DNA of 64,000 nt from NCBI RefSeq assembly GCF_026013565.1, contig NZ_JAPDOB010000002.1, positions 434,001-498,000 of the forward strand. Reading direction: 5' to 3'. A program made the translations under genes and the position numbers. Numbering within the stretch: position 1 is the stretch's first letter; each line of letters opens with the position of its first letter. Below, in pieces: positions 1 to 64,000 of this stretch. This DNA comes from Sphingomonas arvum (lineage in GTDB: Bacteria > Pseudomonadota > Alphaproteobacteria > Sphingomonadales > Sphingomonadaceae). The notes below the pieces were generated by a model. That model did no database searches. It saw nothing but the letters and a program-made list of their open reading frames with translations, and was not told the origin of the DNA.

Positions 1-828
1 GCCGGACCAGGTGCGCTGGGCGATCGGCTGGTAATTTTGGAAGGCTTGGGTGCCGTTCCGATAGAATTCGGTCTCGTTGATGAAGTTGGCCGTACCGGCG
101 ACGAAGCGCGGATCGCTGCTGGCAGGCGCGCCGCCGGCGAAATCATCGATCACTTCATGATCGTCAATCATCGCAAAGCTGGAGGTGGAGGCGCGCAGGT
201 CGGCGAGGAAGTTCTCGCCGCCGCGCTCCGTCAGCGTCTCAATGTAGCGCACGTGAAACTGTTCGAGGGTCCGCGCTTCGTCGAACGGAAGGGCGCGAGA
301 CGACCGGTCGGCGTAGATGGTGTCACCGAGCTGGACGAAGAAGGCGAGGTTGGCGTCGTCGGCGTTGCTGATCGCCGCATAGGGCGTGTTGGCCCCGCGC
401 CAGTCACCGCTGACGCCGAAGGTCAGACCGTGGTAGCCATCTGAATAAGCGGTCGTGAACGTGCCGGTGAGCGTGTCGCCGTCGCCGTCTACCGCGCGAT
501 AATAATATCGAACTCCGTCTCGTAGGTGGCCGATCAGCGCATGCGCGGGCTCGCCGGCGTCCACCGCTACGACTGCACGGCGGATGACCGCGTGGAAGTC
601 GGGGTCGAGGGACACTTCAAAGCGCAAGGTGCCGGGTGTCAGCGAGCGCGCCCACAGGACGGCACTGTCGTCGGTGACGTCGCCCGAAGCGACGCCGTTA
701 GGCGCCAGGTCGGATGCATTCTGCTCATGACGCCAGATATCGCTGAGCGCGTGAATGGCTTGGTGGAGCCCATTAACAGTGCGATCAAGGAAGTCGGACA
801 GACCTGCCAAGGCGTGCGGTTTGCTCAT
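1..828 (-). CDS. PhoD-like alkaline phosphatase/phosphodiesterase, 3' end outside window
   Basis: The minus strand is open from the ATG at 828 to the window edge, giving 276 residues without a stop. An AGGAG ribosome site lies 8 bases before the ATG. The N-terminal part (ASGDVTDDSAVLWAR, about residues 54-68) matches the Ig-like PhoD N domain. The metallophosphatase core follows with VQLGDTIYAD and IDDHEVIDDF, which supply metal-binding Asp and His residues. The family hydrolyses phosphate mono- or diesters outside the cytoplasm. Here no signal peptide or twin-arginine motif is visible at the N terminus, which is unusual. The C-terminal part cannot be judged. Confidence 0.85.
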   Translation of the reverse strand, partial: MSKPHALAGLSDFLDRTVNGLHQAIHALSDIWRHEQNASDLAPNGVASGDVTDDSAVLWARSLTPGTLRFEVSLDPDFHAVIRRAVVAVDAGEPAHALIGHLRDGVRYYYRAVDGDGDTLTGTFTTAYSDGYHGLTFGVSGDWRGANTPYAAISNADDANLAFFVQLGDTIYADRSSRALPFDEARTLEQFHVRYIETLTERGGENFLADLRASTSSFAMIDDHEVIDDFAGGAPASSDPRFVAGTANFINETEFYRNGTQAFQNYQPIAQRTWSG

Positions 829-840
829 AACGGCTCGCTC

Positions 841-1272
841 CTATGATGCTGAAGCTCGTCGTGCCCTGGTCGCGCCTAGCGCTCGACGGGCATCACGAAT
901 GTACGGCGTTAGGTTCATCGCCTTCATGATCAGCGTGCTGACTAGCCGACCCGCTGGCGTCATGGACCGGATGACCTGGCGCTCCGCCAGGAGCACGTCG
1001 CACTCCCGCCTGATCACCAGCCACTCACGGGAGAGCGGCCCGATGAAACCGAATAGCTTCGGATCAAGGATCGGCTCGAGGGGTATCCGGCTCTGACAAG
1101 CAAGCCATCTGTTCAGCGCGGGCCGGAGCTTCCTGGCCCCTCGAATCACAACCGACTCGCTTGACTCCTTGCCGGCGGATTTTGACACCGAGGTACGCGC
1201 ACTGCTCGCCACAAGACGGACTCCCCAGCTGCTGCTCGAAAGAGAAGCCGATCTAGGGTGGATGCACACCAC
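841..1272 (-). pseudogene. Probable N-terminal fragment of an aspartyl/asparaginyl beta-hydroxylase
   Basis: A 143-codon frame lies between the LuxR-type gene and the phosphatase gene on the same strand. Residues about 45-105 (KLRPALNRWLACQSRIP, then DPKLFGFIGPLSREW and a WLVIRRECD-like helix) resemble the region that precedes the catalytic domain in sphingomonad aspartyl/asparaginyl beta-hydroxylases. After MTPAGRL the resemblance stops. The expected iron-binding His-x-Asp and distal His of the 2-oxoglutarate oxygenase domain are absent, and the tail is low-complexity. I read it as a truncated gene. The assignment rests on remembered family pattern, and a short unrelated protein is the alternative. 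Confidence 0.4.
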
Positions 1273-1287
1273 CCGTTTGGGTGATCT

Positions 1288-2367
1288 TCAGATCATCCCG
1301 TCGCAGGTTAGCTGACGGACAAGGGCGGCCTGTCGATGAACCCCTACTTTGTCGAAGATGGACTTCAGATGCGACTTGGCGGTGTTGAGCGTGATGCAGA
1401 GTTCATCCGCCGCCTGCTTAAGATCGTGCTCGCATAGCTGCCGCGCCAAGTGAGCTTCGCTTGGCGTCAAGCCATAAAGCTGGTGCAGTCGTTCCTGGGT
1501 TGGTGTGGGCATCACTGCCCGGTCCAACACTGTGAGTACGACGGCAACGCCACCACGACTGCTTGCAAGCGGGGCGAGGGATGCAGCGTACGCTGCTCGC
1601 CCGGACGGGCGTGCAATGGCAAGAGACCTCGGTGCTGAGGAACTCCCGTCGGTGCCGACTTGGCCCAGCTTACCCTGGAAGGCTTCCCTGCTTCTCCGGT
1701 CAGCAAGAACAAGACGGCCGCATCGCTCATCGAGGCCGTCGCACTCGGCGAGAAGATGGCGAGCTGCGGCATTGAGCAGCAAAATCCTAGCTGTCTTCGA
1801 GAGCACAATCGTCGCCCGCCCGGCTTGTTGGAAGCTTCCGAGAGCATGTTCGTTGCGGGTTCTTTCGGCACCGAACTGTCGCCTGAGCGCGTAAGCTCGG
1901 GCAAGGTGCGGCAAGAGGCGGTCGAGCGTTGCGGCATCTCGACCGTCGAAGTCACCGGACCCTTTCGGCCTAGTCAACGCGATTGTACTCACTTGCCTGG
2001 CCGACCGGTCGAGAACTGCACCCAGCGTGTACCGGTGCCCGTGCGGACGAAGGGCTTCTTCATAAACGCGGCTTCGAACCAGCGCGCGATCGCCGCACAT
2101 CTGCGCGGTGAGCATAGCCCGCTTGTCGGGCACGCTGAGCATCGGACGGAGAAGCGGATTGGCTTCGAAGGTGGCCAGGGGACCGCTGATTAGCACGGCA
2201 CAAGCCGGATCTATGCCATGGCTCTCCATGGAACAAGCACCGCCCGTTTCGAAGGTACCAAGGTAAATCGCGGCACCCGTGAAACGAGCGGCAATGATGT
2301 CCAGCGCTGTTTGCCAAGCGCGTTCGCTGGTGATCCCGGTGTAGAGAAGGGGAAGCAACTCTTCCAT
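1288..2367 (-). CDS. LuxR-type helix-turn-helix transcriptional regulator
   Basis: This is a 359-residue regulator. The C-terminal 60 residues, from LTPSEAHLARQLCEHD (residue 300 on), form a LuxR/GerE DNA-binding domain with the recognition region TLNTAKSHLKSIFDKVGV. The N-terminal 290 residues have no receiver aspartate pattern. They look like a two-lobed PAS/GAF-like sensory region (VLSKTARILLLNAAARHLL around residue 190 is PAS-like). The ligand and targets are not identifiable. It lies 15 bases before the hydroxylase fragment and points towards the phosphatase gene, which suggests a former or present cluster on this strand. Confidence 0.85.
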   Translation of the reverse strand: MEELLPLLYTGITSERAWQTALDIIAARFTGAAIYLGTFETGGACSMESHGIDPACAVLISGPLATFEANPLLRPMLSVPDKRAMLTAQMCGDRALVRSRVYEEALRPHGHRYTLGAVLDRSARQVSTIALTRPKGSGDFDGRDAATLDRLLPHLARAYALRRQFGAERTRNEHALGSFQQAGRATIVLSKTARILLLNAAARHLLAECDGLDERCGRLVLADRRSREAFQGKLGQVGTDGSSSAPRSLAIARPSGRAAYAASLAPLASSRGGVAVVLTVLDRAVMPTPTQERLHQLYGLTPSEAHLARQLCEHDLKQAADELCITLNTAKSHLKSIFDKVGVHRQAALVRQLTCDGMI

Positions 2368-2763
2368 GGCAGTCCCAATCGCGAGGACTCAGGAGAAGAG
2401 CTAAGCTCTACTCGGCGAGCGATGCAATTTATTTCGCATTCCAGAGCTTTGTGTCGCGGGCGCGCGCCTGCTCCCGGCAAGTCTAGCTATCCGGGGAGTG
2501 CCTCGCACGATTGCCGATGCGCGAACGTTCGGGAATGAAGCAGGCGAATGTCCGCTTCAAATTCACTCCCGACATAAGCTCCTTGGCCGCTTGGCGCCCA
2601 TCCCGGTCGTTTCGAGCACCCGCACCGCCATCCGTCAACGGACGCTCGTTCAGCTAAGTAGTTATGTCCGCTTCCGACCCGATGCGGATATTTTTCAGTG
2701 GTCGGCTTGTTCCCCGGCGTCGCTATCTCGCGTGCGCTGAATCAAATTCAGAAAGACGCCAGA
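2368..2763. other. Non-coding gap upstream of the LuxR-type gene
   Basis: About 400 bases with only short overlapping frames of poor codon use. It contains an imperfect inverted repeat (listed separately) and a second ATGTCCGC-like half near 2546. No tRNA, terminator with a T-run or confident promoter was seen. Confidence 0.4.
2664..2691. repeat. Imperfect inverted repeat ATGTCCGC/GCGGATAT
   Basis: Arms ATGTCCGC (2664-2671) and GCGGATAT (2684-2691) pair over 8 positions with one G-T wobble around a 12-base loop. A related half, AATGTCCGCTTC, lies at about 2545. Intergenic elements with TGTCCGC arms recur in many proteobacterial genomes. Whether this belongs to one cannot be decided from a single window. 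Confidence 0.3.
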
Positions 2764-3021
2764 TCAGACTGCCGCGCCAGCCAACATGGAACCCGCGCTC
2801 TTCGATTCTTTGGTTAGGAATTGAAGGTCCTCGGCGGAGCAGGACCAGCTTCCCTCGACCCTTTGCGCTACGAGAACGTCCTCAGCGAACAATTTGCACA
2901 TCTTTGCGGGGCAATCCGCAGTCAGCAGCTTGATCGCCAGTTCTCGGACCTCGATGCCATCCACGGCCTCCGTGTTCACCAGCGTGTCACAGTCGAAGAT
3001 CTCCAGGCGGAAGTAGGTCAT
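2764..3021 (-). CDS. Small hypothetical protein
   Basis: An 85-residue protein starts MTYFRLEIFDCDTLV. A good GGAGG ribosome site sits 6 bases before the ATG. It has no signal peptide, membrane segment or recognised motif. The opening strand pattern followed by VRELAIKLLTADCP resembles small alphaproteobacterial proteins of the DUF6894 type, but the match is too weak to assign. It stands alone between gaps. It is probably real because of its ribosome site, but its function is unknown. Confidence 0.45.
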   Translation of the reverse strand: MTYFRLEIFDCDTLVNTEAVDGIEVRELAIKLLTADCPAKMCKLFAEDVLVAQRVEGSWSCSAEDLQFLTKESKSAGSMLAGAAV

Positions 3022-3231
3022 GCTGCCCTCCGACTCGCGTTATAGGCTTGTTTACCGCTGGCGTGAACAGGGTGAGTAAACGAGCCCTGCAGCACCTGCG
3101 ATCGGCGGTAGAGCGTAGTTCGGCTTGGGATTCCCGCCGCAGAGCGCCACGCCCATTTGCCGGAACCGCCTAAACAATCGGGCTTCCTTGGCGCGAATGC
3201 CTGTGCGCTTCATATTCAGCGAAAGGTGTGG

Positions 3232-5160
3232 TCACTTCATCGATTCAATCCGTTGCCAAAGCGCCGGGTCCTTGCGGTACGTGCCTTGTGCGATTCGCAT
3301 GTCGCACGGAACGGCGCCCGGATATTCCGCCAGCAAGCGCAGGCTGTCGCGATTACTGGCCTTCTGCTCGAAATAGCTCTGGAAGCCCGGCGCCTTGAGC
3401 GCCGCTTGGAACTTCGCGATCATGTCTTGGTGGCGCGGCGTCTCGAACATTTGGACCACCGCCGGATGGGCCTCCGCGCCGAGGTAATAAGAGGCATTGT
3501 CGGTCATGATCAGGCGTAGCGACATGTAGGAGATCAACGCATCGGCCGAGGTCTTGCCGGGTTCGAGCGGGGTCTCGAAGCCCGCGATCGGCTGGTCCGC
3601 ATAGCGTTGCATGAAGTCGAGGCTCCATTTGCTCTCGTCGCCGATGAGCGACCGCCGCGGCGAATCCCACGAATGGATGCTGTACGGGAAACAGCGATTG
3701 GCTCGGTAGGTTCGCTCCCAGGCTTGCTTCTCATGCTGCTCGGCCGCGACCGGCGACCGGTAGGACGTGCCGACCTGCTTGGCATAACGGCTTGCCAGGG
3801 CGTCGATCTCGTCTTGGCTGCACCCTTTGGCCGGGTCCGAAACACCCAGCAGCCCGCCGTACGCCGAAACCTGGCAGCGGACCGCCACCCGGACGCCCTC
3901 GGTCATGGTCAGCAAACTGGCGGGGTCGGCCGATCGGCCTGTCGCGACGAACAGCCCGCCCCACAGCGCCAGCGCCCCGCCGGCCGAGGCCCACACGATC
4001 ATCGCACCGCGCCGGCGCAGGCCGAACATGTTGCGTTCCGGGTCACGGGTCAGGCGAAACAGGCCCCATAGCCCCGGACGCTCAGCCGCCTCGACCTCGG
4101 CCATCAGGTCTTCGCCGAGCGCCCGTCCAAACCCTGCGCTCTGCCGCTGCTCGGGCGAGCGGGTATCGCGCCGCAGCGGGGCATAGGCCATGGCCGGTCC
4201 CGTGGTCTGCACCAGCGCGGCGATCCGCTGGGCGATGCTGGGGTGGGTCGCGGCCGGCCCCTCGACCGTGCCGGCGATGAGCATCGCATCGTGGCTCTCG
4301 GCAAGTCCGGAGATGCGATCGCGGCCGTGCACCTTGCGCAGCGCGGACGCGAGCGCCGCCGGGTTGTGCGTCAGCCGCACGGCCTCCGCATCCGCGATGA
4401 ATTCGCGCGAGCTGCTGATGGCCGCGCGCGACACATATCCGATCCGGTGCGCCAGGTTCCCTAGGAACCACAGGGCCAGCATCAGTGGCAGCACCGCCGG
4501 CAACAGCATGAAGCCGATGACCGTTCGGCCATTCTCCAGCTTGTCATCGTCGATCAACTGCCCGCGCAGCGCCACCAGGTTGCCGAGGAAGGCGTTGGCG
4601 GCGGCCATCAGGCGCGTGTCGCGATTGCGGATGTGCATCAGCTCATGCGCCAGCACGCCTTCCAGTTCCTCGTCGTCCAGCCCGTCGAGCAGTCCGCGAG
4701 TCACCACCACCACCATGTGGCTGTCGCGCACGCCAACCGCGAAGGCGTTCATGGCGTCGCTCTCGATCACGCCGACGAACGGCGGCTTCAATCCCGCCGC
4801 CAGGATAAGCGGTTCGAGCAAACGCACCAGCCGAGGCTCGTCGCAGCCGTCGATGTAGCGAAAGCCGGTGTCGCGGTGCACGGCGCTGACATGCCACCAG
4901 TACCGCACCAGGAAGATCACTGCGCCAATGGCGGTCAGCGGCAGGAGGTAACGGCGGCTGTACCCACCGGCCCCGATCACCGGCGCATGACCCGGATCGA
5001 ACAGCAGCAGCGGCAAGGTGAGCACGGCCCCCGCCATCAGGTGAAAGGCGACGAGGAATCCGGCGAACAGGACCAGCGATCGAAGATGATTGGACCTGAC
5101 GTGGCCGTATAGTCCGATCGGCGCCGCCATGGCTCGTGCCGGACTGCGCATAAGGTTCAT
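3232..5160 (-). CDS. M48-family membrane zinc metalloprotease (HtpX-like)
   Basis: The product is 642 residues. Two membrane segments (about 27-54 and 72-90) precede the zinc-protease domain. The catalytic HELMH motif is at residues 172-176, followed by an ANAFLGN helix and more hydrophobic segments near 215-240. The third zinc ligand is likely the glutamate in SREFIADAEA. A C-terminal extension of about 300 residues has no recognised catalytic motif; it contains another membrane segment near 385. M48 proteases degrade misfolded membrane proteins. The gene begins 26 bases after the lemA stop on the same strand, and LemA/M48 pairs are a common arrangement. Confidence 0.88.
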   Translation of the reverse strand: MNLMRSPARAMAAPIGLYGHVRSNHLRSLVLFAGFLVAFHLMAGAVLTLPLLLFDPGHAPVIGAGGYSRRYLLPLTAIGAVIFLVRYWWHVSAVHRDTGFRYIDGCDEPRLVRLLEPLILAAGLKPPFVGVIESDAMNAFAVGVRDSHMVVVVTRGLLDGLDDEELEGVLAHELMHIRNRDTRLMAAANAFLGNLVALRGQLIDDDKLENGRTVIGFMLLPAVLPLMLALWFLGNLAHRIGYVSRAAISSSREFIADAEAVRLTHNPAALASALRKVHGRDRISGLAESHDAMLIAGTVEGPAATHPSIAQRIAALVQTTGPAMAYAPLRRDTRSPEQRQSAGFGRALGEDLMAEVEAAERPGLWGLFRLTRDPERNMFGLRRRGAMIVWASAGGALALWGGLFVATGRSADPASLLTMTEGVRVAVRCQVSAYGGLLGVSDPAKGCSQDEIDALASRYAKQVGTSYRSPVAAEQHEKQAWERTYRANRCFPYSIHSWDSPRRSLIGDESKWSLDFMQRYADQPIAGFETPLEPGKTSADALISYMSLRLIMTDNASYYLGAEAHPAVVQMFETPRHQDMIAKFQAALKAPGFQSYFEQKASNRDSLRLLAEYPGAVPCDMRIAQGTYRKDPALWQRIESMK

Positions 5161-5186
5161 CGAGCTTGCCCCCGCCGCTTGCCGGA

Positions 5187-5762
5187 TCAGAACTGGATCG
5201 CGACCGGCTCGTCCATGATCAGCCGTTCAACCCCCAGTTCGTACGGGCGGCGGGTGCTCAACCGGCGATAGCTGGCGATGCGGCTGCCCGGGAATTGCCG
5301 AATGGCCGTGTTATATTCCTCAACCGCCAGATTGTAGAACCGCCGAGCGGCGCTGACGCGGTTCTCCACGTCAGTGAGCTGGTTGCTCAGGTCGCGGAAG
5401 TGACCGGACGCCTTCAGGTCGGGATAGCTTTCGGCGATGCTGAGCATGGCGTTGATCGACTGACCAAGCTGCTGCTCGGCCTCCAGCTTCATCTGCGGAG
5501 ACGCGGCTCCCAGCGCCGCGGCGCGGGCCTGCGCGACATTCTCGATCGCGGCCGTCTCATGCTTGGCGAAGCCGCGGACCGTTTCCACCAGCCCGGGGAT
5601 CAGGCTGTGGCGGTGCTTCAGCTGCACATCGATGTCGGCGAACGCAGTGTCACAGCGCGCATCGAGCGCCATGATCCGGTTGTAACCGGAATAGAGGATC
5701 AACAGCGGGACGACCACGATGGCGACAACGACTACCAGAAGCACAGTCAGCAAGCCCGTCAT
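5187..5762 (-). CDS. lemA: LemA family membrane protein
   Basis: A 191-residue protein is read from the ATG at 5762, which has a GGGGGAAAG ribosome site just upstream. An in-frame ATG at 5813 would add 17 residues without such a site. A single N-terminal membrane segment (TGLLTVLLVVVVAIVV) is followed by YNRIMALDARCDTAFADIDV, the conserved LemA opening, and then long helices. The exact role of LemA proteins is unsettled. They are membrane-anchored helical domains often encoded beside M48 proteases, as here, so an envelope quality-control partnership is inferred. Confidence 0.88.
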   Translation of the reverse strand: MTGLLTVLLVVVVAIVVVPLLILYSGYNRIMALDARCDTAFADIDVQLKHRHSLIPGLVETVRGFAKHETAAIENVAQARAAALGAASPQMKLEAEQQLGQSINAMLSIAESYPDLKASGHFRDLSNQLTDVENRVSAARRFYNLAVEEYNTAIRQFPGSRIASYRRLSTRRPYELGVERLIMDEPVAIQF

Positions 5763-5889
5763 GTCGCTTTCCCCCGTTTCAGCAGCGCCCTTCTGCCGAC
5801 AACTCATTGCCAATTGACAAACAAGCGCAATTTAACGGCTTATTAGCGGCTCGGGAACAGAAAGTCCGCAGAACCAAAGGGGGCGCGAG

Positions 5890-6561
5890 ATGGCCGAGTC
5901 TGTTTTTCTTCGGGTGCGCAGGATCATGTCCGGGCGGATCGAAGACGCGGTTGATCAGATGGAACGCAGCGGCGGGGACGGCGTCATGCGCGAAGCCATT
6001 CGTGAAGTGGACCGGGCGATCGATGACGTGCGCAGCCAGCAGCAGGGTGCGATGGCGCGTCGACTGCAGGCCGCCAAGCAGCAGAAGATGGTCGAGGCGA
6101 AGATCGCGGAACTCGGCGAAAAGGCGCGCTTCGCGGTGAACGAAGGACGCGACGATCTCGCGGAGGCCGCCCTGGTCCGGCAAGTCGATTTCGAGGCGGA
6201 GATCGGCAAGCTCGTCAAAGTCCAGGAATCGACCGGCGAGGAAGAAGCCAAGCTCGAGGACAGCCTCGCTTCCTTGAGATCACGCAAGAGCCAGATGGAA
6301 GACGCGCTCCGCGCCTTTGGCGAAGCGCAGGCTGAAGCGGCCATGGGCGGGGACAAGGGCTTCCACGTTCAGCGCCAGGTCGAAGCGAAAGTCGAACGGG
6401 CCGAGGCAGCGTTCGACCGCGCCATGGGTGGTGCCGGCGGCGTCAACTTCACCCGCGCCGACGCGGACACTATCAACAAGGTCAGCGAGCTCGACAGCCT
6501 GCAGAAGAACGCGTCCGTTCAGCAGCGTCTGGCCGCCCTCAAGGCCAACAAGGTCGCGTGA
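5890..6561 (+). CDS. pspA: PspA/IM30 family membrane-stress protein
   Basis: A 223-residue protein is almost entirely coiled coil. It opens FLRVRRIMSGRIEDAVDQME, then REAIREVDRAIDDVR, the typical PspA/IM30 amphipathic and coiled-coil N terminus. The family assembles on the inner membrane and protects it during envelope stress. It is divergent from lemA/M48 with about 127 bases between, so that gap should hold both promoters. The stop overlaps the GTG start of the next gene (GTGA), so the two are translationally coupled. No PspF activator gene is seen nearby. Confidence 0.85.
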   Translation: MAESVFLRVRRIMSGRIEDAVDQMERSGGDGVMREAIREVDRAIDDVRSQQQGAMARRLQAAKQQKMVEAKIAELGEKARFAVNEGRDDLAEAALVRQVDFEAEIGKLVKVQESTGEEEAKLEDSLASLRSRKSQMEDALRAFGEAQAEAAMGGDKGFHVQRQVEAKVERAEAAFDRAMGGAGGVNFTRADADTINKVSELDSLQKNASVQQRLAALKANKVA

Positions 6562-7157
6562 GCCTGATCCGCAAGCCGGACGCGGCGGAGCGGGCCAGCC
6601 CGCTGCGCCGTGCCGCGGAAGCGGGTCTCACCGCCGGGCGCGACCTGCATAGATCCGGACGCACCGCCAGTCAGGCCGCCGGCCGCGGCCTCGGCCGCGT
6701 CGGCGCACTGTGGCTGCTGGTGATGTTCACCTTCGGCGCGCTGACCGCCGGCAGCTGGGGCGCAACCCTGCTCGGCCTCGCCATCATGGCGCCCTGCTGG
6801 GTCTTCGCCTTGCGCAAGTGGAACAAGCCGCCAAAGCCTGGCGAAAGCGCCCGGTCTTCCGGCATTTCAAAGGAAGACGTCCACTCCACGGTGCATGATC
6901 TCGTCGACCTGTACGCACCATGGTGGTTCATCATGCCCAGTCGCCGCAAGTGGGTCGTTCCCCCCGTCGACGACGAGCCGGCCGCCCAATTCGACGCTGA
7001 CGCCGCGTTCGCCCGGTACCTTGCTGGGAAGGATTCCGCCGACCCGGCCGCGCCGCCTGGGTCGCCACACCCGCGAGGTGGCGCTGGACGAACCTTCGGT
7101 CGCCGCTCCGCTCAACTACTATCCGACCGTGAACAGCAGATTACAGGGCATCATTGA
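6558..7157 (+). CDS. Membrane protein coupled to pspA; 3' end probably frameshifted
   Basis: A 199-residue frame starts at a GTG overlapping the pspA stop. It has a basic N-terminal region and a hydrophobic stretch (about residues 48-78) that fits two close membrane segments, then a soluble tail ending in FDADAAFARYLAGKD. From about 7050 the codon pattern worsens in this frame: third positions lose G/C. The +1 frame becomes strongly G/C at third positions and stays open to 7188, encoding RLGRHTREVALDEPSV and LNYYPTVNSRLQG. The true product may therefore end at 7188 after a one-base frame change. No family was recognised. Confidence 0.65.
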   Translation: MSLIRKPDAAERASPLRRAAEAGLTAGRDLHRSGRTASQAAGRGLGRVGALWLLVMFTFGALTAGSWGATLLGLAIMAPCWVFALRKWNKPPKPGESARSSGISKEDVHSTVHDLVDLYAPWWFIMPSRRKWVVPPVDDEPAAQFDADAAFARYLAGKDSADPAAPPGSPHPRGGAGRTFGRRSAQLLSDREQQITGHH

Positions 7158-7246
7158 CGTCACGGCCGTCAGCTGGCCGCCTTCATGATGGCCTGGGCTC
7201 CCTCTTGAATTCCGCCCGACAGGTCGCCGCTCTGGAACTTCCGCAG

Positions 7247-7461
7247 CACGTGCTCATCAAGAATGCGCTGCGATACGGCGAGATCACCTTGTACGATGCA
7301 AGCCTATGCACGCCAAAGCGGCTTACAGCGGGTCAGACGTTCGTCGACGAGGGCGGCGATCACGTGCACCTGTACGGAATGAAGCAAGTGCACCTCCTCA
7401 ACTGGGAGCGGTACAGTTGGTGCAGCCAAGTGTGCCTCTGAGAACTTCGGCTGATGGCCTG
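7247..7461 (+). pseudogene. Remnant of a cupin-domain gene with a single-base frameshift
   Basis: One frame encodes ITLYDASLCTPKRLTAGQTF followed by VDEGGDHVHL up to about 7371. The next frame continues VRNEASAPPQLGAVQLV and QPSVPLRTSADG. Joined, they read GGDHVHLVRNE, a hallmark of small cupin proteins (second metal-binding half of the barrel). Exactly one base is missing between CACCT and GTACGG. The first half of the cupin, with its His-x-His-Pro pattern, is not visible upstream in any frame. The gene is therefore both truncated and frameshifted. Confidence 0.6.
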
Positions 7462-7629
7462 CTCCGGGGCGTCCTGCTGAAGCAGCTTCGAAAGAAGATA
7501 ATCGAACGTATCGAGCGCAACATCCCTGACCGTGCCAAATTTTGGCCGGCCGCGCATCGATAATGCGCACACAAGAAGCGCTCATTGCGGCAGAAGGCGC
7601 GAACGATACTTCAACGCTGCGAGGCCTCG

Positions 7630-8694
7630 ATGAGAAAGAGAATGATCTCCCTGCTCGTGCTCACCAGCGCGACGGCTCCGCTCAACGCGCAATCTGCGTG
7701 GCACGCGCCAACCGCGCAGCCAGCAACCGAAGCTTTGCTGACGCCGGCTCAACGCACGGAGGTCATCAATGCGCTTGCCGAGCGGCTTGAGACGACTTTC
7801 TATTCGCCGGATATCGCCCGCGCCTATGCTGCCGCCTTGCGCACTAAGCTGCAGGCCAAGGGGTATGATGCAATCACATCGCGGGACACGCTGGCACGGA
7901 CGGTCACGGCCGATCTCCAGGCCATCAACAAGGATGGCCACCTCGGACTCCGCGCTGGCGCACCAGGCACTGCACCCAACGGGCAAAGGCGGGACCAGAT
8001 CAACGCTATCGCTCGTTCTGATTGGCTTGCTGACGGGGTGGCCTACCTTGAGTTCCGGATCTTCAATGGAGAGGAAGCAGGGCTCGCTCAACTCAAGCAA
8101 TTCATCGCAGATCATTCGACCGCCAAGACGCTGATCATCGATGTTCGCCGCCATTATGGCGGTGGCACGGATGAAATGGATGTGCTGTTCCCGGCCTTGT
8201 ACGCGGAGCCCACAACTTTGCTGCAGGGCGACATGCGCGCCGAAGTAGCCGAACGAACGCCAGGTGCGCTCGATTCCACGCCGGACTTCTTGCGCGTTGC
8301 GGGACCGGCGGGGGTCGTACGGCATGAGCACCGGGTCGTTCCGCCAGCCGGAGGCGGAGCAATGAGCAAAGCGAAAGTTTACCTGCTCATATCACGCGAC
8401 ACAGTCTCAGCAGGCGAACATATGGCGATGGCCCTGAAGCGCACCGGACGAGCAACCTTGATCGGCCAGACCACGCGCGGCGCCGGCAATTTCGGTCAGC
8501 CCTTCAAATTGCCGCACGGCTTCTCCGCCTTCGTTCCGTTTGGCCGGACTTTTGACCCCGTTACGGGCGAAGGGTGGGAGGGCACCGGTGTCCGGCCGAA
8601 CGTAGAGGTACCGGCAGAAAGGGCACTTGATGAGGCGCTGAAATTGGCGGGCGTGACGTATGACAGCAAGTCGCCCCAAGTGACGCTTCGGTGA
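7630..8694 (+). CDS. Exported S41-family serine peptidase (IRBP-like)
   Basis: A 354-residue protein is read from the ATG at 7630 (GAGG ribosome site 6 bases upstream). An ATG at 7585 would add 15 residues that spoil the signal peptide. Residues 1-20 (MRKRMISLLVLTS then ATAPLNA) form a signal peptide. The N-terminal helical domain (LTPAQRTEVINALAERL) and INKDGHLGL are typical of the interphotoreceptor-retinoid-binding-like S41 group. The catalytic serine lies in TVSAGEHMA (about residue 260) after a strand KVYLLISR. No PDZ domain is seen. It probably acts in the periplasm; the substrate is unknown. Confidence 0.85.
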   Translation: MRKRMISLLVLTSATAPLNAQSAWHAPTAQPATEALLTPAQRTEVINALAERLETTFYSPDIARAYAAALRTKLQAKGYDAITSRDTLARTVTADLQAINKDGHLGLRAGAPGTAPNGQRRDQINAIARSDWLADGVAYLEFRIFNGEEAGLAQLKQFIADHSTAKTLIIDVRRHYGGGTDEMDVLFPALYAEPTTLLQGDMRAEVAERTPGALDSTPDFLRVAGPAGVVRHEHRVVPPAGGGAMSKAKVYLLISRDTVSAGEHMAMALKRTGRATLIGQTTRGAGNFGQPFKLPHGFSAFVPFGRTFDPVTGEGWEGTGVRPNVEVPAERALDEALKLAGVTYDSKSPQVTLR

Positions 8695-9110
8695 TGCAAG
8701 CATGTCCGGATGGGTTAGAAGCAGACATTCGTAGCCATGGGACTTCGTAGTAAAACAAGCCAAGGTATTGCTACGCCGAGCCTGCGTTCCTGACGAGCGT
8801 GGGGAAGGCCACACGTCAGCTACAGAAAAGCCCGTGTGCGCAACGTCTTAGCTGTGCATGTATGCCGACTCCGGCTCCGCCAACTTCTTTGATTGCCATC
8901 GCTCCCTCAACGTCCATGCTGCCCGCGTCGCTCCCTTGGCCGAGGCTTCCTGTGTGCGGCGTCGTCCACTGACATGCCTGCGACCACGAGGAAGTGCCCG
9001 GACCTGCTTGGAAGGAGGGATAGGGCGGCTGCTTTTCCGGGGACTGGGCCCGCTTCATTTGCGACCACGTGAGGCCTTGCTTGCTGCCTGAAACAGCTAC
9101 CTGCCTCAGC
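8695..9110. other. Non-coding gap between convergent genes
   Basis: About 415 bases separate the S41 peptidase gene from the convergent kinase gene. Short frames on both strands show no recognisable protein and poor third-position bias. No hairpin followed by a T-run was noticed. Confidence 0.4.
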
Positions 9111-10616
9111 TCACAGTAAGCGTTTCTGCAGTATGGTGGTGTCCTGCGGCGTGAATACGGTTTCGGCGTGGGCCGCGTGAGCAACGAACAAGCTCAATTC
9201 CTTGCCGCACAAGGGCTTTGAGAGAAGGACGGCGTGCTGAAAGCGAGCGGGCAGTTCGGTAACTCCGAAGCCGGACAGGAACCCGAACGGCTTTCCTTCC
9301 TCGCCGAGCAGATCGGCGATCGGGAAACTGCGCGCTCCGTTGAGATCCACGTCGAGGAGGGCAGCGTCGATTTCTGCTCCCCCCATCAGTTCCAAGGCTT
9401 CGCCCACGGTGGCTGCTGGACCGATTACCCGGCACCCGGCCTCAACCAGTAGCTGCGCGATCTGCAGCGCAATCAGGGGTTCGTCCTCGACAACAAGCAC
9501 AGAAAGCGACTTGTCGCGATGAGGCTCGGCATGGGCTTGTTGCGGCACTCGCAAGACGGGAAGCTGCCTTCCTCTCTCCACCAGCTCCTTGCCGGGAAGC
9601 GACATGTCACAGCAGAGACCTTCCGGCCGCCAATTGTACCGGAGGGTGCCTCCTAGCTGACGCTCGATACTGGCGCTGATCACGGTGGTGCCGAAACCCT
9701 TGTGATCGGGCGGGCGAAGCGTGGGACCTCCTTGTTCGCACCACTGGATGTTCAAGCGTTCGTGCTCCCCAAGAGCGTGCCACCAGTGCAGATGCACCGT
9801 TCCATTCTCGTTTGACAGAGCACCGTACTTGGCAGCGTTCGTGATCAGTTCATGGAGCACGAGCGCCATCGATTGAGCGGCGGCTGGTCGGAGCTTCACC
9901 GGTGGACCTTCGACTTCGAGCTGCTGCGCGACGCCTGTAAACGGCGCCAATTCCTCCTCGATCAGCAAGCAGAGGTCCGCACCTTCCCAGCGCGAGGAGG
10001 CCAGCAGGCTGTGAGCCCGTCCGAGCGCTTGAATGCGGCCGTTAACGGCTTGCCGGAAAGCATCAATGTCGTTGGCACGCGTAAGCTGGACGAGAGATTG
10101 CACCACGGTCAGCAAGTTCTTGGCTCGGTGATCGACCTCCCTGGCCAACAGGTGCTCGCGCTCCTGCGCTCGGCGGCGATCGGTGACATCGCGGACTATA
10201 CCGACCATCCTCGCCGCTCGGCCTTGCTCGTCGGCGATGATGCCCCCGTCCACCCGTACCCATCGCACTACACCGTCGTTCGAACGAACGATGCGGAACT
10301 CGCTTCTGAACTGCCGGTCGTCTCGCAGCGCAGCATCGATTTCAGTGCGGAAGGCTTCCAGGTCCTCTGGCAGAACAACTCTCAGAACATTCGAATAAGT
10401 AGGAGTTGTGTTCGGGCCGTAGCCGAAGATGTCATAGCAGCCCTTGGAAGCCGCTCCTTCTCCAGTCACTAAATTCCAGTCAAAGCTGCCGACGCCCCCA
10501 AGCTCTAAGGCAAGGAGGATGTGACGCTCATCCAAATCGGCCCATGAAATCGATGTGTCCGAGCCGATGGAGCCTGGACTGAAAGTAGGCGAAACGGACG
10601 ACCCGGTATCTACCAT
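9111..10616 (-). CDS. PAS sensor histidine kinase of the HWE type with C-terminal receiver
   Basis: The product is 501 residues from the ATG at 10616; GTG and TTG codons up to 10628 are alternatives. Counting from 10628, a PAS domain (about 33-150, ending MVGIVRDVTDRRRA) leads to REVDHRAKNLL with the phospho-accepting His at about 167. The ATP-binding N box is LVLHELITNAAKYG, and the WCEQGGP segment carries the W-x-E pattern that names HWE kinases. A receiver domain (about 375-490) contains LVVEDEP and the phospho-Asp in ALLDVDLNG. No membrane segment is seen, so it is a cytoplasmic sensor. It follows another sensor kinase on the same strand. Confidence 0.88.
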   Translation of the reverse strand: MVDTGSSVSPTFSPGSIGSDTSISWADLDERHILLALELGGVGSFDWNLVTGEGAASKGCYDIFGYGPNTTPTYSNVLRVVLPEDLEAFRTEIDAALRDDRQFRSEFRIVRSNDGVVRWVRVDGGIIADEQGRAARMVGIVRDVTDRRRAQEREHLLAREVDHRAKNLLTVVQSLVQLTRANDIDAFRQAVNGRIQALGRAHSLLASSRWEGADLCLLIEEELAPFTGVAQQLEVEGPPVKLRPAAAQSMALVLHELITNAAKYGALSNENGTVHLHWWHALGEHERLNIQWCEQGGPTLRPPDHKGFGTTVISASIERQLGGTLRYNWRPEGLCCDMSLPGKELVERGRQLPVLRVPQQAHAEPHRDKSLSVLVVEDEPLIALQIAQLLVEAGCRVIGPAATVGEALELMGGAEIDAALLDVDLNGARSFPIADLLGEEGKPFGFLSGFGVTELPARFQHAVLLSKPLCGKELSLFVAHAAHAETVFTPQDTTILQKRLL

Positions 10617-10707
10617 CGAGCTCACCAACGCCCGCCCGCTCGATAAACGCTGGATCCCGTAGCAAGTTGCGAGAGACCCACGTCTCCAATGCTGTGCGTT
10701 CGTTCAT
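10528..10707 (-). CDS. Possible 59-residue ORF overlapping the kinase start
   Basis: An ATG at 10707 opens a 59-codon frame (MNERTALETWVSRNLLRDPA, ending GHIDFMGRFG). It fills the gap between the two sensor kinase genes and runs about 90 bases into the second kinase in another frame. Its codon third positions are reasonably G/C-rich before the overlap. No clear ribosome site or family was found. It may be a short partner protein, or chance, with the real kinase start lying further inside its reading frame. Confidence 0.3.
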   Translation of the reverse strand: MNERTALETWVSRNLLRDPAFIERAGVGELDGRYRVVRFAYFQSRLHRLGHIDFMGRFG

Positions 10708-10751
10708 GGTCAGCTTTCGGCCAAGTCTGGCCGTCCGGCCATGAACCGTGC

Positions 10752-13214
10752 CTAGCTCGGCTTGAGCTCATCCACTTCGGCGATCTTGGCCGCCAACTCT
10801 TCCTCCCGGAAGGGCTTGACCAGCCGCACAAGGTCCGGCGCCACGCCGTCTGCTTCAGCATATCCGGACACGAGGAGAACCTTCAGGTCGGGGTCGTTAG
10901 CTCGCGCCAGCCGCGCCAGCTCGCTTCCATTCATGCCGGGCATCAGATGATCGGTGACAAGCAAGTCGATGCTTCCGCTTTCGCGCAAGAAAGGTAGCGC
11001 TTCCGCAGCGGACGCAGCCTCGACGACCGTGTAGCCCAGTTGAGCCAACATATGGGCCGTGCTGACCCGCACCAGCTCCTCGTCGTCAACCAGCAGCGCT
11101 CGGCCGCCGGTTGACCGCACCGGTTCCGCTTCGGGTTTCGTTGCGACCTGCATCTGTGCAGCGCTTGTGGCTGGCAGCCATACTTCAACATTGGTTCCCA
11201 CCCCGGGCGCACTCTCGATCGTCAGCACACCTCCAAGCTGCGAGGCGAGCCCGTGCACCATCGAGAGGCCCAAGCCGGTGCCCTGACCCACACCCTTCGT
11301 AGAGAAGAAGGGCTCGATCGCTCGCTCCCGAGTAGGCGCGTCCATGCCGTTTCCTGTGTCAGATACCGAAAGGCAGATGTAGCGACCCGGCGCCAGTCCG
11401 GGCGGATACGGTCGGTCTGGTCCATGCTCGTTCACCGAGAGACGAAGCACGCCTCCGTCCGGCATCGCGTCTCGAGCATTCACACACAGGTTGAGCACCG
11501 CCATTTCGATCTGGTTGGCATCAGCAATGGCTGGTGGGAGAGCTTCACTGATCTCGACTTTGACTTTGATCTGCGGACCGCTGGTGCTGGCAATCAGATT
11601 GACCATGCCCTCAACGAGATCCCCGACTTCAACGGGTCTCGGCTGCAGCGGTTGCCGCCGCGCGAAGGCGAGTAGTCTTTGCACCAGAACACGCGCCCGT
11701 TCGGCCGATTGGAGGGCGCCATCGATCAAACGGCGTTCCCGTTCGTCTCCGACTTGCTTTCGTTGCAGAAGATCGAGCGAGCCGATGATGGGACTGAGCA
11801 GATTGTTAAAATCGTGCGCCACGCCGCCGGTGAGCGCGCCCATGGCTTCCATCTTCTGACTCTGGCGAAGCTGCTCGTGAGCCCGCTCCAGCTCGGCGGT
11901 GCGCTCAGCAACTCGCTGCTCAAGCGTGTTGTTGAGCTCCCGCAGGGATTCCTCAGCGCGCTTCCGTTCGGTGATATCTACTTGAATGCCGTCCCAGACC
12001 ACCGTTCCATCGGGCTGGGGCCGTGGTTCGGATCGCAGATGTGCCCAGCGCACCTCGCCGTTCGCATGATGAAAACGCACCTCGATCTCGAAACGCGAGC
12101 AGGTCTGGATGGCCTGCGCCGACGCTAGAAGGAACCGCTCTCGATCTTCCTCGACGAGCATCTGGTAGGGCAGCGTGGGGTCCCCCATCACCTGCTCCAC
12201 GGTCAGCCCGCTCATCCGCTCATGGCTTTGCGAAAGATAGGTGAAGCGGCGATCGGAGCCGTCAGCATTGCCCGACATCTGGTAGACAGAGCCGCCTGGC
12301 AGGTTGTCAGTCAGGGCGCGCAGCCGCGCCTCGCTCTCCCGCAAGGCCTCCACGGCGGAATGCTGGGCCGTGACATCATGACCTTCGACGAAGATGCCGG
12401 TAACCTGCCCACTTCCGTCGGTCAGCGGCTCATAGATGAAATCGAGTAGGCGCTCCTGGAGTGCCTCGCCGACGTCTGACCCGATGCGGATTGGCACTCG
12501 CTCCGCGACAAACCGCTGACCACTGCGGAAGACCGTGTCGAGTAGGCTGAAGAATTCCTGTTCTTGCAATTCGGGAAAGACGTCCCGAACGGTGTTGCCG
12601 ACATACTCGCGCTCGCCGAATAGCCGCTTGTAGGTTGCGTTGACGAATTCAAACTCGTGGTCGGGTCCACCCAGGATGGTGATAAACCCTGGCGCCTGCT
12701 CGAACATGCGAGCCAGCCGTTTGCGCTCTTCCTCCTGCTGTCCTCGCAGGAGGACCGCTTCAGTCGTTTCAGTGCAGGTGCAGAACATGCCGGCAACCTG
12801 TCCATCGTCGTCGAAGACGGGCGAGTAGGAGAAGGTAAACCAGGTCTGCTCGTCGTAGCCCCGGCGGTTCATCAGAAGCGGCAAGTCTTCGCGGAAGCTT
12901 GCCTCGCCCGCCAATGCGGCGTTGATCAGTGGCGAGATGTCGGGCCAGATTTCGGCCCAGATGTCCCGGAACGGTCTGCCCAGCGCTTCGGGATGCTTCG
13001 ATCCGAGTACCTGGGCGTATGGATCATTGTAAAGGAAGGCGAGTTCGGGTCCCCACGCGACGAACATCGGAAAGCGGGAATTGAGCAGCAATGCGACGAT
13101 GGCCCGCAAGGACGCGGGCCATCGCTCGGGCGGTCCGAGTGAGGAAGACGACCAATCGTGATTACGCATCAGCGCTCCCATCACGCCGCGAGCAAATAGA
13201 TGGTTTGAGCTCAT
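10752..13214 (-). CDS. Hybrid PAS sensor histidine kinase with C-terminal receiver
   Basis: The product is 820 residues from the ATG at 13214, preceded by AGGA about 6 bases upstream; the frame is open further up but that part looks non-coding. At least three PAS-like domains occur in series: WGPELAFLYNDPYAQVLG, then FVNATYKRLFGEREYVG, then a PAS/PAC pair ending VDITERKRAEE. A coiled coil leads to the H box GGVAHDFNNLLSPIIG. The ATP domain shows VLNLCVNARDAMPDGG and GTGLGLSMVHGL. The receiver has LLVDDEE and phospho-Asp near residue 756 (LVTDHLMPG). No membrane segment is visible, so the stimulus is probably cytoplasmic, possibly light or redox. Confidence 0.9.
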   Translation of the reverse strand: MSSNHLFARGVMGALMRNHDWSSSSLGPPERWPASLRAIVALLLNSRFPMFVAWGPELAFLYNDPYAQVLGSKHPEALGRPFRDIWAEIWPDISPLINAALAGEASFREDLPLLMNRRGYDEQTWFTFSYSPVFDDDGQVAGMFCTCTETTEAVLLRGQQEEERKRLARMFEQAPGFITILGGPDHEFEFVNATYKRLFGEREYVGNTVRDVFPELQEQEFFSLLDTVFRSGQRFVAERVPIRIGSDVGEALQERLLDFIYEPLTDGSGQVTGIFVEGHDVTAQHSAVEALRESEARLRALTDNLPGGSVYQMSGNADGSDRRFTYLSQSHERMSGLTVEQVMGDPTLPYQMLVEEDRERFLLASAQAIQTCSRFEIEVRFHHANGEVRWAHLRSEPRPQPDGTVVWDGIQVDITERKRAEESLRELNNTLEQRVAERTAELERAHEQLRQSQKMEAMGALTGGVAHDFNNLLSPIIGSLDLLQRKQVGDERERRLIDGALQSAERARVLVQRLLAFARRQPLQPRPVEVGDLVEGMVNLIASTSGPQIKVKVEISEALPPAIADANQIEMAVLNLCVNARDAMPDGGVLRLSVNEHGPDRPYPPGLAPGRYICLSVSDTGNGMDAPTRERAIEPFFSTKGVGQGTGLGLSMVHGLASQLGGVLTIESAPGVGTNVEVWLPATSAAQMQVATKPEAEPVRSTGGRALLVDDEELVRVSTAHMLAQLGYTVVEAASAAEALPFLRESGSIDLLVTDHLMPGMNGSELARLARANDPDLKVLLVSGYAEADGVAPDLVRLVKPFREEELAAKIAEVDELKPS

Positions 13215-13850
13215 AGGGTTCCTACTTCGGTCACCTTCGCGCTCTGCGCCAAAGTCGTGAAATGGTCCAATCACGCAAGCTCCCAACGCCGCGGTGCGAG
13301 CGCAGGTGGGCCAGTCGCCTTCAGCGGTGATGCTATTCCTCGCTTCAGGTGGAGAACTGTTGCGTCGAAGCGGGGCTTTTCCGGGCACGGCGCGAGCAGA
13401 CGCGATAGTTACCTAATGGATGAAGTTGTCCCGCGGATTGCGGCCCGAACAGCCACCCGGAGTCGCACTCGGATCCTTGGCACCGCCACTGGCCGGCAGC
13501 CGCAGGCTCACGCAAGCATAGCACTCGGAGCCACGGCTTTCATCATTGTTGCCCGCCCGGAACGGGAGCGCCCTTGGAGCGTAGTACGGGCACGAGACGG
13601 ACGCAGGTGGCACCCTGCGTGGCTTCCCCCGGCGCCCATCCCCGGGAACACTCCAGCGACCCGCCAGGGAGGGCGGAGACCGAAGCAGAGATCAAGCCCG
13701 CTTCGGGGTCGCTGAAGTCGTTCAGGCGCTTTTTCTATGATGACGTATCCGGCGCAGCAATGCGTGGGCAAGGTACGGCCGATCACGGGTCCTTGGTCCT
13801 ATGCCTTGCGGTATAATACCGAACCTTGTCGTCCGGCTTGCAGTGCCGCT
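13215..13850. other. Non-coding gap upstream of the hybrid kinase gene
   Basis: About 635 bases with only short, unconvincing frames on both strands. A 13-base near-palindrome around TATAAT (13809-13821, arms CGGTAT/ATACCG) stands out in this GC-rich DNA and could be a -10 element or operator. No matching -35 box at normal spacing was found. Otherwise nothing was recognised. Confidence 0.35.
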
Positions 13851-14153
13851 CTAGTCCGGTTGCACGGACAGACGGTGCTCCCGCTCATAACGGAGCACCT
13901 CATCCTCGTGCACGCGCAGGTGCCGGCCGCCGATCCGTCGTCCGACCAGTCGCCGCGTCCTGATCTCCTCGACGATGTAGTCCTGACTGACGCCCCATCG
14001 CTGAGCCAGGCGGGACACGGAATATTCGTGAGGCTGTTGCGCTTCTCGCATGACACGGCCCGCTTCGTTTTCCCCATCGGGAATAACCGTGGCGCTGCCG
14101 GCAGGTCCAGCGGTCCTCACCTCAAGCTTCTCGAGATCAAGGGAGACCACCAC
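13851..14153 (-). CDS. Small helix-turn-helix (excisionase/MerR-like) DNA-binding protein
   Basis: A 100-residue protein from a GTG at 14153. Residues about 44-92 (YSVSRLAQRWGVSQDYIVEE, then LVGRRIGGRHLRVHEDEVLR) match the winged helix-turn-helix fold of excisionase-family proteins, including the characteristic R-I-G-G-R-H-L-R wing. An ATG at 14051 would give a 67-residue protein closer to the usual family length and would leave room for a divergent promoter, so the start is uncertain. The fusion gene begins on the other strand 2 bases away, which makes local regulation plausible. No integrase or phage gene accompanies it. Confidence 0.7.
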   Translation of the reverse strand: MVVSLDLEKLEVRTAGPAGSATVIPDGENEAGRVMREAQQPHEYSVSRLAQRWGVSQDYIVEEIRTRRLVGRRIGGRHLRVHEDEVLRYEREHRLSVQPD

Positions 14154-14155
14154 GA

Positions 14156-16612
14156 GTGTCCGTTGGATTGACTCACGTCATGGCGATCAAAAAGGTCAGT
14201 TCGCCGGATTACCTTCGAGCTCTGTTCGCAGCTTGGCGCGCGGGCGACGCCGTGATGCCGCTCAACGATCTGAGCGAGACTGACGTGCCTGGGACGCTGG
14301 TTCAGCAGCGATTGACCGTGCTGGAAGGCGGCGGCTGGTTCGACGACCAGATCAGCCTGGCAGATGACGGCACCCCAGCTCTGGTCAGCTTCACGTCAGG
14401 CACCACCGGCAAGCCCAAGGCTATCTTGCTCAGCCGGGGAGCGCTCGGCGATGTCACTCAGCGTCTCATTGACGTATCCGGCCTGGACCATTCGGTACGT
14501 GAATACGTCGGTGTTCCGGTGACCTATTCGTTTGGATTGGGTCGGGCGCGCGCGGTCGCGGCAGTGGGTGGACGTAGCTTCCTGCCCGCCAAGGGCTTTC
14601 GCCCGAGCGAGCTTGCCGAGATGCTCAGCAACGGTGCAATGAACGCGTTCTCCGCAGTTCCGACCATGCTCCGTCTGGTGCTGGCGCAGGACCATCTGTT
14701 CCGCGAGTGCGGCCGGAATCTGCGCTGGCTCGAGATCGGTAGCCAGCCGATGAGCCCGGAAGAGAAGCGGGCCATCCGCCGGTTGTTCCCCGAGGCCCGG
14801 ATCGTCCAGCACTATGGTCTGACGGAAGCCTCGCGCTCGACATTTCTGGACATCAGCGCTGCCGACTACGTGGAGATGGACAGCGTGGGCCGCCCGAACG
14901 GATCGGTGGAGGTGCGGGTCGATGCAGATGACCGTATCTGCATCCGCGGTCCGCACCTGGCGAGCGGCGAGATTACGGCCGACGGGCTGGTCAGCTTGAC
15001 GGACGATGAAGGCTGGCTGCGGACTGGCGACCTCGGCGTCATCGATGCGGGCGGAAGCCTCCACTACCAGGGCCGGGCGGACAACCTCATCAACGTCGGC
15101 GGCTTGAAGGTTCCGCTGGAATTGTTCGAGCAGCGCCTGCTCGACAGGGTCACCGCCGAGCAGGGAAGCGTCGCCGTGGCATCCCGCAGCGACCCGTTGC
15201 GAGGGCAGGCCATCGTGCTCGCATACGAGCCGGGGGCCGATCTTCGCATACTGCGAGACAAGGCGGTGGAGGTCGCCCACGATTTCGGCCTGAGCGCCGC
15301 GGACTTCTTGCTCGTCGAGGTGGCGGCGATTCCAAGGACAGACACCGGTAAGGTCCGCAGAAACGAGCTCTCCCAGCTAGCGCCGGATCTCGGCGGCCGC
15401 ACCGCTCCACCTGCTCGAAAGTCCGGCGGAGCCATCTCCAGCCGACTTGCCGAGCTGCTGAACCGTGAAGCCATCGACCCGAGCCTCAGCTATGTCGAAC
15501 TGGGCGGCGACTCTCTGACATTCGTGCAAGTGTCGATGTTGCTCGAAGAGGAACTTGGTGAGCTGCCCGACGACTGGGAACTGCTACCCGTAAGTCAGCT
15601 GGATGCACTCACCGCCGGGCACAAAGCCACCGTGCCGACGGGGGCAACGATGGACACCCAGATCGCTTTACGAGCCCTGGCCATCATCGGCGTGGTCCTT
15701 AACCATACCACGGAAGCTCAGATTGGCGGTGGTGCCTACCTGCTGCTCGTGCTCGCTGGCGCCCTGTTTGCCCGCTTCCAATACGGTCGGCTGATATCCG
15801 GCGACATGCTGCGCGGGTTTGCGCCATTCCTGGTACGGCTGCTGGGTACCTATTATCTGATCTTGGCAGGTTACCAGTTTCTGCGCGGCGACGTAGACTG
15901 GCGCCGATGGGCGCTGATCGGCAACTTCTTCCCGGACCTGCAAGCGCAGCATAGCCTGCTCCCGTTCTTTTGGTTCATCGTTGCCTTCGTCCAGCTGGTG
16001 CTCCTGTTCACTCTCCCCTTCGCTGTTGCAGGCTTCCGGCGGCGGATGAGCGAGCATCCGTGGCGAGCCGGATTCGCCCTGACGGTCGCCGGCTTCGCCG
16101 TGGCTGTGATTAGCCGCTTGGCCGTCCATTTCTTCGCTCCCAGCCTAGCGCTGGAGGAAAATGGGCACTTCACGACCCGCACGCCGATGTTCCTGTTCTA
16201 CCTGTTCGCCTTCGGCTGGACTCTCCAGTTCACCCGAACTCGCAAGCAGAAGCTGGTGATGTCAGCTGCCACCTTCGTGATGTTTCCCCTGATCGGCGTC
16301 CTGCCGTATGCAGTATGGCTGATACTCGGCAGCCTCGCCGTGATCTGGATCCCGCGCGTGCCCGTACCCAGGCACCTCAAGCGCCTCATTGGCGCCGTTG
16401 CCGGTGCCACCTTCTATATATTCCTCGTGCACATGTTCCCCGTCCATGTGGTCATGGGCGTATGGCCGAGCAGAGGTTCGCCGCTGCCGAACCTCCTGGC
16501 TGTCACCTTCGCCATTGCTCTGGGACTGTTGGTGGCGTTCGTCGTTGACCGGACGGTCAGACGAGTTCGGTCCGTTGCGCCAAGCTACCAACGGATCGAA
16601 CCAGCCGAATGA
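14156..16612 (+). CDS. Adenylating enzyme-acyl carrier-membrane acyltransferase (AT3) fusion
   Basis: An 818-residue single chain holds three recognisable parts. (1) A shortened ANL adenylation domain (about 1-410) has FTSGTTGKPK near 79, YGLTEAS near 220, RTGDLG near 290, GRADNLINVGGLKV near 305 and the catalytic-Lys motif TDTGKVRR near 395; only about 75 residues precede the first motif where 150 or more are usual. (2) A carrier domain has the phosphopantetheine site LGGDSLTFVQ near 446. (3) An acyltransferase-3 membrane domain (about 500-800) carries the family's R-x10-H motif in ALRALAIIGVVLNH and roughly ten hydrophobic segments. The start may be GTG 14156 or ATG 14180. The layout suggests activation, tethering and transfer of an acyl or aminoacyl group across the membrane in one protein. 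The substrate and acceptor are unknown. Confidence 0.85.
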   Translation: MSVGLTHVMAIKKVSSPDYLRALFAAWRAGDAVMPLNDLSETDVPGTLVQQRLTVLEGGGWFDDQISLADDGTPALVSFTSGTTGKPKAILLSRGALGDVTQRLIDVSGLDHSVREYVGVPVTYSFGLGRARAVAAVGGRSFLPAKGFRPSELAEMLSNGAMNAFSAVPTMLRLVLAQDHLFRECGRNLRWLEIGSQPMSPEEKRAIRRLFPEARIVQHYGLTEASRSTFLDISAADYVEMDSVGRPNGSVEVRVDADDRICIRGPHLASGEITADGLVSLTDDEGWLRTGDLGVIDAGGSLHYQGRADNLINVGGLKVPLELFEQRLLDRVTAEQGSVAVASRSDPLRGQAIVLAYEPGADLRILRDKAVEVAHDFGLSAADFLLVEVAAIPRTDTGKVRRNELSQLAPDLGGRTAPPARKSGGAISSRLAELLNREAIDPSLSYVELGGDSLTFVQVSMLLEEELGELPDDWELLPVSQLDALTAGHKATVPTGATMDTQIALRALAIIGVVLNHTTEAQIGGGAYLLLVLAGALFARFQYGRLISGDMLRGFAPFLVRLLGTYYLILAGYQFLRGDVDWRRWALIGNFFPDLQAQHSLLPFFWFIVAFVQLVLLFTLPFAVAGFRRRMSEHPWRAGFALTVAGFAVAVISRLAVHFFAPSLALEENGHFTTRTPMFLFYLFAFGWTLQFTRTRKQKLVMSAATFVMFPLIGVLPYAVWLILGSLAVIWIPRVPVPRHLKRLIGAVAGATFYIFLVHMFPVHVVMGVWPSRGSPLPNLLAVTFAIALGLLVAFVVDRTVRRVRSVAPSYQRIEPAE

Positions 16613-16902
16613 TCGAGTTACCCGCTTGCCATCCGACAACACGTTGAGGCGGATGCAGGATCTGCTTAGCAGCTGAACCAATGACTGCTTACGAGTGCCC
16701 GCGTGAACAACCGCGCCGTTCAAGGAAGCGCTTGGCTGACGGGTCGCAATGGCTGGCAAGCAGACATTTCGGCCAAAGGACACGGGTTTATTGCTTTCCC
16801 GATCGGGTCCGACCCGCTGCGCGTCGGCAAGCTGTGGGCGCACTGAGCGGCGTCACGCTGCCCAAGCTTTCGGATGACTTCCATGTGTGCCATCCCGACG
16901 GG

Positions 16903-17361
16903 GTGCTTACCCAGAAGTCACGCTATGCTCTGCGTTCGCTGCTCTACCTGGTGGAAGAGGGCGCCGGAGCGCCTATTCAGCTCGCCCGCATTGCGGACAC
17001 GCAGAAGATCCCGCCGAAGTACCTGGAGCTCATCATGCTGGAGCTGAAGAAGGCCGGCATCGTGCGCAGTACGAGGGGCCCGCGGGGCGGCTACGTCCTG
17101 ACCCGATCCCCGCATGAGATCTCGTTCGGGGCAATCGTGCGGGCGTTGGAAGGACCGATCGCACTGATCAGCTGCGCAAGCGAGAATTTCTACGCTCCCT
17201 GCGGTGACTGCCACGATGAAGTTAACTGCGCGATCCGGCGGGCCTTCATGGTGGTGCGGGACGAAACGACTCGCGTCCTGGACTCGATCTCGCTTTCCAA
17301 GGGGGCGGACTGGGAAGGCAGGCTTCCCGCGTCGGACGGTTCGGAAATCAAGCCGGGGTGA
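16903..17361 (+). CDS. Rrf2-family transcriptional regulator with cysteine cluster
   Basis: A 152-residue protein is read from the GTG at 16903, where family similarity begins (VLTQKSRYALRSLLYL). The frame is open from 16681 but the upstream part has no family character. The winged-helix region contains IPPKYLELIMLELKKAGIV and STRGPRGGYVL. Four cysteines follow at about 91, 100, 103 and 109 (CASENFYAPCGDC, then HDEVNC), the position where Rrf2 proteins bind an Fe-S cluster. It lies 70 bases before the sulfate-binding protein gene on the same strand. Control of sulfate uptake in response to sulfur or redox state is inferred from position. Confidence 0.8.
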   Translation: MLTQKSRYALRSLLYLVEEGAGAPIQLARIADTQKIPPKYLELIMLELKKAGIVRSTRGPRGGYVLTRSPHEISFGAIVRALEGPIALISCASENFYAPCGDCHDEVNCAIRRAFMVVRDETTRVLDSISLSKGADWEGRLPASDGSEIKPG

Positions 17362-17404
17362 ACAAAAGATTAATTGTCTAGTCGTGAGCTAGGGTTCATC
17401 TTTT

Positions 17405-17427
17405 CAACTCTCCTGATACGGGAGTTG
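17405..17427 (+). promoter_or_regulatory. Hairpin covering the ribosome site of the sulfate-binding protein gene
   Basis: CAACTCTC (17405-17412) pairs with GGGAGTTG (17420-17427) over 8 bases with one T-G wobble and a 7-base loop. The right arm contains the GGAG ribosome site of the gene starting at 17431. Folding of the mRNA would therefore hide the site. As DNA it could equally be an operator for the adjacent Rrf2 regulator. No known riboswitch consensus was recognised. Confidence 0.45.
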
Positions 17428-17430
17428 AAG

Positions 17431-18453
17431 ATGGCTCGACGTCGTTCGTTCCTTCTGGGTGTGACAGCCCTTTGCGTAGCCGCTCTGCTGCCACAGCGGA
17501 CCGCCGCCCAGGCTTCGGTTCAAATCCTGAACGTATCGTACGACCCGACGCGCGAACTGTACCGCGACGTCAACCAGCGCTTCGCGCAGCGCTGGCGAGC
17601 GGCGTCGAAACAGCAAGTTGCTATTCGGATGAGCCACGGTGGATCAGGCAAGCAGGCGCGCGCTGTGATCGACGGATTGCCGGCCGACGTGGTCACCCTG
17701 GCGCTCGCCTACGACATCGACGAGATTGCCAGTCGGGCCAAGCTGCTGCCGGCCAATTGGCAGACGCGCCTGCCGAACAACAGCGCACCCTATTATTCCA
17801 CGATCGTGCTGCTCGTACGCAAGGGCAATCCAAAGAACATCCGCGACTGGAACGACCTCATTCGTCCGGATGTGAAGGTTATCACGCCCAACCCCAAGAC
17901 CAGCGGCGGCGCCCGGTGGAACTACCTTGCCGCGTGGGGCTATGCCCAGCGCAAGTACGGTTCGCCTGCGAAGGCGCGCGAATTCATGACCCGCCTCTTC
18001 CGCAACGTGCCGGTCCTCGACAGCGGAGCGCGAGGCGCGACGACGACCTTCGCGCAGCGGGGGCAGGGCGATGTCCTGATCGCGTGGGAGAACGAAGCGT
18101 TCCTGGCCACCAATGAGCTGGGCCGAGGCAAGTTCGAGATCGTGGCTCCGTCCATTTCCATCCTGGCGGAGCCTCCGGTCGCGGTGGTCGACAGGGTTGT
18201 CGACCGCCGCGGCACGCGCCAGGTGGCCGAAGCTTACCTCAAGTACCTTTACACCGGTGAAGCCCAGGACATCATCGCCAGGCATTATTACCGCCCCCGC
18301 AACCCGCAGGTCGCGGCCCGTTATGCGGCGCGCTTCCCGCGCATGCAGCTACTGAGCATCGACCGGCACTTCGGCGGCTGGGGCCGGGCGCAAGCGATGC
18401 ACTTCAACGATGGGGGTTTGTTCGACCAGATTTTCGAGGCCGCCAAGCGCTGA
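17431..18453 (+). CDS. sbp: Periplasmic sulfate-binding protein of ABC transporter
   Basis: A 340-residue protein is read from the ATG at 17431 with a GGAG site 7 bases upstream. The signal peptide is residues 1-25 ([18 protein letters not shown], cleaved after TAAQA). The mature part carries sulfate-binder signatures: [47 protein letters not shown] and VLIAWENEA. It captures sulfate or thiosulfate in the periplasm for the CysTWA permease encoded downstream. It is the first structural gene of the operon, after the Rrf2 gene and the leader hairpin. Confidence 0.92.
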
Positions 18454-18477
18454 CGCACCCGTAACAGGGGACCACCC

Positions 18478-19953
18478 ATGATCGCCATCCTGCTTGCCAG
18501 TGCTGCCGCGATGTCACTCGAGGTGCAGCAGGCAACCGTTCCTCCAGGCACCGAGCAGCCGACGGAGGTCGATCCTGCCGTCAGTCCGATCGACAGCATC
18601 GTGGGCGACGATTTGAAGCCCGAAGCTGCTGCGCCGAGGGCGACGGGGGACCCCGTGCTGGATCGCCTGAACGCGCTGGAAGCGCGCGTGCGTCAGCTGG
18701 AGGCGCGCAATGCGGAGCTGGAGCAACAGGCCGACTTCAACCAGCAGCGGCTGGAAACGGTGGAAACGCGGGCGGCCAAGAACGCGCAGTTCGGCTGGGT
18801 TCCGTCGACCTCGGACTCCACGGGCGCTTTCACGTTCAAACCGCGCGGCGTGGTCGAAGCCGATGGCGCCGCATTCTTCGAGCGCAAGGGCGGCTACGAC
18901 TACAACAATGGCACTGCGTTCCGCCGCGCCCGGCTGGGCGTGGAGGGCACGGCCTTCAAGTGGTTCAACTATCGGTTGGAGGTGGACTTCGCCGGCAATG
19001 CGGTGAACCTGACGGACGCATACCTCCAGTATACCAAGATCCCCAAGACCGTTCTGACGCTGGGCCAGCACAAGGCTCCGTTCGGGCTGGAGAGCAACAA
19101 CAGTGACAATTACAACACGTTCCTTGAACGTGGGATGTTCACCAACGCGTTCGGCAACGCGGGTGCCGAGCGTCGGATCGGGCTGTCCGCCACCTACGGC
19201 GCACGGGAGAACCTGAATATCGCCGTGGGCCTGTTCGGGGACAATGAAAGTATCTCCCGCTCAAGCGCAGCGCCGGTCACCGACACCCCGGATGAAAGCT
19301 GGGGCGTCAATGGCCGGATCACTTGGGAGCCGCTGCTGCAGCCCAACCGCATCCTGCACCTGGGTGCCGCGGGCTATTATCGAACCGCCCTGAAGTCGGG
19401 CGACACGGAAGATGCGGTGCGACTCACTGACCGCCCCAACATCCGCGTGGACAACGGCAATATCGCCGACAGCGGCGTGATCACCGGTGTCCGGTCGCTG
19501 CAGTACGGCGGGATGGAAGCGGCAGCGGTGCTTGGACCACTCACATTGGCGGGGGAGGCAGGTCGGCTGTGGCTGGTTCGACCAGGTTTGTCGGACCAGC
19601 ATTTCACCGGCTTCTACGGCTACGCATCCTACTTCCTGACCGGAGAGAGCCGACCGTTCAAAGCCGGCAATTTCGACCGCGTGAAGCCTTTCAGGGAGCT
19701 TGGGAAGGACGGGCTCGGCGCATTCGAGGTGGCGCTGCGATACGACCGGCTCGACCTGTCGAATACGCCGGTACTCGTGCGCCGCGGCAATGACGCGCGA
19801 AGCTGGACGTTCGGGATCAACTGGTACTTCAATCCCTATGCCAAGCTGATGGTCAACTATGTGCGCTTTCGCGGGGACAACACCCCGCTGGACCCGGTTG
19901 GCGACGAAACGGCTGGTGACGTGCTCGCAACGCGCCTGCACCTGGACTTCTGA
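18478..19953 (+). CDS. OprO/OprP-type outer-membrane porin
   Basis: A 491-residue protein. A short hydrophobic N terminus (MIAILLASAAAMS) may be a minimal signal peptide. A coiled coil at about 61-98 (LDRLNALEARVRQLEARNAE) serves as the oligomerisation element typical of these porins, followed by a beta-rich barrel (FRRARLGVEGTAFKWFNYRL, and GLESNNSDNYNTFLERG). It ends in the aromatic residue F, as outer-membrane barrels do (LHLDF). The family contains phosphate- and pyrophosphate-selective channels. Its place between sbp and cysT suggests that here it admits sulfate or sulfonates. That specificity is inferred from position alone. Confidence 0.85.
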   Translation: MIAILLASAAAMSLEVQQATVPPGTEQPTEVDPAVSPIDSIVGDDLKPEAAAPRATGDPVLDRLNALEARVRQLEARNAELEQQADFNQQRLETVETRAAKNAQFGWVPSTSDSTGAFTFKPRGVVEADGAAFFERKGGYDYNNGTAFRRARLGVEGTAFKWFNYRLEVDFAGNAVNLTDAYLQYTKIPKTVLTLGQHKAPFGLESNNSDNYNTFLERGMFTNAFGNAGAERRIGLSATYGARENLNIAVGLFGDNESISRSSAAPVTDTPDESWGVNGRITWEPLLQPNRILHLGAAGYYRTALKSGDTEDAVRLTDRPNIRVDNGNIADSGVITGVRSLQYGGMEAAAVLGPLTLAGEAGRLWLVRPGLSDQHFTGFYGYASYFLTGESRPFKAGNFDRVKPFRELGKDGLGAFEVALRYDRLDLSNTPVLVRRGNDARSWTFGINWYFNPYAKLMVNYVRFRGDNTPLDPVGDETAGDVLATRLHLDF

Positions 19954-19965
19954 AGGAGAGGCCGC

Positions 19966-20793
19966 ATGCTCAAGGTGCGAAGCAGTCGCCCCGTGCTCCC
20001 CGGCTTCCGGCTCTCGCTGGGCATCACGCTCTTCTGGCTGAGCGTCATCGTGCTTGTCCCGCTCTCTGCGGTATTCGCGAAAAGCGCGACTGGTGGCTGG
20101 GACGGGTTTGTCGCTGCGGCTCTGTCCGAGCGTGCCCTGGCCTCCTACCGGTTGACCTTCGGAGCAGCCCTGCTGGGGGCGGCGATCAACTGCGTGTTCG
20201 GACTGATCGTCGCGTGGGTTCTCGTGCGCTACGACTTCCCTGGCAAGCGCGCACTGGGCGCCGCCGTCGACCTGCCCTTCGCACTTCCGACTGCCGTCGC
20301 CGGGATCGCGCTGACGACCCTGTATGCGGATACGGGACTGCTCGGGAGGCCCTTGGCTGCCCTGGGCCTGCCGGTGGCCTACCAACCGGCCGGTGTGGTC
20401 CTGGCCCTTACCTTCATCGGCTTGCCATTCGTCGTGCGAACGGTGGAGCCGGTCCTGGCGGAAGTCGCGCATGAGACGGAGGAGGCGGCGACGACCCTGG
20501 GCGCGACCCGGCTGCAGACGATGGCGCGGGTGATCTTCCCGACCCTGCTGCCGGCACTCGCCACCGGCTTCGCCCTGGCGTTCGCGCGCGGCGCCGGGGA
20601 ATATGGATCGGTGATCTTCATCGCTGGCAACATGCCGTTCCGATCCGAGATCGCACCTTTGCTGATCGTTACCCAGCTCGAAGAATATGACTTCGCCGGA
20701 GCTGCCTCGATCGCGGTCGTCATGCTCCTGGTTTCGGTTGCCATGCTGCTGGTCCTGAACATGCTGCAGCACTGGCAGAGGCGAAAGGGCTGA
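19966..20793 (+). CDS. cysT: Sulfate ABC transporter permease CysT
   Basis: A 275-residue inner-membrane permease starting at an ATG with a GAAGGAG ribosome site. Six hydrophobic segments are visible. The EAA loop for contact with the ATPase reads HETEEAATTLGATRLQT, then FPTLLPALATGFAL. LPFALPTAVAGIAL and GEYGSVIFIAGNMP are typical of CysT/CysU. It forms the transmembrane channel with CysW. It lies 12 bases after the porin gene and 3 bases before cysW. Confidence 0.93.
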   Translation: MLKVRSSRPVLPGFRLSLGITLFWLSVIVLVPLSAVFAKSATGGWDGFVAAALSERALASYRLTFGAALLGAAINCVFGLIVAWVLVRYDFPGKRALGAAVDLPFALPTAVAGIALTTLYADTGLLGRPLAALGLPVAYQPAGVVLALTFIGLPFVVRTVEPVLAEVAHETEEAATTLGATRLQTMARVIFPTLLPALATGFALAFARGAGEYGSVIFIAGNMPFRSEIAPLLIVTQLEEYDFAGAASIAVVMLLVSVAMLLVLNMLQHWQRRKG

Positions 20794-20796
20794 CCG

Positions 20797-21636
20797 ATGG
20801 CGCATCCACGGCATCTGTCAGAGCCGCGCCTGCTGCAACTGCTGCTGATCGGGATTGCACTGGCATATCTTGGGCTCATGATCTTCCTGCCGCTGGGAGC
20901 AGTGCTGGTGCAGGCGCTTCAGGATGGCTCGGGGGCTTGGGTGGCGGCGGTGACGGAGCCCGATGCCCTCGCTGCCGTGCGACTTACCCTGCTGGTCGCG
21001 AGCATCGCCGTACCACTCAACCTGGTGTTCGGGGTCGCCGCCTCCTGGGCCATCTCGAAGTACGAGTTCCGGGGCAAGACGCTGCTGGTGACCTTGATCG
21101 AGCTTCCCTTTTCGGTCTCGCCCGTCGTCTCGGGGCTGGTCTTCGTGCTGCTGTTCGGGGCGCAGGGCTGGTTCGGCGAATGGCTGGCGTCGCGCGACAT
21201 CGAGATCATCTTCGCGGTCCCGGGCCTGGTGCTTGCAACCGTGTTTGTGACCTTTCCCTTCGTCGCTCGGCAGCTGATTCCGCTAATGACGATGCAGGGG
21301 CGCGAGGAAGAGGAGGCCGCCCTCTCCCTTGGCGCGTCGGGCTGGCAGACGTTCTGGCGCGTGACGTTGCCGAACATCCGCTTCGGCGTCCTCTATGGCG
21401 TGCTGCTCTGCAATGCCCGGGCCATGGGTGAGTTCGGCGCCGTCAGCGTCGTGTCAGGACACATCCGCGGCGAGACAAACACCATGCCGCTTCAAGTCGA
21501 GGTGCTGTACAATGAGTACAACTTCGTTGCCGCCTTTGCTGTCGCCTCGCTCCTTGCGGGACTCGCACTCGTCACTCTTCTTCTCAAAAGTTTCCTCGAG
21601 TGGCGACACGGAGACGAACTTGCTGCGCGGCACTAG
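20797..21636 (+). CDS. cysW: Sulfate ABC transporter permease CysW
   Basis: A 279-residue permease with six membrane segments. The EAA motif is [20 protein letters not shown] and the family hallmark [19 protein letters not shown] is followed by [15 protein letters not shown]. It partners CysT as the second channel subunit. Its 3' end overlaps the likely TTG start of cysA, so the ATPase is translationally coupled to it. Confidence 0.93.
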
Positions 21637-22351
21637 CGCCTCCGTGTCCGTCAGGAGCGTGTCCAAGCGCTTCTCGGCATTTCCGGCATTGACCGACGTG
21701 TCGCTCGATATCGCCGCAGGTGAGTTCATGGCGCTGCTGGGTCCGTCCGGATCCGGGAAGACAACCTTGCTCCGGGTGATCGCCGGGTTGGAGGTGCCTG
21801 ACAGCGGGCATGTGCTGTTCGATGGGCGGGATGTCACCAGGGTGCCGGCGGCCGAGCGAGGCATCGGCTTCGTCTTCCAGCACTATGCGCTGTTCGGACA
21901 CATGACGATCGAACAGAACATCGCCTTCGGCCTAGATGTGATGAAGCGTCGGGAGCGGCCGCCACGATCGCAGATCAGGGAGCGGGTGAGCGAGCTCCTC
22001 CAGCTCGTGCAGCTCGAGGGATATGAGAAGCGGTATCCCAACCAGCTTTCCGGGGGGCAGCGCCAGCGCATCGCCCTGGCGCGGGCGCTGGCTCGCAGGC
22101 CATCCATTCTGCTGCTTGACGAGCCATTTGGGGCGCTTGACGCCAAGGTCCGCCGGGAGCTGCGATCCGCGCTGCGGAAGATCCACGAGGAGATCGGACT
22201 GACCTCCATCTTCGTCACGCACGACCATGAGGAAGCGTTCGGGCTGGCGGACCGGGTGAGCATCCTGGGTACCGGACGCATCCTCGAAGTCGGCACGCCC
22301 AATGGGCTGCGAACCTCGGCTAACCAGGTTGTCAGAAGCTTCCTCGACTAG
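21620..22351 (+). CDS. cysA: Sulfate ABC transporter ATPase CysA, short form
   Basis: A 243-residue ATPase. Walker A is GPSGSGKTT, the Q-loop region [13 protein letters not shown], the signature [15 protein letters not shown], Walker [13 protein letters not shown], and the switch His is in VTHDHEE. The start chosen is TTG 21620, because GGAG lies about 7 bases upstream and the frame before it is cysW in another phase. It ends soon after the nucleotide-binding domain (TNP-like [16 protein letters not shown]). The usual C-terminal TOBE/regulatory region of 340-360-residue CysA proteins is missing. Confidence 0.9.
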
Positions 22352-22455
22352 GCCGGTCCTCCAAGCGAGCCTACCGCGGCAATTGCATCGGACCGGGCTA
22401 CCCCTTGCGTCCACCTTGCTGGTTGAAGCTGCGCGTTGGCGGTAGTGATTCTCGG

Positions 22456-24048
22456 ATGCACCCGGTCCAGACGTTCGAACTGATCCTAGTCCTGCTTGGG
22501 GCCGCCGTGGCGCTGCACCTGATCGCGGCTCGGCTGGGCCTCCCGCCCTCCGCGGCGCTGCTGGTCGGCGGCGGGGCTCTGGCGTCGCTTCCCGGCCTGC
22601 CGCCGGTGTCGCTGGACCCGGAACTCATCCTGGTGCTGTTCCTCCCACCCCTGCTGTTCGATGGCGCGTACTACACGGCATTCGGCCGCTTCCGCCGCCA
22701 CCTGCCCGGGATCATGTCCCTAGCGGTGGGTGCCGTGCTGTTCACGGCCGCGGCAGTGGCGATTGTCACGCACTGGCTGATCCCGGGGCTGTCCTGGGCC
22801 GCCTGCTTCGCCCTGGGCGCGGTCGTCTCGCCGCCGGACGCGATCGCGGCCCGTGCCGTGCTGCAGCGGGTGACGCTGCCGCGCAGACTACAGGCACTGC
22901 TGGAGGGCGAGAGCCTGCTCAATGACGCCACGGGGCTGGTGCTGTTCCGCTTTGCGGTAGCCGCGACGCTGGTCGGGTCATTTGACGCAAACCAGGCTGT
23001 CGGCAGCTTCTTCCTGCTGGCGCTCGGCGGCGTGGCGGTCGGTGCCATCGTCAGCGCAGCCTGGATGTTCGTGCTCCGCCGCCTTCATGACGACACGCTG
23101 GTCGTCGCCGCATCCACGCTGATGTGCTGGGCTGCCTATCTCGCGGGCGAGGCGCTGCAGGTTTCGGGGGTGATCGCCACGGTAACCTCCGGGATCGCGT
23201 TCGGCTGGTTCCAGCACGGGCTGCTGCCCGCCCGCGTGCGGCTGCAGGGCTCGGCCTTTTGGCGGACGCTGGTGTTCACGCTGGAAGCGCTGATCTTTAT
23301 CCTGATGGGCTTCTCGCTGCGCGGCGTGGTTGATCGCATCGGCTTTGAACAGGTGCTCGGCTCCCTTCTCGGGCCCGCGCTACTGGTCACCGGCGCCGTG
23401 ATCGTGGCGCGCCTGGTCTGGGTCATGGGCACGGAAGCCTTGCTGACCACTGTTCGTGCGATGGGCATGCGGTCCGCCCGTCCCCTTGGGTGGCGATCGG
23501 CCGCCGTGCTTGGCTGGGTCGGCATGCGCGGCGTGGTGACGCTGGCCATCGCATTGAGCTTGCCCGCCGGCTTTCCTCAACGCGACTTGATGCTGGTGAC
23601 CGCCTTCGCCGTGATCCTGGTGACCGTTGTCCTGCAGGGCGCGACCCTTGGCGGCGTGATTGCCCTGGTCCGGCCCAAGGACATCGACCCGCCCGCACCG
23701 GTGGCGTTGCCAGCGGCCGAAGCGGCGGTCGCGCGGGTCAAGTTCGAGGCTGCCGAGCAGGTCGCTTATGACGGCAACGGCGAGCTCATCCATCCGCAAC
23801 TGCTTGAAACCTACCGCAGCCGGGCAGTGGGAACGGAGCGCTATGCGGCGGACGCCGACCGCTTCATGGAGAAGATCCGGCCGCACTTCAGCCTGATGCT
23901 GGGCGTCATCGCGGCCGGGCGAGCGGAGCTGCTGCGCCTGCATCGCGAGGGCCAGATCGAGGACGAGGTGCTGCACGACCTGGAGCGCGACCTCGACTTG
24001 GAGGAGGTTGGCATTATCTATCAGCGTGGCGACGACGCGCCCGGTTGA
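22456..24048 (+). CDS. Na+/H+ antiporter of the CPA1 (NhaP) type
   Basis: A 530-residue membrane protein from the ATG at 22456; the frame is open to 22405 but that adds a polar stretch unlike the family. About twelve hydrophobic segments precede a hydrophilic C-terminal tail of about 110 residues. Conserved exchanger motifs include FLPPLLFDGAYYT, ALGAVVSPPDAIAAR with the ion-binding Asp, and LLNDATGLVLF. It exchanges cytoplasmic sodium for protons and serves pH and salt homeostasis. It is convergent with the metal transporter gene, leaving only 2 bases between stops. Confidence 0.88.
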   Translation: MHPVQTFELILVLLGAAVALHLIAARLGLPPSAALLVGGGALASLPGLPPVSLDPELILVLFLPPLLFDGAYYTAFGRFRRHLPGIMSLAVGAVLFTAAAVAIVTHWLIPGLSWAACFALGAVVSPPDAIAARAVLQRVTLPRRLQALLEGESLLNDATGLVLFRFAVAATLVGSFDANQAVGSFFLLALGGVAVGAIVSAAWMFVLRRLHDDTLVVAASTLMCWAAYLAGEALQVSGVIATVTSGIAFGWFQHGLLPARVRLQGSAFWRTLVFTLEALIFILMGFSLRGVVDRIGFEQVLGSLLGPALLVTGAVIVARLVWVMGTEALLTTVRAMGMRSARPLGWRSAAVLGWVGMRGVVTLAIALSLPAGFPQRDLMLVTAFAVILVTVVLQGATLGGVIALVRPKDIDPPAPVALPAAEAAVARVKFEAAEQVAYDGNGELIHPQLLETYRSRAVGTERYAADADRFMEKIRPHFSLMLGVIAAGRAELLRLHREGQIEDEVLHDLERDLDLEEVGIIYQRGDDAPG

Positions 24049-24050
24049 GT

Positions 24051-25418
24051 CTAGCCGCCGGTCGCCAGCGACAGCAGCAGCTTGGCATTGAGGCCGGTGA
24101 TGACGGCGGCGATCACCCAGGCGCTCCACCTCAATGCGGCGCCGTTGGCGAAACGACCCATCAGCGCACGATTGCTGGTGAACGCGACGAGCGGCACTAC
24201 CGCGAACGGCAATTGCATGCTGAGCACCACCTGGCTGAGCACCAGCAGTCTGGTTGTCCCCGACTGGCCATAAAGCGCCGCGACGACCACGGCTGGAACG
24301 ATGGCGAGGAGCCGGGTGAGCAGCCGGCGCTGCCAGGCTGGCAGCCGGATCCTGAGGAAGCCTTCCATGACAATCTGGCCGGCCAAGGTCGCGGTCAGGG
24401 TGGAGTTCTGCCCGGACGCCAGCAGCGCAACGCCGAACAGGGTGCTCGCCAGACCGACGCCCAGCATGGGGGTGAGCAATTGATATGCATCCTGGATCTC
24501 GGCAACGTCGGTGCGGCCGGCGGCATGGAAGGTCGCCGCGGCAAGGATCAGGATCGCGGCATTGATGAACAGCGCGAGCATCAGGGCGATGGTGCTGTCG
24601 AGGGTAGCGAAGCGGATTGCCTCCTGCTTGCCGCTGTCGGTCTGCTCGAACGCCCGGGTCTGCACCACGGCCGAGTGGAGGTACAGATTGTGAGGCATCA
24701 CCGTTGCCCCCAGGATACCGATCGCGATGTAGAGCATGGCCGGATCGGTGACGATTTCGGGCGTGGGCACGAAACCCCGCATGACGGCGCCGATCGCCGG
24801 CTGCGACAGGGCGATTTCGACCACGAAGCAGCCGGCGATCACGATGAGCAGGGCGATGATGAAGGCCTCGAGCAAGCGGAACCCTCGCTGCTGAAGCAGC
24901 AGCACGAGCAGCACGTCGAGCGCGGTCAGGCATACGCCCCAGACGAGGGGAATGCCGAACAACAACTGCAATGCGATGGCGGTGCCGATCACCTCGGCCA
25001 GGTCGCAAGCGATGATCGCGAGCTCGCACGCGATCCATAGCAAGAACGACACTTCCCGGGGGTACTGGTTGCGGCAGGCCTGGGCGAGGTCGCTCCCGGT
25101 GACGATGCCGAGCTTGGCCGCGAGTGCCTGAAGCAGAATCGCCATGACGTTCGACAGGAGAATGACGGACAGCAACGTGTAACCGAACTGCGAACCGCCA
25201 GCGAGGTCGGTCGCCCAATTGCCCGGGTCCATGTAGCCGACTGCCACGAGGTAGCCCGGACCGGAAAAGGCGCCGAGCTTGCGCCAGAACCGTCGATCCT
25301 TGGGAACGGCGATCGAGCGGAATACCTCGGGCAGGCTGTTACCGGACTCTATGGCCAGCTCCCGGTAGATCTTGCGGAACCATAACGGGTCCTTGCAAGC
25401 CAAGCAGGCCCGACGCAA
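24051..25418 (-). CDS. mntH: Nramp-family divalent metal transporter (MntH-like)
   Basis: The product is a proton-coupled Mn2+/Fe2+ importer. Family signatures are the first-helix metal site [16 protein letters not shown] and the sixth-helix site [12 protein letters not shown]. About eleven membrane segments follow [12 protein letters not shown], the usual start of similarity. No ATG is in frame near that point. TTG codons at 25418 and 25403 are the nearest candidates and neither has a clear ribosome site, so the start is uncertain. The frame stays open back to 25628 only because it overlaps eda. It lies about 40 bases after the eda stop and may be cotranscribed with the glucose operon. Confidence 0.85.
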
Positions 25419-25458
25419 GCGGTTGCGGGCCCAGGTCGGGCCTGTCGCAACCTGCCGA

Positions 25459-26073
25459 TCAGTTCGGGCGTAGCAGCGCGGCGGTCCGGGCGAACTCGCC
25501 GATGCGGTCGAGGTCGGTCTCGCCGGCGGGAGCGATCCAGCTGCCGCCGATGCAGGACACGGCCGGGTGGGCGAGCCATTCCGACGCGGTGGCAGCGGTG
25601 ATCCCGCCAGTCGGGCAGAAACGGACATCGCCGAACGGGCTGGCGAGGGCCTTCAACGCCGGCAGTCCACCCGAACTTTCCGCCGGGAAGAGCTTGAAGC
25701 GGTCAAGGCCGTGATCAAGTCCGCGCATGATATCGCCGGCGGTGGCGACGCCGGGCAGGTAGGCGGTGCCACTGCCGATGGCGGCGCGGGTCAGGCCGTC
25801 GGTCAGGCCGGGAGCCACAATGAATTGGGCGCCGGCATCCAGCGCGGCGTCGAGCTGCCGGGGGTCGAGCACGGTGCCCGCGCCGACGATGGCGCCGGGG
25901 ACGCTGGCCATCGCACGGATCGCCTCCAGCGCGTGGGGAGTGCGCAGGGTGACTTCCAGGACCGGCAGTCCGCTGGCGACCAGCGTCTTCGCCAGTTCAA
26001 TCGGGTCGAGGCGTTCGTCCAGCACCAGCACCGGGATGACCGGAGCGGCGCTCATGATGTCATCGATCGTCAT
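25459..26073 (-). CDS. eda: 2-dehydro-3-deoxyphosphogluconate (KDPG) aldolase
   Basis: A 204-residue enzyme starting at an ATG that overlaps the glk stop (ATGA). The catalytic glutamate is in [10 protein letters not shown] and the Schiff-base lysine in [20 protein letters not shown] and [10 protein letters not shown] are the phosphate-binding loops. It splits KDPG into pyruvate and glyceraldehyde 3-phosphate, the last step of the Entner-Doudoroff pathway. It is the last gene of the zwf-pgl-edd-glk-eda set. Confidence 0.95.
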
Positions 26074-27038
26074 GCATGCATCCTGGCGAAGGCGGCGGCC
26101 GCGCCGAACAGGCCGGGCTGCGGATGGGTGATGAGCTTGACCGGCATGTCCTCCATCCTGCATTGGAACCGTCCCTTGGCGATGAAGCGATCGCGGAAGC
26201 CGGAGCGTGGCAGGTGCGCCGCCAGACGCAGGCCAAGCCCGCCGCCGATCGCCACGGCAGTCGCACCCTGCGCGAGTGCCAGGTCGCCGGCAGCCGCCCC
26301 GAGCGTCAGGCAGAAGCGGTCCAGGGCGGCCACGGCCAAGCTGTCGCTGCGATCCATGGCGGCGGCCCAAAGGACCTTCTCGTCGTGGATGGTGGAGGGC
26401 CGGGCCTCGATCGCCGCGAGCGCTTCATAGAGGTTCATCAGCCCTGGGCCGGAGAGCAGCCGCTCCAATGACGCCCGTTGAAAGCTGCGCCGCAGCTCGG
26501 CCAGGACTCGGTCCTCCAGCGCATCCAGCGGGGCGAAATCGATGTGCCCGCCCTCGGTCTCGATCACCTCGTGACGACCGTCCGTGCGCAGAAGACCCGC
26601 GACACCAAGGCCGGTGCCCGGCCCAAGGATCGTGATCATGCCCCTTTCTGGCAGCGGCCGGTCCGGGCCGCACAGGTGGGTGAAGGCGTTGCCGTCGAGC
26701 GCCCCCACGGCGTGGGCGACTGCGCCGAAGTCATTCACCACCGTGAACCGCTCGACTCCCAGCTGCTCGGCCACGAGGGCAGGGCGGATCACCCAGGGGT
26801 TGTTGGTCAGCTTGAGCAGCTCGCCGTAGACGGGGCCCGCGAAGGCCATCGCGAGCTCCGTCGGCAGCGGCTCACCAAGCTGCCTACCGAACTGCTCCCA
26901 CGCCGTTTCGAAACTGGCGTGTTCGGCGGTCTTGAGGGTCAGCGCCTCAGACAAGCGGGCGACGCGGGTGCCGTCCAGTTCGGCAACGGCGAAGCGGGCG
27001 TGGGTGCCACCGACATCTGCCGTGACAATGCGCCTCAT
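26070..27038 (-). CDS. glk: Glucokinase
   Basis: A 322-residue cytoplasmic kinase of the bacterial Glk family. The N-terminal phosphate loop is [28 protein letters not shown] carries the catalytic aspartate region and [13 protein letters not shown] the adenosine-binding loop. It phosphorylates glucose to glucose 6-phosphate, feeding zwf. Its ATG overlaps the edd stop and its own stop overlaps the eda start, each by 4 bases, so the three are translationally coupled. Confidence 0.94.
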
Positions 27039-28882
27039 GGCGCCGCCATGGCGTCGGCCGGTGTGGCCCCGGCCTGGTCCTGGTCCATCAGTTCCAGCAT
27101 GGCCGATGCACCATGCTCAGCGTCGCCGGCGGCCAGGCGCATCATGGCAAACAGCTCGCGCCCGGTGCCCGCGGGCGGCGGCGGCGGCGGGGCAGGATCG
27201 CGGCTCGCCAGGTCGACGCCGACCGCCTCCAGTACGCCCTGCTCAGCCGAAAGCCGCACCGGGTCGCCGTTCCGAAGTCGGCTGAGCGGGCCTCCGCCGA
27301 GCGCTTCGGGTGACAGGTGGATCGCGGCGGGCACTTTTCCGCTGGCGCCGGACATGCGCCCGTCGGTGACCAGCGCGACCCGATGCCCGCGGTCCTGCAG
27401 CACCCCGAGCGCCGGAGTGAGCTTGTGCAGCTCCGGCATACCGTTGGCGCGTGGGCCCTGGAAGCGAACGACGACCACCACGTCCCGGTCCAGCTCTCCG
27501 GCACCGAACGCCGCCAGCACCTGATTCTGGTCGGAGAAGATCCGGGCGGGCGCCTCGACCGTCCAGCGCGCCGGATCGACGGCGCTGGTCTTGAACGTCG
27601 CGCGACCCAGATTGCCCGCGACCAGCCGCAGCCCGCCGTCCGGCAGGAACGGGTCGCTCACGGCTCGGAGCATGGTCTGGTTGCGGCTTGCGCCCGGGTC
27701 GCGCCAGACGAGCGTATCGCCGTCGAGCTCGGGCAGGCGGGTGTAGGCGGCGATGTCCTCCGCACCCGCCGTCACCACGTCGCCGTGCAGCAGGCCCGCG
27801 CCGAGCAGCTCCCGAGCAACGACCGCGATCCCGCCGGCATAGTGGAAATCGTTCACGTCACCCGACCCGTTTGGATAAACGCGGGCGATCAGCGGTACCG
27901 CGCCGGAAAGGCCGTCGATGTCCTCCCAGTCGAGGATGATGCCCGCGGCTCGGGCAATCGCCGGCAGGTGGATGGCGTGGTTGGTCGATCCGCCGGTGGC
28001 GAGCAGTCCAACGACCGCGTTGACGATCGCCCGTTCGTCCACGCATTCGGCCAGCGAGCGCTGCCCGCCGGCGCTGAGCTCCGCCAGCCGGTGCACGGCT
28101 GCCCGGGTCAGCGCCTGACGCAGCGGGGTATTAGGCTGGACGAACGCCGCGTTCGGCACGTGCAGCCCCATCAACTCCATCATCATCTGGTTGCTGTTGG
28201 CGGTACCATAGAAGGTGCAGGTGCCGGGCGAATGGTAGCTAGCGGCCTCGCTCGCCAGCAGTTCGTCGCGGCCGACCTTGCCCTCGGCATAGAGCTGGCG
28301 GACCCGCTGCTTCTCCTTGTTCGGCAGGCCCGAGGGCATCGGCCCGCCAGGAACGAGCAGCATCGGCAGGTGCCCGAACCGCAGCGCGCCGATCAGCAGG
28401 CCGGGCACGATCTTGTCGCAGATACCGAGCAGGGCGGCGCCGTCGAACATGCCGTGGCTGAGCGCAACCGCGGTGCCGAGCGCGATGGTGTCGCGACTGA
28501 ACAGCGACAGGTTCATGCCGTCCTGCCCTTGAGTCACCCCGTCGCACATGGCGGGGACTCCGCCCGCCACCTGCGCCGTCGCGCCGGCCTCGCGGGCGAA
28601 GACCTTCATCTGCTCGGGGTAGCGATAATAGGGTTGGTGGGCCGACAGCATGTCGTTGTAGGCGGTGACAATCCCGATGTTCGGGCCGCTGACCGTACGG
28701 ATGCGCTCCTTGTCGCCTTCGGCAGCAGCGAAACCGTGGGCGAAGTTGCCGCAGCTCATCCGTTGCCGGCTGACACCGCGCTCCGCCTGCTCGGCCATCA
28801 GGTCGAGATAGCGGCGGCGGCCGGCGCGGGACCGCTCGATGATGCGGTCGGTGACTGCGGCGATGCGCGGGTCGAGGGTCAT
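27035..28882 (-). CDS. edd: 6-phosphogluconate dehydratase
   Basis: A 615-residue enzyme of the IlvD/Edd family. The ATG at 28882 overlaps the pgl stop (ATGA), so it is preferred over the codon at 28894. Cluster-ligand cysteines are seen in [25 protein letters not shown] and [35 protein letters not shown] is the conserved C-terminal active-site region. It dehydrates 6-phosphogluconate to KDPG using a [4Fe-4S] cluster in the cytoplasm. Confidence 0.95.
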
Positions 28883-29583
28883 GCTCGGCACCAATGGATG
28901 TCGATCGGCTGTTCCGCCTCCGCCAGCACGCGTCCGATCGGTAGGCGGCTGCCGGCGCCGTCGGCGATGGCCTGCTCCAGCAGGGCCTTCTTCTTCTCGC
29001 CGGCGATGGTCACCAGGATCGTGCGGGCCGACAGGATCGCGGCACGGGTCAGGGTAACCCGGGGGACCGGCGCTTCCGCGGGAAGCGGGTCGGGGCGCAC
29101 CCCGACCATCCGCCGGCTCTTGGGCGCTTGAAGGGCCTCGTCCAGGTCGGGTCCGGCGAAAATGGACGCGGTGTGGCCATCCTCACCCATGCCCAGCCAG
29201 ACCAGGTCGGGCGGCCAGGACAGGTCCTGCAACCGCGCATCGGCAGCGTTGCCGGCGAGCTTCACGTCCGGGTTGATCGTCGCCACGGGGAAGACCCGGG
29301 CGCCGGTGCTGAGGAAGCTCTCCGCGAGCAGCCGGACGTTGCTGAGTTCCGACTGCACCTCGACCAACCGATCGTCGGTCGGAATGATCGTGGTTTTCTT
29401 CCACGGCAGCCGGGCCTCCGCCAGCCGCGCGAAGACTGGCCGCGGCGTACTTCCGCCAGGGAGAGCGATGAGGCTCTGGCCGCGGGCCTCGACCGCGCTT
29501 TCGACGATAAAGCCGACGTCGCCTGCCACCGCCTCGGCAAAGGCGGCCGGATCGTCATATTCCCACCATTCCGCTTCAATCAT
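28879..29583 (-). CDS. pgl: 6-phosphogluconolactonase
   Basis: A 234-residue enzyme of the NagB-like fold. [17 protein letters not shown] and [10 protein letters not shown] are the phosphate- and substrate-binding segments, and [14 protein letters not shown] contains the catalytic His of the DevB/Pgl group. It hydrolyses 6-phosphogluconolactone made by Zwf. The start overlaps the zwf stop by 8 bases and its stop overlaps the edd ATG by 4. Confidence 0.93.
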
Positions 29584-31045
29584 TCCAGCTCACTCCGGCA
29601 CGCTCGGTCAGCGCGATCGCGGCCGGCGGACCCCAGTTGCCGGCGCCATAGGGCCGGGGATGAACGCCGGCGGCGGTCCACGCGGCGCGGACGCCGTCAA
29701 TCCATTGCCATTGCGCTTCCACCTCGTCGCGGCGCACGAACAAGGTAGGGTCTCCCTCGATCAGGTCCAGCAGAAGCCGTTCGTAGGCGATCCGGCGACG
29801 AGTGTCGGCGAAGGCGTCGGACAGGCGGATGTCGAGCGGCACTTCGCGCAGCCGGATGCCGTTCCGGTCCAGCCCCGGCATCTTGGCCATCAGCTCCAGT
29901 GCGATATTCTCCTCCGGCTGGATGGCGATGATCAGCCGGTTGGGCGAGGTCTGCGCTCCGCGCGAGGCGAACATGGAGTGCGGCACGGGGCGAAACTGGA
30001 TCACGATCTCCGTCCGCCGTTCAGGCAGTCGTTTGCCGCTCCGGAGGTAGAAGGGCACGCCGGCCCAGCGCCAATTGTCGACATGCGCCTTTAGCGCGAC
30101 AAAGGTCTCCGTGGCCGACGCCCGCCCAAGCTCGTCGGCATAGGCCGGCACCGGCTGGCCGAGCACCGCGCCGGCGGCATATTGGCCAGTGACCGCATGA
30201 CTTTCGACGGTGCGGGTATCAATCGGGCGCAGGGACCGGAGCACCTTCACCTTCTCGTCGCGGATGGCGGTCGCGCCGAAGCTGGCCGGCGGCTCCATCG
30301 CGACCAGCGCCAGCAGTTGAAGCATGTGGTTCTGGACCATGTCGCGCAGAGCGCCGGCCCCGTCATAATAGTCACCGCGTCCTTCCAAGCCGATCGTCTC
30401 TGCAACGGTGATCTGGACGTGGTCGATGAAGTTGGCATTCCACAGCGGCTCGAACAGCACGTTGGCGAAGCGCAGCGCCAGCAGGTTCTGGACCGTTTCC
30501 TTGCCAAGATAGTGGTCGATTCGGAACGTCTGCTCCTCGGCAAACGCCAGCGCCACCGCGTCGTTGATTTCCCGGCTAGACGCGAGGTCGGTGCCAAGTG
30601 GCTTCTCCAGCGCCAGCCGGACGCGGCTCCCGGCCAACCCGGCCGCTTCGAGGTTGTCGATCGTTGCCTTGAACAGCGAGGGCGCAGTCGACAGAAAGAT
30701 GGCGATCTCGCCGCCGTCGTCGCGCGCCGCCTGCCGTAGGCGCTGGAAGCCCGCGGCGTCCGTCACGTCGAGTGGCAGGTAGTGCAGGCGCGCAAGGAAG
30801 CGTTCGAGCACCGCCTCGTCAATCGTGGCCCCGGGCACATGCTCCCGAATGGCGCTGCGGGCACGGTCGCGGAAGCTGTCGTCCGTACCGTCGCTGCGCG
30901 CGGTCCCCAGCACCTGCAACGTGTCGGGTAGCAGTCCATCCAGTTCAAGTCCGAACAGCGACGGCAGCAGCATGCGGGCGGCCAGGTCGCCGGTCGCGCC
31001 GAACAGGATCAGCGTGGTCGCCTTAAGGCGCCCCGGGCCGCTCAC
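29576..31045 (-). CDS. zwf: Glucose-6-phosphate 1-dehydrogenase
   Basis: A 489-residue enzyme, the usual family length, is read from the GTG at 31045. An AGGGGCAGG ribosome site precedes it, and the GTG overlaps the stop of a small upstream ORF (GTGA). The open frame extends to 31309 but lacks similarity. The NADP fold opens TTLILFGATGDLAARM. The active-site region is RIDHYLGKETVQNLL with the substrate-contacting His-Tyr-Lys. It oxidises glucose 6-phosphate to the lactone and opens the Entner-Doudoroff operon. Confidence 0.94.
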   Translation of the reverse strand: MSGPGRLKATTLILFGATGDLAARMLLPSLFGLELDGLLPDTLQVLGTARSDGTDDSFRDRARSAIREHVPGATIDEAVLERFLARLHYLPLDVTDAAGFQRLRQAARDDGGEIAIFLSTAPSLFKATIDNLEAAGLAGSRVRLALEKPLGTDLASSREINDAVALAFAEEQTFRIDHYLGKETVQNLLALRFANVLFEPLWNANFIDHVQITVAETIGLEGRGDYYDGAGALRDMVQNHMLQLLALVAMEPPASFGATAIRDEKVKVLRSLRPIDTRTVESHAVTGQYAAGAVLGQPVPAYADELGRASATETFVALKAHVDNWRWAGVPFYLRSGKRLPERRTEIVIQFRPVPHSMFASRGAQTSPNRLIIAIQPEENIALELMAKMPGLDRNGIRLREVPLDIRLSDAFADTRRRIAYERLLLDLIEGDPTLFVRRDEVEAQWQWIDGVRAAWTAAGVHPRPYGAGNWGPPAAIALTERAGVSWND

Positions 31046-31224
31046 CGCCTGCCCCTGCACAATCGCCGTTGCTCGTCCATGATCCCGCCTATGCACCGGC
31101 TTGGTCTGCCCCGCTTCTTGCGCGCGATCACCGCGGATTGCCCGATCTCGCCCGCCAGCATGAGCGTGTCCTCCCAGTCGACCGCCACGTCCTTGATGGA
31201 CTGGAGGGCCCCGGCTTGCCTCAT
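31042..31224 (-). CDS. Small ORF overlapping the zwf start (possible leader peptide)
   Basis: A 60-residue frame (MRQAGALQSIKDVAVDWEDT ... MDEQRRLCRGRR) ends in a TGA that shares bases with the zwf GTG start. Its codon third positions are G or C in most codons, as in real genes of this window, and no gene lies on the opposite strand. No strong ribosome site precedes its ATG and no family was recognised. It may be a translated leader coupled to zwf, a decayed gene, or a chance frame. Confidence 0.4.
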   Translation of the reverse strand: MRQAGALQSIKDVAVDWEDTLMLAGEIGQSAVIARKKRGRPSRCIGGIMDEQRRLCRGRR

Positions 31225-31575
31225 AGCTCGGCGGGAGGTCGGCGGCCATCTGAATAGGAGGACAGAACGTCACGTGACCAGCTGGCTGCCGTTCCGGGGT
31301 CGACGGCACCCGCGTTCTCGTCGCTTTAGCCGATTTTGATCAAGGCCGCGGCGGCGGGCCTGATGGTGGCGGCGCGAGCCCTTAGCAGGTCGGCAGGGCT
31401 TGTTCCTGCCGGCGCTATGTGCCCACGGACCATCGTTAAGGCGGGCGTGATTATTGCCGATCCGGAACCATGTCCTTTTCGGCTGCGTTCCAACGACCGC
31501 TGACTTTGTGCGCCATCTCCGGTCCATTCGGAACAGGGGGAGCACGGTCTGCCGTTCAACTTCGGGAGAAGGCAT

Positions 31576-32151
31576 ATGAAGAAAACCGCTATGGCCCTGA
31601 TGCTGGCCAGCTCCATTTCGCTGGGCGCCTGCGCCACCACGCCGCAGAATGACACGTTGGCCGACGCCGCCACCGGCGCCGCCCTCGGTGCTGCCGGCGG
31701 CGCCGCCGTTGGTGCCGTTGTCCCCGGGATCAGCCCGATCGCCGGTGCGGCGGTTGGTGCGGCCATCGGCGGCCTGTCGGGCGCCGTGTGGGCCGACCGC
31801 AACAATGACGGCCAGGCCGACGGCTACGTCCAGAACGGCCAGTACTACCAGGGTGCCCCGTCGGGTTACGACAACACCACCGGCACCATTGCCACGGGTG
31901 CGGTCGGCGGTGCGGCGCTTGGCGCTGCGGCCGGCGCGCTGATCCCGGGCGTCAGCGTCTTGGGCGGTGCGGTTGCCGGTGCGGTGGTCGGCGGTCTCGC
32001 CGGCGCCATCTGGGCCGACAACAACAACGACGGCCAGGTCGACGGTTACGTCTACAATGGCCAATATTACCAGGGTGCCCCGCCGCAGAGCGCGGCCCCC
32101 GCCCCGGCCCCGACGTACAGCGCGCCCGTTCGCAGCGGCGAGCGCGGCTAA
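31576..32151 (+). CDS. Glycine-zipper lipoprotein with duplicated module
   Basis: A 191-residue protein with an AAGG ribosome site. The signal peptide ends in the lipobox SLGAC (Cys 19), so it should be a lipoprotein. The mature chain consists of two copies of one module: a glycine-zipper membrane segment (GAAGGAAVGAVVPG in copy 1, GAALGAAAGALIPG in copy 2) followed by an acidic loop (WADRNNDGQADGY and WADNNNDGQVDGY) and QNGQYYQGAP/YNGQYYQGAP. The D-x-N-x-D-G-x-x-D loop is like calcium-binding loops of EF-hand or dockerin type. It ends in a Pro/Ala tail. An envelope-structural role is inferred. Confidence 0.8.
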   Translation: MKKTAMALMLASSISLGACATTPQNDTLADAATGAALGAAGGAAVGAVVPGISPIAGAAVGAAIGGLSGAVWADRNNDGQADGYVQNGQYYQGAPSGYDNTTGTIATGAVGGAALGAAAGALIPGVSVLGGAVAGAVVGGLAGAIWADNNNDGQVDGYVYNGQYYQGAPPQSAAPAPAPTYSAPVRSGERG

Positions 32152-32202
32152 GTCGCTGAGCTAGCCAGTCGGCTCGCTTGCCGCGAGCCAACTGGAGGAG
32201 AG

Positions 32203-32239
32203 GTGCCGGTCGCTCTGAAGCGGCCGGCACTTTCTTTTT
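32203..32239 (+). terminator. Rho-independent terminator after the glycine-zipper lipoprotein gene
   Basis: An 11-base stem (GTGCCGGTCGC with GCGGCCGGCAC, one T-G wobble) with a 6-base loop is followed by TTTCTTTTT. It lies 50 bases after the stop. It could also serve the convergent TonB-like gene from the other strand, though the T-run is on the plus strand. Confidence 0.8.
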
Positions 32240-32242
32240 GAG

Positions 32243-32956
32243 TCAGAGCCGCGACCAGGTGGCGATGTAGGTGACCCGGTCCACGACCGGCTGTCCACTA
32301 CTGTCGCGTGCGGGCGCGAAGCTCATTCGTGGCAACAGCAGCGCGCAGATCGCCTGGTCGAGCTGCGGGCTGCCGCTCGAGCGAGCCGGGCGGCAGTCGA
32401 TCGCCGTTCCATCCGGGCCGACGGTAATCGAGAAGGCCGCGCTGCCGCTGGGTACCTCGAACGCCCGGATTCTCCGGTAATCGCCGCGGGTCAGTCCGCC
32501 GCCGAGCCAGCGCGCCCCGCTCGCGCCACCGGTTCCAGCCCCACCCATGCCGCCACTGCCCGCTCCTTCGCCGGTACCGCCGGCGCCGTTCCCGGGTCCG
32601 CTGACCGCCCCCGCGCCGGCAGTCTGGTCGGTGCCAGGCACAGGTCCGCGCTCGACTGCCGTCCGAGTCGGGGAACGAGTTGGGACCGGCCTCAGCGGAC
32701 GAGGCGCGACCACGGGGGCGGCCTTGGCTGCACGATCCGGCGCGCCGGCCGCTGGCTTGGCGCCGCTGGCAGCCGACAGGGGCGGCGGTGGCACGTGGGA
32801 CAGGGAAATGGAGAAACGAGTCAGGCGCTCTTCTGCGGCCCGCACCAGTTGCGGGCCCTTAAGCCCAGCCAGCAGTGCAATGCCAAGCGCCGCGTGGACG
32901 CCGACCACCAGGCCTAGCGCCTTACCCCGGTCACGCCTGTCGGTTCGGTACGGCAT
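32243..32956 (-). CDS. TonB-family energy-transducer-like protein
   Basis: A 237-residue protein from the ATG at 32956. One N-terminal membrane segment (GLVVGVHAALGIALLAGL) leads into a proline/alanine-rich linker (PPPPLSAASG, APRPLRPVPTRSP) and a glycine-rich stretch, then a C-terminal domain (AAFSITVGPDGTAIDCRP, and LLPRMSFAPARDSSGQPV) resembling the TonB C-terminal fold. Such proteins couple inner-membrane energy to outer-membrane receptors. No exbB/exbD is adjacent. The open frame continues upstream to 33313 only because of the decayed gene next to it. Confidence 0.8.
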   Translation of the reverse strand: MPYRTDRRDRGKALGLVVGVHAALGIALLAGLKGPQLVRAAEERLTRFSISLSHVPPPPLSAASGAKPAAGAPDRAAKAAPVVAPRPLRPVPTRSPTRTAVERGPVPGTDQTAGAGAVSGPGNGAGGTGEGAGSGGMGGAGTGGASGARWLGGGLTRGDYRRIRAFEVPSGSAAFSITVGPDGTAIDCRPARSSGSPQLDQAICALLLPRMSFAPARDSSGQPVVDRVTYIATWSRL

Positions 32957-32999
32957 GGCCCGCCTGTAACAAGTTTTCCGCGGCGCGGGAGCTAGGCGC

Positions 33000-33514
33000 T
33001 CAACGGAGCGCCGGCACCGGCAGGCTGGCCAGCGACGAGGCGGCGACGAGGCGGCGACGGTTGCACCGACGGGTGCGCTTGCCAACTCGACCGTTGGCAC
33101 GCTGCGCCGAGAGCCGTGGGTCCAGCGCCGGCCCGACGCCGCGAACGTCAGCACCGCCCAGCGAGCCGGGGCGCCGGTGGCCTTGCTGTGAGAAACCCGG
33201 CTCCAGCGAGCATCCAGCGGCGTGCGCTCGATCTGCAGGGGGACCGAGCCAAAAACGTCGGGCTGGTTGAGGGCGATTTGCGCGCGTTCCTCGGCAGGTG
33301 CGGGCAGTAGCATCGGCGCTGCCTCGGCAACCGCCGCCGGACGGAGCAGCGTCGCCGCAAGCGGCTGGCCGGTCTAGGCGGCGATCAGCGCCGCCAGCCG
33401 GCTCGGTGTGCCGAGGATCGCCTCGCTCTTGGCCGCGGCGATTGTCGTTTGCGCCGTGGCGGGCGTCGTTGCCGCGAAGAACAGGCCGAGCCCGAGAAGA
33501 AGCTTGCCGCGCAT
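33000..33514 (-). pseudogene. Decayed transglutaminase-like cysteine peptidase (BTLCP/LapG family)
   Basis: The ATG at 33514 opens a signal peptide (MRGKLLLGLGLFFAATTPAT). Later pieces, AQIALNQPDVFGSV, TPLDARWSRV and the C-terminal AVLTFAASGRRWTHGSRRS, PTVELASAPV, match the two ends of sphingomonad transglutaminase-like cysteine peptidases. Three lesions are visible: an in-frame TAG at 33374-33376; loss of the whole middle, including the catalytic Cys-His-Asp, between SKATGAPAR and VLTFAA; and an 11-base tandem duplication (33034-33055) that shifts the last residues. Without the duplication the frame would end properly as VAASSLASLPVPALR at 33000. Confidence 0.75.
33034..33055. repeat. 11-base tandem duplication inside the decayed peptidase gene
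   Basis: GACGAGGCGGC occurs twice back to back (33034-33044 and 33045-33055). Removing one copy restores a frame ending in a normal TGA at 33000. With both copies the peptidase frame runs on, in phase, into the TonB-like gene. Confidence 0.85.
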
Positions 33515-33578
33515 AGGACCGTCTGTCGCCAAACAAGACGCACATCGGCATAAGCGTCGTGATTACGGCGAGGTAAGC

Positions 33579-34364
33579 CTAGCTGTTTGCTTCGGCCCCG
33601 GCGAGAAAGGCGGCGAGGACGCGGTTGAAGATCGCCGGCTGCTCGACATTCGGCAGGTGCCCGGCGCCGGCAATCTCGACCAAGGTCGCATGGGGCAAGC
33701 GGTCCTTCAGTTCCTCGCTCAGGGTCGGCGGGGTGATCCGGTCCTCGCTGCCGCACAGGATCAGCGTCGGGCAGCGGATGGGGGTGACCTGCTCGCGCTG
33801 GTCGGCCAGCCACACGGCCGCCGCGCCAAGCTCGTAGGAGGCCGGGTCGATCAACGCCATGGTCTCGATCAGCTCGCGGCGCAGTTCGAGGGAAGCGCCA
33901 GGAGCGAGAAGGTGATCGATCCGCGCCTTCGCCAGCTCGCGCATGCCGATCGTCCGCGACGCATCGACCGAGCGGTCGTAGATGGCTTGGCCGTCCGGAT
34001 GCACGGCGAACGTGTCTGCCAGGATGACCGAGGCGCAGCGCTCCGGCGCCTGGGCATGCATGGCAATCGCAACGATGCCGCCAAGCGAGAGGCCACACAG
34101 ATGCGCCGTACCCACGCCCAGCCCGTCCAGCGCGGCCCACAGGGCGGTCGCATAAGTGTCGCGGGTGGCGCCGGGCTGCGGAGCGCTGTCGCCATAGCCC
34201 GGATAGTCGAATGCCAGTGTGCGACGAGCAGCACCGAACTCGTCCAGCTGCGGCCGCCAGACGCTCTTGTCCGACCCGACGCCGTGCAGCAGCACCAGCG
34301 GCACGCCGCCGCTGCCCGCTTCCAGGAAGCCGATCGCGCCGGCGGCGGTGTGCACGGTGGCCAT
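33579..34364 (-). CDS. Alpha/beta hydrolase, similar to 3-oxoadipate enol-lactonase
   Basis: A 261-residue cytoplasmic hydrolase. The oxyanion segment is VLLHGVGSDKSVW, the nucleophile elbow LCGLSLGGIVAIA (Ser), the acidic residue probably in LCGSEDRITPP, and the catalytic His in AGAGHLPNVEQP. Overall it resembles PcaD-type lactonases, but no other beta-ketoadipate gene is nearby, so the substrate is open. It is divergent from the 2Fe-2S subunit gene with about 45 bases between starts. Confidence 0.85.
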   Translation of the reverse strand: MATVHTAAGAIGFLEAGSGGVPLVLLHGVGSDKSVWRPQLDEFGAARRTLAFDYPGYGDSAPQPGATRDTYATALWAALDGLGVGTAHLCGLSLGGIVAIAMHAQAPERCASVILADTFAVHPDGQAIYDRSVDASRTIGMRELAKARIDHLLAPGASLELRRELIETMALIDPASYELGAAAVWLADQREQVTPIRCPTLILCGSEDRITPPTLSEELKDRLPHATLVEIAGAGHLPNVEQPAIFNRVLAAFLAGAEANS

Positions 34365-34408
34365 GGCGCCTCTTGGCAGGTCGGTTGCGACCGCGCTAGC
34401 CGTGCGCC

Positions 34409-34891
34409 ATGGCCAGCATGACGGTTAACGGACAGGCGCTGCAATACCGACTGGACCCGCAGACCCCTCTGCTATGGGCGCTGCGGGAAGCGTCGAACCT
34501 GACCGGTGCCAAGCATGGCTGCGACGACGGCGGCTGCGGCGCTTGCACCGTAATCGTTGATGGCCGGGCGGAGCGCAGCTGCCAGCTGCCGCTGTCGGCC
34601 CTGGAAGGCGCATCGGTGATCACCATCGAGGGCCTGAGCGAAAACCGCTCGCACCCGGTGCAACAAGCGTGGCTGGCCGAGCAGGTTACTCAGTGCGGGT
34701 TCTGCGAACCTGGCTTCATCATGGCGATCGCCGCGCTGCTGCAGGCCAGTCCGCGACCGAGCGCGGAGCAGGTGGCGGCCTTGCCGAACCGATGCGCGTG
34801 CGGCGCGCAGCTACGTATCCTGCGCGCGATTGCACGGGCCGGGAAGATGATGGCGGAAGCGGCGGCGCCGATCCCCGGCCCGAAGCGTTAA
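34409..34891 (+). CDS. iorA: [2Fe-2S] small subunit of an isoquinoline 1-oxidoreductase-like enzyme
   Basis: A 160-residue electron-transfer subunit of the xanthine-oxidase family. The N-terminal ferredoxin-like cluster is held by KHGCDDGGCGACTV with a later Cys (RSCQLP). The second cluster motif is VTQCGFCEPGF with PNRCACGAQLRI. It passes electrons from a molybdopterin subunit to an acceptor. The matching large-subunit gene is not adjacent; the only candidate in the window is at 42089-44032. The symbol indicates similarity, and the actual substrate is unknown. Confidence 0.85.
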   Translation: MASMTVNGQALQYRLDPQTPLLWALREASNLTGAKHGCDDGGCGACTVIVDGRAERSCQLPLSALEGASVITIEGLSENRSHPVQQAWLAEQVTQCGFCEPGFIMAIAALLQASPRPSAEQVAALPNRCACGAQLRILRAIARAGKMMAEAAAPIPGPKR

Positions 34892-34927
34892 GGACCCGCT
34901 CAGTCGACGCTGGATAGTAGGTTCGAG

Positions 34928-35302
34928 ATGTTACCGCGCTTGCCCATTTTCGTGGTTGCGCTTGCAGCGGCAATGCCGGCGGCGGCGCAGCGCACGCCCG
35001 CGGATGACGCCCTCCAGCGGGTGCGCGACAGTCGCGCAGCGCGGGCCGCGGATGGAACGGAGCGGGCGGGAGCCGTCCGCGACCTGCTGCGGCCGAACGG
35101 GAGCGTGAACTCTGCGGTCCGCTCGGGTACGCTATACGAACGGCAGGTTCTGGTCGGCCGCAGCCTGACCCCGCCCGCGAAAGACACCGTACGCCGGCCG
35201 CAGCCCGTGATCACCCAGCCGGTCGACACCCTCCTAATTCCGCAGGGCAAGCCGTTCGGGCGCACGCCGCCGCGTCAGCGCCGAACTCTCGCTGAGCGTT
35301 AA
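34928..35302 (+). CDS. Small exported hypothetical protein
   Basis: A 124-residue protein with a clear signal peptide (MLPRLPIFVVALAAAMPAAA, then QRTP). The mature part is charged and rich in Arg and Pro (LQRVRDSRAARAADGTERAG, and PVITQPVDTLLIPQGKPFG). No domain was recognised. It sits 36 bases after the 2Fe-2S subunit gene and before the DUF885 gene, all on the plus strand. A periplasmic location is inferred from the signal peptide. Function unknown. Confidence 0.65.
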   Translation: MLPRLPIFVVALAAAMPAAAQRTPADDALQRVRDSRAARAADGTERAGAVRDLLRPNGSVNSAVRSGTLYERQVLVGRSLTPPAKDTVRRPQPVITQPVDTLLIPQGKPFGRTPPRQRRTLAER

Positions 35303-35392
35303 ACGCCGTTGATCGAACGGACAGTTGCCGTCACACGGGCGGCACCGCTTGCCGACGAGCGCCCCCATGTTTCTCAAGGACCTGCCCCACCG

Positions 35393-37237
35393 ATGACCCG
35401 TTTCCTGCTGGCCGCTAGCCTGCTCGCCCTCGCTGCCTGCTCGGCCGCGCCGGCTCCCATCGCCGGGCCTGTGCCGGTCGCGCTACCTGAGTCACCGGCC
35501 GCTCCGGCCGCCACTGCGGCCAGCGAGCATGAGAAGCTGTTCGCCATTTTCAAGGCGAGCGACGAGGCGAGCCTCGAGCGCAATCCGTTGAATGCCCTGT
35601 TCCGCGGCGACATGCGCTTCGCCGACCGGCTCGGTGACAACATCACGGACGCTTATTATGCGGGCGAGAAAGCAGCGGCGGAGAAGGACCTGGCGGCGCT
35701 CGGCACCGTCGATCGCTCGGCCCTGAGCGCGACCGACCAGCTGGCCTACGACGTGTTCAAGTTCTCGACCGAGGACACGCTGCGCAACCTGCAGCCGGAG
35801 CTGCTGGCGCTGACACGGGTGCGGCCGATGAACCATTTCTTCGGCTTCCACACCTTCTACCCCACCTTCGCCAGCGGCAAGGGAGCCGCGCCGTTCAAGA
35901 CGCTGGCCGACTACGAGAACAGCCTGAAGCGCAACGCCGACTTCGTCACCTACATGGACCGGGCGATCGGCCGCTGGCGCGAAGGCATGGCGAGCGGAGT
36001 GGTCGACACCAAGCTGACCGTCCGCAACATGATCGAGCAGCTCGATACGCAGCTGAAGCAACGGCCCGAGCAGTCGCCTTACTACGGTCCCGTGAAGCAG
36101 TTCCCGGCGAGCATTTCGGCGGCGGACCGCGCGCGGCTGACCCGCGCCTACCGGGCTGCGATCACCACGCAGATCTATCCGGTCCTGACCCGCGCGCGCG
36201 ATTTCCTGAAGAACGACTATCTACCAGCCGCTCGCGAGGGCGTGGGCCTCAGCAGCATGAAGGGCGGCGACCAGCTTTATCGTCAACTGGTCAAGTCCAC
36301 GACGACGCTCGACATGACGCCCGAGGAGATCCATCAGCTTGGCCTCAGCGAGGTCGCGCGGATCACCGGCGAGTTCGAGAAGGTTCGCCAGGAGGTCGGC
36401 TTCAAGGGCAGCTTGCCCCGGTTCTTCGACTACATGCGCACCGCCAAGCGCTTCCAGCCGAAGAGCCGCGCAGCGCTGACGCAGGACTATTACGCGGTCG
36501 GCAAGAAGGTCGAAGCGCAGATCCCGCGCTTCTTCAGCGCGGTGCCCAAGGCGCCGCTGGTGATCCGCCCGTACGAGCCGTTCCGCGAGAAGTTCGAGGC
36601 CGGCGGCTCCTACGAGCAGGGGACGCCCGACGGCACTCGCCCAGGCACCTTCTACTTCAATGCCTATGACCTGCCGTCGCGCAGCACGTGGGAGGAGACG
36701 ACTCTGTTCCTGCACGAGGGCGAGCCGGGGCATCATTTCCAAATCAGCCTGGCGCAGGAGAATGAGGCGCTGCCGAGCTTCATGCGGTTCGGCGGCAACA
36801 CGGCCTATGTCGAGGGCTGGGCGCTCTACGCCGAGACGCTGGGCTACGACATGGGGTTCTACAAGGACCCGTACCAGCGGTTCGGAACGCTGAACGACGA
36901 AATGCTGCGGGCGATGCGGCTGGTGGTCGATACCGGCATCCATTCCAAGGGTTGGACCCGCGACCAGTCGATTGCGTACATGCTGGGGCATTCGGGCATG
37001 AGCCGCACGGACGCCACCGCCGAGGTCGAGCGGTACATCGCAATTCCCAGCCAGGCGCTGGCCTACAAGCTCGGCGCGCTGACCATACAGCGGCTGCGGC
37101 GTAAGGCGGAGGCCGAGCTCGGGCCGAAGTTCGACATCCGCGATTTCCATGCCGAGGTGCTGATGACGGGCGCCCTGCCGCTGGCGATCCTGGAGCAGAA
37201 GATCGACCGTTGGATCGCGGCCACGAAGGCTAGCTAG
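35393..37237 (+). CDS. DUF885-family lipoprotein, probable metallopeptidase
   Basis: A 614-residue protein from the ATG at 35393, where a lipoprotein signal begins (TRFLLAASLLALAACS, lipobox LAAC). The frame upstream to 35309 is ignored because it would bury that signal. The DUF885 core shows LFLHEGEPGHHFQISLAQ, an H-E-x-x-x-H zinc-like motif, and downstream YVEGWALYAETLGYDMG with a third acidic ligand. Family members behave as carboxypeptidase-like enzymes. Location is the periplasmic side of a membrane. Its 3' end overlaps the convergent pgeF by 8 bases. Confidence 0.85.
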   Translation: MTRFLLAASLLALAACSAAPAPIAGPVPVALPESPAAPAATAASEHEKLFAIFKASDEASLERNPLNALFRGDMRFADRLGDNITDAYYAGEKAAAEKDLAALGTVDRSALSATDQLAYDVFKFSTEDTLRNLQPELLALTRVRPMNHFFGFHTFYPTFASGKGAAPFKTLADYENSLKRNADFVTYMDRAIGRWREGMASGVVDTKLTVRNMIEQLDTQLKQRPEQSPYYGPVKQFPASISAADRARLTRAYRAAITTQIYPVLTRARDFLKNDYLPAAREGVGLSSMKGGDQLYRQLVKSTTTLDMTPEEIHQLGLSEVARITGEFEKVRQEVGFKGSLPRFFDYMRTAKRFQPKSRAALTQDYYAVGKKVEAQIPRFFSAVPKAPLVIRPYEPFREKFEAGGSYEQGTPDGTRPGTFYFNAYDLPSRSTWEETTLFLHEGEPGHHFQISLAQENEALPSFMRFGGNTAYVEGWALYAETLGYDMGFYKDPYQRFGTLNDEMLRAMRLVVDTGIHSKGWTRDQSIAYMLGHSGMSRTDATAEVERYIAIPSQALAYKLGALTIQRLRRKAEAELGPKFDIRDFHAEVLMTGALPLAILEQKIDRWIAATKAS

Positions 37238-37994
37238 GGCGCGACCCGATCAGGCTGATTTGCCGGCCATAGCTGGGTTCGTTCCGGTGGGTGGCGCGCC
37301 GGTAACTGTAGAAGCACTCCGACTGGCCGTAAGTGTCTTGGCCGAGCGCTTCGACCTGGCGAAGACCAGCGGCGGCGAGGCGGGCGAGGACGTAGCTTTC
37401 GAGGTCGAAGTGCGGCTTGCCCGACGGCCCTTCGTTGAAGAAGCGTTCGGCGGACGGATCCACCTCGAGGAACGGGTCGGCAAAGCGGAAGTCGACCTCA
37501 TAGGAGCGCTGGGCGATGCACGGTCCGACGGCGGCGGCGATGCGCTCGCGGCGGGCGCCCAGCTGCTCCATCGCCTCGACGGTGCGGTCGGTGACGCCCG
37601 CGAGAGCTCCTTTCCAGCCGGCGTGGGCGGCGGCGACCACGCCGGCCTCCCGGTCGGCGAACAGCACCGGCGCGCAATCGGCGGTCAGAATGCCGAGCAG
37701 AATCCCCGGCCGGTCGGTGACCACGGCGTCGGCATGCGGGCGGTCGTTGTCGGGCCACTCGCCGGCTTCCACCACCTCAGCCGAGTGGATCTGGTGCGGT
37801 GACACGATCCGGGCACCTGGCAGCACCGCATCGGCGGCTCTCCGGCGGTTCTCGACAATCAGCGCGAGGTCGTCGCCGCTGCCCCAGCCGCAGTTCAGAC
37901 TGGCCATTGCGCCGGTGCTGAGCCCACCCTGACGGCCAAAGAAGCCATGCGGCACGCCGTCGAGCGCGGCCGCGCGCCAGGCCGGCACGATCAC
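37230..37994 (-). CDS. pgeF: Peptidoglycan editing factor PgeF / YfiH-type polyphenol oxidase
   Basis: A 254-residue DUF152 protein. The start chosen is GTG 37994, which has GAGG 7 bases upstream and overlaps the stop of the acetyltransferase gene (GTGA); an upstream codon at 38021 is less likely. Family residues are the His of SPHQIHSAEVV, the Cys of LTADCAPVLFAD and the His of AAAHAGWKGALAG, which form the metal-dependent active site. In E. coli the protein prevents misincorporation of serine into peptidoglycan precursors. It is the last gene of the coupled run lgt-midA-GNAT-pgeF. Confidence 0.88.
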   Translation of the reverse strand: MIVPAWRAAALDGVPHGFFGRQGGLSTGAMASLNCGWGSGDDLALIVENRRRAADAVLPGARIVSPHQIHSAEVVEAGEWPDNDRPHADAVVTDRPGILLGILTADCAPVLFADREAGVVAAAHAGWKGALAGVTDRTVEAMEQLGARRERIAAAVGPCIAQRSYEVDFRFADPFLEVDPSAERFFNEGPSGKPHFDLESYVLARLAAAGLRQVEALGQDTYGQSECFYSYRRATHRNEPSYGRQISLIGSRPS

Positions 37995-38494
37995 AGGTTC
38001 GCCTCCCACACCCGGTCGCAATCCGCCTGGTTGCCGACCATGAACGCATAGGGGCCGCGATCTTCGAAGCCGTAGCGCCGGTAGAATGCCTGAGCGCGGC
38101 GGTTATCCTCCCACACAGACAGAGCGATGCGTTTGGCGCCGCGACGCCGCGCTTCGTCCAGCACCCATTCCATCAGCTGCCGGGCGAGCCCGGTACCGTG
38201 GGCTTGCCCGAGCAGGTAAAGCTGCTTCAGTTCGATCGCGCCCTCCGGATCGACGTGGGGCAGCTTGACAGGACCGAGCTTCGCATAGCCGACCACGTCG
38301 CCGTCCTGCCCGCCGACCTGGAAGGCGAAGGCGGGATCATCAAACTCGCGCTGCCAGGCGCCCGGGGTGAACTGGCCAAGGAAGCTCGCGAGGTCCTCCG
38401 GCGCGTAGAGGTGCGCGAAGGTATCGCAGAAGCTGGTGCGGAACACCCGGTCGATGGCGGGCAGGTCGGCTGCGGTGGCGGGACGGATGGTCAT
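37991..38494 (-). CDS. GNAT family N-acetyltransferase
   Basis: A 167-residue enzyme from the ATG at 38494, which overlaps the stop of the methyltransferase gene (ATGA). It opens MTIRPATAADLPAIDRVF, typical of GNAT proteins. The acetyl-CoA loop is LLGQAHGTGLARQLM (Q/R-x-x-G-x-G/A pattern, here with H) and the C-terminal part is RRAQAFYRRYGFEDRG. The substrate is not predictable. It is translationally coupled on both sides. Confidence 0.85.
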   Translation of the reverse strand: MTIRPATAADLPAIDRVFRTSFCDTFAHLYAPEDLASFLGQFTPGAWQREFDDPAFAFQVGGQDGDVVGYAKLGPVKLPHVDPEGAIELKQLYLLGQAHGTGLARQLMEWVLDEARRRGAKRIALSVWEDNRRAQAFYRRYGFEDRGPYAFMVGNQADCDRVWEANL

Positions 38495-39468
38495 AATCCC
38501 GCAGGCGTTGGCCACTCCGGCGCAGAAATCGCAAGCACCTTGAACAGGCTGCCCATCTGGTCGGGCCGGCACAGGCGGGCGCGGGCGCCCTCGATCTCCG
38601 CCGCACGCTCCGGCGCAGCGTTCGCGAGCATACGGGCCCGCGCCATGATGCCGAGCCGTTCGAGCCAGGGTCCCTGTTCGGCAGGTCCGCTGAAGACGGC
38701 ACCGGCCTCGCGCGCGATCTCGCCTACCCGCTGAAAGTCAACATGGCTGGTCAGGTCTTGCTCGCCCGGGTTGACCAGCACGGGAGTGAATCCGTGCCGC
38801 CGCACCGCTTGCAGGGTATCGCCAGGCGCGGTCCGCTCATGGCCATAGTCGATCACCAGCGCCATGCCACCCAGCGCGACCAGCCGCTCGGAAATCGCCC
38901 GGACCGCTCCATCGCGCGCAGGTGACGTTTCCACGATCTCGCCATCCCGGTCGAAGGCGAGCTGGCCGGCGGTGATCACGATCCGCCGCTCAATCCCGCC
39001 GACGTGCTGACGGATCGGCAGGGCGTCGAGGAACTCGTTGGCGACCACCAGGAGCGGGCCGTCGCCAGGCAGGTGTTCGATATGCTCGTGCCAGGTCGCG
39101 TCCGGGATCGCCGCCTTCTGAGCGGCCCGCAGTGTCTCGCTGGTCTCGACGAAGTGGACCGGAGGGACGAGCCCGGCCGAGCGCATCACTCGCAGCGCAT
39201 CGCTCGCCAGCGTCCCGCGACCGGGCCCAAGCTCCACGTAGCGCGCGTTCGCCGGCCGGCCCGCGCGCGCCCACACATCCGCCAGAGCGGCGCCGACCAA
39301 CTCGCCGAACATCTGGCTGATTTCCGGCGCGGTGGTGAAATCTCCCGCCGCCCCCAAGGGATCGCGGGTCGCGTAATAGTAGCTGTTGCAGGCCTCCATG
39401 AAGGCCTCGCCCGTCAGCGGGCCCTCCGTCCGGATGCGCTCGCGCAAGGCCCGTTCGAGCGGCGTCAC
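38491..39468 (-). CDS. SAM-dependent methyltransferase, MidA/NDUFAF7 family
   Basis: A 325-residue protein read from the GTG at 39468, which lies directly after the lgt stop. The frame to 39576 overlaps lgt. The SAM-binding loop is YVELGPGRGTLASDALR. Preceding motifs YYYATRDPLGAAGDFTTAPE, EISQMFGE and later ANEFLDALPIRQ are hallmarks of the family whose mitochondrial member NDUFAF7 methylates an arginine of complex I. A similar role in respiratory complex assembly is possible. No complex I gene is present in the window. Confidence 0.88.
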   Translation of the reverse strand: MTPLERALRERIRTEGPLTGEAFMEACNSYYYATRDPLGAAGDFTTAPEISQMFGELVGAALADVWARAGRPANARYVELGPGRGTLASDALRVMRSAGLVPPVHFVETSETLRAAQKAAIPDATWHEHIEHLPGDGPLLVVANEFLDALPIRQHVGGIERRIVITAGQLAFDRDGEIVETSPARDGAVRAISERLVALGGMALVIDYGHERTAPGDTLQAVRRHGFTPVLVNPGEQDLTSHVDFQRVGEIAREAGAVFSGPAEQGPWLERLGIMARARMLANAAPERAAEIEGARARLCRPDQMGSLFKVLAISAPEWPTPAGL

Positions 39469-39470
39469 CT

Positions 39471-40352
39471 CTAGGCCACGCTCTCCGTGCCGACGATCGG
39501 CTCCACCCGCTCGCGCCGTCCCTTGGCTGACAGGAACAGCCACAGGCCGCCAAGGATCATCGGAATGCACAGCCATTGCCCCATGTGCAGGCCGGTGGCG
39601 CGGGCGAACCCGACCAGCTGCGCGTCCGGCTCACGGATGAACTCCACGCCGAAACGGAACAGGCCGTAGAAGAGCAGAAAGGCGCCGGTCAGCTTGCCCG
39701 GCTCGTAGCGGGCGCGGGTACGCCAGAACATCCACCACAGGATTGCGAACAGGACTACGCCCTCAAGCAGCGCTTCATATAGCTGGCTCGGGTGGCGCGG
39801 CGGGCCGAGCACCGTCACGCCGGCAACCAGTTCGGGAAAGCGAACTGCCCAGGGCACGGTGGTCGGCGCCCCCCAGAGTTCGGCGTTAACGAAATTGGCG
39901 AGGCGTCCCGTGAACAGACCAATGGGCACCACGCAGGCGACATAGTCGTGCAGACGGAGCCAGTTCAGCTTGTGTTTCCAGGCGAGGTACAGAATGCCGA
40001 GGCTGGTGCCGACCACGCCGCCGTGGAAGCTCATGCCGCCGTCCCACAGCTTCACGATCTCCAGCGGATTGTGGAAGTAGAAGAACGGCCGGTAGAACAG
40101 GACATAGCCGATGCGGCCGCCGAGGATGACGCCCAGCGCGGCGTAGAACACCAGGTCGTCGGCATGGCGGCGAGCCATCGGCGCGCCCGGCTCGCGGATC
40201 AGGCGCAGCATGTACCAATAGCCGAGGAAGATGCCGGCGAGGTAAGCGAGGCTGTACCAGCGCAGCTGGAAGAAGCCGAGGTCGAGCGCGACCGGGGACA
40301 GGTGGAGGTCCGTCCATGCCACCCCGTTTGTCGCTGTCGCCAGAAGGCTCAT
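39471..40352 (-). CDS. lgt: Prolipoprotein diacylglyceryl transferase
   Basis: A 293-residue inner-membrane enzyme with about seven hydrophobic segments, read from the ATG at 40352; the very long frame upstream of it is a shadow of the synthetase gene. Essential motifs are [16 protein letters not shown] and [17 protein letters not shown]. It transfers diacylglycerol to the lipobox cysteine of prolipoproteins, the first step of lipoprotein maturation. The lipoproteins predicted at 31576 and 35393 would be substrates. It is divergent from the synthetase gene across a 69-base gap. Confidence 0.95.
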
Positions 40353-40421
40353 CGAAACCTCTTCCCCGTTGCTGTGGCCCGCCTCATAAGGACCCCCGCC
40401 CCAAACGCCAAGGAGAGCCGG

Positions 40422-42088
<1,667 letters not shown>

Positions 42089-42092
<4 letters not shown>

Positions 42093-44032
42093 GGATCGAT
42101 CGGCGTACGCTGCTGGTCGGCGGCGGCGCCGGGCTGGGGCTGGTCGTCGCCTGGGCGGCCTGGCCGCGCCGGTTTGCGCCCGGGCTGCCGATCGGCAAGG
42201 GCGAGCAGGTTTTTGGCCATTACCTGAAGGTTGGGACCGACGGGCGGGTCACGGTGGCCGTGCCGCAGGTGGAGACCGGGCAGGGCATCTGGACCGCGCT
42301 GCCGCAGCTGCTGGCCGACGAACTCGGTGCGGACTGGACCAAGGTGGCGGTCATCCCCGCGCCCGTCGGACGGGTGTACGACAATCAGGTGCTTGGCGGC
42401 CGGGGCCGGACCACCGCTGCTGCGACGTCTGTTCGGGCGTTCGCCGAGCCGATGCGCCAGGCCGGTGCGACCGCCAGAATCATGTTGTGTGCGGCGGCAG
42501 CGAAGCAGTGGGGCGTCGCGGCCGGGGAGTGTGACACGGCCGGCGGGTTTGTCCTGCATGAGGGCAAGCGCCTGCCCTTTGCTGCGCTCGCGGAGGCCGC
42601 AGCGCAGGCCGCCGCTCCGGAGGACGCCCCGCTTCGCAACCGCCCAGCCGGTCTCGCAGCGCAGCCGCTTCCTCGCGTCGACGGGCCGCCCAAGAGCGAC
42701 GGGTCAATGCGCTTCGCCGCGGATGTTCGCTTGCCCGGCCAGGTCTATGCCGCAGCGCTGATCGGCCGTCCGGCCGGCGAGGTGCCGAAGGGCCTGCATC
42801 GGGGCGAGGGGTGGGTCGCCGCCGTGGCCGACACCAGCTGGGCGGCACGCCGAGCACTGGCCGCAGCCGCGCCGGCATTCCAGGGGTCACGTGGCGACGA
42901 CGACGGCATCACGCAGGCGGTCGAGCTGGCACTGGCCGGCAACGAGTTGCCGTCGCTGACCGGCCGCACCGTGACGGCCGATTACGCCATGGCGCCTGTT
43001 CCGCACCTGGGGCTGGAGCCACCCGCTGCCACGGCCCGCTGGGTCAATGGCCAGCTGGAAGCGTGGGCATCGACCCAGCAGCCCGACGCCCTGCTCGCCG
43101 CAATCGGCGGTGGCCAGCTCTATCCCATGCCGGTCGGCAGTCCCGATGGGGTCGCAATGAGCAACCCGGCGGCACCGATCGCCGTCGAACTTGCCCGGCG
43201 CCTCGGGCGACCGGTGCAGGTGGTGCTGTCGCCGGCTCACGCCCGCGCCGTCGATCCGGTGCTCGCCCCCGCCCGCGCACGGCTGCGCGCGCAGCTGGGC
43301 CCCGATAACCGACCGATTGCGCTTGCCGGCCAAGTGGCGGGGCTGTGGCCGTCGTTCCCGTACGCGGTGGGGCGGGTGGACGTCCGCGCCGCCCAGCCCG
43401 CCGTGCCGATCACCGCCGGTTACTTGCGTGGTCAGGACGGCCTGTTTGCCGCCTTCGCCCGGGAAAGCTTCATAGACGAACTGGCCCGGCAGGTGGGCTC
43501 CGAGCCGCTCGCGTTCCGCATCTCGCTGCTGCCCGGCAAGCCCCGGCTGGCGCGGGTGCTGTCCACCGCCGCCGCGATCGGCGGCTGGGACGGCGGCGGT
43601 TCGGGCAGCAGCCTGGGGCTGGCCGCGCATTCGGCCTACGGCAGCCACATCGCCTTGCTCGCCAGCGCGACGATCGGAGGCGACGGGCAGGTCGCCGTAG
43701 ACCGCTTGGTCTGCGCCGTGGACTGTGGCCGGGTAGTCAATCCGCAGCTGGTTCGCCAGCAAGTCGAAAGCGGGCTGATCGCCGCGCTGGCCTATGCTCG
43801 CGCGCCAGCGCCGAGCTTCCGCGACGGCCTGCTGCGCTCCGGCGGCGGAGTGGCGCCGACGCTGGCCGGAACGCCGCGGATCGAGGTGGAAGTGATTCCC
43901 AGCGCTGCCGAGCCGGGGGGCTTGAGCGGCCTGTCCACCGCCGTGCTCGCGCCAGCTGTCGGAAATGCCGTAGCGGCGGCGAGCGGGCGGCGCTTGCGCG
44001 CCCTGCCGTTCGATCCGATGTCCGAGGCATGA
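42089..44032 (+). CDS. Molybdopterin large subunit of an isoquinoline 1-oxidoreductase-like enzyme, divergent
   Basis: A 647-residue protein from a TTG overlapping the previous stop (TTGA). [16 protein letters not shown] is a twin-arginine-like signal/anchor. [20 protein letters not shown], the VPHLGLEP segment and [20 protein letters not shown] identify the IorB/aldehyde-oxidoreductase fold. It is shorter than the usual 700-750 residues. Near the C terminus, where the family has a G-V-G-E sequence with the catalytic glutamate, this chain reads [20 protein letters not shown], so that glutamate seems absent. Activity is therefore doubtful. Its likely partner is encoded 7 kb upstream at 34409. 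Confidence 0.8.
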
Positions 44033-45036
44033 ATCCGCCCGCCGAGCATCCAACCATTTCGCCGCGCAAGATCGGCGTGCTGCTGATCAATCTCGGCACG
44101 CCCGATGCCCCGGAAGCGCCGGCCGTGCGCCGCTACCTGGCCGAGTTCCTGTCCGACCGACGGGTCGTCGAAATTCCGCCAATCGCCTGGAAGCCGATTT
44201 TGCACGGCATCATCCTGCGGACCCGGCCGGCCAAGTCCGCGCATGCCTATAGTCAGGTGTGGACGGAAGAAGGCTCCCCGCTCGCCGCCATTACCCGCCG
44301 GCAGGCCGAGGCGCTGCAGCGGCAGTGGGGCGACCGGGTCGTGGTCGACTGGGCGATGCGCTACGGCAATCCCGGCATCCGGCCCGCGATCGAGAAGCTG
44401 AAGGCGGCCGGGTGCGAGCGGATCCTCGCCGCGCCGCTCTACCCGCAATATTGCGCCGCGACGACCGCAACGGCCAACGACACGGTGTTCTCGATGCTAG
44501 CCGAAATGCGCTGGCAGCCGGCCCTTCGTACGCTGCCGCCTTACCATGACGAGCCGGCCTACATCGACGCGCTGCAGCGCAGCATCGAGCGACAGCTCGC
44601 CGCGCTCGACTTTGCTCCCGACCGCCTGCTCTTGAGCTTTCATGGCATGCCTGAGCGCACGCTGTTCAAGGGCGACCCCTACCATTGCCATTGCCGCAAG
44701 ACCGCGCGGCTGCTGGCCGAGCGGCTGAGCATCGGAGTCGAGACGGCGTTCCAGTCGCGGTTCGGCCGCGCCAAGTGGCTGGAGCCCGCGACGGAGGACG
44801 TGCTGGCGCGCCTTCCGGGAGCAGGCATGAAGAAGCTCGCCATCGCCGCGCCCGGGTTCTCGGCCGACTGCATCGAGACGATCGAGGAGCTCGGCATTCG
44901 CGGCAAGGAGACCTTCCTTGCTGCGGGCGGCACGCACTTCGCCCGGCTCGACTGCCTCAATGACAGCGACGAAGGGATAGCGATGCTCGACGCCCTGCTG
45001 ATGCGCGAACTTGCGGGGTGGGTGGCCGGCGCATAG
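44029..45036 (+). CDS. hemH: Ferrochelatase
   Basis: A 335-residue enzyme from the ATG at 44029, overlapping the previous stop (ATGA). Conserved segments are LLINLGTPDAPEAPAVRRYL, the metal-binding His in LLLSFHGMPERTLFKGDPYH, and the acidic pocket APGFSADCIETIEELG. It inserts Fe2+ into protoporphyrin IX to form protoheme at the membrane surface. The CHCRK motif (YHCHCRKTA) is in the usual position. No other heme gene is adjacent. Confidence 0.95.
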   Translation: MNPPAEHPTISPRKIGVLLINLGTPDAPEAPAVRRYLAEFLSDRRVVEIPPIAWKPILHGIILRTRPAKSAHAYSQVWTEEGSPLAAITRRQAEALQRQWGDRVVVDWAMRYGNPGIRPAIEKLKAAGCERILAAPLYPQYCAATTATANDTVFSMLAEMRWQPALRTLPPYHDEPAYIDALQRSIERQLAALDFAPDRLLLSFHGMPERTLFKGDPYHCHCRKTARLLAERLSIGVETAFQSRFGRAKWLEPATEDVLARLPGAGMKKLAIAAPGFSADCIETIEELGIRGKETFLAAGGTHFARLDCLNDSDEGIAMLDALLMRELAGWVAGA

Positions 45037-45060
45037 GCTCCTGCGCGGAGGAGACTTTTC

Positions 45061-45783
45061 ATGGCCAGAACAGCAATCGTGACCGGCGGCACCCGCGGGA
45101 TCGGCGAGGCGATCAGCGTCGCCTTGCGCGACATGGGGATGACGGTGGCGGCAAATTACGCCGGCAACGACGAGCGCGCCCGCGCCTTTACCGAGCGGAC
45201 CGGGATCCGCGCCTTCAAGTGGGACGTCAGCGACTATGACGCGTGCCAGGCGGGCGTGAAGGAGGTCGAGGCGGCGCTGGGTCCGGTCGACGTGCTGGTC
45301 AACAACGCCGGCATTACCCGCGACACGACCATGAAGCGGATGGACCATGCCAAGTGGCAGGAGGTGATCGACATCAATCTCGGCGGTTGCTTCAACATGG
45401 CCAAGGCGGTGTTCGAAGGCATGCAGGGGCGCGGTTACGGGCGGATCGTCAACATCGGCTCGATCAACGGCCAGGCCGGCCAATACGGGCAGGTCAACTA
45501 CGCCGCCGCTAAATCGGGCATCCACGGCTTTACCAAGGCGCTGGCGCAGGAAGGCGCGCGCTCCGGCGTGACCGTCAACGCGATTGCACCGGGCTATATC
45601 GACACGGACATGGTGGCGGCGGTGCCGGAGGACGTGCTGGGCAAGATCGTCGCCCGCATCCCGGTGAACCGCCTCGGCCGCGCGGACGAGATCGCGCGCG
45701 GGGTGGCGTTCTTGGTGGACGAGAATGCCGGGTTCGTCACGGGATCGACGCTGTCGATCAACGGTGGCCAGCATATGTACTGA
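45061..45783 (+). CDS. phbB: Acetoacetyl-CoA reductase (PhaB/PhbB type)
   Basis: A 240-residue short-chain dehydrogenase with a GGAGGAG ribosome site. The nucleotide loop is VTGGTRGIGEAISV. VNNAGITRDTTMKRM and the catalytic Ser-Tyr-Lys in GSINGQAGQYGQVNYAAAK followed by SGIHGF match acetoacetyl-CoA reductases, which make (R)-3-hydroxybutyryl-CoA for polyhydroxybutyrate. A 3-oxoacyl-ACP reductase is the alternative. No PHA synthase gene is in the window. It lies 24 bases after hemH. Confidence 0.85.
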   Translation: MARTAIVTGGTRGIGEAISVALRDMGMTVAANYAGNDERARAFTERTGIRAFKWDVSDYDACQAGVKEVEAALGPVDVLVNNAGITRDTTMKRMDHAKWQEVIDINLGGCFNMAKAVFEGMQGRGYGRIVNIGSINGQAGQYGQVNYAAAKSGIHGFTKALAQEGARSGVTVNAIAPGYIDTDMVAAVPEDVLGKIVARIPVNRLGRADEIARGVAFLVDENAGFVTGSTLSINGGQHMY

Positions 45784-45805
45784 GCGAAGCGCCGAGCGCA
45801 GCCTA

Positions 45806-45905
45806 GCCGAGCGGAAGCTCGGCGAGCTGCGCGAAGAGACGCAGAGCTTCGGACGGCCTGCAGCCAACGGCTGACAGGACCGACGGCGCGGATTCACTCC
45901 GCGCC
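45806..45905 (+). other. Two hairpins in the gap after phbB
   Basis: GCCGAGC-GGAA-GCTCGGC (45806-45823) and GGCGCGGA-TTCAC-TCCGCGCC (45885-45905) can form strong stems. Neither is followed by a T-run, so they may be weak terminators or mRNA 3' structures for phbB. Confidence 0.4.
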
Positions 45906-45950
45906 GGCGCTCAGGGCCGAACCTCGGCCAGCCTTCCGCGTTGATCCAGC

Positions 45951-46193
45951 ATGTTCGAAACCCTCACCTACGCCCCGCCGGTGAAGCGCAGCGTGCTGAT
46001 CGCCGGTCACCAGACCAGCATCAGCCTTGAGCCGCTGTTCTGGAGCGCGCTGGAGATCGCCGCGCGGGATTCCGCGCTGCCAGTGAACGCGCTGGTGGCG
46101 GAGATCGACGAGGCCCGGCTACAGGTCGCCGACCCTCCGAACCTCACCTCGGCGATTCGGCAGTGGCTGTTCGGCCGCGCGCTCGGCGGCTGA
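45951..46193 (+). CDS. Ribbon-helix-helix domain protein
   Basis: An 80-residue protein. KRSVLIAGHQTSISLEPLFW followed by SALEIAARDSALPVNALVAE is the RHH_4-type ribbon-helix-helix domain of alphaproteobacteria, a small dimeric DNA-binding fold. Its target is unknown. The last 75 bases overlap the 3' end of the convergent ATP-grasp gene, which is unusual for two real genes. The N-terminal two thirds, where the domain lies, is free of overlap. Confidence 0.75.
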   Translation: MFETLTYAPPVKRSVLIAGHQTSISLEPLFWSALEIAARDSALPVNALVAEIDEARLQVADPPNLTSAIRQWLFGRALGG

Positions 46194-47036
46194 CAGGATC
46201 GCGCGGGCGAAGCGAGGCTTGGCGTCCTCGGCACAGTGCAGGAAGAGCGCAGGCTCGATCAGCTCCAGTTCGATCACCTGCAGCTCGCCCGAAGGCGCCA
46301 CGACCAGATCAACGCGGGCGTAGGTGGCCTCGGCCGGAGCGGCGGCGAGGGCCTGCTGCGCCAATTCCAGCGCTCCCGGCGGCGGCGCGCACGCCACCGT
46401 GTCACCGCCAAAGTTCGGCTGCACGCGAAAGTCACCCGAAGCGGGCCGCTTCACCACCGTGTGGCTCAGTTCGCCCCCAAACAGAATCAGCGAATACTCA
46501 CCGGTGGTCTGGATGGTCGGCAGCCACGGCTGGATCATCATGCGCTGGCCGTGCACGTCTTCCGGCACGGCTGCGCCATCGCCCCGGCACAGGCGATAGG
46601 TGCCGCTCGCCCCGGCTGAGACCGGCGGCTTGACGACCACCTCCTCCGTTCGAAGCGTGCCGAACGCCGCCGCTAGCGCCGCTTCGTTGAGGTGGTCGAC
46701 CTCTAGCGTCGGCACGGTCGGGATGCCGCGCCGGTTGAACTCGGCGAGGTACGCCTTGTCGCTGTTCCAGCGCAGCAGCGGAACCGGGTTGATCACCCGT
46801 CGGCCTTCCGCTTCGAGCCGGTCGAGCAGCGCCAGCCATTCCGGGTAGCGCAGGTGATAGCCCCAAGCGACCAGCGGCAGAACGGCGTCGAACGGATCGA
46901 GCTCGCCGGCCGCCGTCCATGGTCGCGAGGTGACCTCCGCACCCGCTTCGCGCAGCGCCTCGGCCTGGACATGGAACGCCCAGGCGAACGGCTCCGGGTA
47001 CTCCGGATCTGGCGTCAGCAGCAGCAGCCGGGTCAT
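46119..47036 (-). CDS. ATP-grasp family protein
   Basis: A 305-residue protein. LLLTPDPEYPEPFAWAFHVQ opens a pre-ATP-grasp domain. RWNSDKAYLAEFNRRGIPTV, EEVVVKPPVSAGASGTYRL and VIELELIEPALFL supply the usual ATP- and Mg-binding Lys, Lys and Glu residues of RimK/glutathione-synthetase-like ligases. It probably joins a carboxylate to an amine, substrate unknown. The ATG overlaps the glutamate dehydrogenase stop (ATGA), so the two are translated together. Confidence 0.85.
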   Translation of the reverse strand: MTRLLLLTPDPEYPEPFAWAFHVQAEALREAGAEVTSRPWTAAGELDPFDAVLPLVAWGYHLRYPEWLALLDRLEAEGRRVINPVPLLRWNSDKAYLAEFNRRGIPTVPTLEVDHLNEAALAAAFGTLRTEEVVVKPPVSAGASGTYRLCRGDGAAVPEDVHGQRMMIQPWLPTIQTTGEYSLILFGGELSHTVVKRPASGDFRVQPNFGGDTVACAPPPGALELAQQALAAAPAEATYARVDLVVAPSGELQVIELELIEPALFLHCAEDAKPRFARAILSAAERAAEQPLPNRRGEVRRVGDL

Positions 47037-50000
47037 CGGGCGAGAAGGATCCGCGCCTGGTTCGCGATCTGCGCCAGCATCGGCACGCTCGGTGCACCGG
47101 CCGCGCGGGCGCGGTCAACCACGCGGCGGAACTGCTGGATGCGGGGCGCCTGGCGCTCGCACCAGCGCTCCACCGCCGCTTGCGGGTCCTCGCCGCGGCT
47201 GCGGCCCAGCCAGTCGAGCCGGAGTTGTTCGAACTCGCGCGCGAGGCCGGCGACGAGCAGGCGCTCCCACTGGTCGGCCGGGGCGAAGCGGCCGATCTGG
47301 CTGGTTGCCCAGTCGATCCCCAAGGCTTCGCCGAGGCGGACATAGGCCTGCGCGAGTTTTAGCTCGTCCGTTTCCTCGCGGGCGCCAAGCGCAACGATCC
47401 CGAACACGCCGTCTAGTTCGTAGAGCTTGACCAGGCCGCGCGTGATTTCCGGGCTAGCGCCCAACCCGACCAGCCGCTGCTCGCGCTCTGCCGCTTCGTG
47501 CCGGACCTCCTCGCGAATGATGTAGCGCGCGGCGGCGTTGACCTTGTTCAGGCCTGGCTCGAGCAATGCCACCAGCTTGCTGACGTTCGTCTCGCCGCCG
47601 CCGGCGCGCAGGACGTCGCTGATGTGCGCACGGATGCTCTGCGCAGCCGTGGCGAACAGTTCCAGCCGGCCTTTCTCGGTGACGTCCGCGCCGTCGATCC
47701 GATCCCACAATACGTCAAGCTGCAGCAGGTGCTCGGCGGCCAGGAACGAGGCGACTACCTGGCCCAGGCTGGCGCCTTCCTCTTCCGTCAGGTCGAGCGC
47801 GGTGCTCGGCCCAAGGCGGTTGACGAAACGGTTGGCGATCTTGGTCGCCAGGATTTCATTCCGCAGCCGGTGGGCGAGGATGGCATCGCGCTGCTGCTTG
47901 CGCATCGCGTCCGGGAACGCCGCCAGCAATTGCTCGTGCAGGAGCGGGTCGTCGGCCAACGCGAGGTCTTCGGCCGCGTCCTGCAGCGCCAGCTTGGAAA
48001 GGCTGGTCAGAACGCTCAGCTCTGGCCTGGTCAGCCCGCGATTGTCGGTCGCGCGGCGCAGCAGCACGTCGCTGGCATCCAGCCCTTCGACCCGCCGGTC
48101 GAGCCGTCCACTCGCCTCCAGCAGTTCCAGCGTGCGAACCTGCGCCGGCAAGGCCGCCGCCCCGCCGCTTTCGGCGATGGATATCGCCAGTGTCTGCAGG
48201 CGGTTGTCTTCCAGCACCAGCCTTGCAACGTCGTCGGTCATCCGCGCGAGCAATAGGTTGCGACTTTCGAGGCTGAGCCGCCCTTCGCGCATCTCCCGGT
48301 TAAGCGGAATCTTGATGTTGACCTCGTTGTCCGAGCAGTCGACCCCGGCCGAATTGTCGATGAAGTCGGTGTTGCACCGCCCTCCCTTGGCAGCGAACTC
48401 GATCCGCGCCGCCTGGGTAATTGCCAGGTTTGCGCCCTCGCCAATGACCTTGGCGCGCAGCTCGGCCGCATCCACGCGCAGCACGTCGTTGGTCGGGTCG
48501 CCGACGGCGCTGTTGGCCTGCGTCGAGGCTTTCACATACGTGCCGATGCCGCCGAACCAGATGAGGTCGACCGGTGCTTTGAGGATGGCGGTGATCAGCG
48601 ATGTTGGGTCGATCGTCGCCGCCTCAATCCCCAGCGCCTCGCGGGCCTCCGGCGTGAGCTCGATCTGCTTTTGCGTGCGCGGCACGATCATTCCGCCGGC
48701 GCTCAGCAGCTTGCGATCATAGTCGTCCCAGCTCGACCGCGGCAGTTCAAACATCCGCTTGCGCTCGAGCCAGCTTTCCGCCGGGTCGGGATTGGGGTCG
48801 ATGAAGATGTGGCGGTGGTCGAAGGCAGCGACCAGCTTCAGGCACTTGGAGAGCAGCATGCCGTTGCCGAACACGTCGCCCGACATGTCGCCGCAGCCGA
48901 CCACCCGCACCGGCTGGCTCTGCACGTCCACACCCATCTCGCGGAAGTGGCGCTGGACAGAGATCCACGCGCCCTTGGCGGTGATGCCCATCGCCTTGTG
49001 GTCATAGCCGTTGGACCCACCGCTGGCGAAGGCGTCGCCCAGCCAGAAGCCGCGGTCGAGCGCGATCTGGTTGGCGACATCGGAGAAGGTAGCAGTGCCC
49101 TTGTCGGCAGCGACCACGAAGTAGGGATCGTCCCCGTCATGGATGACCACGCCGTCGGGGTGCACCACCTTCTCATCGACGATGTTGTCGGTAACCGACA
49201 GCAGCGAGCGGATGAAGATACGGTAGCTTTCCGTGCCCTCGGCGAGCCAGGCGTCGCGACTGCCGATGGGCGGCAGCTGCTTGGGGTAGAAGCCGCCCTT
49301 GGCGCCCGTTGGCACGATCACCGCGTTCTTGACCAGCTGGGCCTTCATCAGGCCGAGGATCTCCGTGCGGAAATCGTCGCGGCGATCGGACCAGCGCAGG
49401 CCGCCACGAGCGACCGGGCCACCGCGCAGGTGGATGCCCTCGACCCGCGGTGAATAAACCCAGATCTCGCGATACGGCACGGGCGCCGGCAGGCCCGGCA
49501 CCTTGGTCGGATCAAGCTTGAACGCGAGCGCCTCGGCCGCGGCGGGTGCGAAGGCGTTGGAGCGCAACGTGGCTTCAACCACGGCGCGGAACAGCCGCAG
49601 GATGCGATCGTCGTCGATGGCGGAGACCGACTGCAGCGCTCCGTCGAAGGCCGTTCGGGCGGCACCGACCCCGGTCTCGCGAGCCTCGCCAACGGCCGGA
49701 TCGTGCGCGGCCGTGAACCAGTTGATCAATGCCCGGGTCGCATCCGGCGAGCGGCGCAGCGCATCGACGATGGTGACGAGGCTGTAGGCGACTCCCGTCT
49801 GGCGCAGGTAGCGGAACCAGGCGCGCAGCCATACCACCGGCTGGGGGTCCAGGCCGGCCAGCAGTACCAGCTGGTTGAACTCGTCGTTCTCCGACCGGCC
49901 CTCCAGCACCGCGCCGATCGCGCCTTCGATCACCTCCGCGCGGGTCAGCAGTGTTTCGGCATCGCCGCCCTCGGGCAGGGCCACCAGGAAATCGTGGACG

Positions 50001-51664
50001 TGGCCCAGGCTGCCATCGCCGAGGGCCGTTGGCTGCTCCTCAAGCACGCGAAAACCGAAGTTCTCCAGCACCGGAACGGCGTCCGACAGCGGCACGATGC
50101 TCGACTTACGGAAGATCTTGAGCCGCAGCTGGCCAGGCCGCTCGGCCGCGGAGCGGACCAGGCGGACGCCGCGCTGCTCGTCGCTGTCGAGTGCGCTGAT
50201 CCGCAGGATGTCCGCGGCAGCCTCCTGCGGGCGGACCCGCAGGCGATAGGCTTCAGGGAAGCAGGGCAGGTAGGACAAAGCCAGGCGCGTGGCCCGGCCG
50301 CTGCCGACCGCCTCCACCAGTTCGCTTTCGACCGATGGGCCCCAGCCGCGCACCATCTCGACCAGTTGCTGATCAAGGGCGTGCACGTCGGGCAACGGCC
50401 GCGAGGGGTCGAAGCCGAGCGTCAACCGGATCAGTGCCAGATCGCCGTCGCCCAATTCGATCGCCAGGCTCTTCACCGACGACAGAACCGCTTCCTCGAT
50501 CATCCGGCTGATCGCGATGCGGCGGGTGGTGGTGAGTTCGTCACGCGGCAGCCAGACAAAGGCGAACAGGTGGCGGCGGAGCGCGCCGGGCAGCAGCAGG
50601 AGGGCGGGGCGGGGCCGGTCCGCCAGGCTCATCGCGGTCAATGCGGCCGCGCGCACGTCACGCGGGTCGAGCGACACGAGCAGGTCGTGGGGCAGGTTGG
50701 AGATGACGTGCGCCAGCGCCTTTGCGCCATGACTGGACGGCGAGAAGCCGAATTCCTCATCGAGAGCGGCGAGATGTCGGCGAAGCACCGGCACCTCCAG
50801 CGGTGGCGAGCGCAGCGCGGCGCTGGTCCATAGGCCTGTATGCAGGGACACGCTGCCGTCGCTGCGCAGGACCATGACGACGTCCAGCGGCACCCGGCGG
50901 TGCACGGGCGACACTCGGTCCGCCTTGAGGATCAACACCCGTCGCTCCTCGCCACCGACCTGCACCGTGGCGGCGGCCGGGTTGAAGTCGCCATCCCACA
51001 GTACCAGCCGGTCGCCGCGCAGGATGCCTCGGGCGCCCGTAATTGCGCCGCCAGCGTCCAGCTCGGCATGGCCAAGCAGGGTGAAATGGTTGTCGGCCAG
51101 CCACTGCAGCAGTGCTGCATTCTCGGGATCGTCGCTCTCCAGCGCCGCCGCGTCCGCCGCCATCTGCGCAGCCATCGCCTTCCAGTCCTCGACGGCCGCG
51201 CGGACGTGGCCCAGCACCGTGTCGATCTCGTTGCACAGCTCCTGCCGCCCGCGTGCGTCGGCGCGGTCCAGCTCGACGTAGATGATCGATTCCGGCTTGC
51301 CCGAGCCAATCTCTTGCAGTTCGCCAATATCCGAGCGGCTGACGTCGACGATCGGGTGCAGCAACCGGCGCACGGTCAGGCCGTACCCGGCGATCACGCC
51401 GGCGACGCTGTCGACCAGAAACGGCATGTCGTCGTTGACGATCGCCAGCCGCATGACCCGTTGGCCGGCCTCGCCGCCCATCGACTGCAGCTTCAGGGCG
51501 ACCTGGCCCGGGTGGCGGTTCCGGGCCACTTCGGCGACGAAGCGGGCGGCCTCCGCCTGCTCTTCGGCCGTGAAGTTCTCGGTCTCGCCGGGCAATGCGC
51601 CTCGAACCAGCGCGTCGCGCAATGATTGTTCTTGGGGCCGCGAGACGCGATCAGCTGCCAACAT
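47033..51664 (-). CDS. gdhB: NAD-specific glutamate dehydrogenase, large (about 180 kDa) type
   Basis: A 1,543-residue enzyme of the GDH_180 family. N-terminal ACT-like regulatory segments (VNDDMPFLVDSVAGVIAGYG) lead to the catalytic core, where PTGAKGGFYPKQLPP near residue 790 holds the catalytic lysine. VVGCGDMSGDVFGNGMLLS and GEGANLAITQAARIEF belong to the NAD domain. It converts glutamate to 2-oxoglutarate and ammonia, mainly for glutamate catabolism. The start at 51664 is the most upstream ATG of the frame and may be a few codons too early. It is coupled to the ATP-grasp gene. Confidence 0.93.
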   Translation of the reverse strand: MLAADRVSRPQEQSLRDALVRGALPGETENFTAEEQAEAARFVAEVARNRHPGQVALKLQSMGGEAGQRVMRLAIVNDDMPFLVDSVAGVIAGYGLTVRRLLHPIVDVSRSDIGELQEIGSGKPESIIYVELDRADARGRQELCNEIDTVLGHVRAAVEDWKAMAAQMAADAAALESDDPENAALLQWLADNHFTLLGHAELDAGGAITGARGILRGDRLVLWDGDFNPAAATVQVGGEERRVLILKADRVSPVHRRVPLDVVMVLRSDGSVSLHTGLWTSAALRSPPLEVPVLRRHLAALDEEFGFSPSSHGAKALAHVISNLPHDLLVSLDPRDVRAAALTAMSLADRPRPALLLLPGALRRHLFAFVWLPRDELTTTRRIAISRMIEEAVLSSVKSLAIELGDGDLALIRLTLGFDPSRPLPDVHALDQQLVEMVRGWGPSVESELVEAVGSGRATRLALSYLPCFPEAYRLRVRPQEAAADILRISALDSDEQRGVRLVRSAAERPGQLRLKIFRKSSIVPLSDAVPVLENFGFRVLEEQPTALGDGSLGHVHDFLVALPEGGDAETLLTRAEVIEGAIGAVLEGRSENDEFNQLVLLAGLDPQPVVWLRAWFRYLRQTGVAYSLVTIVDALRRSPDATRALINWFTAAHDPAVGEARETGVGAARTAFDGALQSVSAIDDDRILRLFRAVVEATLRSNAFAPAAAEALAFKLDPTKVPGLPAPVPYREIWVYSPRVEGIHLRGGPVARGGLRWSDRRDDFRTEILGLMKAQLVKNAVIVPTGAKGGFYPKQLPPIGSRDAWLAEGTESYRIFIRSLLSVTDNIVDEKVVHPDGVVIHDGDDPYFVVAADKGTATFSDVANQIALDRGFWLGDAFASGGSNGYDHKAMGITAKGAWISVQRHFREMGVDVQSQPVRVVGCGDMSGDVFGNGMLLSKCLKLVAAFDHRHIFIDPNPDPAESWLERKRMFELPRSSWDDYDRKLLSAGGMIVPRTQKQIELTPEAREALGIEAATIDPTSLITAILKAPVDLIWFGGIGTYVKASTQANSAVGDPTNDVLRVDAAELRAKVIGEGANLAITQAARIEFAAKGGRCNTDFIDNSAGVDCSDNEVNIKIPLNREMREGRLSLESRNLLLARMTDDVARLVLEDNRLQTLAISIAESGGAAALPAQVRTLELLEASGRLDRRVEGLDASDVLLRRATDNRGLTRPELSVLTSLSKLALQDAAEDLALADDPLLHEQLLAAFPDAMRKQQRDAILAHRLRNEILATKIANRFVNRLGPSTALDLTEEEGASLGQVVASFLAAEHLLQLDVLWDRIDGADVTEKGRLELFATAAQSIRAHISDVLRAGGGETNVSKLVALLEPGLNKVNAAARYIIREEVRHEAAEREQRLVGLGASPEITRGLVKLYELDGVFGIVALGAREETDELKLAQAYVRLGEALGIDWATSQIGRFAPADQWERLLVAGLAREFEQLRLDWLGRSRGEDPQAAVERWCERQAPRIQQFRRVVDRARAAGAPSVPMLAQIANQARILLAR

Positions 51665-51757
51665 GCTGGGCTTGGTCCGGTGCTGTGAGAGTGTCGCGGG
51701 CCTTTAGGACGGCCTGCCGCACCGGACAACCCGTAGGGGCCTCGCGTGGCCGCCCGG

Positions 51758-53278
51758 CTAGTGCGCTGCCTTCTTCAGAGCCTTATCGAGCAGGGCGGCG
51801 TCGCTGACCGCGGCGATCGGCGCCACCGCACCGGTCGCGTCGCGGCGGACCAGCACCAGCGCGAACTCGCCATTGCCCGCCAGGCTGTCCAGCGGCCGCG
51901 CGTCGGCGACGCGCAGGCGGTTGACGATGCGCTCGCGCCAGTCGCCCACCGGCTGCCCGTCCGGCCGGCGCAGCTGGCGCTCGGCCTCCACCAGCCCCTT
52001 GAGACCACCGTCCATGCCGTCGATGAAATCCAGGAAACCGCCGCGCTCGACGCCCTGGCGCGAGGCATAAGCGAGGGCGGCGGCATATTCGGTCAGCCGC
52101 GCCTTGTCGTAGTCGGCGCCGAACACGAGCTTCACGACCGGGGTCATGGGCGCACGGGCCTGGGGCACGATACCGCTTTCATCCATAAGTCGCTGGTATT
52201 CGTCGGGCGCATCGGCGGCAGCGCAGGCGAAATCGTATGCCTCGGCCAGCGCGCGGTAGAGCGCCTGGCGGCTGCGCCCGTCGGCGATCTTGGCATCCTC
52301 GGCCGTGGCGCGGGCGGCAACCAGCCACTCGACCAGCTCGGCCTCGTCCTCCTCAGTCGGCACGTCCCATTGGACGGGCGAAGCTTTCATTGGCTCGGAC
52401 GCGGGCTCGGCGAAGTCCACCACCTCGGCAACCGGCTCCTCGTCGGCCAGATCCAAAGGCTCCGCGGACAGCTCCAGCGGCTCCTCGGCCAGCTCGACCG
52501 GGTGCTCCGGCAGGACCGCGCGCAACACGCGCATCGAGTCCTCGGCCGGCGCCTCTGCAGCCGGCGCGATCTGCACCGGTTCGGCTTCGTAGTGACCAAG
52601 ATCGAGCGGCTCCACCGGCTGGTCGAGGTCGAGCGGCGGGTGTTCGTCCGTCAGCTCCAGCGCGTCATGCTCCTCCGTCAGCTCCAGCTCGCCGAGTTCC
52701 AGCACCTCGTCCTCGTCCCCCGGCACCTGGACGGCAACGTCCGGCACCTCTTCAGCCGTGACCTCCGCGTCGCTCCAGTTGAACACGCCGTAGACGAAGT
52801 CGATCGTGTCACCATCGGATGAGAAGGGCATCAGGATGCCGCGGTAGCAGCGGCCCTGGCCGCGCTGGTTGGCGAAGGTCACCTCGACCCCGACCGGCTC
52901 GCGGCTGTCGAGGATCTGCGGGTAATAGCCGGCCAGCTTGGCCAGCAGCGAACCGTTCGGCACCTCCGCCAGGCTATCGCTCTCCGCGTCCATGTCGCAT
53001 TCGCGGCGCAGGGCGGCGCCGACATAAGCGGCCGTGGCGCTGGCAGGTCCGGTGGTGAAGTCCAGCAGCACGCTGTGCTTGGCGAAGTCCGCGATGCTGG
53101 ACGGCTCCAGATCCTCGATCGAGGGGAAGTCGCGACCGGCCAGCAGCGAGGCCCAGTAGTTGTAGGCTCGTACCTGCATGCGCCGCTCGTCGGAACTGTC
53201 CAACTCGTCCGGCACCTCCGGCGCATGGCTGCCGAAAGCCGGCTCGAGATCGTTGGCGAAATCGCGAAAGTTATCCAT
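51758..53278 (-). CDS. PAS-like sensory protein with long acidic linker
   Basis: A 506-residue protein from the ATG at 53278. Residues about 36-170 (YNYWASLLAGRDFPSIEDLE, then GQGRCYRGILMPFSSDGDT and IDFVYGVFNW) fit the PAS_5-like domain found in alphaproteobacterial proteins. Residues 171-297 form a very acidic linker with repeated EPLDL/EPLEL/DEHPPLDL-like units. A helical C-terminal domain of about 200 residues follows. No kinase or DNA-binding domain is seen. It lies about 90 bases upstream of the glutamate dehydrogenase gene on the same strand and could be cotranscribed. Confidence 0.75.
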   Translation of the reverse strand: MDNFRDFANDLEPAFGSHAPEVPDELDSSDERRMQVRAYNYWASLLAGRDFPSIEDLEPSSIADFAKHSVLLDFTTGPASATAAYVGAALRRECDMDAESDSLAEVPNGSLLAKLAGYYPQILDSREPVGVEVTFANQRGQGRCYRGILMPFSSDGDTIDFVYGVFNWSDAEVTAEEVPDVAVQVPGDEDEVLELGELELTEEHDALELTDEHPPLDLDQPVEPLDLGHYEAEPVQIAPAAEAPAEDSMRVLRAVLPEHPVELAEEPLELSAEPLDLADEEPVAEVVDFAEPASEPMKASPVQWDVPTEEDEAELVEWLVAARATAEDAKIADGRSRQALYRALAEAYDFACAAADAPDEYQRLMDESGIVPQARAPMTPVVKLVFGADYDKARLTEYAAALAYASRQGVERGGFLDFIDGMDGGLKGLVEAERQLRRPDGQPVGDWRERIVNRLRVADARPLDSLAGNGEFALVLVRRDATGAVAPIAAVSDAALLDKALKKAAH

Positions 53279-53422
53279 GCGGCGGTTCCGATTCGTGCGT
53301 TTCTGCCACGGAGATACGCCGAACGGCGTTACCAAAGCGTTGAGCATATCGGTTCGACTCGCCGCTGAATCGGTCCGTCGCAGCGGGTGAGTCCGGCGGA
53401 GTCGCGCCGCGTTGGGACGATC

Positions 53423-53659
53423 ATGGCATCGAGCTTGATCCGGGATGCACGCTACTGGCCGGACGAGCGGGCGCTGGAGCTGTGCTTCACCACGGGGCGG
53501 CGGTTCATCTACCTGGGCGTGCCGGCGCCGGTCGCCGAAGGGTTCGTCGCCGCACCGTCCAAGGGCCGCTTCTTCAACCAGTCGATCAAGGGCCGGTTCG
53601 TCTGCCACGAACTGGCCAGCCCCGCCGCTCCACGCAAGCGCCGCGCCGCCAACGACTGA
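53423..53659 (+). CDS. KTSC domain protein
   Basis: A 78-residue protein from the ATG at 53423; a frame to 53387 exists but lacks similarity. IRDARYWPDERALELCFTTG, then RFIYLGVPAPVAEGFVAAPS and KGRFFNQSIKGRF match the small KTSC domain (named for its C-terminal Lys-Thr-Ser-Cys-like motif), here as S-K-G-R-F-F-N. It is divergent from the PAS gene. Function of the family is unknown. Confidence 0.75.
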   Translation: MASSLIRDARYWPDERALELCFTTGRRFIYLGVPAPVAEGFVAAPSKGRFFNQSIKGRFVCHELASPAAPRKRRAAND

Positions 53660-53731
53660 ACCGTCGCGGGACACCCGGAACCAGCCGTAGGGCTTGGCGT
53701 TCGTTACGCCAGCACAACAGGAGGCATTTTC

Positions 53732-53959
53732 ATGGCCGATCTCAACAACGACGGCGTCAACGATACCGGCCGTGGTCCGGTGGAGCACACAACCATCGTC
53801 GAAACCGACCGTGGCGGCGGCGGCGGCGGCGTGCTGGCGGCGGTGATCCTGGTGATCGCACTGCTACTGCTCGCCTACATGTTCCGCGACAGCCTCGGCT
53901 TCGGCAACAAGACCACCGAAGTGAAGGTGCCGGACTCGATCAACGTCAACGTCAACTAA
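53732..53959 (+). CDS. Small single-pass membrane protein with N-terminal calcium-loop-like motif
   Basis: A 75-residue protein with an excellent AGGAGG ribosome site. The N terminus DLNNDGVND resembles a calcium-binding D-x-N-x-D-G-x-x-D loop. A glycine run leads into one membrane segment (VLAAVILVIALLLLAYMF), then a charged tail ending SINVNVN. No family was recognised. It forms its own short unit with a strong terminator just downstream. Topology and function are unknown. Confidence 0.7.
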   Translation: MADLNNDGVNDTGRGPVEHTTIVETDRGGGGGGVLAAVILVIALLLLAYMFRDSLGFGNKTTEVKVPDSINVNVN

Positions 53960-53967
53960 GCGGGGGA

Positions 53968-54005
53968 CCCGCACGCGCCGATCGCCGTCGCCGCGTGCGG
54001 GTTTT
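53968..54005 (+). terminator. Rho-independent terminator of the small membrane protein gene
   Basis: A perfect 10-base stem (CCCGCACGCG with CGCGTGCGGG) and 14-base loop, followed by TTTT, begins 9 bases after the stop codon. Confidence 0.8.
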
Positions 54006-54036
54006 CACTTGTGACGGCCGGGCGTAAGGCGGTGTC

Positions 54037-55329
54037 ATGCTGAGCAACGCCACGCCCGCCTACCTTACCGGCTTCGGCGGCCACTTCGCGACCGAGGCCG
54101 TGCCTGGGGCCCTGCCGCAGGGCCGCAACTCGCCGCAGCGGCCCGCCTTCGGCCTCTACGCCGAGCAATTGTCTGGCACCGCCTTCACCATGGCCCGGCA
54201 CGAGAACCGGCGCAGCTGGCTGTACCGGCTGCGGCCAACCGCCGATCATCGGCCATTCGAGCACTATGGGGGCGCACCGCGTTTCAAGGCTGACGCGGGC
54301 GCGGAGCCGCTTGCTCCCAACCGCCTGCGCTGGGACCCGCTGCCGGAGCCCGCGCCTGGCACCGACTTCGTCGACGGCCTGACCACCGCCATGTTCAACC
54401 GCGCGCCGTTCGAGCTGGAGGGCGTGGCGGTCCACCTCTATGCCGCCAACCGCGACATGGGCGGCCGCGTGTTCTTCTCGGCCGACGGCGAGCTGCTGAT
54501 CCTGCCGCAATCTGGCCGCCTGGACCTCATGACCGAATTCGGCCGACTGGAGGTCGCGCCCGGGCAGGTTGCGCTGGTCCCGCGCGGCGTCCGGTTCCGG
54601 GTGGCGCTGCCGGACGGGGCCGCACGCGGCTATGTCGCCGAGAACTATGGCGCTCCGTTCCGCTTGCCGGACCTCGGCCCGATCGGGGCCAACGGCCTCG
54701 CCAACCCGCGTGACTTCGAGACGCCCATGGCCGCGTTCGAGGATCGTGACGAACCGACGGAGGTCATCCAGAAGTTCGGCGGCGAGCTATGGGTCACGAC
54801 CCTCGACCATTCGCCGCTGGACGTGGTCGCGTGGCACGGCAACCTCGCCCCGTGGCGCTATGACCTCGCGACCTTCAATGCCATCGGCACTGTCAGCTTC
54901 GACCATCCCGACCCGTCGATCTTCACGGTGCTGACCTCGCCGTCCTCGGTGCATGGTCGGGCCAACGTGGACTTCGTGATCTTCCCGCCGCGCTGGATGG
55001 TGGGCGAGGATACGTTCCGCCCTCCGTGGTTCCACCGCAACGTGATGAGCGAGTGCATGGGCCTGCTGACGGGCGAGTATGATGCCAAGGCGGAGGGCTT
55101 CTCGCCCGGCGGTCTCAGCCTGCATAATCTGATGGCTGGGCATGGTCCCGACGTCGACACCTGGCGCAAGGCGTCGGAAGCGGAATTGAAGCCAGTGAAG
55201 ATCGGCGGCACCATGGCTTTCATGATCGAAAGCTGCTGGCCCTTCCAGGTCACCGCCGAGGCACTCGGCCGGGCGCAGAGCGACTATGACCTCGCCTGGG
55301 CCGACTTCCCCAAGGCGCGCCTGCCATGA
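54037..55329 (+). CDS. hmgA: Homogentisate 1,2-dioxygenase
   Basis: A 430-residue iron-dependent dioxygenase, typical in length. [20 protein letters not shown] opens the family's N terminus. [16 protein letters not shown] and [15 protein letters not shown] carry the iron-binding His and Glu residues. It cleaves homogentisate to maleylacetoacetate in tyrosine and phenylalanine breakdown. Its stop overlaps the fahA ATG. The intermediate maleylacetoacetate isomerase gene is not in this cluster. Confidence 0.95.
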
Positions 55330-56606
55330 ACGGCCTCGACCACACCCACGACCCCGCGCTGACCAGCTGGGTCGACAGCGCCAACGGCCATCGTGACTTC
55401 CCCATCCAGAACCTGCCACTGGGCGTGTTCAGCGCCGAGGGGGCAGGCCGGCGGATCGGGGTGGCGATCGGCGACTTCATCCTGGACCTGACCCAGGCCG
55501 CCGACCTGCTGGACGAGGAATGGCGCGAGGAACTGGCGTTGCCGGTGCTCAACGCCTGGCTGGCCCGCGGCAATGGCGACGGCCGCTTATTGCGCCATCG
55601 CCTGTCCGAGCTGCTGAGCGATCCGCGCTACCGCGACGATGTCGAGCCGCTGCTGATCGGCCAGTCGGAAGCGACCATGCACCTGCCGTGCCTGGTCGGC
55701 GACTACACGGATTTCTACGTCGGCATCCATCATGCCACCAACGTCGGCAAGCAGTTCCGCCCCGACCAACCGCTCTTGCCCAACTACAAATATGTGCCGA
55801 TCGGCTATCACGGCCGCGCATCCAGCGTGCGCGCCTCGGGCGAGCCGGTCATCCGGCCGTCGGGCCAGCGTAAGCCACCCGAAGCGGAGGTGCCGGTGTT
55901 TGGTCCCTCCCGCCGCCTCGACTACGAATTGGAGCTCGGCGTGTGGATCGGCCGCGGCAATCGGTTGGGCGAGCCGGTTACGGTCGGCGAAGCGGGTGAG
56001 CATGTCGCCGGCTACTGCCTGCTCAACGACTGGTCGGCCCGCGACCTGCAGGCGTGGGAATACCAGCCGCTGGGGCCGTTCCTGGCCAAGAACTTCCTGA
56101 CCAGCATCTCGCCCTGGGTGGTCACGGCCGAAGCGCTGAAGCCGTTCCGCGTTCCCGCCATGACCCGGCCGGAGGGCGACCCGCAACCGCTCGATTATCT
56201 GCGCGACAGCGATCCGGCGCCCGGCCTTGGTCTGACCGTGGAGGCGCTGCTCTCGACCGCCCAGATGCGCGAAGCTGGACAGGGCGCCCACCGCCTGAGC
56301 CATGGTAGTGCGGCCGCCGCCATGTACTGGACGGTCAACCAGATCGTTGCCCACCACACGGCCAACGGTTGCAACCTCCAACCAGGCGACCTGATCGGCA
56401 CCGGCACCCTGTCGACCGACAGCGACACTGGCCTCGGCTCGCTGCTGGAGATCAGCCGCGGCGGCAAGCAGCCGATCGAACTGCCCACCGGCGAGACCCG
56501 CAGCTTCCTGGAGGACGGCGACGAGCTGATCCTGACCGCGCGGGCGGAAGCGGAGGGCGCCGTCCCGATCGGCTTCGGCGAGTGTCGCGGGCTGGTGGTC
56601 GGATGA
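55326..56606 (+). CDS. fahA: Fumarylacetoacetase
   Basis: A 426-residue enzyme with an ATGA overlap to hmgA. The N-terminal SH3-like domain ([15 protein letters not shown]) precedes the catalytic FAH domain: [20 protein letters not shown], the metal-binding [14 protein letters not shown], and [20 protein letters not shown]. It hydrolyses fumarylacetoacetate to fumarate and acetoacetate, completing tyrosine degradation. Its stop overlaps the start of the peptidase gene. Confidence 0.95.
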
Positions 56607-57907
56607 TCGGTCGTTTGCTGGCGCTCGCCGTCGCCGCCTTTCTCGCGAGTCCTGCCACTGCCGCGCTTACTCCGGCCGAGCAGCGGATGGCCGCGACCGT
56701 GCAGGCCGAAAATGACCGCACGCTCGGGTTGCTCGAGCGGATGGTCAACCAGAATAGCGGTACGCTGAACCTGGCCGGGGTCGAGGCAGTCGGCCGGATG
56801 ATCCGCGCCGAACTGGAGCCGCTCGGCTTTCAGGTCCGCTGGATTCCATTGCGGGAGACCGGCCGCGCCGGGCATCTGGTGGCCACCCACAAGGGCCGGG
56901 CGGGTACCAAGCGTCTGCTGCTCATCGGCCATCTCGACACGGTGTTCGAGCCGGACTCGCCGTTCCAGCGCTTCGTTCGGGAAGGCAACAAGGGCCATGG
57001 CCCCGGCGCGTCGGACGACAAGGGCGGCGTGGCGGTGATGATCGCCGCTCTCCGCGCCATGCAGGCGGCCGGCACCCTGCGCGGAGCCAACGTCACTGTC
57101 TTCCTGACCGGGGACGAGGAGGACGCCGGCAGCCCGCAGGCGATTGCCCGCCGCGACCTGATCGCCGCCGGCAAGGCGGCCGACGTCGCGCTCGACTTCG
57201 AGGGGCTGGTCCGCGAGAATGGGCAGGACATGGGCTCGGTCGCCCGGCGCAGCGCGCAGGATTGGGTGCTGACCGTCCGAGCCCGCAGCGCCCACTCGAG
57301 CGGAGTTGGTGGCGGTTCCGGCTACGGCGCAATTTACGAGCTGACCCGCATCCTCGACACGTTCCGGCGCGAGCTGCCTGAGCCCAACCTCACCTACAAT
57401 GTCGGGTTGGCCGGCGGCGGCACCACCGCCGCCTTTGACGCCGGCAAGGCGCGGGTGGAGGCGACCGGCAAGCCCAACATCATCGCTCCGGTGGCCGTCG
57501 CCCGCGGTGACCTCCGCGCCCTCAGCGCCGAGCAGATCGCCCGCGTGCAGGCAAAGATGCAATCAATCGTGGCGCAGAACCGCCTGGCTGGCGTGACCGG
57601 CGCCGAGCTGGTGTTCGAGGAAGGCTATCCGCCGATGGCGCCGACCGCCGGCAACCGGGCCATCCTGGACCGGCTAAATCGGGTCAACGCCGACCTCGGC
57701 CTGCGCGCCATGCCCGCCCTTGATCCGATCAAGCGCGGCGCGGGGGACATCAGCTTCGTCGCGGCCGACGTCGACGGGTTGATCGGCCTGGGCCCGGCGA
57801 GCAGCGGGGACCATACGGCCGAGGAGCGCGTCGACCTTCCTACCATCCCGCTCCAGGCGACCCGCGCGGCCATCCTGATGAGCCGCCTAGCCCGGGAGCG
57901 GCGATGA
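56603..57907 (+). CDS. Exported M20-family metallopeptidase (glutamate carboxypeptidase-like)
   Basis: A 434-residue protein from the ATG at 56603 overlapping the fahA stop. The signal peptide is [16 protein letters not shown] with cleavage after ATAA. Two-zinc site residues are visible: LIGHLDTVF (His), GHGPGASDDKGG (bridging Asp), LTGDEEDAGS (catalytic Glu) and SSGDHTAEE (last His). A dimerisation lid lies between. It removes C-terminal or amide-linked residues in the periplasm. Coupling to tyrosine genes suggests cotranscription without an obvious metabolic link. Confidence 0.88.
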   Translation: MIGRLLALAVAAFLASPATAALTPAEQRMAATVQAENDRTLGLLERMVNQNSGTLNLAGVEAVGRMIRAELEPLGFQVRWIPLRETGRAGHLVATHKGRAGTKRLLLIGHLDTVFEPDSPFQRFVREGNKGHGPGASDDKGGVAVMIAALRAMQAAGTLRGANVTVFLTGDEEDAGSPQAIARRDLIAAGKAADVALDFEGLVRENGQDMGSVARRSAQDWVLTVRARSAHSSGVGGGSGYGAIYELTRILDTFRRELPEPNLTYNVGLAGGGTTAAFDAGKARVEATGKPNIIAPVAVARGDLRALSAEQIARVQAKMQSIVAQNRLAGVTGAELVFEEGYPPMAPTAGNRAILDRLNRVNADLGLRAMPALDPIKRGAGDISFVAADVDGLIGLGPASSGDHTAEERVDLPTIPLQATRAAILMSRLARERR

Positions 57908-58206
57908 GCGACGTGATCGATAATCGACAGGAACGGCGCTTTGAGCTGGACCTCGGCGGCGGCGGCATGGCCTTCACCGCCTACCGATTGGAAGGTAACC
58001 GGATCGTCTTCCCGCACACGGTGGTGCCCGAAGGTCATGAAGGGGAGGGGATCGGCAGTCGGCTGGTCCGCGCCGCGCTGTCGTCCGCTCGGGAACGCGG
58101 GCTCTCGGTTGTTCCGCAATGCTCCTTCTTCGCTGCCTACATGGCGCGCCATCCCGAGACGCACGACCTGCTCGACCCGGACGCCGCCGGTCTGCTCGAC
58201 CATTAG
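57904..58206 (+). CDS. Small GNAT-like acetyltransferase (YjdJ/GCN5-related type)
   Basis: A 100-residue protein with an ATGA overlap to the peptidase gene. FELDLGGGGMAFTAYRLEGN and TVVPEGHEGEGIGSRLVRAA followed by LSVVPQCSFFAAYMARHPE match the minimal GNAT fold (Acetyltransf_CG), which keeps only the acetyl-CoA loop G-x-G-I-G. It closes the coupled hmgA-fahA-peptidase unit. The substrate is unknown. Confidence 0.85.
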   Translation: MSDVIDNRQERRFELDLGGGGMAFTAYRLEGNRIVFPHTVVPEGHEGEGIGSRLVRAALSSARERGLSVVPQCSFFAAYMARHPETHDLLDPDAAGLLDH

Positions 58207-58227
58207 CAATCGATTCTCGCCGATCAT

Positions 58228-58243
58228 GTGACCTTTGCGTCAC
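58228..58243. promoter_or_regulatory. Inverted repeat GTGAC-N6-GTCAC upstream of the autotransporter gene
   Basis: A perfect 5-base inverted repeat with a 6-base spacer lies 80 bases before the autotransporter start, where an operator could be. The spacing does not fit the CRP consensus. No factor can be named. Confidence 0.3.
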
Positions 58244-58322
58244 TTGTCAGTCGCGCTTGCGCAAGCCCATAGCAGCCACCTTGCGGCCGCATGTTCCGCG
58301 GCCAGGGAGGGGAAGTACCCGC

Positions 58323-60143
58323 ATGACCAAGTTCCTTCGCAGCGCCCTGCTGGGCGCCAGCCTGCTCGGCCTCGCCACCGCCGCGACACCCGCGTCCGCG
58401 CAGCAGGTCGACCGCATCGTTACCTTTGGCGACAGTTATGCCGACGACGGCAACCTGTTCCAGCTGACCGGCCTCAACCCGCTGACCTTCCAGAACGGCA
58501 TCTACCCGACGGGCCGATTTTCGGGCGGGACCAATTATGTCGACACGCTGTCGACCATTCTCGGCGTGCCGGTCGAGAACTTCGCCGTTGGCGGCGCCAC
58601 TGCCGTCCGCGGCAGCGGTTCGGCCTTCGACCTCCAGCTGCAGGTCGATCAGTTCCTGAATGTCGGCACGCAGCTGCCCGCATTTCCGAACGGCGCCCCG
58701 AGCTTCGACGCGAACGACCTCGTCACCGTGTCGATCGGCGGCAACGACGCCCGCTACTTCCAGCAGGGCATCTCCAACGGTCGCACCGTGACCGACTCCA
58801 TCAACGCCACCACGACCCAGCTCAACCGGCTGGTCGGCGCCGGCGCGCAGAACTTCAGCGTGCTGGCCGGCAACACTGCGCTCCTGCCGGAGATCGCAGG
58901 CAACACGGCAGCGCAGCAGACCCGTCAGGCGTTCTCGAACACCTACAACACGGCCGTGCAGAACCTGCTGGCCGGCTACGCCGCAAACGGCGCGGTGGTC
59001 CACTATCTCGACCTCACGGCCGTTTCGAACAGCATCGCGCTCGATCCGGCCGCCTACGGCCTGGCGAATGGCGTCGCTTGCCCGGCAACCCAGGCCAACG
59101 TGATCTCCGGCTGTGCGGGCTACCTGTTCTACGTCGACAATCTGCACCTTAGCTCGAACGGTTTCGCGGTGGTTGGCCGTTATGTCGCGGCGCAGCTGCA
59201 GGGCCCGCTGGTGCTCGCCGCCCCGTCCGACCTGCAGCTCGACACCGCCCGCCAGTTAGGTCGCACGCTGGAAGGTCGGCTCGACACCGGCAGCCCGCGT
59301 GACGGCGAGACGGCGCAAGGGCTGCGCGTGTTCGCGCAGGGTGAGGCCTTCTCGCGCGATGCGCGCGCGACCACCCGCACCAACGGCTTCGACATCGACG
59401 GCGTCGGCGGCACGGCGGGTGTGGAGCTGGGCTTCGGCGGCAACGGCCTCATCGGCCTCGCCGGCGGGTACAGCCACGGCCGGACCAAGTTCCACACGAA
59501 CACCGCCGACGGCAAGGCGCGCACCTGGCAGGTCGGCGGCTATGCCGGCTACGCCGTCGGGCCGGCGTTCGTGCAGGGTCACCTCGGCTACGGCCGGACC
59601 AAGCATGAGTTCGACCGCACCGGCGTGGTCCTGCCAGTCGGCGGCGACGTCGACGGCCACCATGTGGTCGCCGGCGCTAAGGCCGGCTACCTGGCCCCGC
59701 TCAGCATCTTCCGCGCCGGCCCGTTCGTCGCGCTCGACTATGCCCGGGCGACAATCGACGCCTACACCGAAGAGGGGGATGCGGCCCTGACGCTGAACGT
59801 CGGCAAGCAGCGCGTGAAGGCGGTGACCGGCAACCTCGGCATCGAGGCGCGCGGCGACTTCGGGGGTCGCGGCGTCGGTCTGAAGCCGTTCGTGCAGGCC
59901 AGCCTGGAAAAGGAGTTCTCAGGCGACGGGCGTACCATCCGCTTCGCGCAGACCGCCTCGCCGGTGATCGTCAACAGCTGGGCGCTCGATGACCGCTCCA
60001 AGAAGCTCTACGGCCGGGTTGCGGGCGGCGCCTCCGCGGCGATTCTGCCGGGCACCAGCGTCGACCTGCAGCTCGGCACCACCGTCGGCAAGGATGAGGG
60101 CAACGAGACCAACGCCCAGGTCGGCGTTCGCGTCGGCTTCTGA
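58323..60143 (+). CDS. GDSL/SGNH-esterase autotransporter (EstA-like)
   Basis: A 606-residue protein from the ATG at 58323 with GGGAGGGGAAG upstream. The signal peptide is KFLRSALLGASLLGLATAAT with cleavage after ASAQ. The passenger esterase has block I TFGDSYADDGN (nucleophile Ser), GGND (block III) and YVDNLHLSSNG with the catalytic Asp and His (block V). The C-terminal autotransporter beta domain (about residues 330-606) ends in the outer-membrane signature VGVRVGF. It would display a lipid or ester hydrolase on the cell surface, as EstA of Pseudomonas does. Confidence 0.9.
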   Translation: MTKFLRSALLGASLLGLATAATPASAQQVDRIVTFGDSYADDGNLFQLTGLNPLTFQNGIYPTGRFSGGTNYVDTLSTILGVPVENFAVGGATAVRGSGSAFDLQLQVDQFLNVGTQLPAFPNGAPSFDANDLVTVSIGGNDARYFQQGISNGRTVTDSINATTTQLNRLVGAGAQNFSVLAGNTALLPEIAGNTAAQQTRQAFSNTYNTAVQNLLAGYAANGAVVHYLDLTAVSNSIALDPAAYGLANGVACPATQANVISGCAGYLFYVDNLHLSSNGFAVVGRYVAAQLQGPLVLAAPSDLQLDTARQLGRTLEGRLDTGSPRDGETAQGLRVFAQGEAFSRDARATTRTNGFDIDGVGGTAGVELGFGGNGLIGLAGGYSHGRTKFHTNTADGKARTWQVGGYAGYAVGPAFVQGHLGYGRTKHEFDRTGVVLPVGGDVDGHHVVAGAKAGYLAPLSIFRAGPFVALDYARATIDAYTEEGDAALTLNVGKQRVKAVTGNLGIEARGDFGGRGVGLKPFVQASLEKEFSGDGRTIRFAQTASPVIVNSWALDDRSKKLYGRVAGGASAAILPGTSVDLQLGTTVGKDEGNETNAQVGVRVGF

Positions 60144-60167
60144 TCGGAATTCGATTTGAGACCAAAG

Positions 60168-60198
60168 AGGGCGTCGGCCAAGTGCCGGCGCCCTTTTT
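60168..60198 (+). terminator. Rho-independent terminator of the autotransporter gene
   Basis: An 11-base stem (AGGGCGTCGGC with GCCGGCGCCCT, one T-G wobble), 5-base loop and a run of five T, starting 25 bases after the stop. Confidence 0.82.
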
Positions 60199-60243
60199 GA
60201 TGCACGGGCGTTTTCGCCGGGGCTGGATTGCCGGAGAACGCCG

Positions 60244-60777
60244 ATGCCGATGAACTTGCTACCGCCGTCCACACTCAGCCGTGAACTGCGAGAAGGTCGC
60301 TCGGGCGACCTGACCCGCCGGCGTTGGGCGATCGGGCTGAGCTTCGCCGGTGGCACGATCGGCATGATCGTCGCCGCCTACCAGACCGGCATGATCAAGC
60401 GGCTGCCCGACGTCCTTCCCGGCCGCATCTGGGATGCGGAAAAGGTCGATGCCTCCGACTATGCCTACAAGCGGCTTCAGGGGCCGGATGGGCCACTGAT
60501 GATGCTGACCTATGCGGTGACCGCCACCCTGTTCGCTACCGGCGGCAAGGAGCGGGCCGAACAGCAGCCGTGGATCGTGCTTGGAGCCACCGCCAAGGCG
60601 TGGGGCGACCTCGTCACCTGCCTGCAGTTGACCCGCGAGGAGTGGCGCGACAATTGTGCGCTATGCAGTTGGTGCCAGGTTGCGACCGGCCTGAGTGCAG
60701 TCACCGCTGTCCTCAGTGTGCCCGAGGCCCTCCAGGCTGGCCGGGCACTGCTGGGCGCATCCGCGCAGCCCGCCTGA
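60244..60777 (+). CDS. VKOR-family-like membrane protein
   Basis: A 177-residue protein. ELREGRSGDLTRRRWAIGLS, GMIVAAYQTGMIKRLPD and VDASDYAYKRLQGPDG fit the sphingomonad proteins annotated as vitamin K epoxide reductase family. Four hydrophobic segments are likely. The redox motif region reads CALCSWCQVATG, with the C-x-x-C pair expected in the last membrane helices. The second, loop-borne cysteine pair of classical VKOR enzymes is not evident, so disulfide chemistry is uncertain. It is convergent with ruvA, 3 bases apart. Confidence 0.65.
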   Translation: MPMNLLPPSTLSRELREGRSGDLTRRRWAIGLSFAGGTIGMIVAAYQTGMIKRLPDVLPGRIWDAEKVDASDYAYKRLQGPDGPLMMLTYAVTATLFATGGKERAEQQPWIVLGATAKAWGDLVTCLQLTREEWRDNCALCSWCQVATGLSAVTAVLSVPEALQAGRALLGASAQPA

Positions 60778-60780
60778 GCG

Positions 60781-61374
60781 CTACTTCGCTGCCTTTCGAA
60801 GGGCCAGCCGGACCAAAGCGTCCAATGTTGCCGCCGGCCCCAGCTCCTCGTTGGCCGCTGCGACGGCGGCGCTTGCTTCGGCCGGCTTGAACCCCAGGTT
60901 GGCGAGCGCCGAAAGGGCGTCCGCCGCTGCGCCGCCCTTGGGGGTTGCAATGCCCGGCGCGAGTCCTGCCGCCAGCCCGAGTTTGCCCTGCAGCTCCAGC
61001 GCGATCCGCTGCGCCAGCTTCGGGCCGACCCCGCTCGCGCGGGCAATCATCGCCTTGTCCCCGGCCGACACGGCGCGCGACAGTTCGTCCGGCGACAGGA
61101 TCGACAAGATCGCAAGCGCCAGCCGCCCGCCGACACCCTGGACCAAGGTCAGCTGCCGGAACGTTTCCCGCTCAGCCGCCGAGCCGAAGGCGAACAGCGT
61201 CATGCTGTCCTCGCGTACCTGTAGTTCCGTCAGCAGCACGACCGATCCACCGGCCGGGGGTAAGGCGTCCAGCGTCTTGCCCGACGCGAGGACCAGGTAC
61301 CCAACGCCGTTCACGTCGATGACGGCGCTGTCGGCGGTTGCTTCGATCAGCACGCCCGATAATCTGGCAATCAC
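60781..61374 (-). CDS. ruvA: Holliday junction branch migration protein RuvA
   Basis: A 197-residue protein. Domain I is [20 protein letters not shown] and the helix-hairpin-helix region is [19 protein letters not shown], then [20 protein letters not shown]. Domain III is the C-terminal UBA-like part ([16 protein letters not shown]). It binds the four-way junction and loads RuvB. ruvB is not beside it here; the neighbour downstream is the convergent VKOR-like gene. Confidence 0.95.
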
Positions 61375-61464
61375 GTCGTCAGTCTCCCCCCGCGCTCACG
61401 CCCCCGCTGTCGATGGACGAGCGCCGCGCACCCTTGGTCTTGCGATTTCTTGGATCCGCCAAGC

Positions 61465-61956
61465 TCAGGGTGAGCGCAAGCTGCTTCGTGCTGTGCTCGC
61501 CAGGTGGTGCGCATGGGTGATCGCCACGGCCAGCGCATCCGCGGCGTCCTCGCCCGCGATCACCGCTCCGGGCAACAGGCGAGCGACCATCGCATGCACC
61601 TGGTCCTTGGCCGCGCCGCCGGTGCCGACCACCGCCTTCTTGACCAGCGTCGGCGCATATTCCCCGACGGCGAGCCCGCTCCGCCCGGCGCACATCAGCG
61701 CAACGCCGCGCGCCTGCGCCAGCTTCAGGGTCGAGCCCGGGTTCTGGTTGACGAATACCTCCTCGGCGGCCGCCGCCTGAGGCCGGTGCTCGGCGATCAC
61801 CGCCTCTAGTGCGGTCGCCAGCAGCACCAGTCGTTCAGCCAAGGGAGCGGACGTGGGCGTCCTCACCTGCCCATTGGCAACATGCGCCAGCCGATTGCCG
61901 TCCGCCCGGATGATCCCCCAACCCGTGCAGCTGAGCGACGGATCAAGGCCAAGCAC
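61465..61956 (-). CDS. ruvC: Holliday junction resolvase RuvC
   Basis: The product resolves Holliday junctions. Catalytic acidic residues are in [31 protein letters not shown] and [16 protein letters not shown] (two Asp). The start is unclear. GTG 61956 gives 163 residues but trims the first beta strand. CTG 61962 restores the usual M-I-V-L-G-L-D opening, overlaps the yebC stop (CTGA) and has GGAG about 8 bases upstream. ATG 62007 would overlap yebC by 49 bases. ruvA follows 90 bases later. Confidence 0.92.
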
Positions 61957-61958
61957 GA

Positions 61959-62702
61959 TCAGGCGAGCTTCTCCGCGACCGCGTCGCTGATCTCGTAATT
62001 GCCCCACACGGTCTGGACGTCGTCGTCCTCGTCCAGCGTGTCGATCAGCTTGATGAGCTGCGCCGCGTCGTCCTCGCCGACCTCGACCGGGGTCTGCGGC
62101 CGCCAGGCGAGCTTGGTGGCGTCGGCCTCGCCGAGGCTGCCTTCCAGCGCCTTGGCGACCTCGTGCAGGCTGTCGACGCTGGTCCAGATGCGGTGGCCGT
62201 CATCGTCGCTCTCGACATCGTCGGCACCGGCCTCGATCGCCGCTTCCAGCACCTTGTCGGCGTCGCCCGCGGTCGCCGGATATTCGATCAGGCCGAGCCG
62301 GTCGAAGCCGTGGCTCACGCTGCCCGATGCGCCGAGGTTGCCGCCGTTCTTGGAAAAGATCGTCCGCACGTTGGTCGCGGTGCGGTTGCGGTTGTCGGAC
62401 AGCGCTTCGACGATCAGGCTCACCCCGCCGGGGCCAAAGCCCTCGTACCGGATCTCTTCATAGCTCTCAGCATCGCCCGCCGACGCCTTGTCGATCGAGC
62501 GCTGGATGTTGTCCTTGGGCATGGATTGCGCCTTGGCGGCCAGCACCGCCGCGCGCAGCCGGGCGTTCATCTCCGGGTCCGGCAGGCCCATCTTGGCCGC
62601 GACCGTGATCTCGCGCGACAGCTTGGAGAACATCGCCGAGCGCTTCTTGTCCTGCGCGCCCTTGCGATGCATGATGTTCTTGAATTTGCTGTGACCTGCC
62701 AT
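61959..62702 (-). CDS. yebC: YebC/PmpR family translation or transcription regulator
   Basis: A 247-residue protein of usual length. [20 protein letters not shown] is the family's signature N terminus, and [20 protein letters not shown] and [18 protein letters not shown] are its conserved middle. Members are described as DNA-binding regulators, and TACO1-type members as helpers for translation of difficult peptides. The arrangement yebC-ruvC-ruvA is common in bacteria. Confidence 0.94.
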
Positions 62703-62716
62703 GGCCGTTGCTCTCC

Positions 62717-62959
62717 TTAGTGCAGGCCCAGCGCGTTGCGGTAGGTCTCAAGCAGCGCGTCCTGCTCGTCGCGGGCGTGCTTCTCCATCTTTCTGAGCCG
62801 GACGATCTGGCGCATGATCTTGCTGTCGAAGCCCGTCGCCTTGGCCTCGCCGTAGACGTCCTTGATGTCGTCCGCGACACCCTTCTTTTCCTCTTCGAGC
62901 CGCTCGATGCGCTCGATGAACAGCCGCAGCTGCTCTGCCGAGACGTTGTCGTCCGCCAT
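62717..62959 (-). CDS. gapR: GapR-like DUF2312 nucleoid-associated protein
   Basis: An 80-residue helical protein. [40 protein letters not shown] and [12 protein letters not shown] are near-consensus for DUF2312/GapR, the alphaproteobacterial protein that encircles overtwisted AT-rich DNA ahead of replication and transcription. It lies 14 bases upstream of yebC on the same strand and is divergent from pyruvate kinase. Confidence 0.92.
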
Positions 62960-63084
62960 AAACCCCGATTCCCCGCGTGAATGTCAGTTGCCCGCGGCGC
63001 ATTAGAGGAGCCGCGGGCGTTCTTACAAGCGGTTGAACCGCACGGCTCAGCGGCTATGGCCTTCCCGCAACAAGGGAGATGTGA

Positions 63085-64000
63085 GTGGCGAAGGTGGTCG
63101 GCCCGCGGGGGCGCAAGGTCAGGATCCTCGCCACGCTGGGGCCAGCGAGCGACAGCCGGGAGATGATCGCCAAGCTGATGTCCGCCGGCGCCGACGCCTT
63201 CCGCATCAACATGAGCCACGGCGACCAGCAGGCGAAGGCCCAGCTCGTTCAGGCGATCCGCTCGTTGGAAGAAGAATCCAAGCGGCCAAGTACGATCCTG
63301 TTCGATCTTCAGGGACCCAAGCTGCGGGTCGGTCGCTTCATCGACGGCTCGGCCGAAATCGCAACCGGCAGTCGCTTCCTGCTCGACCGTTCCAGCGAGT
63401 CTGGCACCGCCGAGCGCGCTGAACTGCCGCACCCCGAACTGTTCGAGGCGGTCAGCGAGGGCGACCGGCTGCTGATCGACGACGGCAAGATCAGGCTGCG
63501 CGTGGCGGCGGTCGCGCCCGAGCGGATCGAGACCATCGTCGAGGTCGGCGGCCGGATCAGCGACAACAAGGGCGTCAACGTGCCCGATGTGCTGGTGCCC
63601 ATCCCCGCTCTGACCGAGAAGGACCGCAGCGATCTGGAATTCGCATTGCAGCAGGGGGCCGACTACATCGCCCTGTCATTCGTCCAGCGGGCCGAGGACG
63701 TGGAGGAAGCGCGGCGCCTGATCGGCGACAAGGCGCTGCTGATGGTCAAGATCGAGAAACCGTCGGCGATCGAGCGGCTGGAAGGCATCCTTGCCCATGC
63801 CGATGCCGCGATGGTCGCGCGCGGCGACCTTGGCGTCGAGCTTCCACCCGAGGCAGTCCCGGCGCTGCAAAAGCGAATCGTCGCGCGCTGCCGCGAACTC
63901 GGCAAGCCGGTGGTCGTCGCGACGCAGATGCTGGAATCGATGATCCACGCGCCGACCCCGACCCGGGCCGAAGTGAGCGACGTGGCCAATGCCATCTACG
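63085..64000 (+). CDS. pyk: Pyruvate kinase, 3' end outside window
   Basis: The frame from GTG 63085 (GGGAG ribosome site 5-6 bases upstream) runs to the window edge, giving 305 residues. RKVRILATLGPASDSREMIA, FRINMSHGD and ILFDLQGPKLRVGRF are the N-terminal phosphoenolpyruvate-site segments. The B domain follows, then LLMVKIEKPSAIERLEGI with the catalytic Lys, MVARGDLGVELPPEAVP and VVVATQMLESM. It makes pyruvate and ATP from phosphoenolpyruvate, downstream of the Entner-Doudoroff pathway encoded at 25-31 kb. Confidence 0.95.
   Translation, partial: MAKVVGPRGRKVRILATLGPASDSREMIAKLMSAGADAFRINMSHGDQQAKAQLVQAIRSLEEESKRPSTILFDLQGPKLRVGRFIDGSAEIATGSRFLLDRSSESGTAERAELPHPELFEAVSEGDRLLIDDGKIRLRVAAVAPERIETIVEVGGRISDNKGVNVPDVLVPIPALTEKDRSDLEFALQQGADYIALSFVQRAEDVEEARRLIGDKALLMVKIEKPSAIERLEGILAHADAAMVARGDLGVELPPEAVPALQKRIVARCRELGKPVVVATQMLESMIHAPTPTRAEVSDVANAIY

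Follow-up and report, generated by a model that had tools for sequence, protein, structure and literature searches.

A short ligase, a carrier and an AT3 acyltransferase in one chain of Sphingomonas arvum: a recurrent fusion and a proposed Dlt-like route of acylation

The fusion gene and its domains

The window, by which we mean the whole 64,000-nucleotide stretch of the Sphingomonas arvum genome that was analysed, encodes on its forward strand at 14156-16612 a single 818-residue chain made of a ligase, a carrier and an AT3 membrane acyltransferase. The gene is one open frame with a GTG start, and a Shine-Dalgarno-like AGGGAG, read by eye, lies on the same strand ten bases 5' of the GTG at 14140-14145. 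The initial annotation had claimed three domains in one uninterrupted chain of this length, and that is what is found, with each domain above its Pfam cut-off. The short ANL (AMP-forming) ligase takes up approximately residues 1-407 (14156-15376), its AMP-binding match (PF00501, E = 8.1e-29) running over residues 68-271 (14357-14968) and covering profile positions 158-382 of 384. The presumed adenylation lysine, Lys399, is encoded at 15350-15352. The carrier domain, with limits that we set ourselves, spans 15428-15625, and PP-binding (PF00550) matches residues 429-472 at 27.8 bits against a cut-off of 20.8. In it the motif LGGDSL, already picked out as the carrier site, gives Ser453 (codon 15512-15514) as the presumed phosphopantetheine site. 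Both Ser453 and Lys399 are invariant in 36/36 aligned rows, window included. Pfam finds no condensation domain in the window protein.

The membrane half comprises residues 491-818 (15626-16609), with Acyl_transf_3 (PF01757) matching residues 504-797 at 41.9 bits against a cut-off of 31; in a whole-genome profile search the same match scores 44.7 bits. A simple hydropathy scan gives 7 strong hydrophobic helices, the ten-helix AT3 fold being the reference. The R-x10-H motif, as given in the available part of PMC9833829, is present as claimed at the first predicted helix (15671-15706), with R506 and H517 ten residues apart and both invariant in the 36 rows, window included. A profile of the AT3 half has no match at E ≤ 0.1 among PDB sequences. 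From NCBIfam, no model reaches its cut-off among the best 25 of 102 matches to the window protein, nor among the best 25 matches to each of five relatives.

The divergent HTH gene and the surroundings

On the reverse strand at 13851-14153 there is a small divergent HTH gene, excisionase-like but under the Pfam cut-offs, with HTH_17 matching at 24 bits against a cut-off of 27. The annotation had placed it 2 bases away from the fusion gene; the small divergent gene is there, but that distance holds only for the longest possible start, and starting at a downstream ATG instead, the HTH gene would be about 100 bases away from the fusion gene. With the start uncertain, and with only two weak matches (E about 0.006-0.007) in 20 congeners, the idea of the HTH gene as a regulator gains no support, and these comparisons do not support its belonging to the fusion system.

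At 16681-17361 lies an Rrf2 ORF for which 9 of 10 congener places match from residues 61-75 and the other from residue 25. Going by these match starts, the ORF is probably annotated too long, and its start may be near 16861-16903. The congener with the most similar Rrf2 is the genome G306 (locus L141), in which Rrf2 and sulfate-transporter genes, both names being our own reading, are separated by about 70 bases from a histidine kinase that is half identical to the kinase of the window. Relative to these two genes, the PAS histidine kinase (10752-13388 in the window) is turned the other way round in G306. In the 19.9 kb of G306 examined there is no match to the HTH or the fusion gene at E ≤ 1e-8, and on this comparison the fusion looks like an accessory gene in the window's genome.

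Relatives and distribution

A search of 298 genomes of the family finds relatives at E ≤ 1e-30 in 22, the window's own among them, and 24 places match in all. Pfam was run on 20 of these places (the window's own, L010, L017 and L024 are left out) and finds the ligase in 20/20 and AT3 at E ≤ 0.1 in 17/20, 10 of them above cut-off. The three places where Pfam finds no AT3 at E ≤ 0.1 are L008, L011 and L019, which iterated profiles put with the divergent or window-type AT3 sets described below. L024 is an unfused ligase. A second collection yielded no relative when scanned with the single window protein, and an alignment-based scan of it found relatives: by tblastn, 144 of 163 pattern-matched stretches encode them, and the 80 loci kept come from Cyanobacteriota, Chlorobiota, Planctomycetota, Thermodesulfobacteriota and Pseudomonadota. 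In the genus itself there are matches in 3 of 31 genomes (E ≤ 1e-20, own included). Among these 31 the full chain is seen only in the window's genome, and the other two matches, in G308 and G313, are partial and cover residues 67-421 and 68-405 only.

The cross-genome search that the initial annotation had proposed returns relatives from 22 of the 298 family genomes and from the 80 kept loci of several phyla. Its refuting case, in which homologues would always be separate proteins joined here by a frameshift, is excluded by the relatives that are likewise fused. As relatives in many genomes have the same layout, neither a frameshift or mis-assembly nor a one-off oddity accounts for the gene, and both are ruled out.

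Two loci are built in a different way. L123 (the same locus as L021), a distant relative from the family, encodes a condensation-adenylation-carrier-AT3 chain of about 1320 aa, with the carrier under the Pfam cut-off. L036:538-6985 holds two ligase-AT3 fusions, one with a short and one with a full-length ligase, flanking a stand-alone AT3 gene.

The shortened ligase and its pocket

The window ligase has the features of the ANL family, namely the PF00501 match, the P-loop, YGxTE, the motif D and R and the C-terminal lysine. What it retains, by residue, is motif A2 (LFAAWRAGDAVMPL), found by alignment with full-length ligases, the P-loop (80-88), YGLTE (220-224), D292, R307 and K399; the usual full N-terminal region with motif A1 is absent. 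In the relatives L100, L103 and L040 the alignment to MenE-type profiles starts at profile positions 64, 67 and 76, and alignment with full-length ligases on the same kind of AT3 (L015, L018, L023) has the short form begin just before motif A2. Together these indicate that the missing part is about the first 60-70 residues and spares the catalytic core. Counted from the first possible start codon, the named loci have their P-loop between residues 75 and 149, in most cases near 80. The annotation had called the ligase shortened and all the more unusual for that. Short it is, but its near relatives are short as well, and by these positions the short ligase is a trait of the family.

Among 80 short ligases there is no variation at S81, G82, G85, D292, R307, K318 or K399, and position 88 is K in 79. 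Residue 84 of the P-loop is E (as in TSGTEG) in 59, T in 19 and Q in 2; the window P-loop (14393-14410) has T there. Of the residues placed in or close to the acid pocket, R130, R227 and F126 are each kept in 80/80, E193 in 80/80 and H219 in 79/80, the last two lying inside the search patterns used to collect the loci. Those patterns, [RH]WLEIGSQ and QHYGLTEA, partly force the invariance of E193, G195, S196, Q197 and H219; the same five are also invariant in nine relatives gathered without them. None of eight full-length ligases in the same alignment has R103, R130, E193 or R227.

An Asp at one position of the adenylation pocket marks loaders of alpha-amino acids. In the alignment with LgrA that position is Gly127, which is Gly in 80/80 short ligases, so an alpha-amino acid is an unlikely substrate. 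R130, E193, H219 and R227 are presumably acid-pocket positions, by PheA numbering, and as charged candidates they suggest, as a hint only, a small polar or dicarboxylic acid. The best solved-structure matches are NRPS chains; of the stand-alone enzymes, the better matches include oxalate- and malonyl-CoA ligases.

Exchange of the transferase half

For comparison of the C-terminal halves we assembled the 80 named loci, 20 neighbourhoods and the window. The neighbourhoods are 20 of the 24 family places, excluding that of the window itself, L010 and two in G143. A simple gene picker recovered the fusion gene in 76/80, in 19/20 and in the window, losing L037, L042, L071, L101 and L122, and three duplicates (L106, L111, L112) were dropped, which leaves 93 loci. 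Iterated profiles sort their C-terminal halves into 63 window-type AT3, 18 divergent AT3, 5 canonical AT3, 4 soluble LbH (hexapeptide) acyltransferases and 3 unlabelled, so that the three AT3 lineages together make up 86 of the 93. The ligase is full-length or incomplete in ten of the 63 window-type loci (L114-L121, L123, L124), and the short ligases accordingly number 83.

The divergent AT3 set is weak in Pfam: of five scanned, L004, L006 and L009 score about 19 bits, and L008 and L011 have no match at E ≤ 0.1. In its alignment R120 never varies and H131 hardly does, with ten residues between them, and a ligase-free sister gene in L089 is above the AT3 cut-off (38.4 bits). Of the LbH type, L053 has Hexapep and L103 is EpsC-like (82 bits against a cut-off of 150), and a hydropathy scan finds no hydrophobic helix in either; L083 and L104 are assigned by profile only. 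Among the unlabelled rows, L084 stops at a contig end, and L088 is in two pieces, the second of which aligns with the divergent AT3 set. The third, L100 of Malonomonas rubra (L100:9986-14007), has the short ligase-carrier followed by one hydrophobic helix and a GDSL/SGNH-like domain, whose matches of 23.7 and 22.2 bits are both below the Pfam cut-offs. An MBOAT gene (68.5 bits) lies 62 bases downstream of this fusion gene, and read from these matches L100 is a bridge, with a layout intermediate between the Dlt and the AT3 arrangements. Each identified partner, whether one of the three AT3 lineages, LbH or SGNH-like/MBOAT, is thus of an acyl-transfer-type family.

A quick tree was made of 88 ligases, leaving out L028, L088, L102, L116 and L119. 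On it the C-terminal label needs 12 changes with the unlabelled rows out and 14 with them, the figure of 12 being the count of one quick tree and not a firm bound, as 27 of its 85 inner branches fall below 80. The starred branches force at least 3 changes for the window-type, 4 for the divergent, 2 for the canonical and 3 for the LbH label. The window ligase falls in a starred set of 11, of which the other 10 are 5 divergent, 4 canonical and 1 LbH. Among its best 14 rows it is 51-56% identical to seven of those ten and 47% to an eighth, and the window AT3, among its own best 14 rows, is at most 35% identical to any other AT3. By this placement the window's C-terminal half is itself a swap. The same short ligase-carrier on different transferases is the strongest evidence for a working donor module.

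Carriers and neighbouring genes

Tandem carriers are found in 5 of the 93 loci (4, 3, 3, 3 and 2 copies). The gene next upstream belongs to our neighbour cluster 27 in four of the five, which is the case at none of the remaining loci; two members of the cluster are typed as TauD dioxygenases. At L080, L084, L085 and L113, which have tandem carriers, this gene lies 9-12 bases upstream; it is TauD-like in both cases where it was typed, and it might oxidise the acyl group on the carrier. A PPTase-cluster gene (cluster 17) is next upstream in 3/93 loci, all Chlorobiota, one member being typed by Pfam as a phosphopantetheinyl transferase. In L089 (L089:9980-13908) a carrier-AT3 gene with no ligase overlaps or abuts the downstream end of the fusion gene, an arrangement that suggests loading in trans.

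The inspection of neighbours that had been proposed also turns up scored polysaccharide gene clusters near 41/93 loci, with at least 2 kinds in 24/93, these being raw counts. By type, any such cluster and at least 2 kinds are found in 21/63 and 11/63 of the window-type loci, 14/18 and 10/18 of the divergent, 3/4 and 2/4 of the LbH, 1/5 and 1/5 of the canonical and 2/3 and 0/3 of the unlabelled. Each neighbour cluster is named from one typed member, and one Wzy cluster is under the Pfam cut-off. Beside the window gene there are no scored glycan gene clusters, and for two glycan families searched in the window's genome all matches are on another contig. The sole PPTase-family match in this genome is an AcpS-like 135-aa ORF, and searches of it, one of them without a positive control, find no Sfp-type PPTase.

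Proposed route and alternatives

We consider it probable that the chain is a one-protein, Dlt-like acylation system, which activates an acid, loads it on its own carrier and hands it to its AT3 domain, probably for a surface glycan. The short ANL domain would use ATP and a small polar acid to form an acyl-adenylate, and the acyl group would then be bound as a thioester to the phosphopantetheine that Ser453 carries in the same chain. The loaded carrier would dock where the C-terminal AT3 domain opens to the cytoplasm, and that domain would take the acyl group across the membrane and place it on a hydroxyl of an acceptor outside the cytoplasm. This acceptor would most likely be a surface polysaccharide or a lipid-linked glycan. 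Directly established are three domains in one frame, conserved motifs, a recurrent fusion and exchange of the transferase half. Beyond them we infer that the carrier is loaded and that it, and not CoA, is the donor, as well as the direction of transfer, the acceptor, the acid and the independence from CoA. The choice of the carrier over CoA is drawn from the fusions, and the transmembrane step from the behaviour of the AT3 family as given in the available part of PMC9833829.

Much of this had been proposed in the initial annotation, in which the protein may charge its own carrier with a small acid or amino acid and pass it, without CoA, to an outward-facing acceptor. The many fusions, the exchange of transferases, the tandem carriers and the PPTase-cluster neighbours argue for the carrier-fed part; the amino acid is the part that fares badly, with Gly127 in 80/80. 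Several observations weigh against the route. The AcpS-like ORF is the sole PPTase match in this genome, though AcpS does dock DltC in the Dlt precedent (PMC9338922, as far as available); no scored glycan cluster lies by the window gene, and only 21/63 window-type AT3 loci have polysaccharide clusters nearby; the divergent lineage is weak in Pfam, at about 19 bits in three of five and with none at E ≤ 0.1 in two; and in reviewed work on AT3 proteins the preferred donor is acyl-CoA and not ACP, in the part of PMC9558356 available.

In another use of the chain, the ligase-carrier would be an NRPS-like loader serving a small molecule or a siderophore, and the AT3 would acylate or release that metabolite in the cytoplasm or during export instead of modifying a surface glycan. 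The 42/63 window-type loci with no scored polysaccharide clusters nearby fit this, as do the NRPS chains among the best solved-structure matches and the condensation-adenylation-carrier-AT3 chain of L021, its carrier under the Pfam cut-off. The window protein has no condensation domain, however, and no Asp where loaders of alpha-amino acids have one, and polysaccharide clusters lie near 14/18 divergent-AT3 and 3/4 LbH forms, which makes the loader unlikely in our estimate.

Whether the carrier takes part at all is a separate matter. The ligase could make acyl-CoA and the AT3 use it like other AT3 proteins, whose tested donors are acyl-CoA according to the available part of PMC9558356, with the fused carrier left as a relic or docking element. 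CoA ligases make up many of the ligase matches, and the solved structures include oxalate- and malonyl-CoA ligases; the searches that found no Sfp-type PPTase in this genome, one of them without a positive control, point the same way. A relic would hardly keep its serine in 36/36 rows or be multiplied in 5/93 loci, and the PPTase-cluster gene next upstream in 3 loci also speaks for a carrier in use, so we regard this as quite improbable. Least credible, and very improbable, is that a ligase lacking some 60-70 residues is too short to work, the AT3 acting alone with a decaying or regulatory N-terminal half; 80 short ligases of several phyla have a similar length and nearly all tested catalytic residues, and five kinds of C-terminal half are joined to them.

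With the carrier-fed, Dlt-like route as the preferred reading, a wider one is possible, and we put it forward as tentative. The short ligase-carrier would be a portable, self-loading donor module that supplies one polar acyl group to AT3, EpsC-like LbH and SGNH plus MBOAT machines in several phyla, on a CoA-independent, Dlt-like principle. That it would be one common acid is suggested by R130, R227, F126, E193 and H219, which are kept whatever the C-terminal partner.

Comparison with known systems

Among AT3 acyltransferases such as OafB and OatA (PF01757), the window protein is alike in its AT3 domain with R-x10-H. In the available parts of PMC9558356, PMC9833829 and PMC12423673, and among the matches listed, the AT3 fusions named are with SGNH, alanine racemase, NRF and unspecified partners in Eukarya, with acyl-CoA as donor, and these parts do not mention "AMP-binding". 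No report of a ligase-carrier-AT3 fusion was recognised in the literature searched, including those three, PMC554113 and PMC9338922, in so far as each was available. A review of the AT3 field has acyl-CoA and not a carrier protein feeding these enzymes (PMC9558356, in the part available), and the fusion, with its repeatedly exchanged transferase half, would let acylation across the membrane from a carrier be tested directly.

Aas (acyl-ACP synthetase with lysophospholipid acyltransferase; PRK06814, PRK08633) likewise has ligase and acyltransferase in one chain, but the PRK06814/PRK08633 match is far below threshold and confined to the ligase part. The Aas acyltransferase is PlsC-type and acts on lipids. 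Epsilon-poly-L-lysine synthetase and PosA-like membrane NRPS have adenylation, carrier and membrane helices in one chain and are not known to have an AT3 domain. The exosortase A system-associated ligase TIGR03098 is the sixth NCBIfam match to the window protein, at 86 bits against a cut-off of 592, and it is not known to be fused to either a carrier or AT3.

A parallel in logic is Dlt, in which the ligase DltA loads the carrier DltC, which feeds the membrane acyltransferase DltB, an MBOAT protein acylating a surface polymer. As proposed here, the window protein is alike in that a ligase would load a carrier feeding a membrane acyltransferase. It is unlike Dlt in having one chain in place of separate DltA, DltB and DltC, AT3 in place of MBOAT, a short ligase, and no alpha-amino-acid Asp, D-alanine being the Dlt substrate. 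An ordered docking of AcpS, DltA and DltB on DltC is described in the available part of PMC9338922. The parts and the Dlt logic are thus already known; new, as far as the literature searched shows, and with sequence databases quite possibly listing the architecture, are the AT3 fusion, its short ligase and the exchangeable transferase half. A job that is usually split among several proteins or fed by CoA is here apparently done by one membrane protein. The fusion ties AT3 to the logic of Dlt and of MBOAT/SGNH, and from it one would expect environmental bacteria to have carrier-derived acyl groups on their surfaces.
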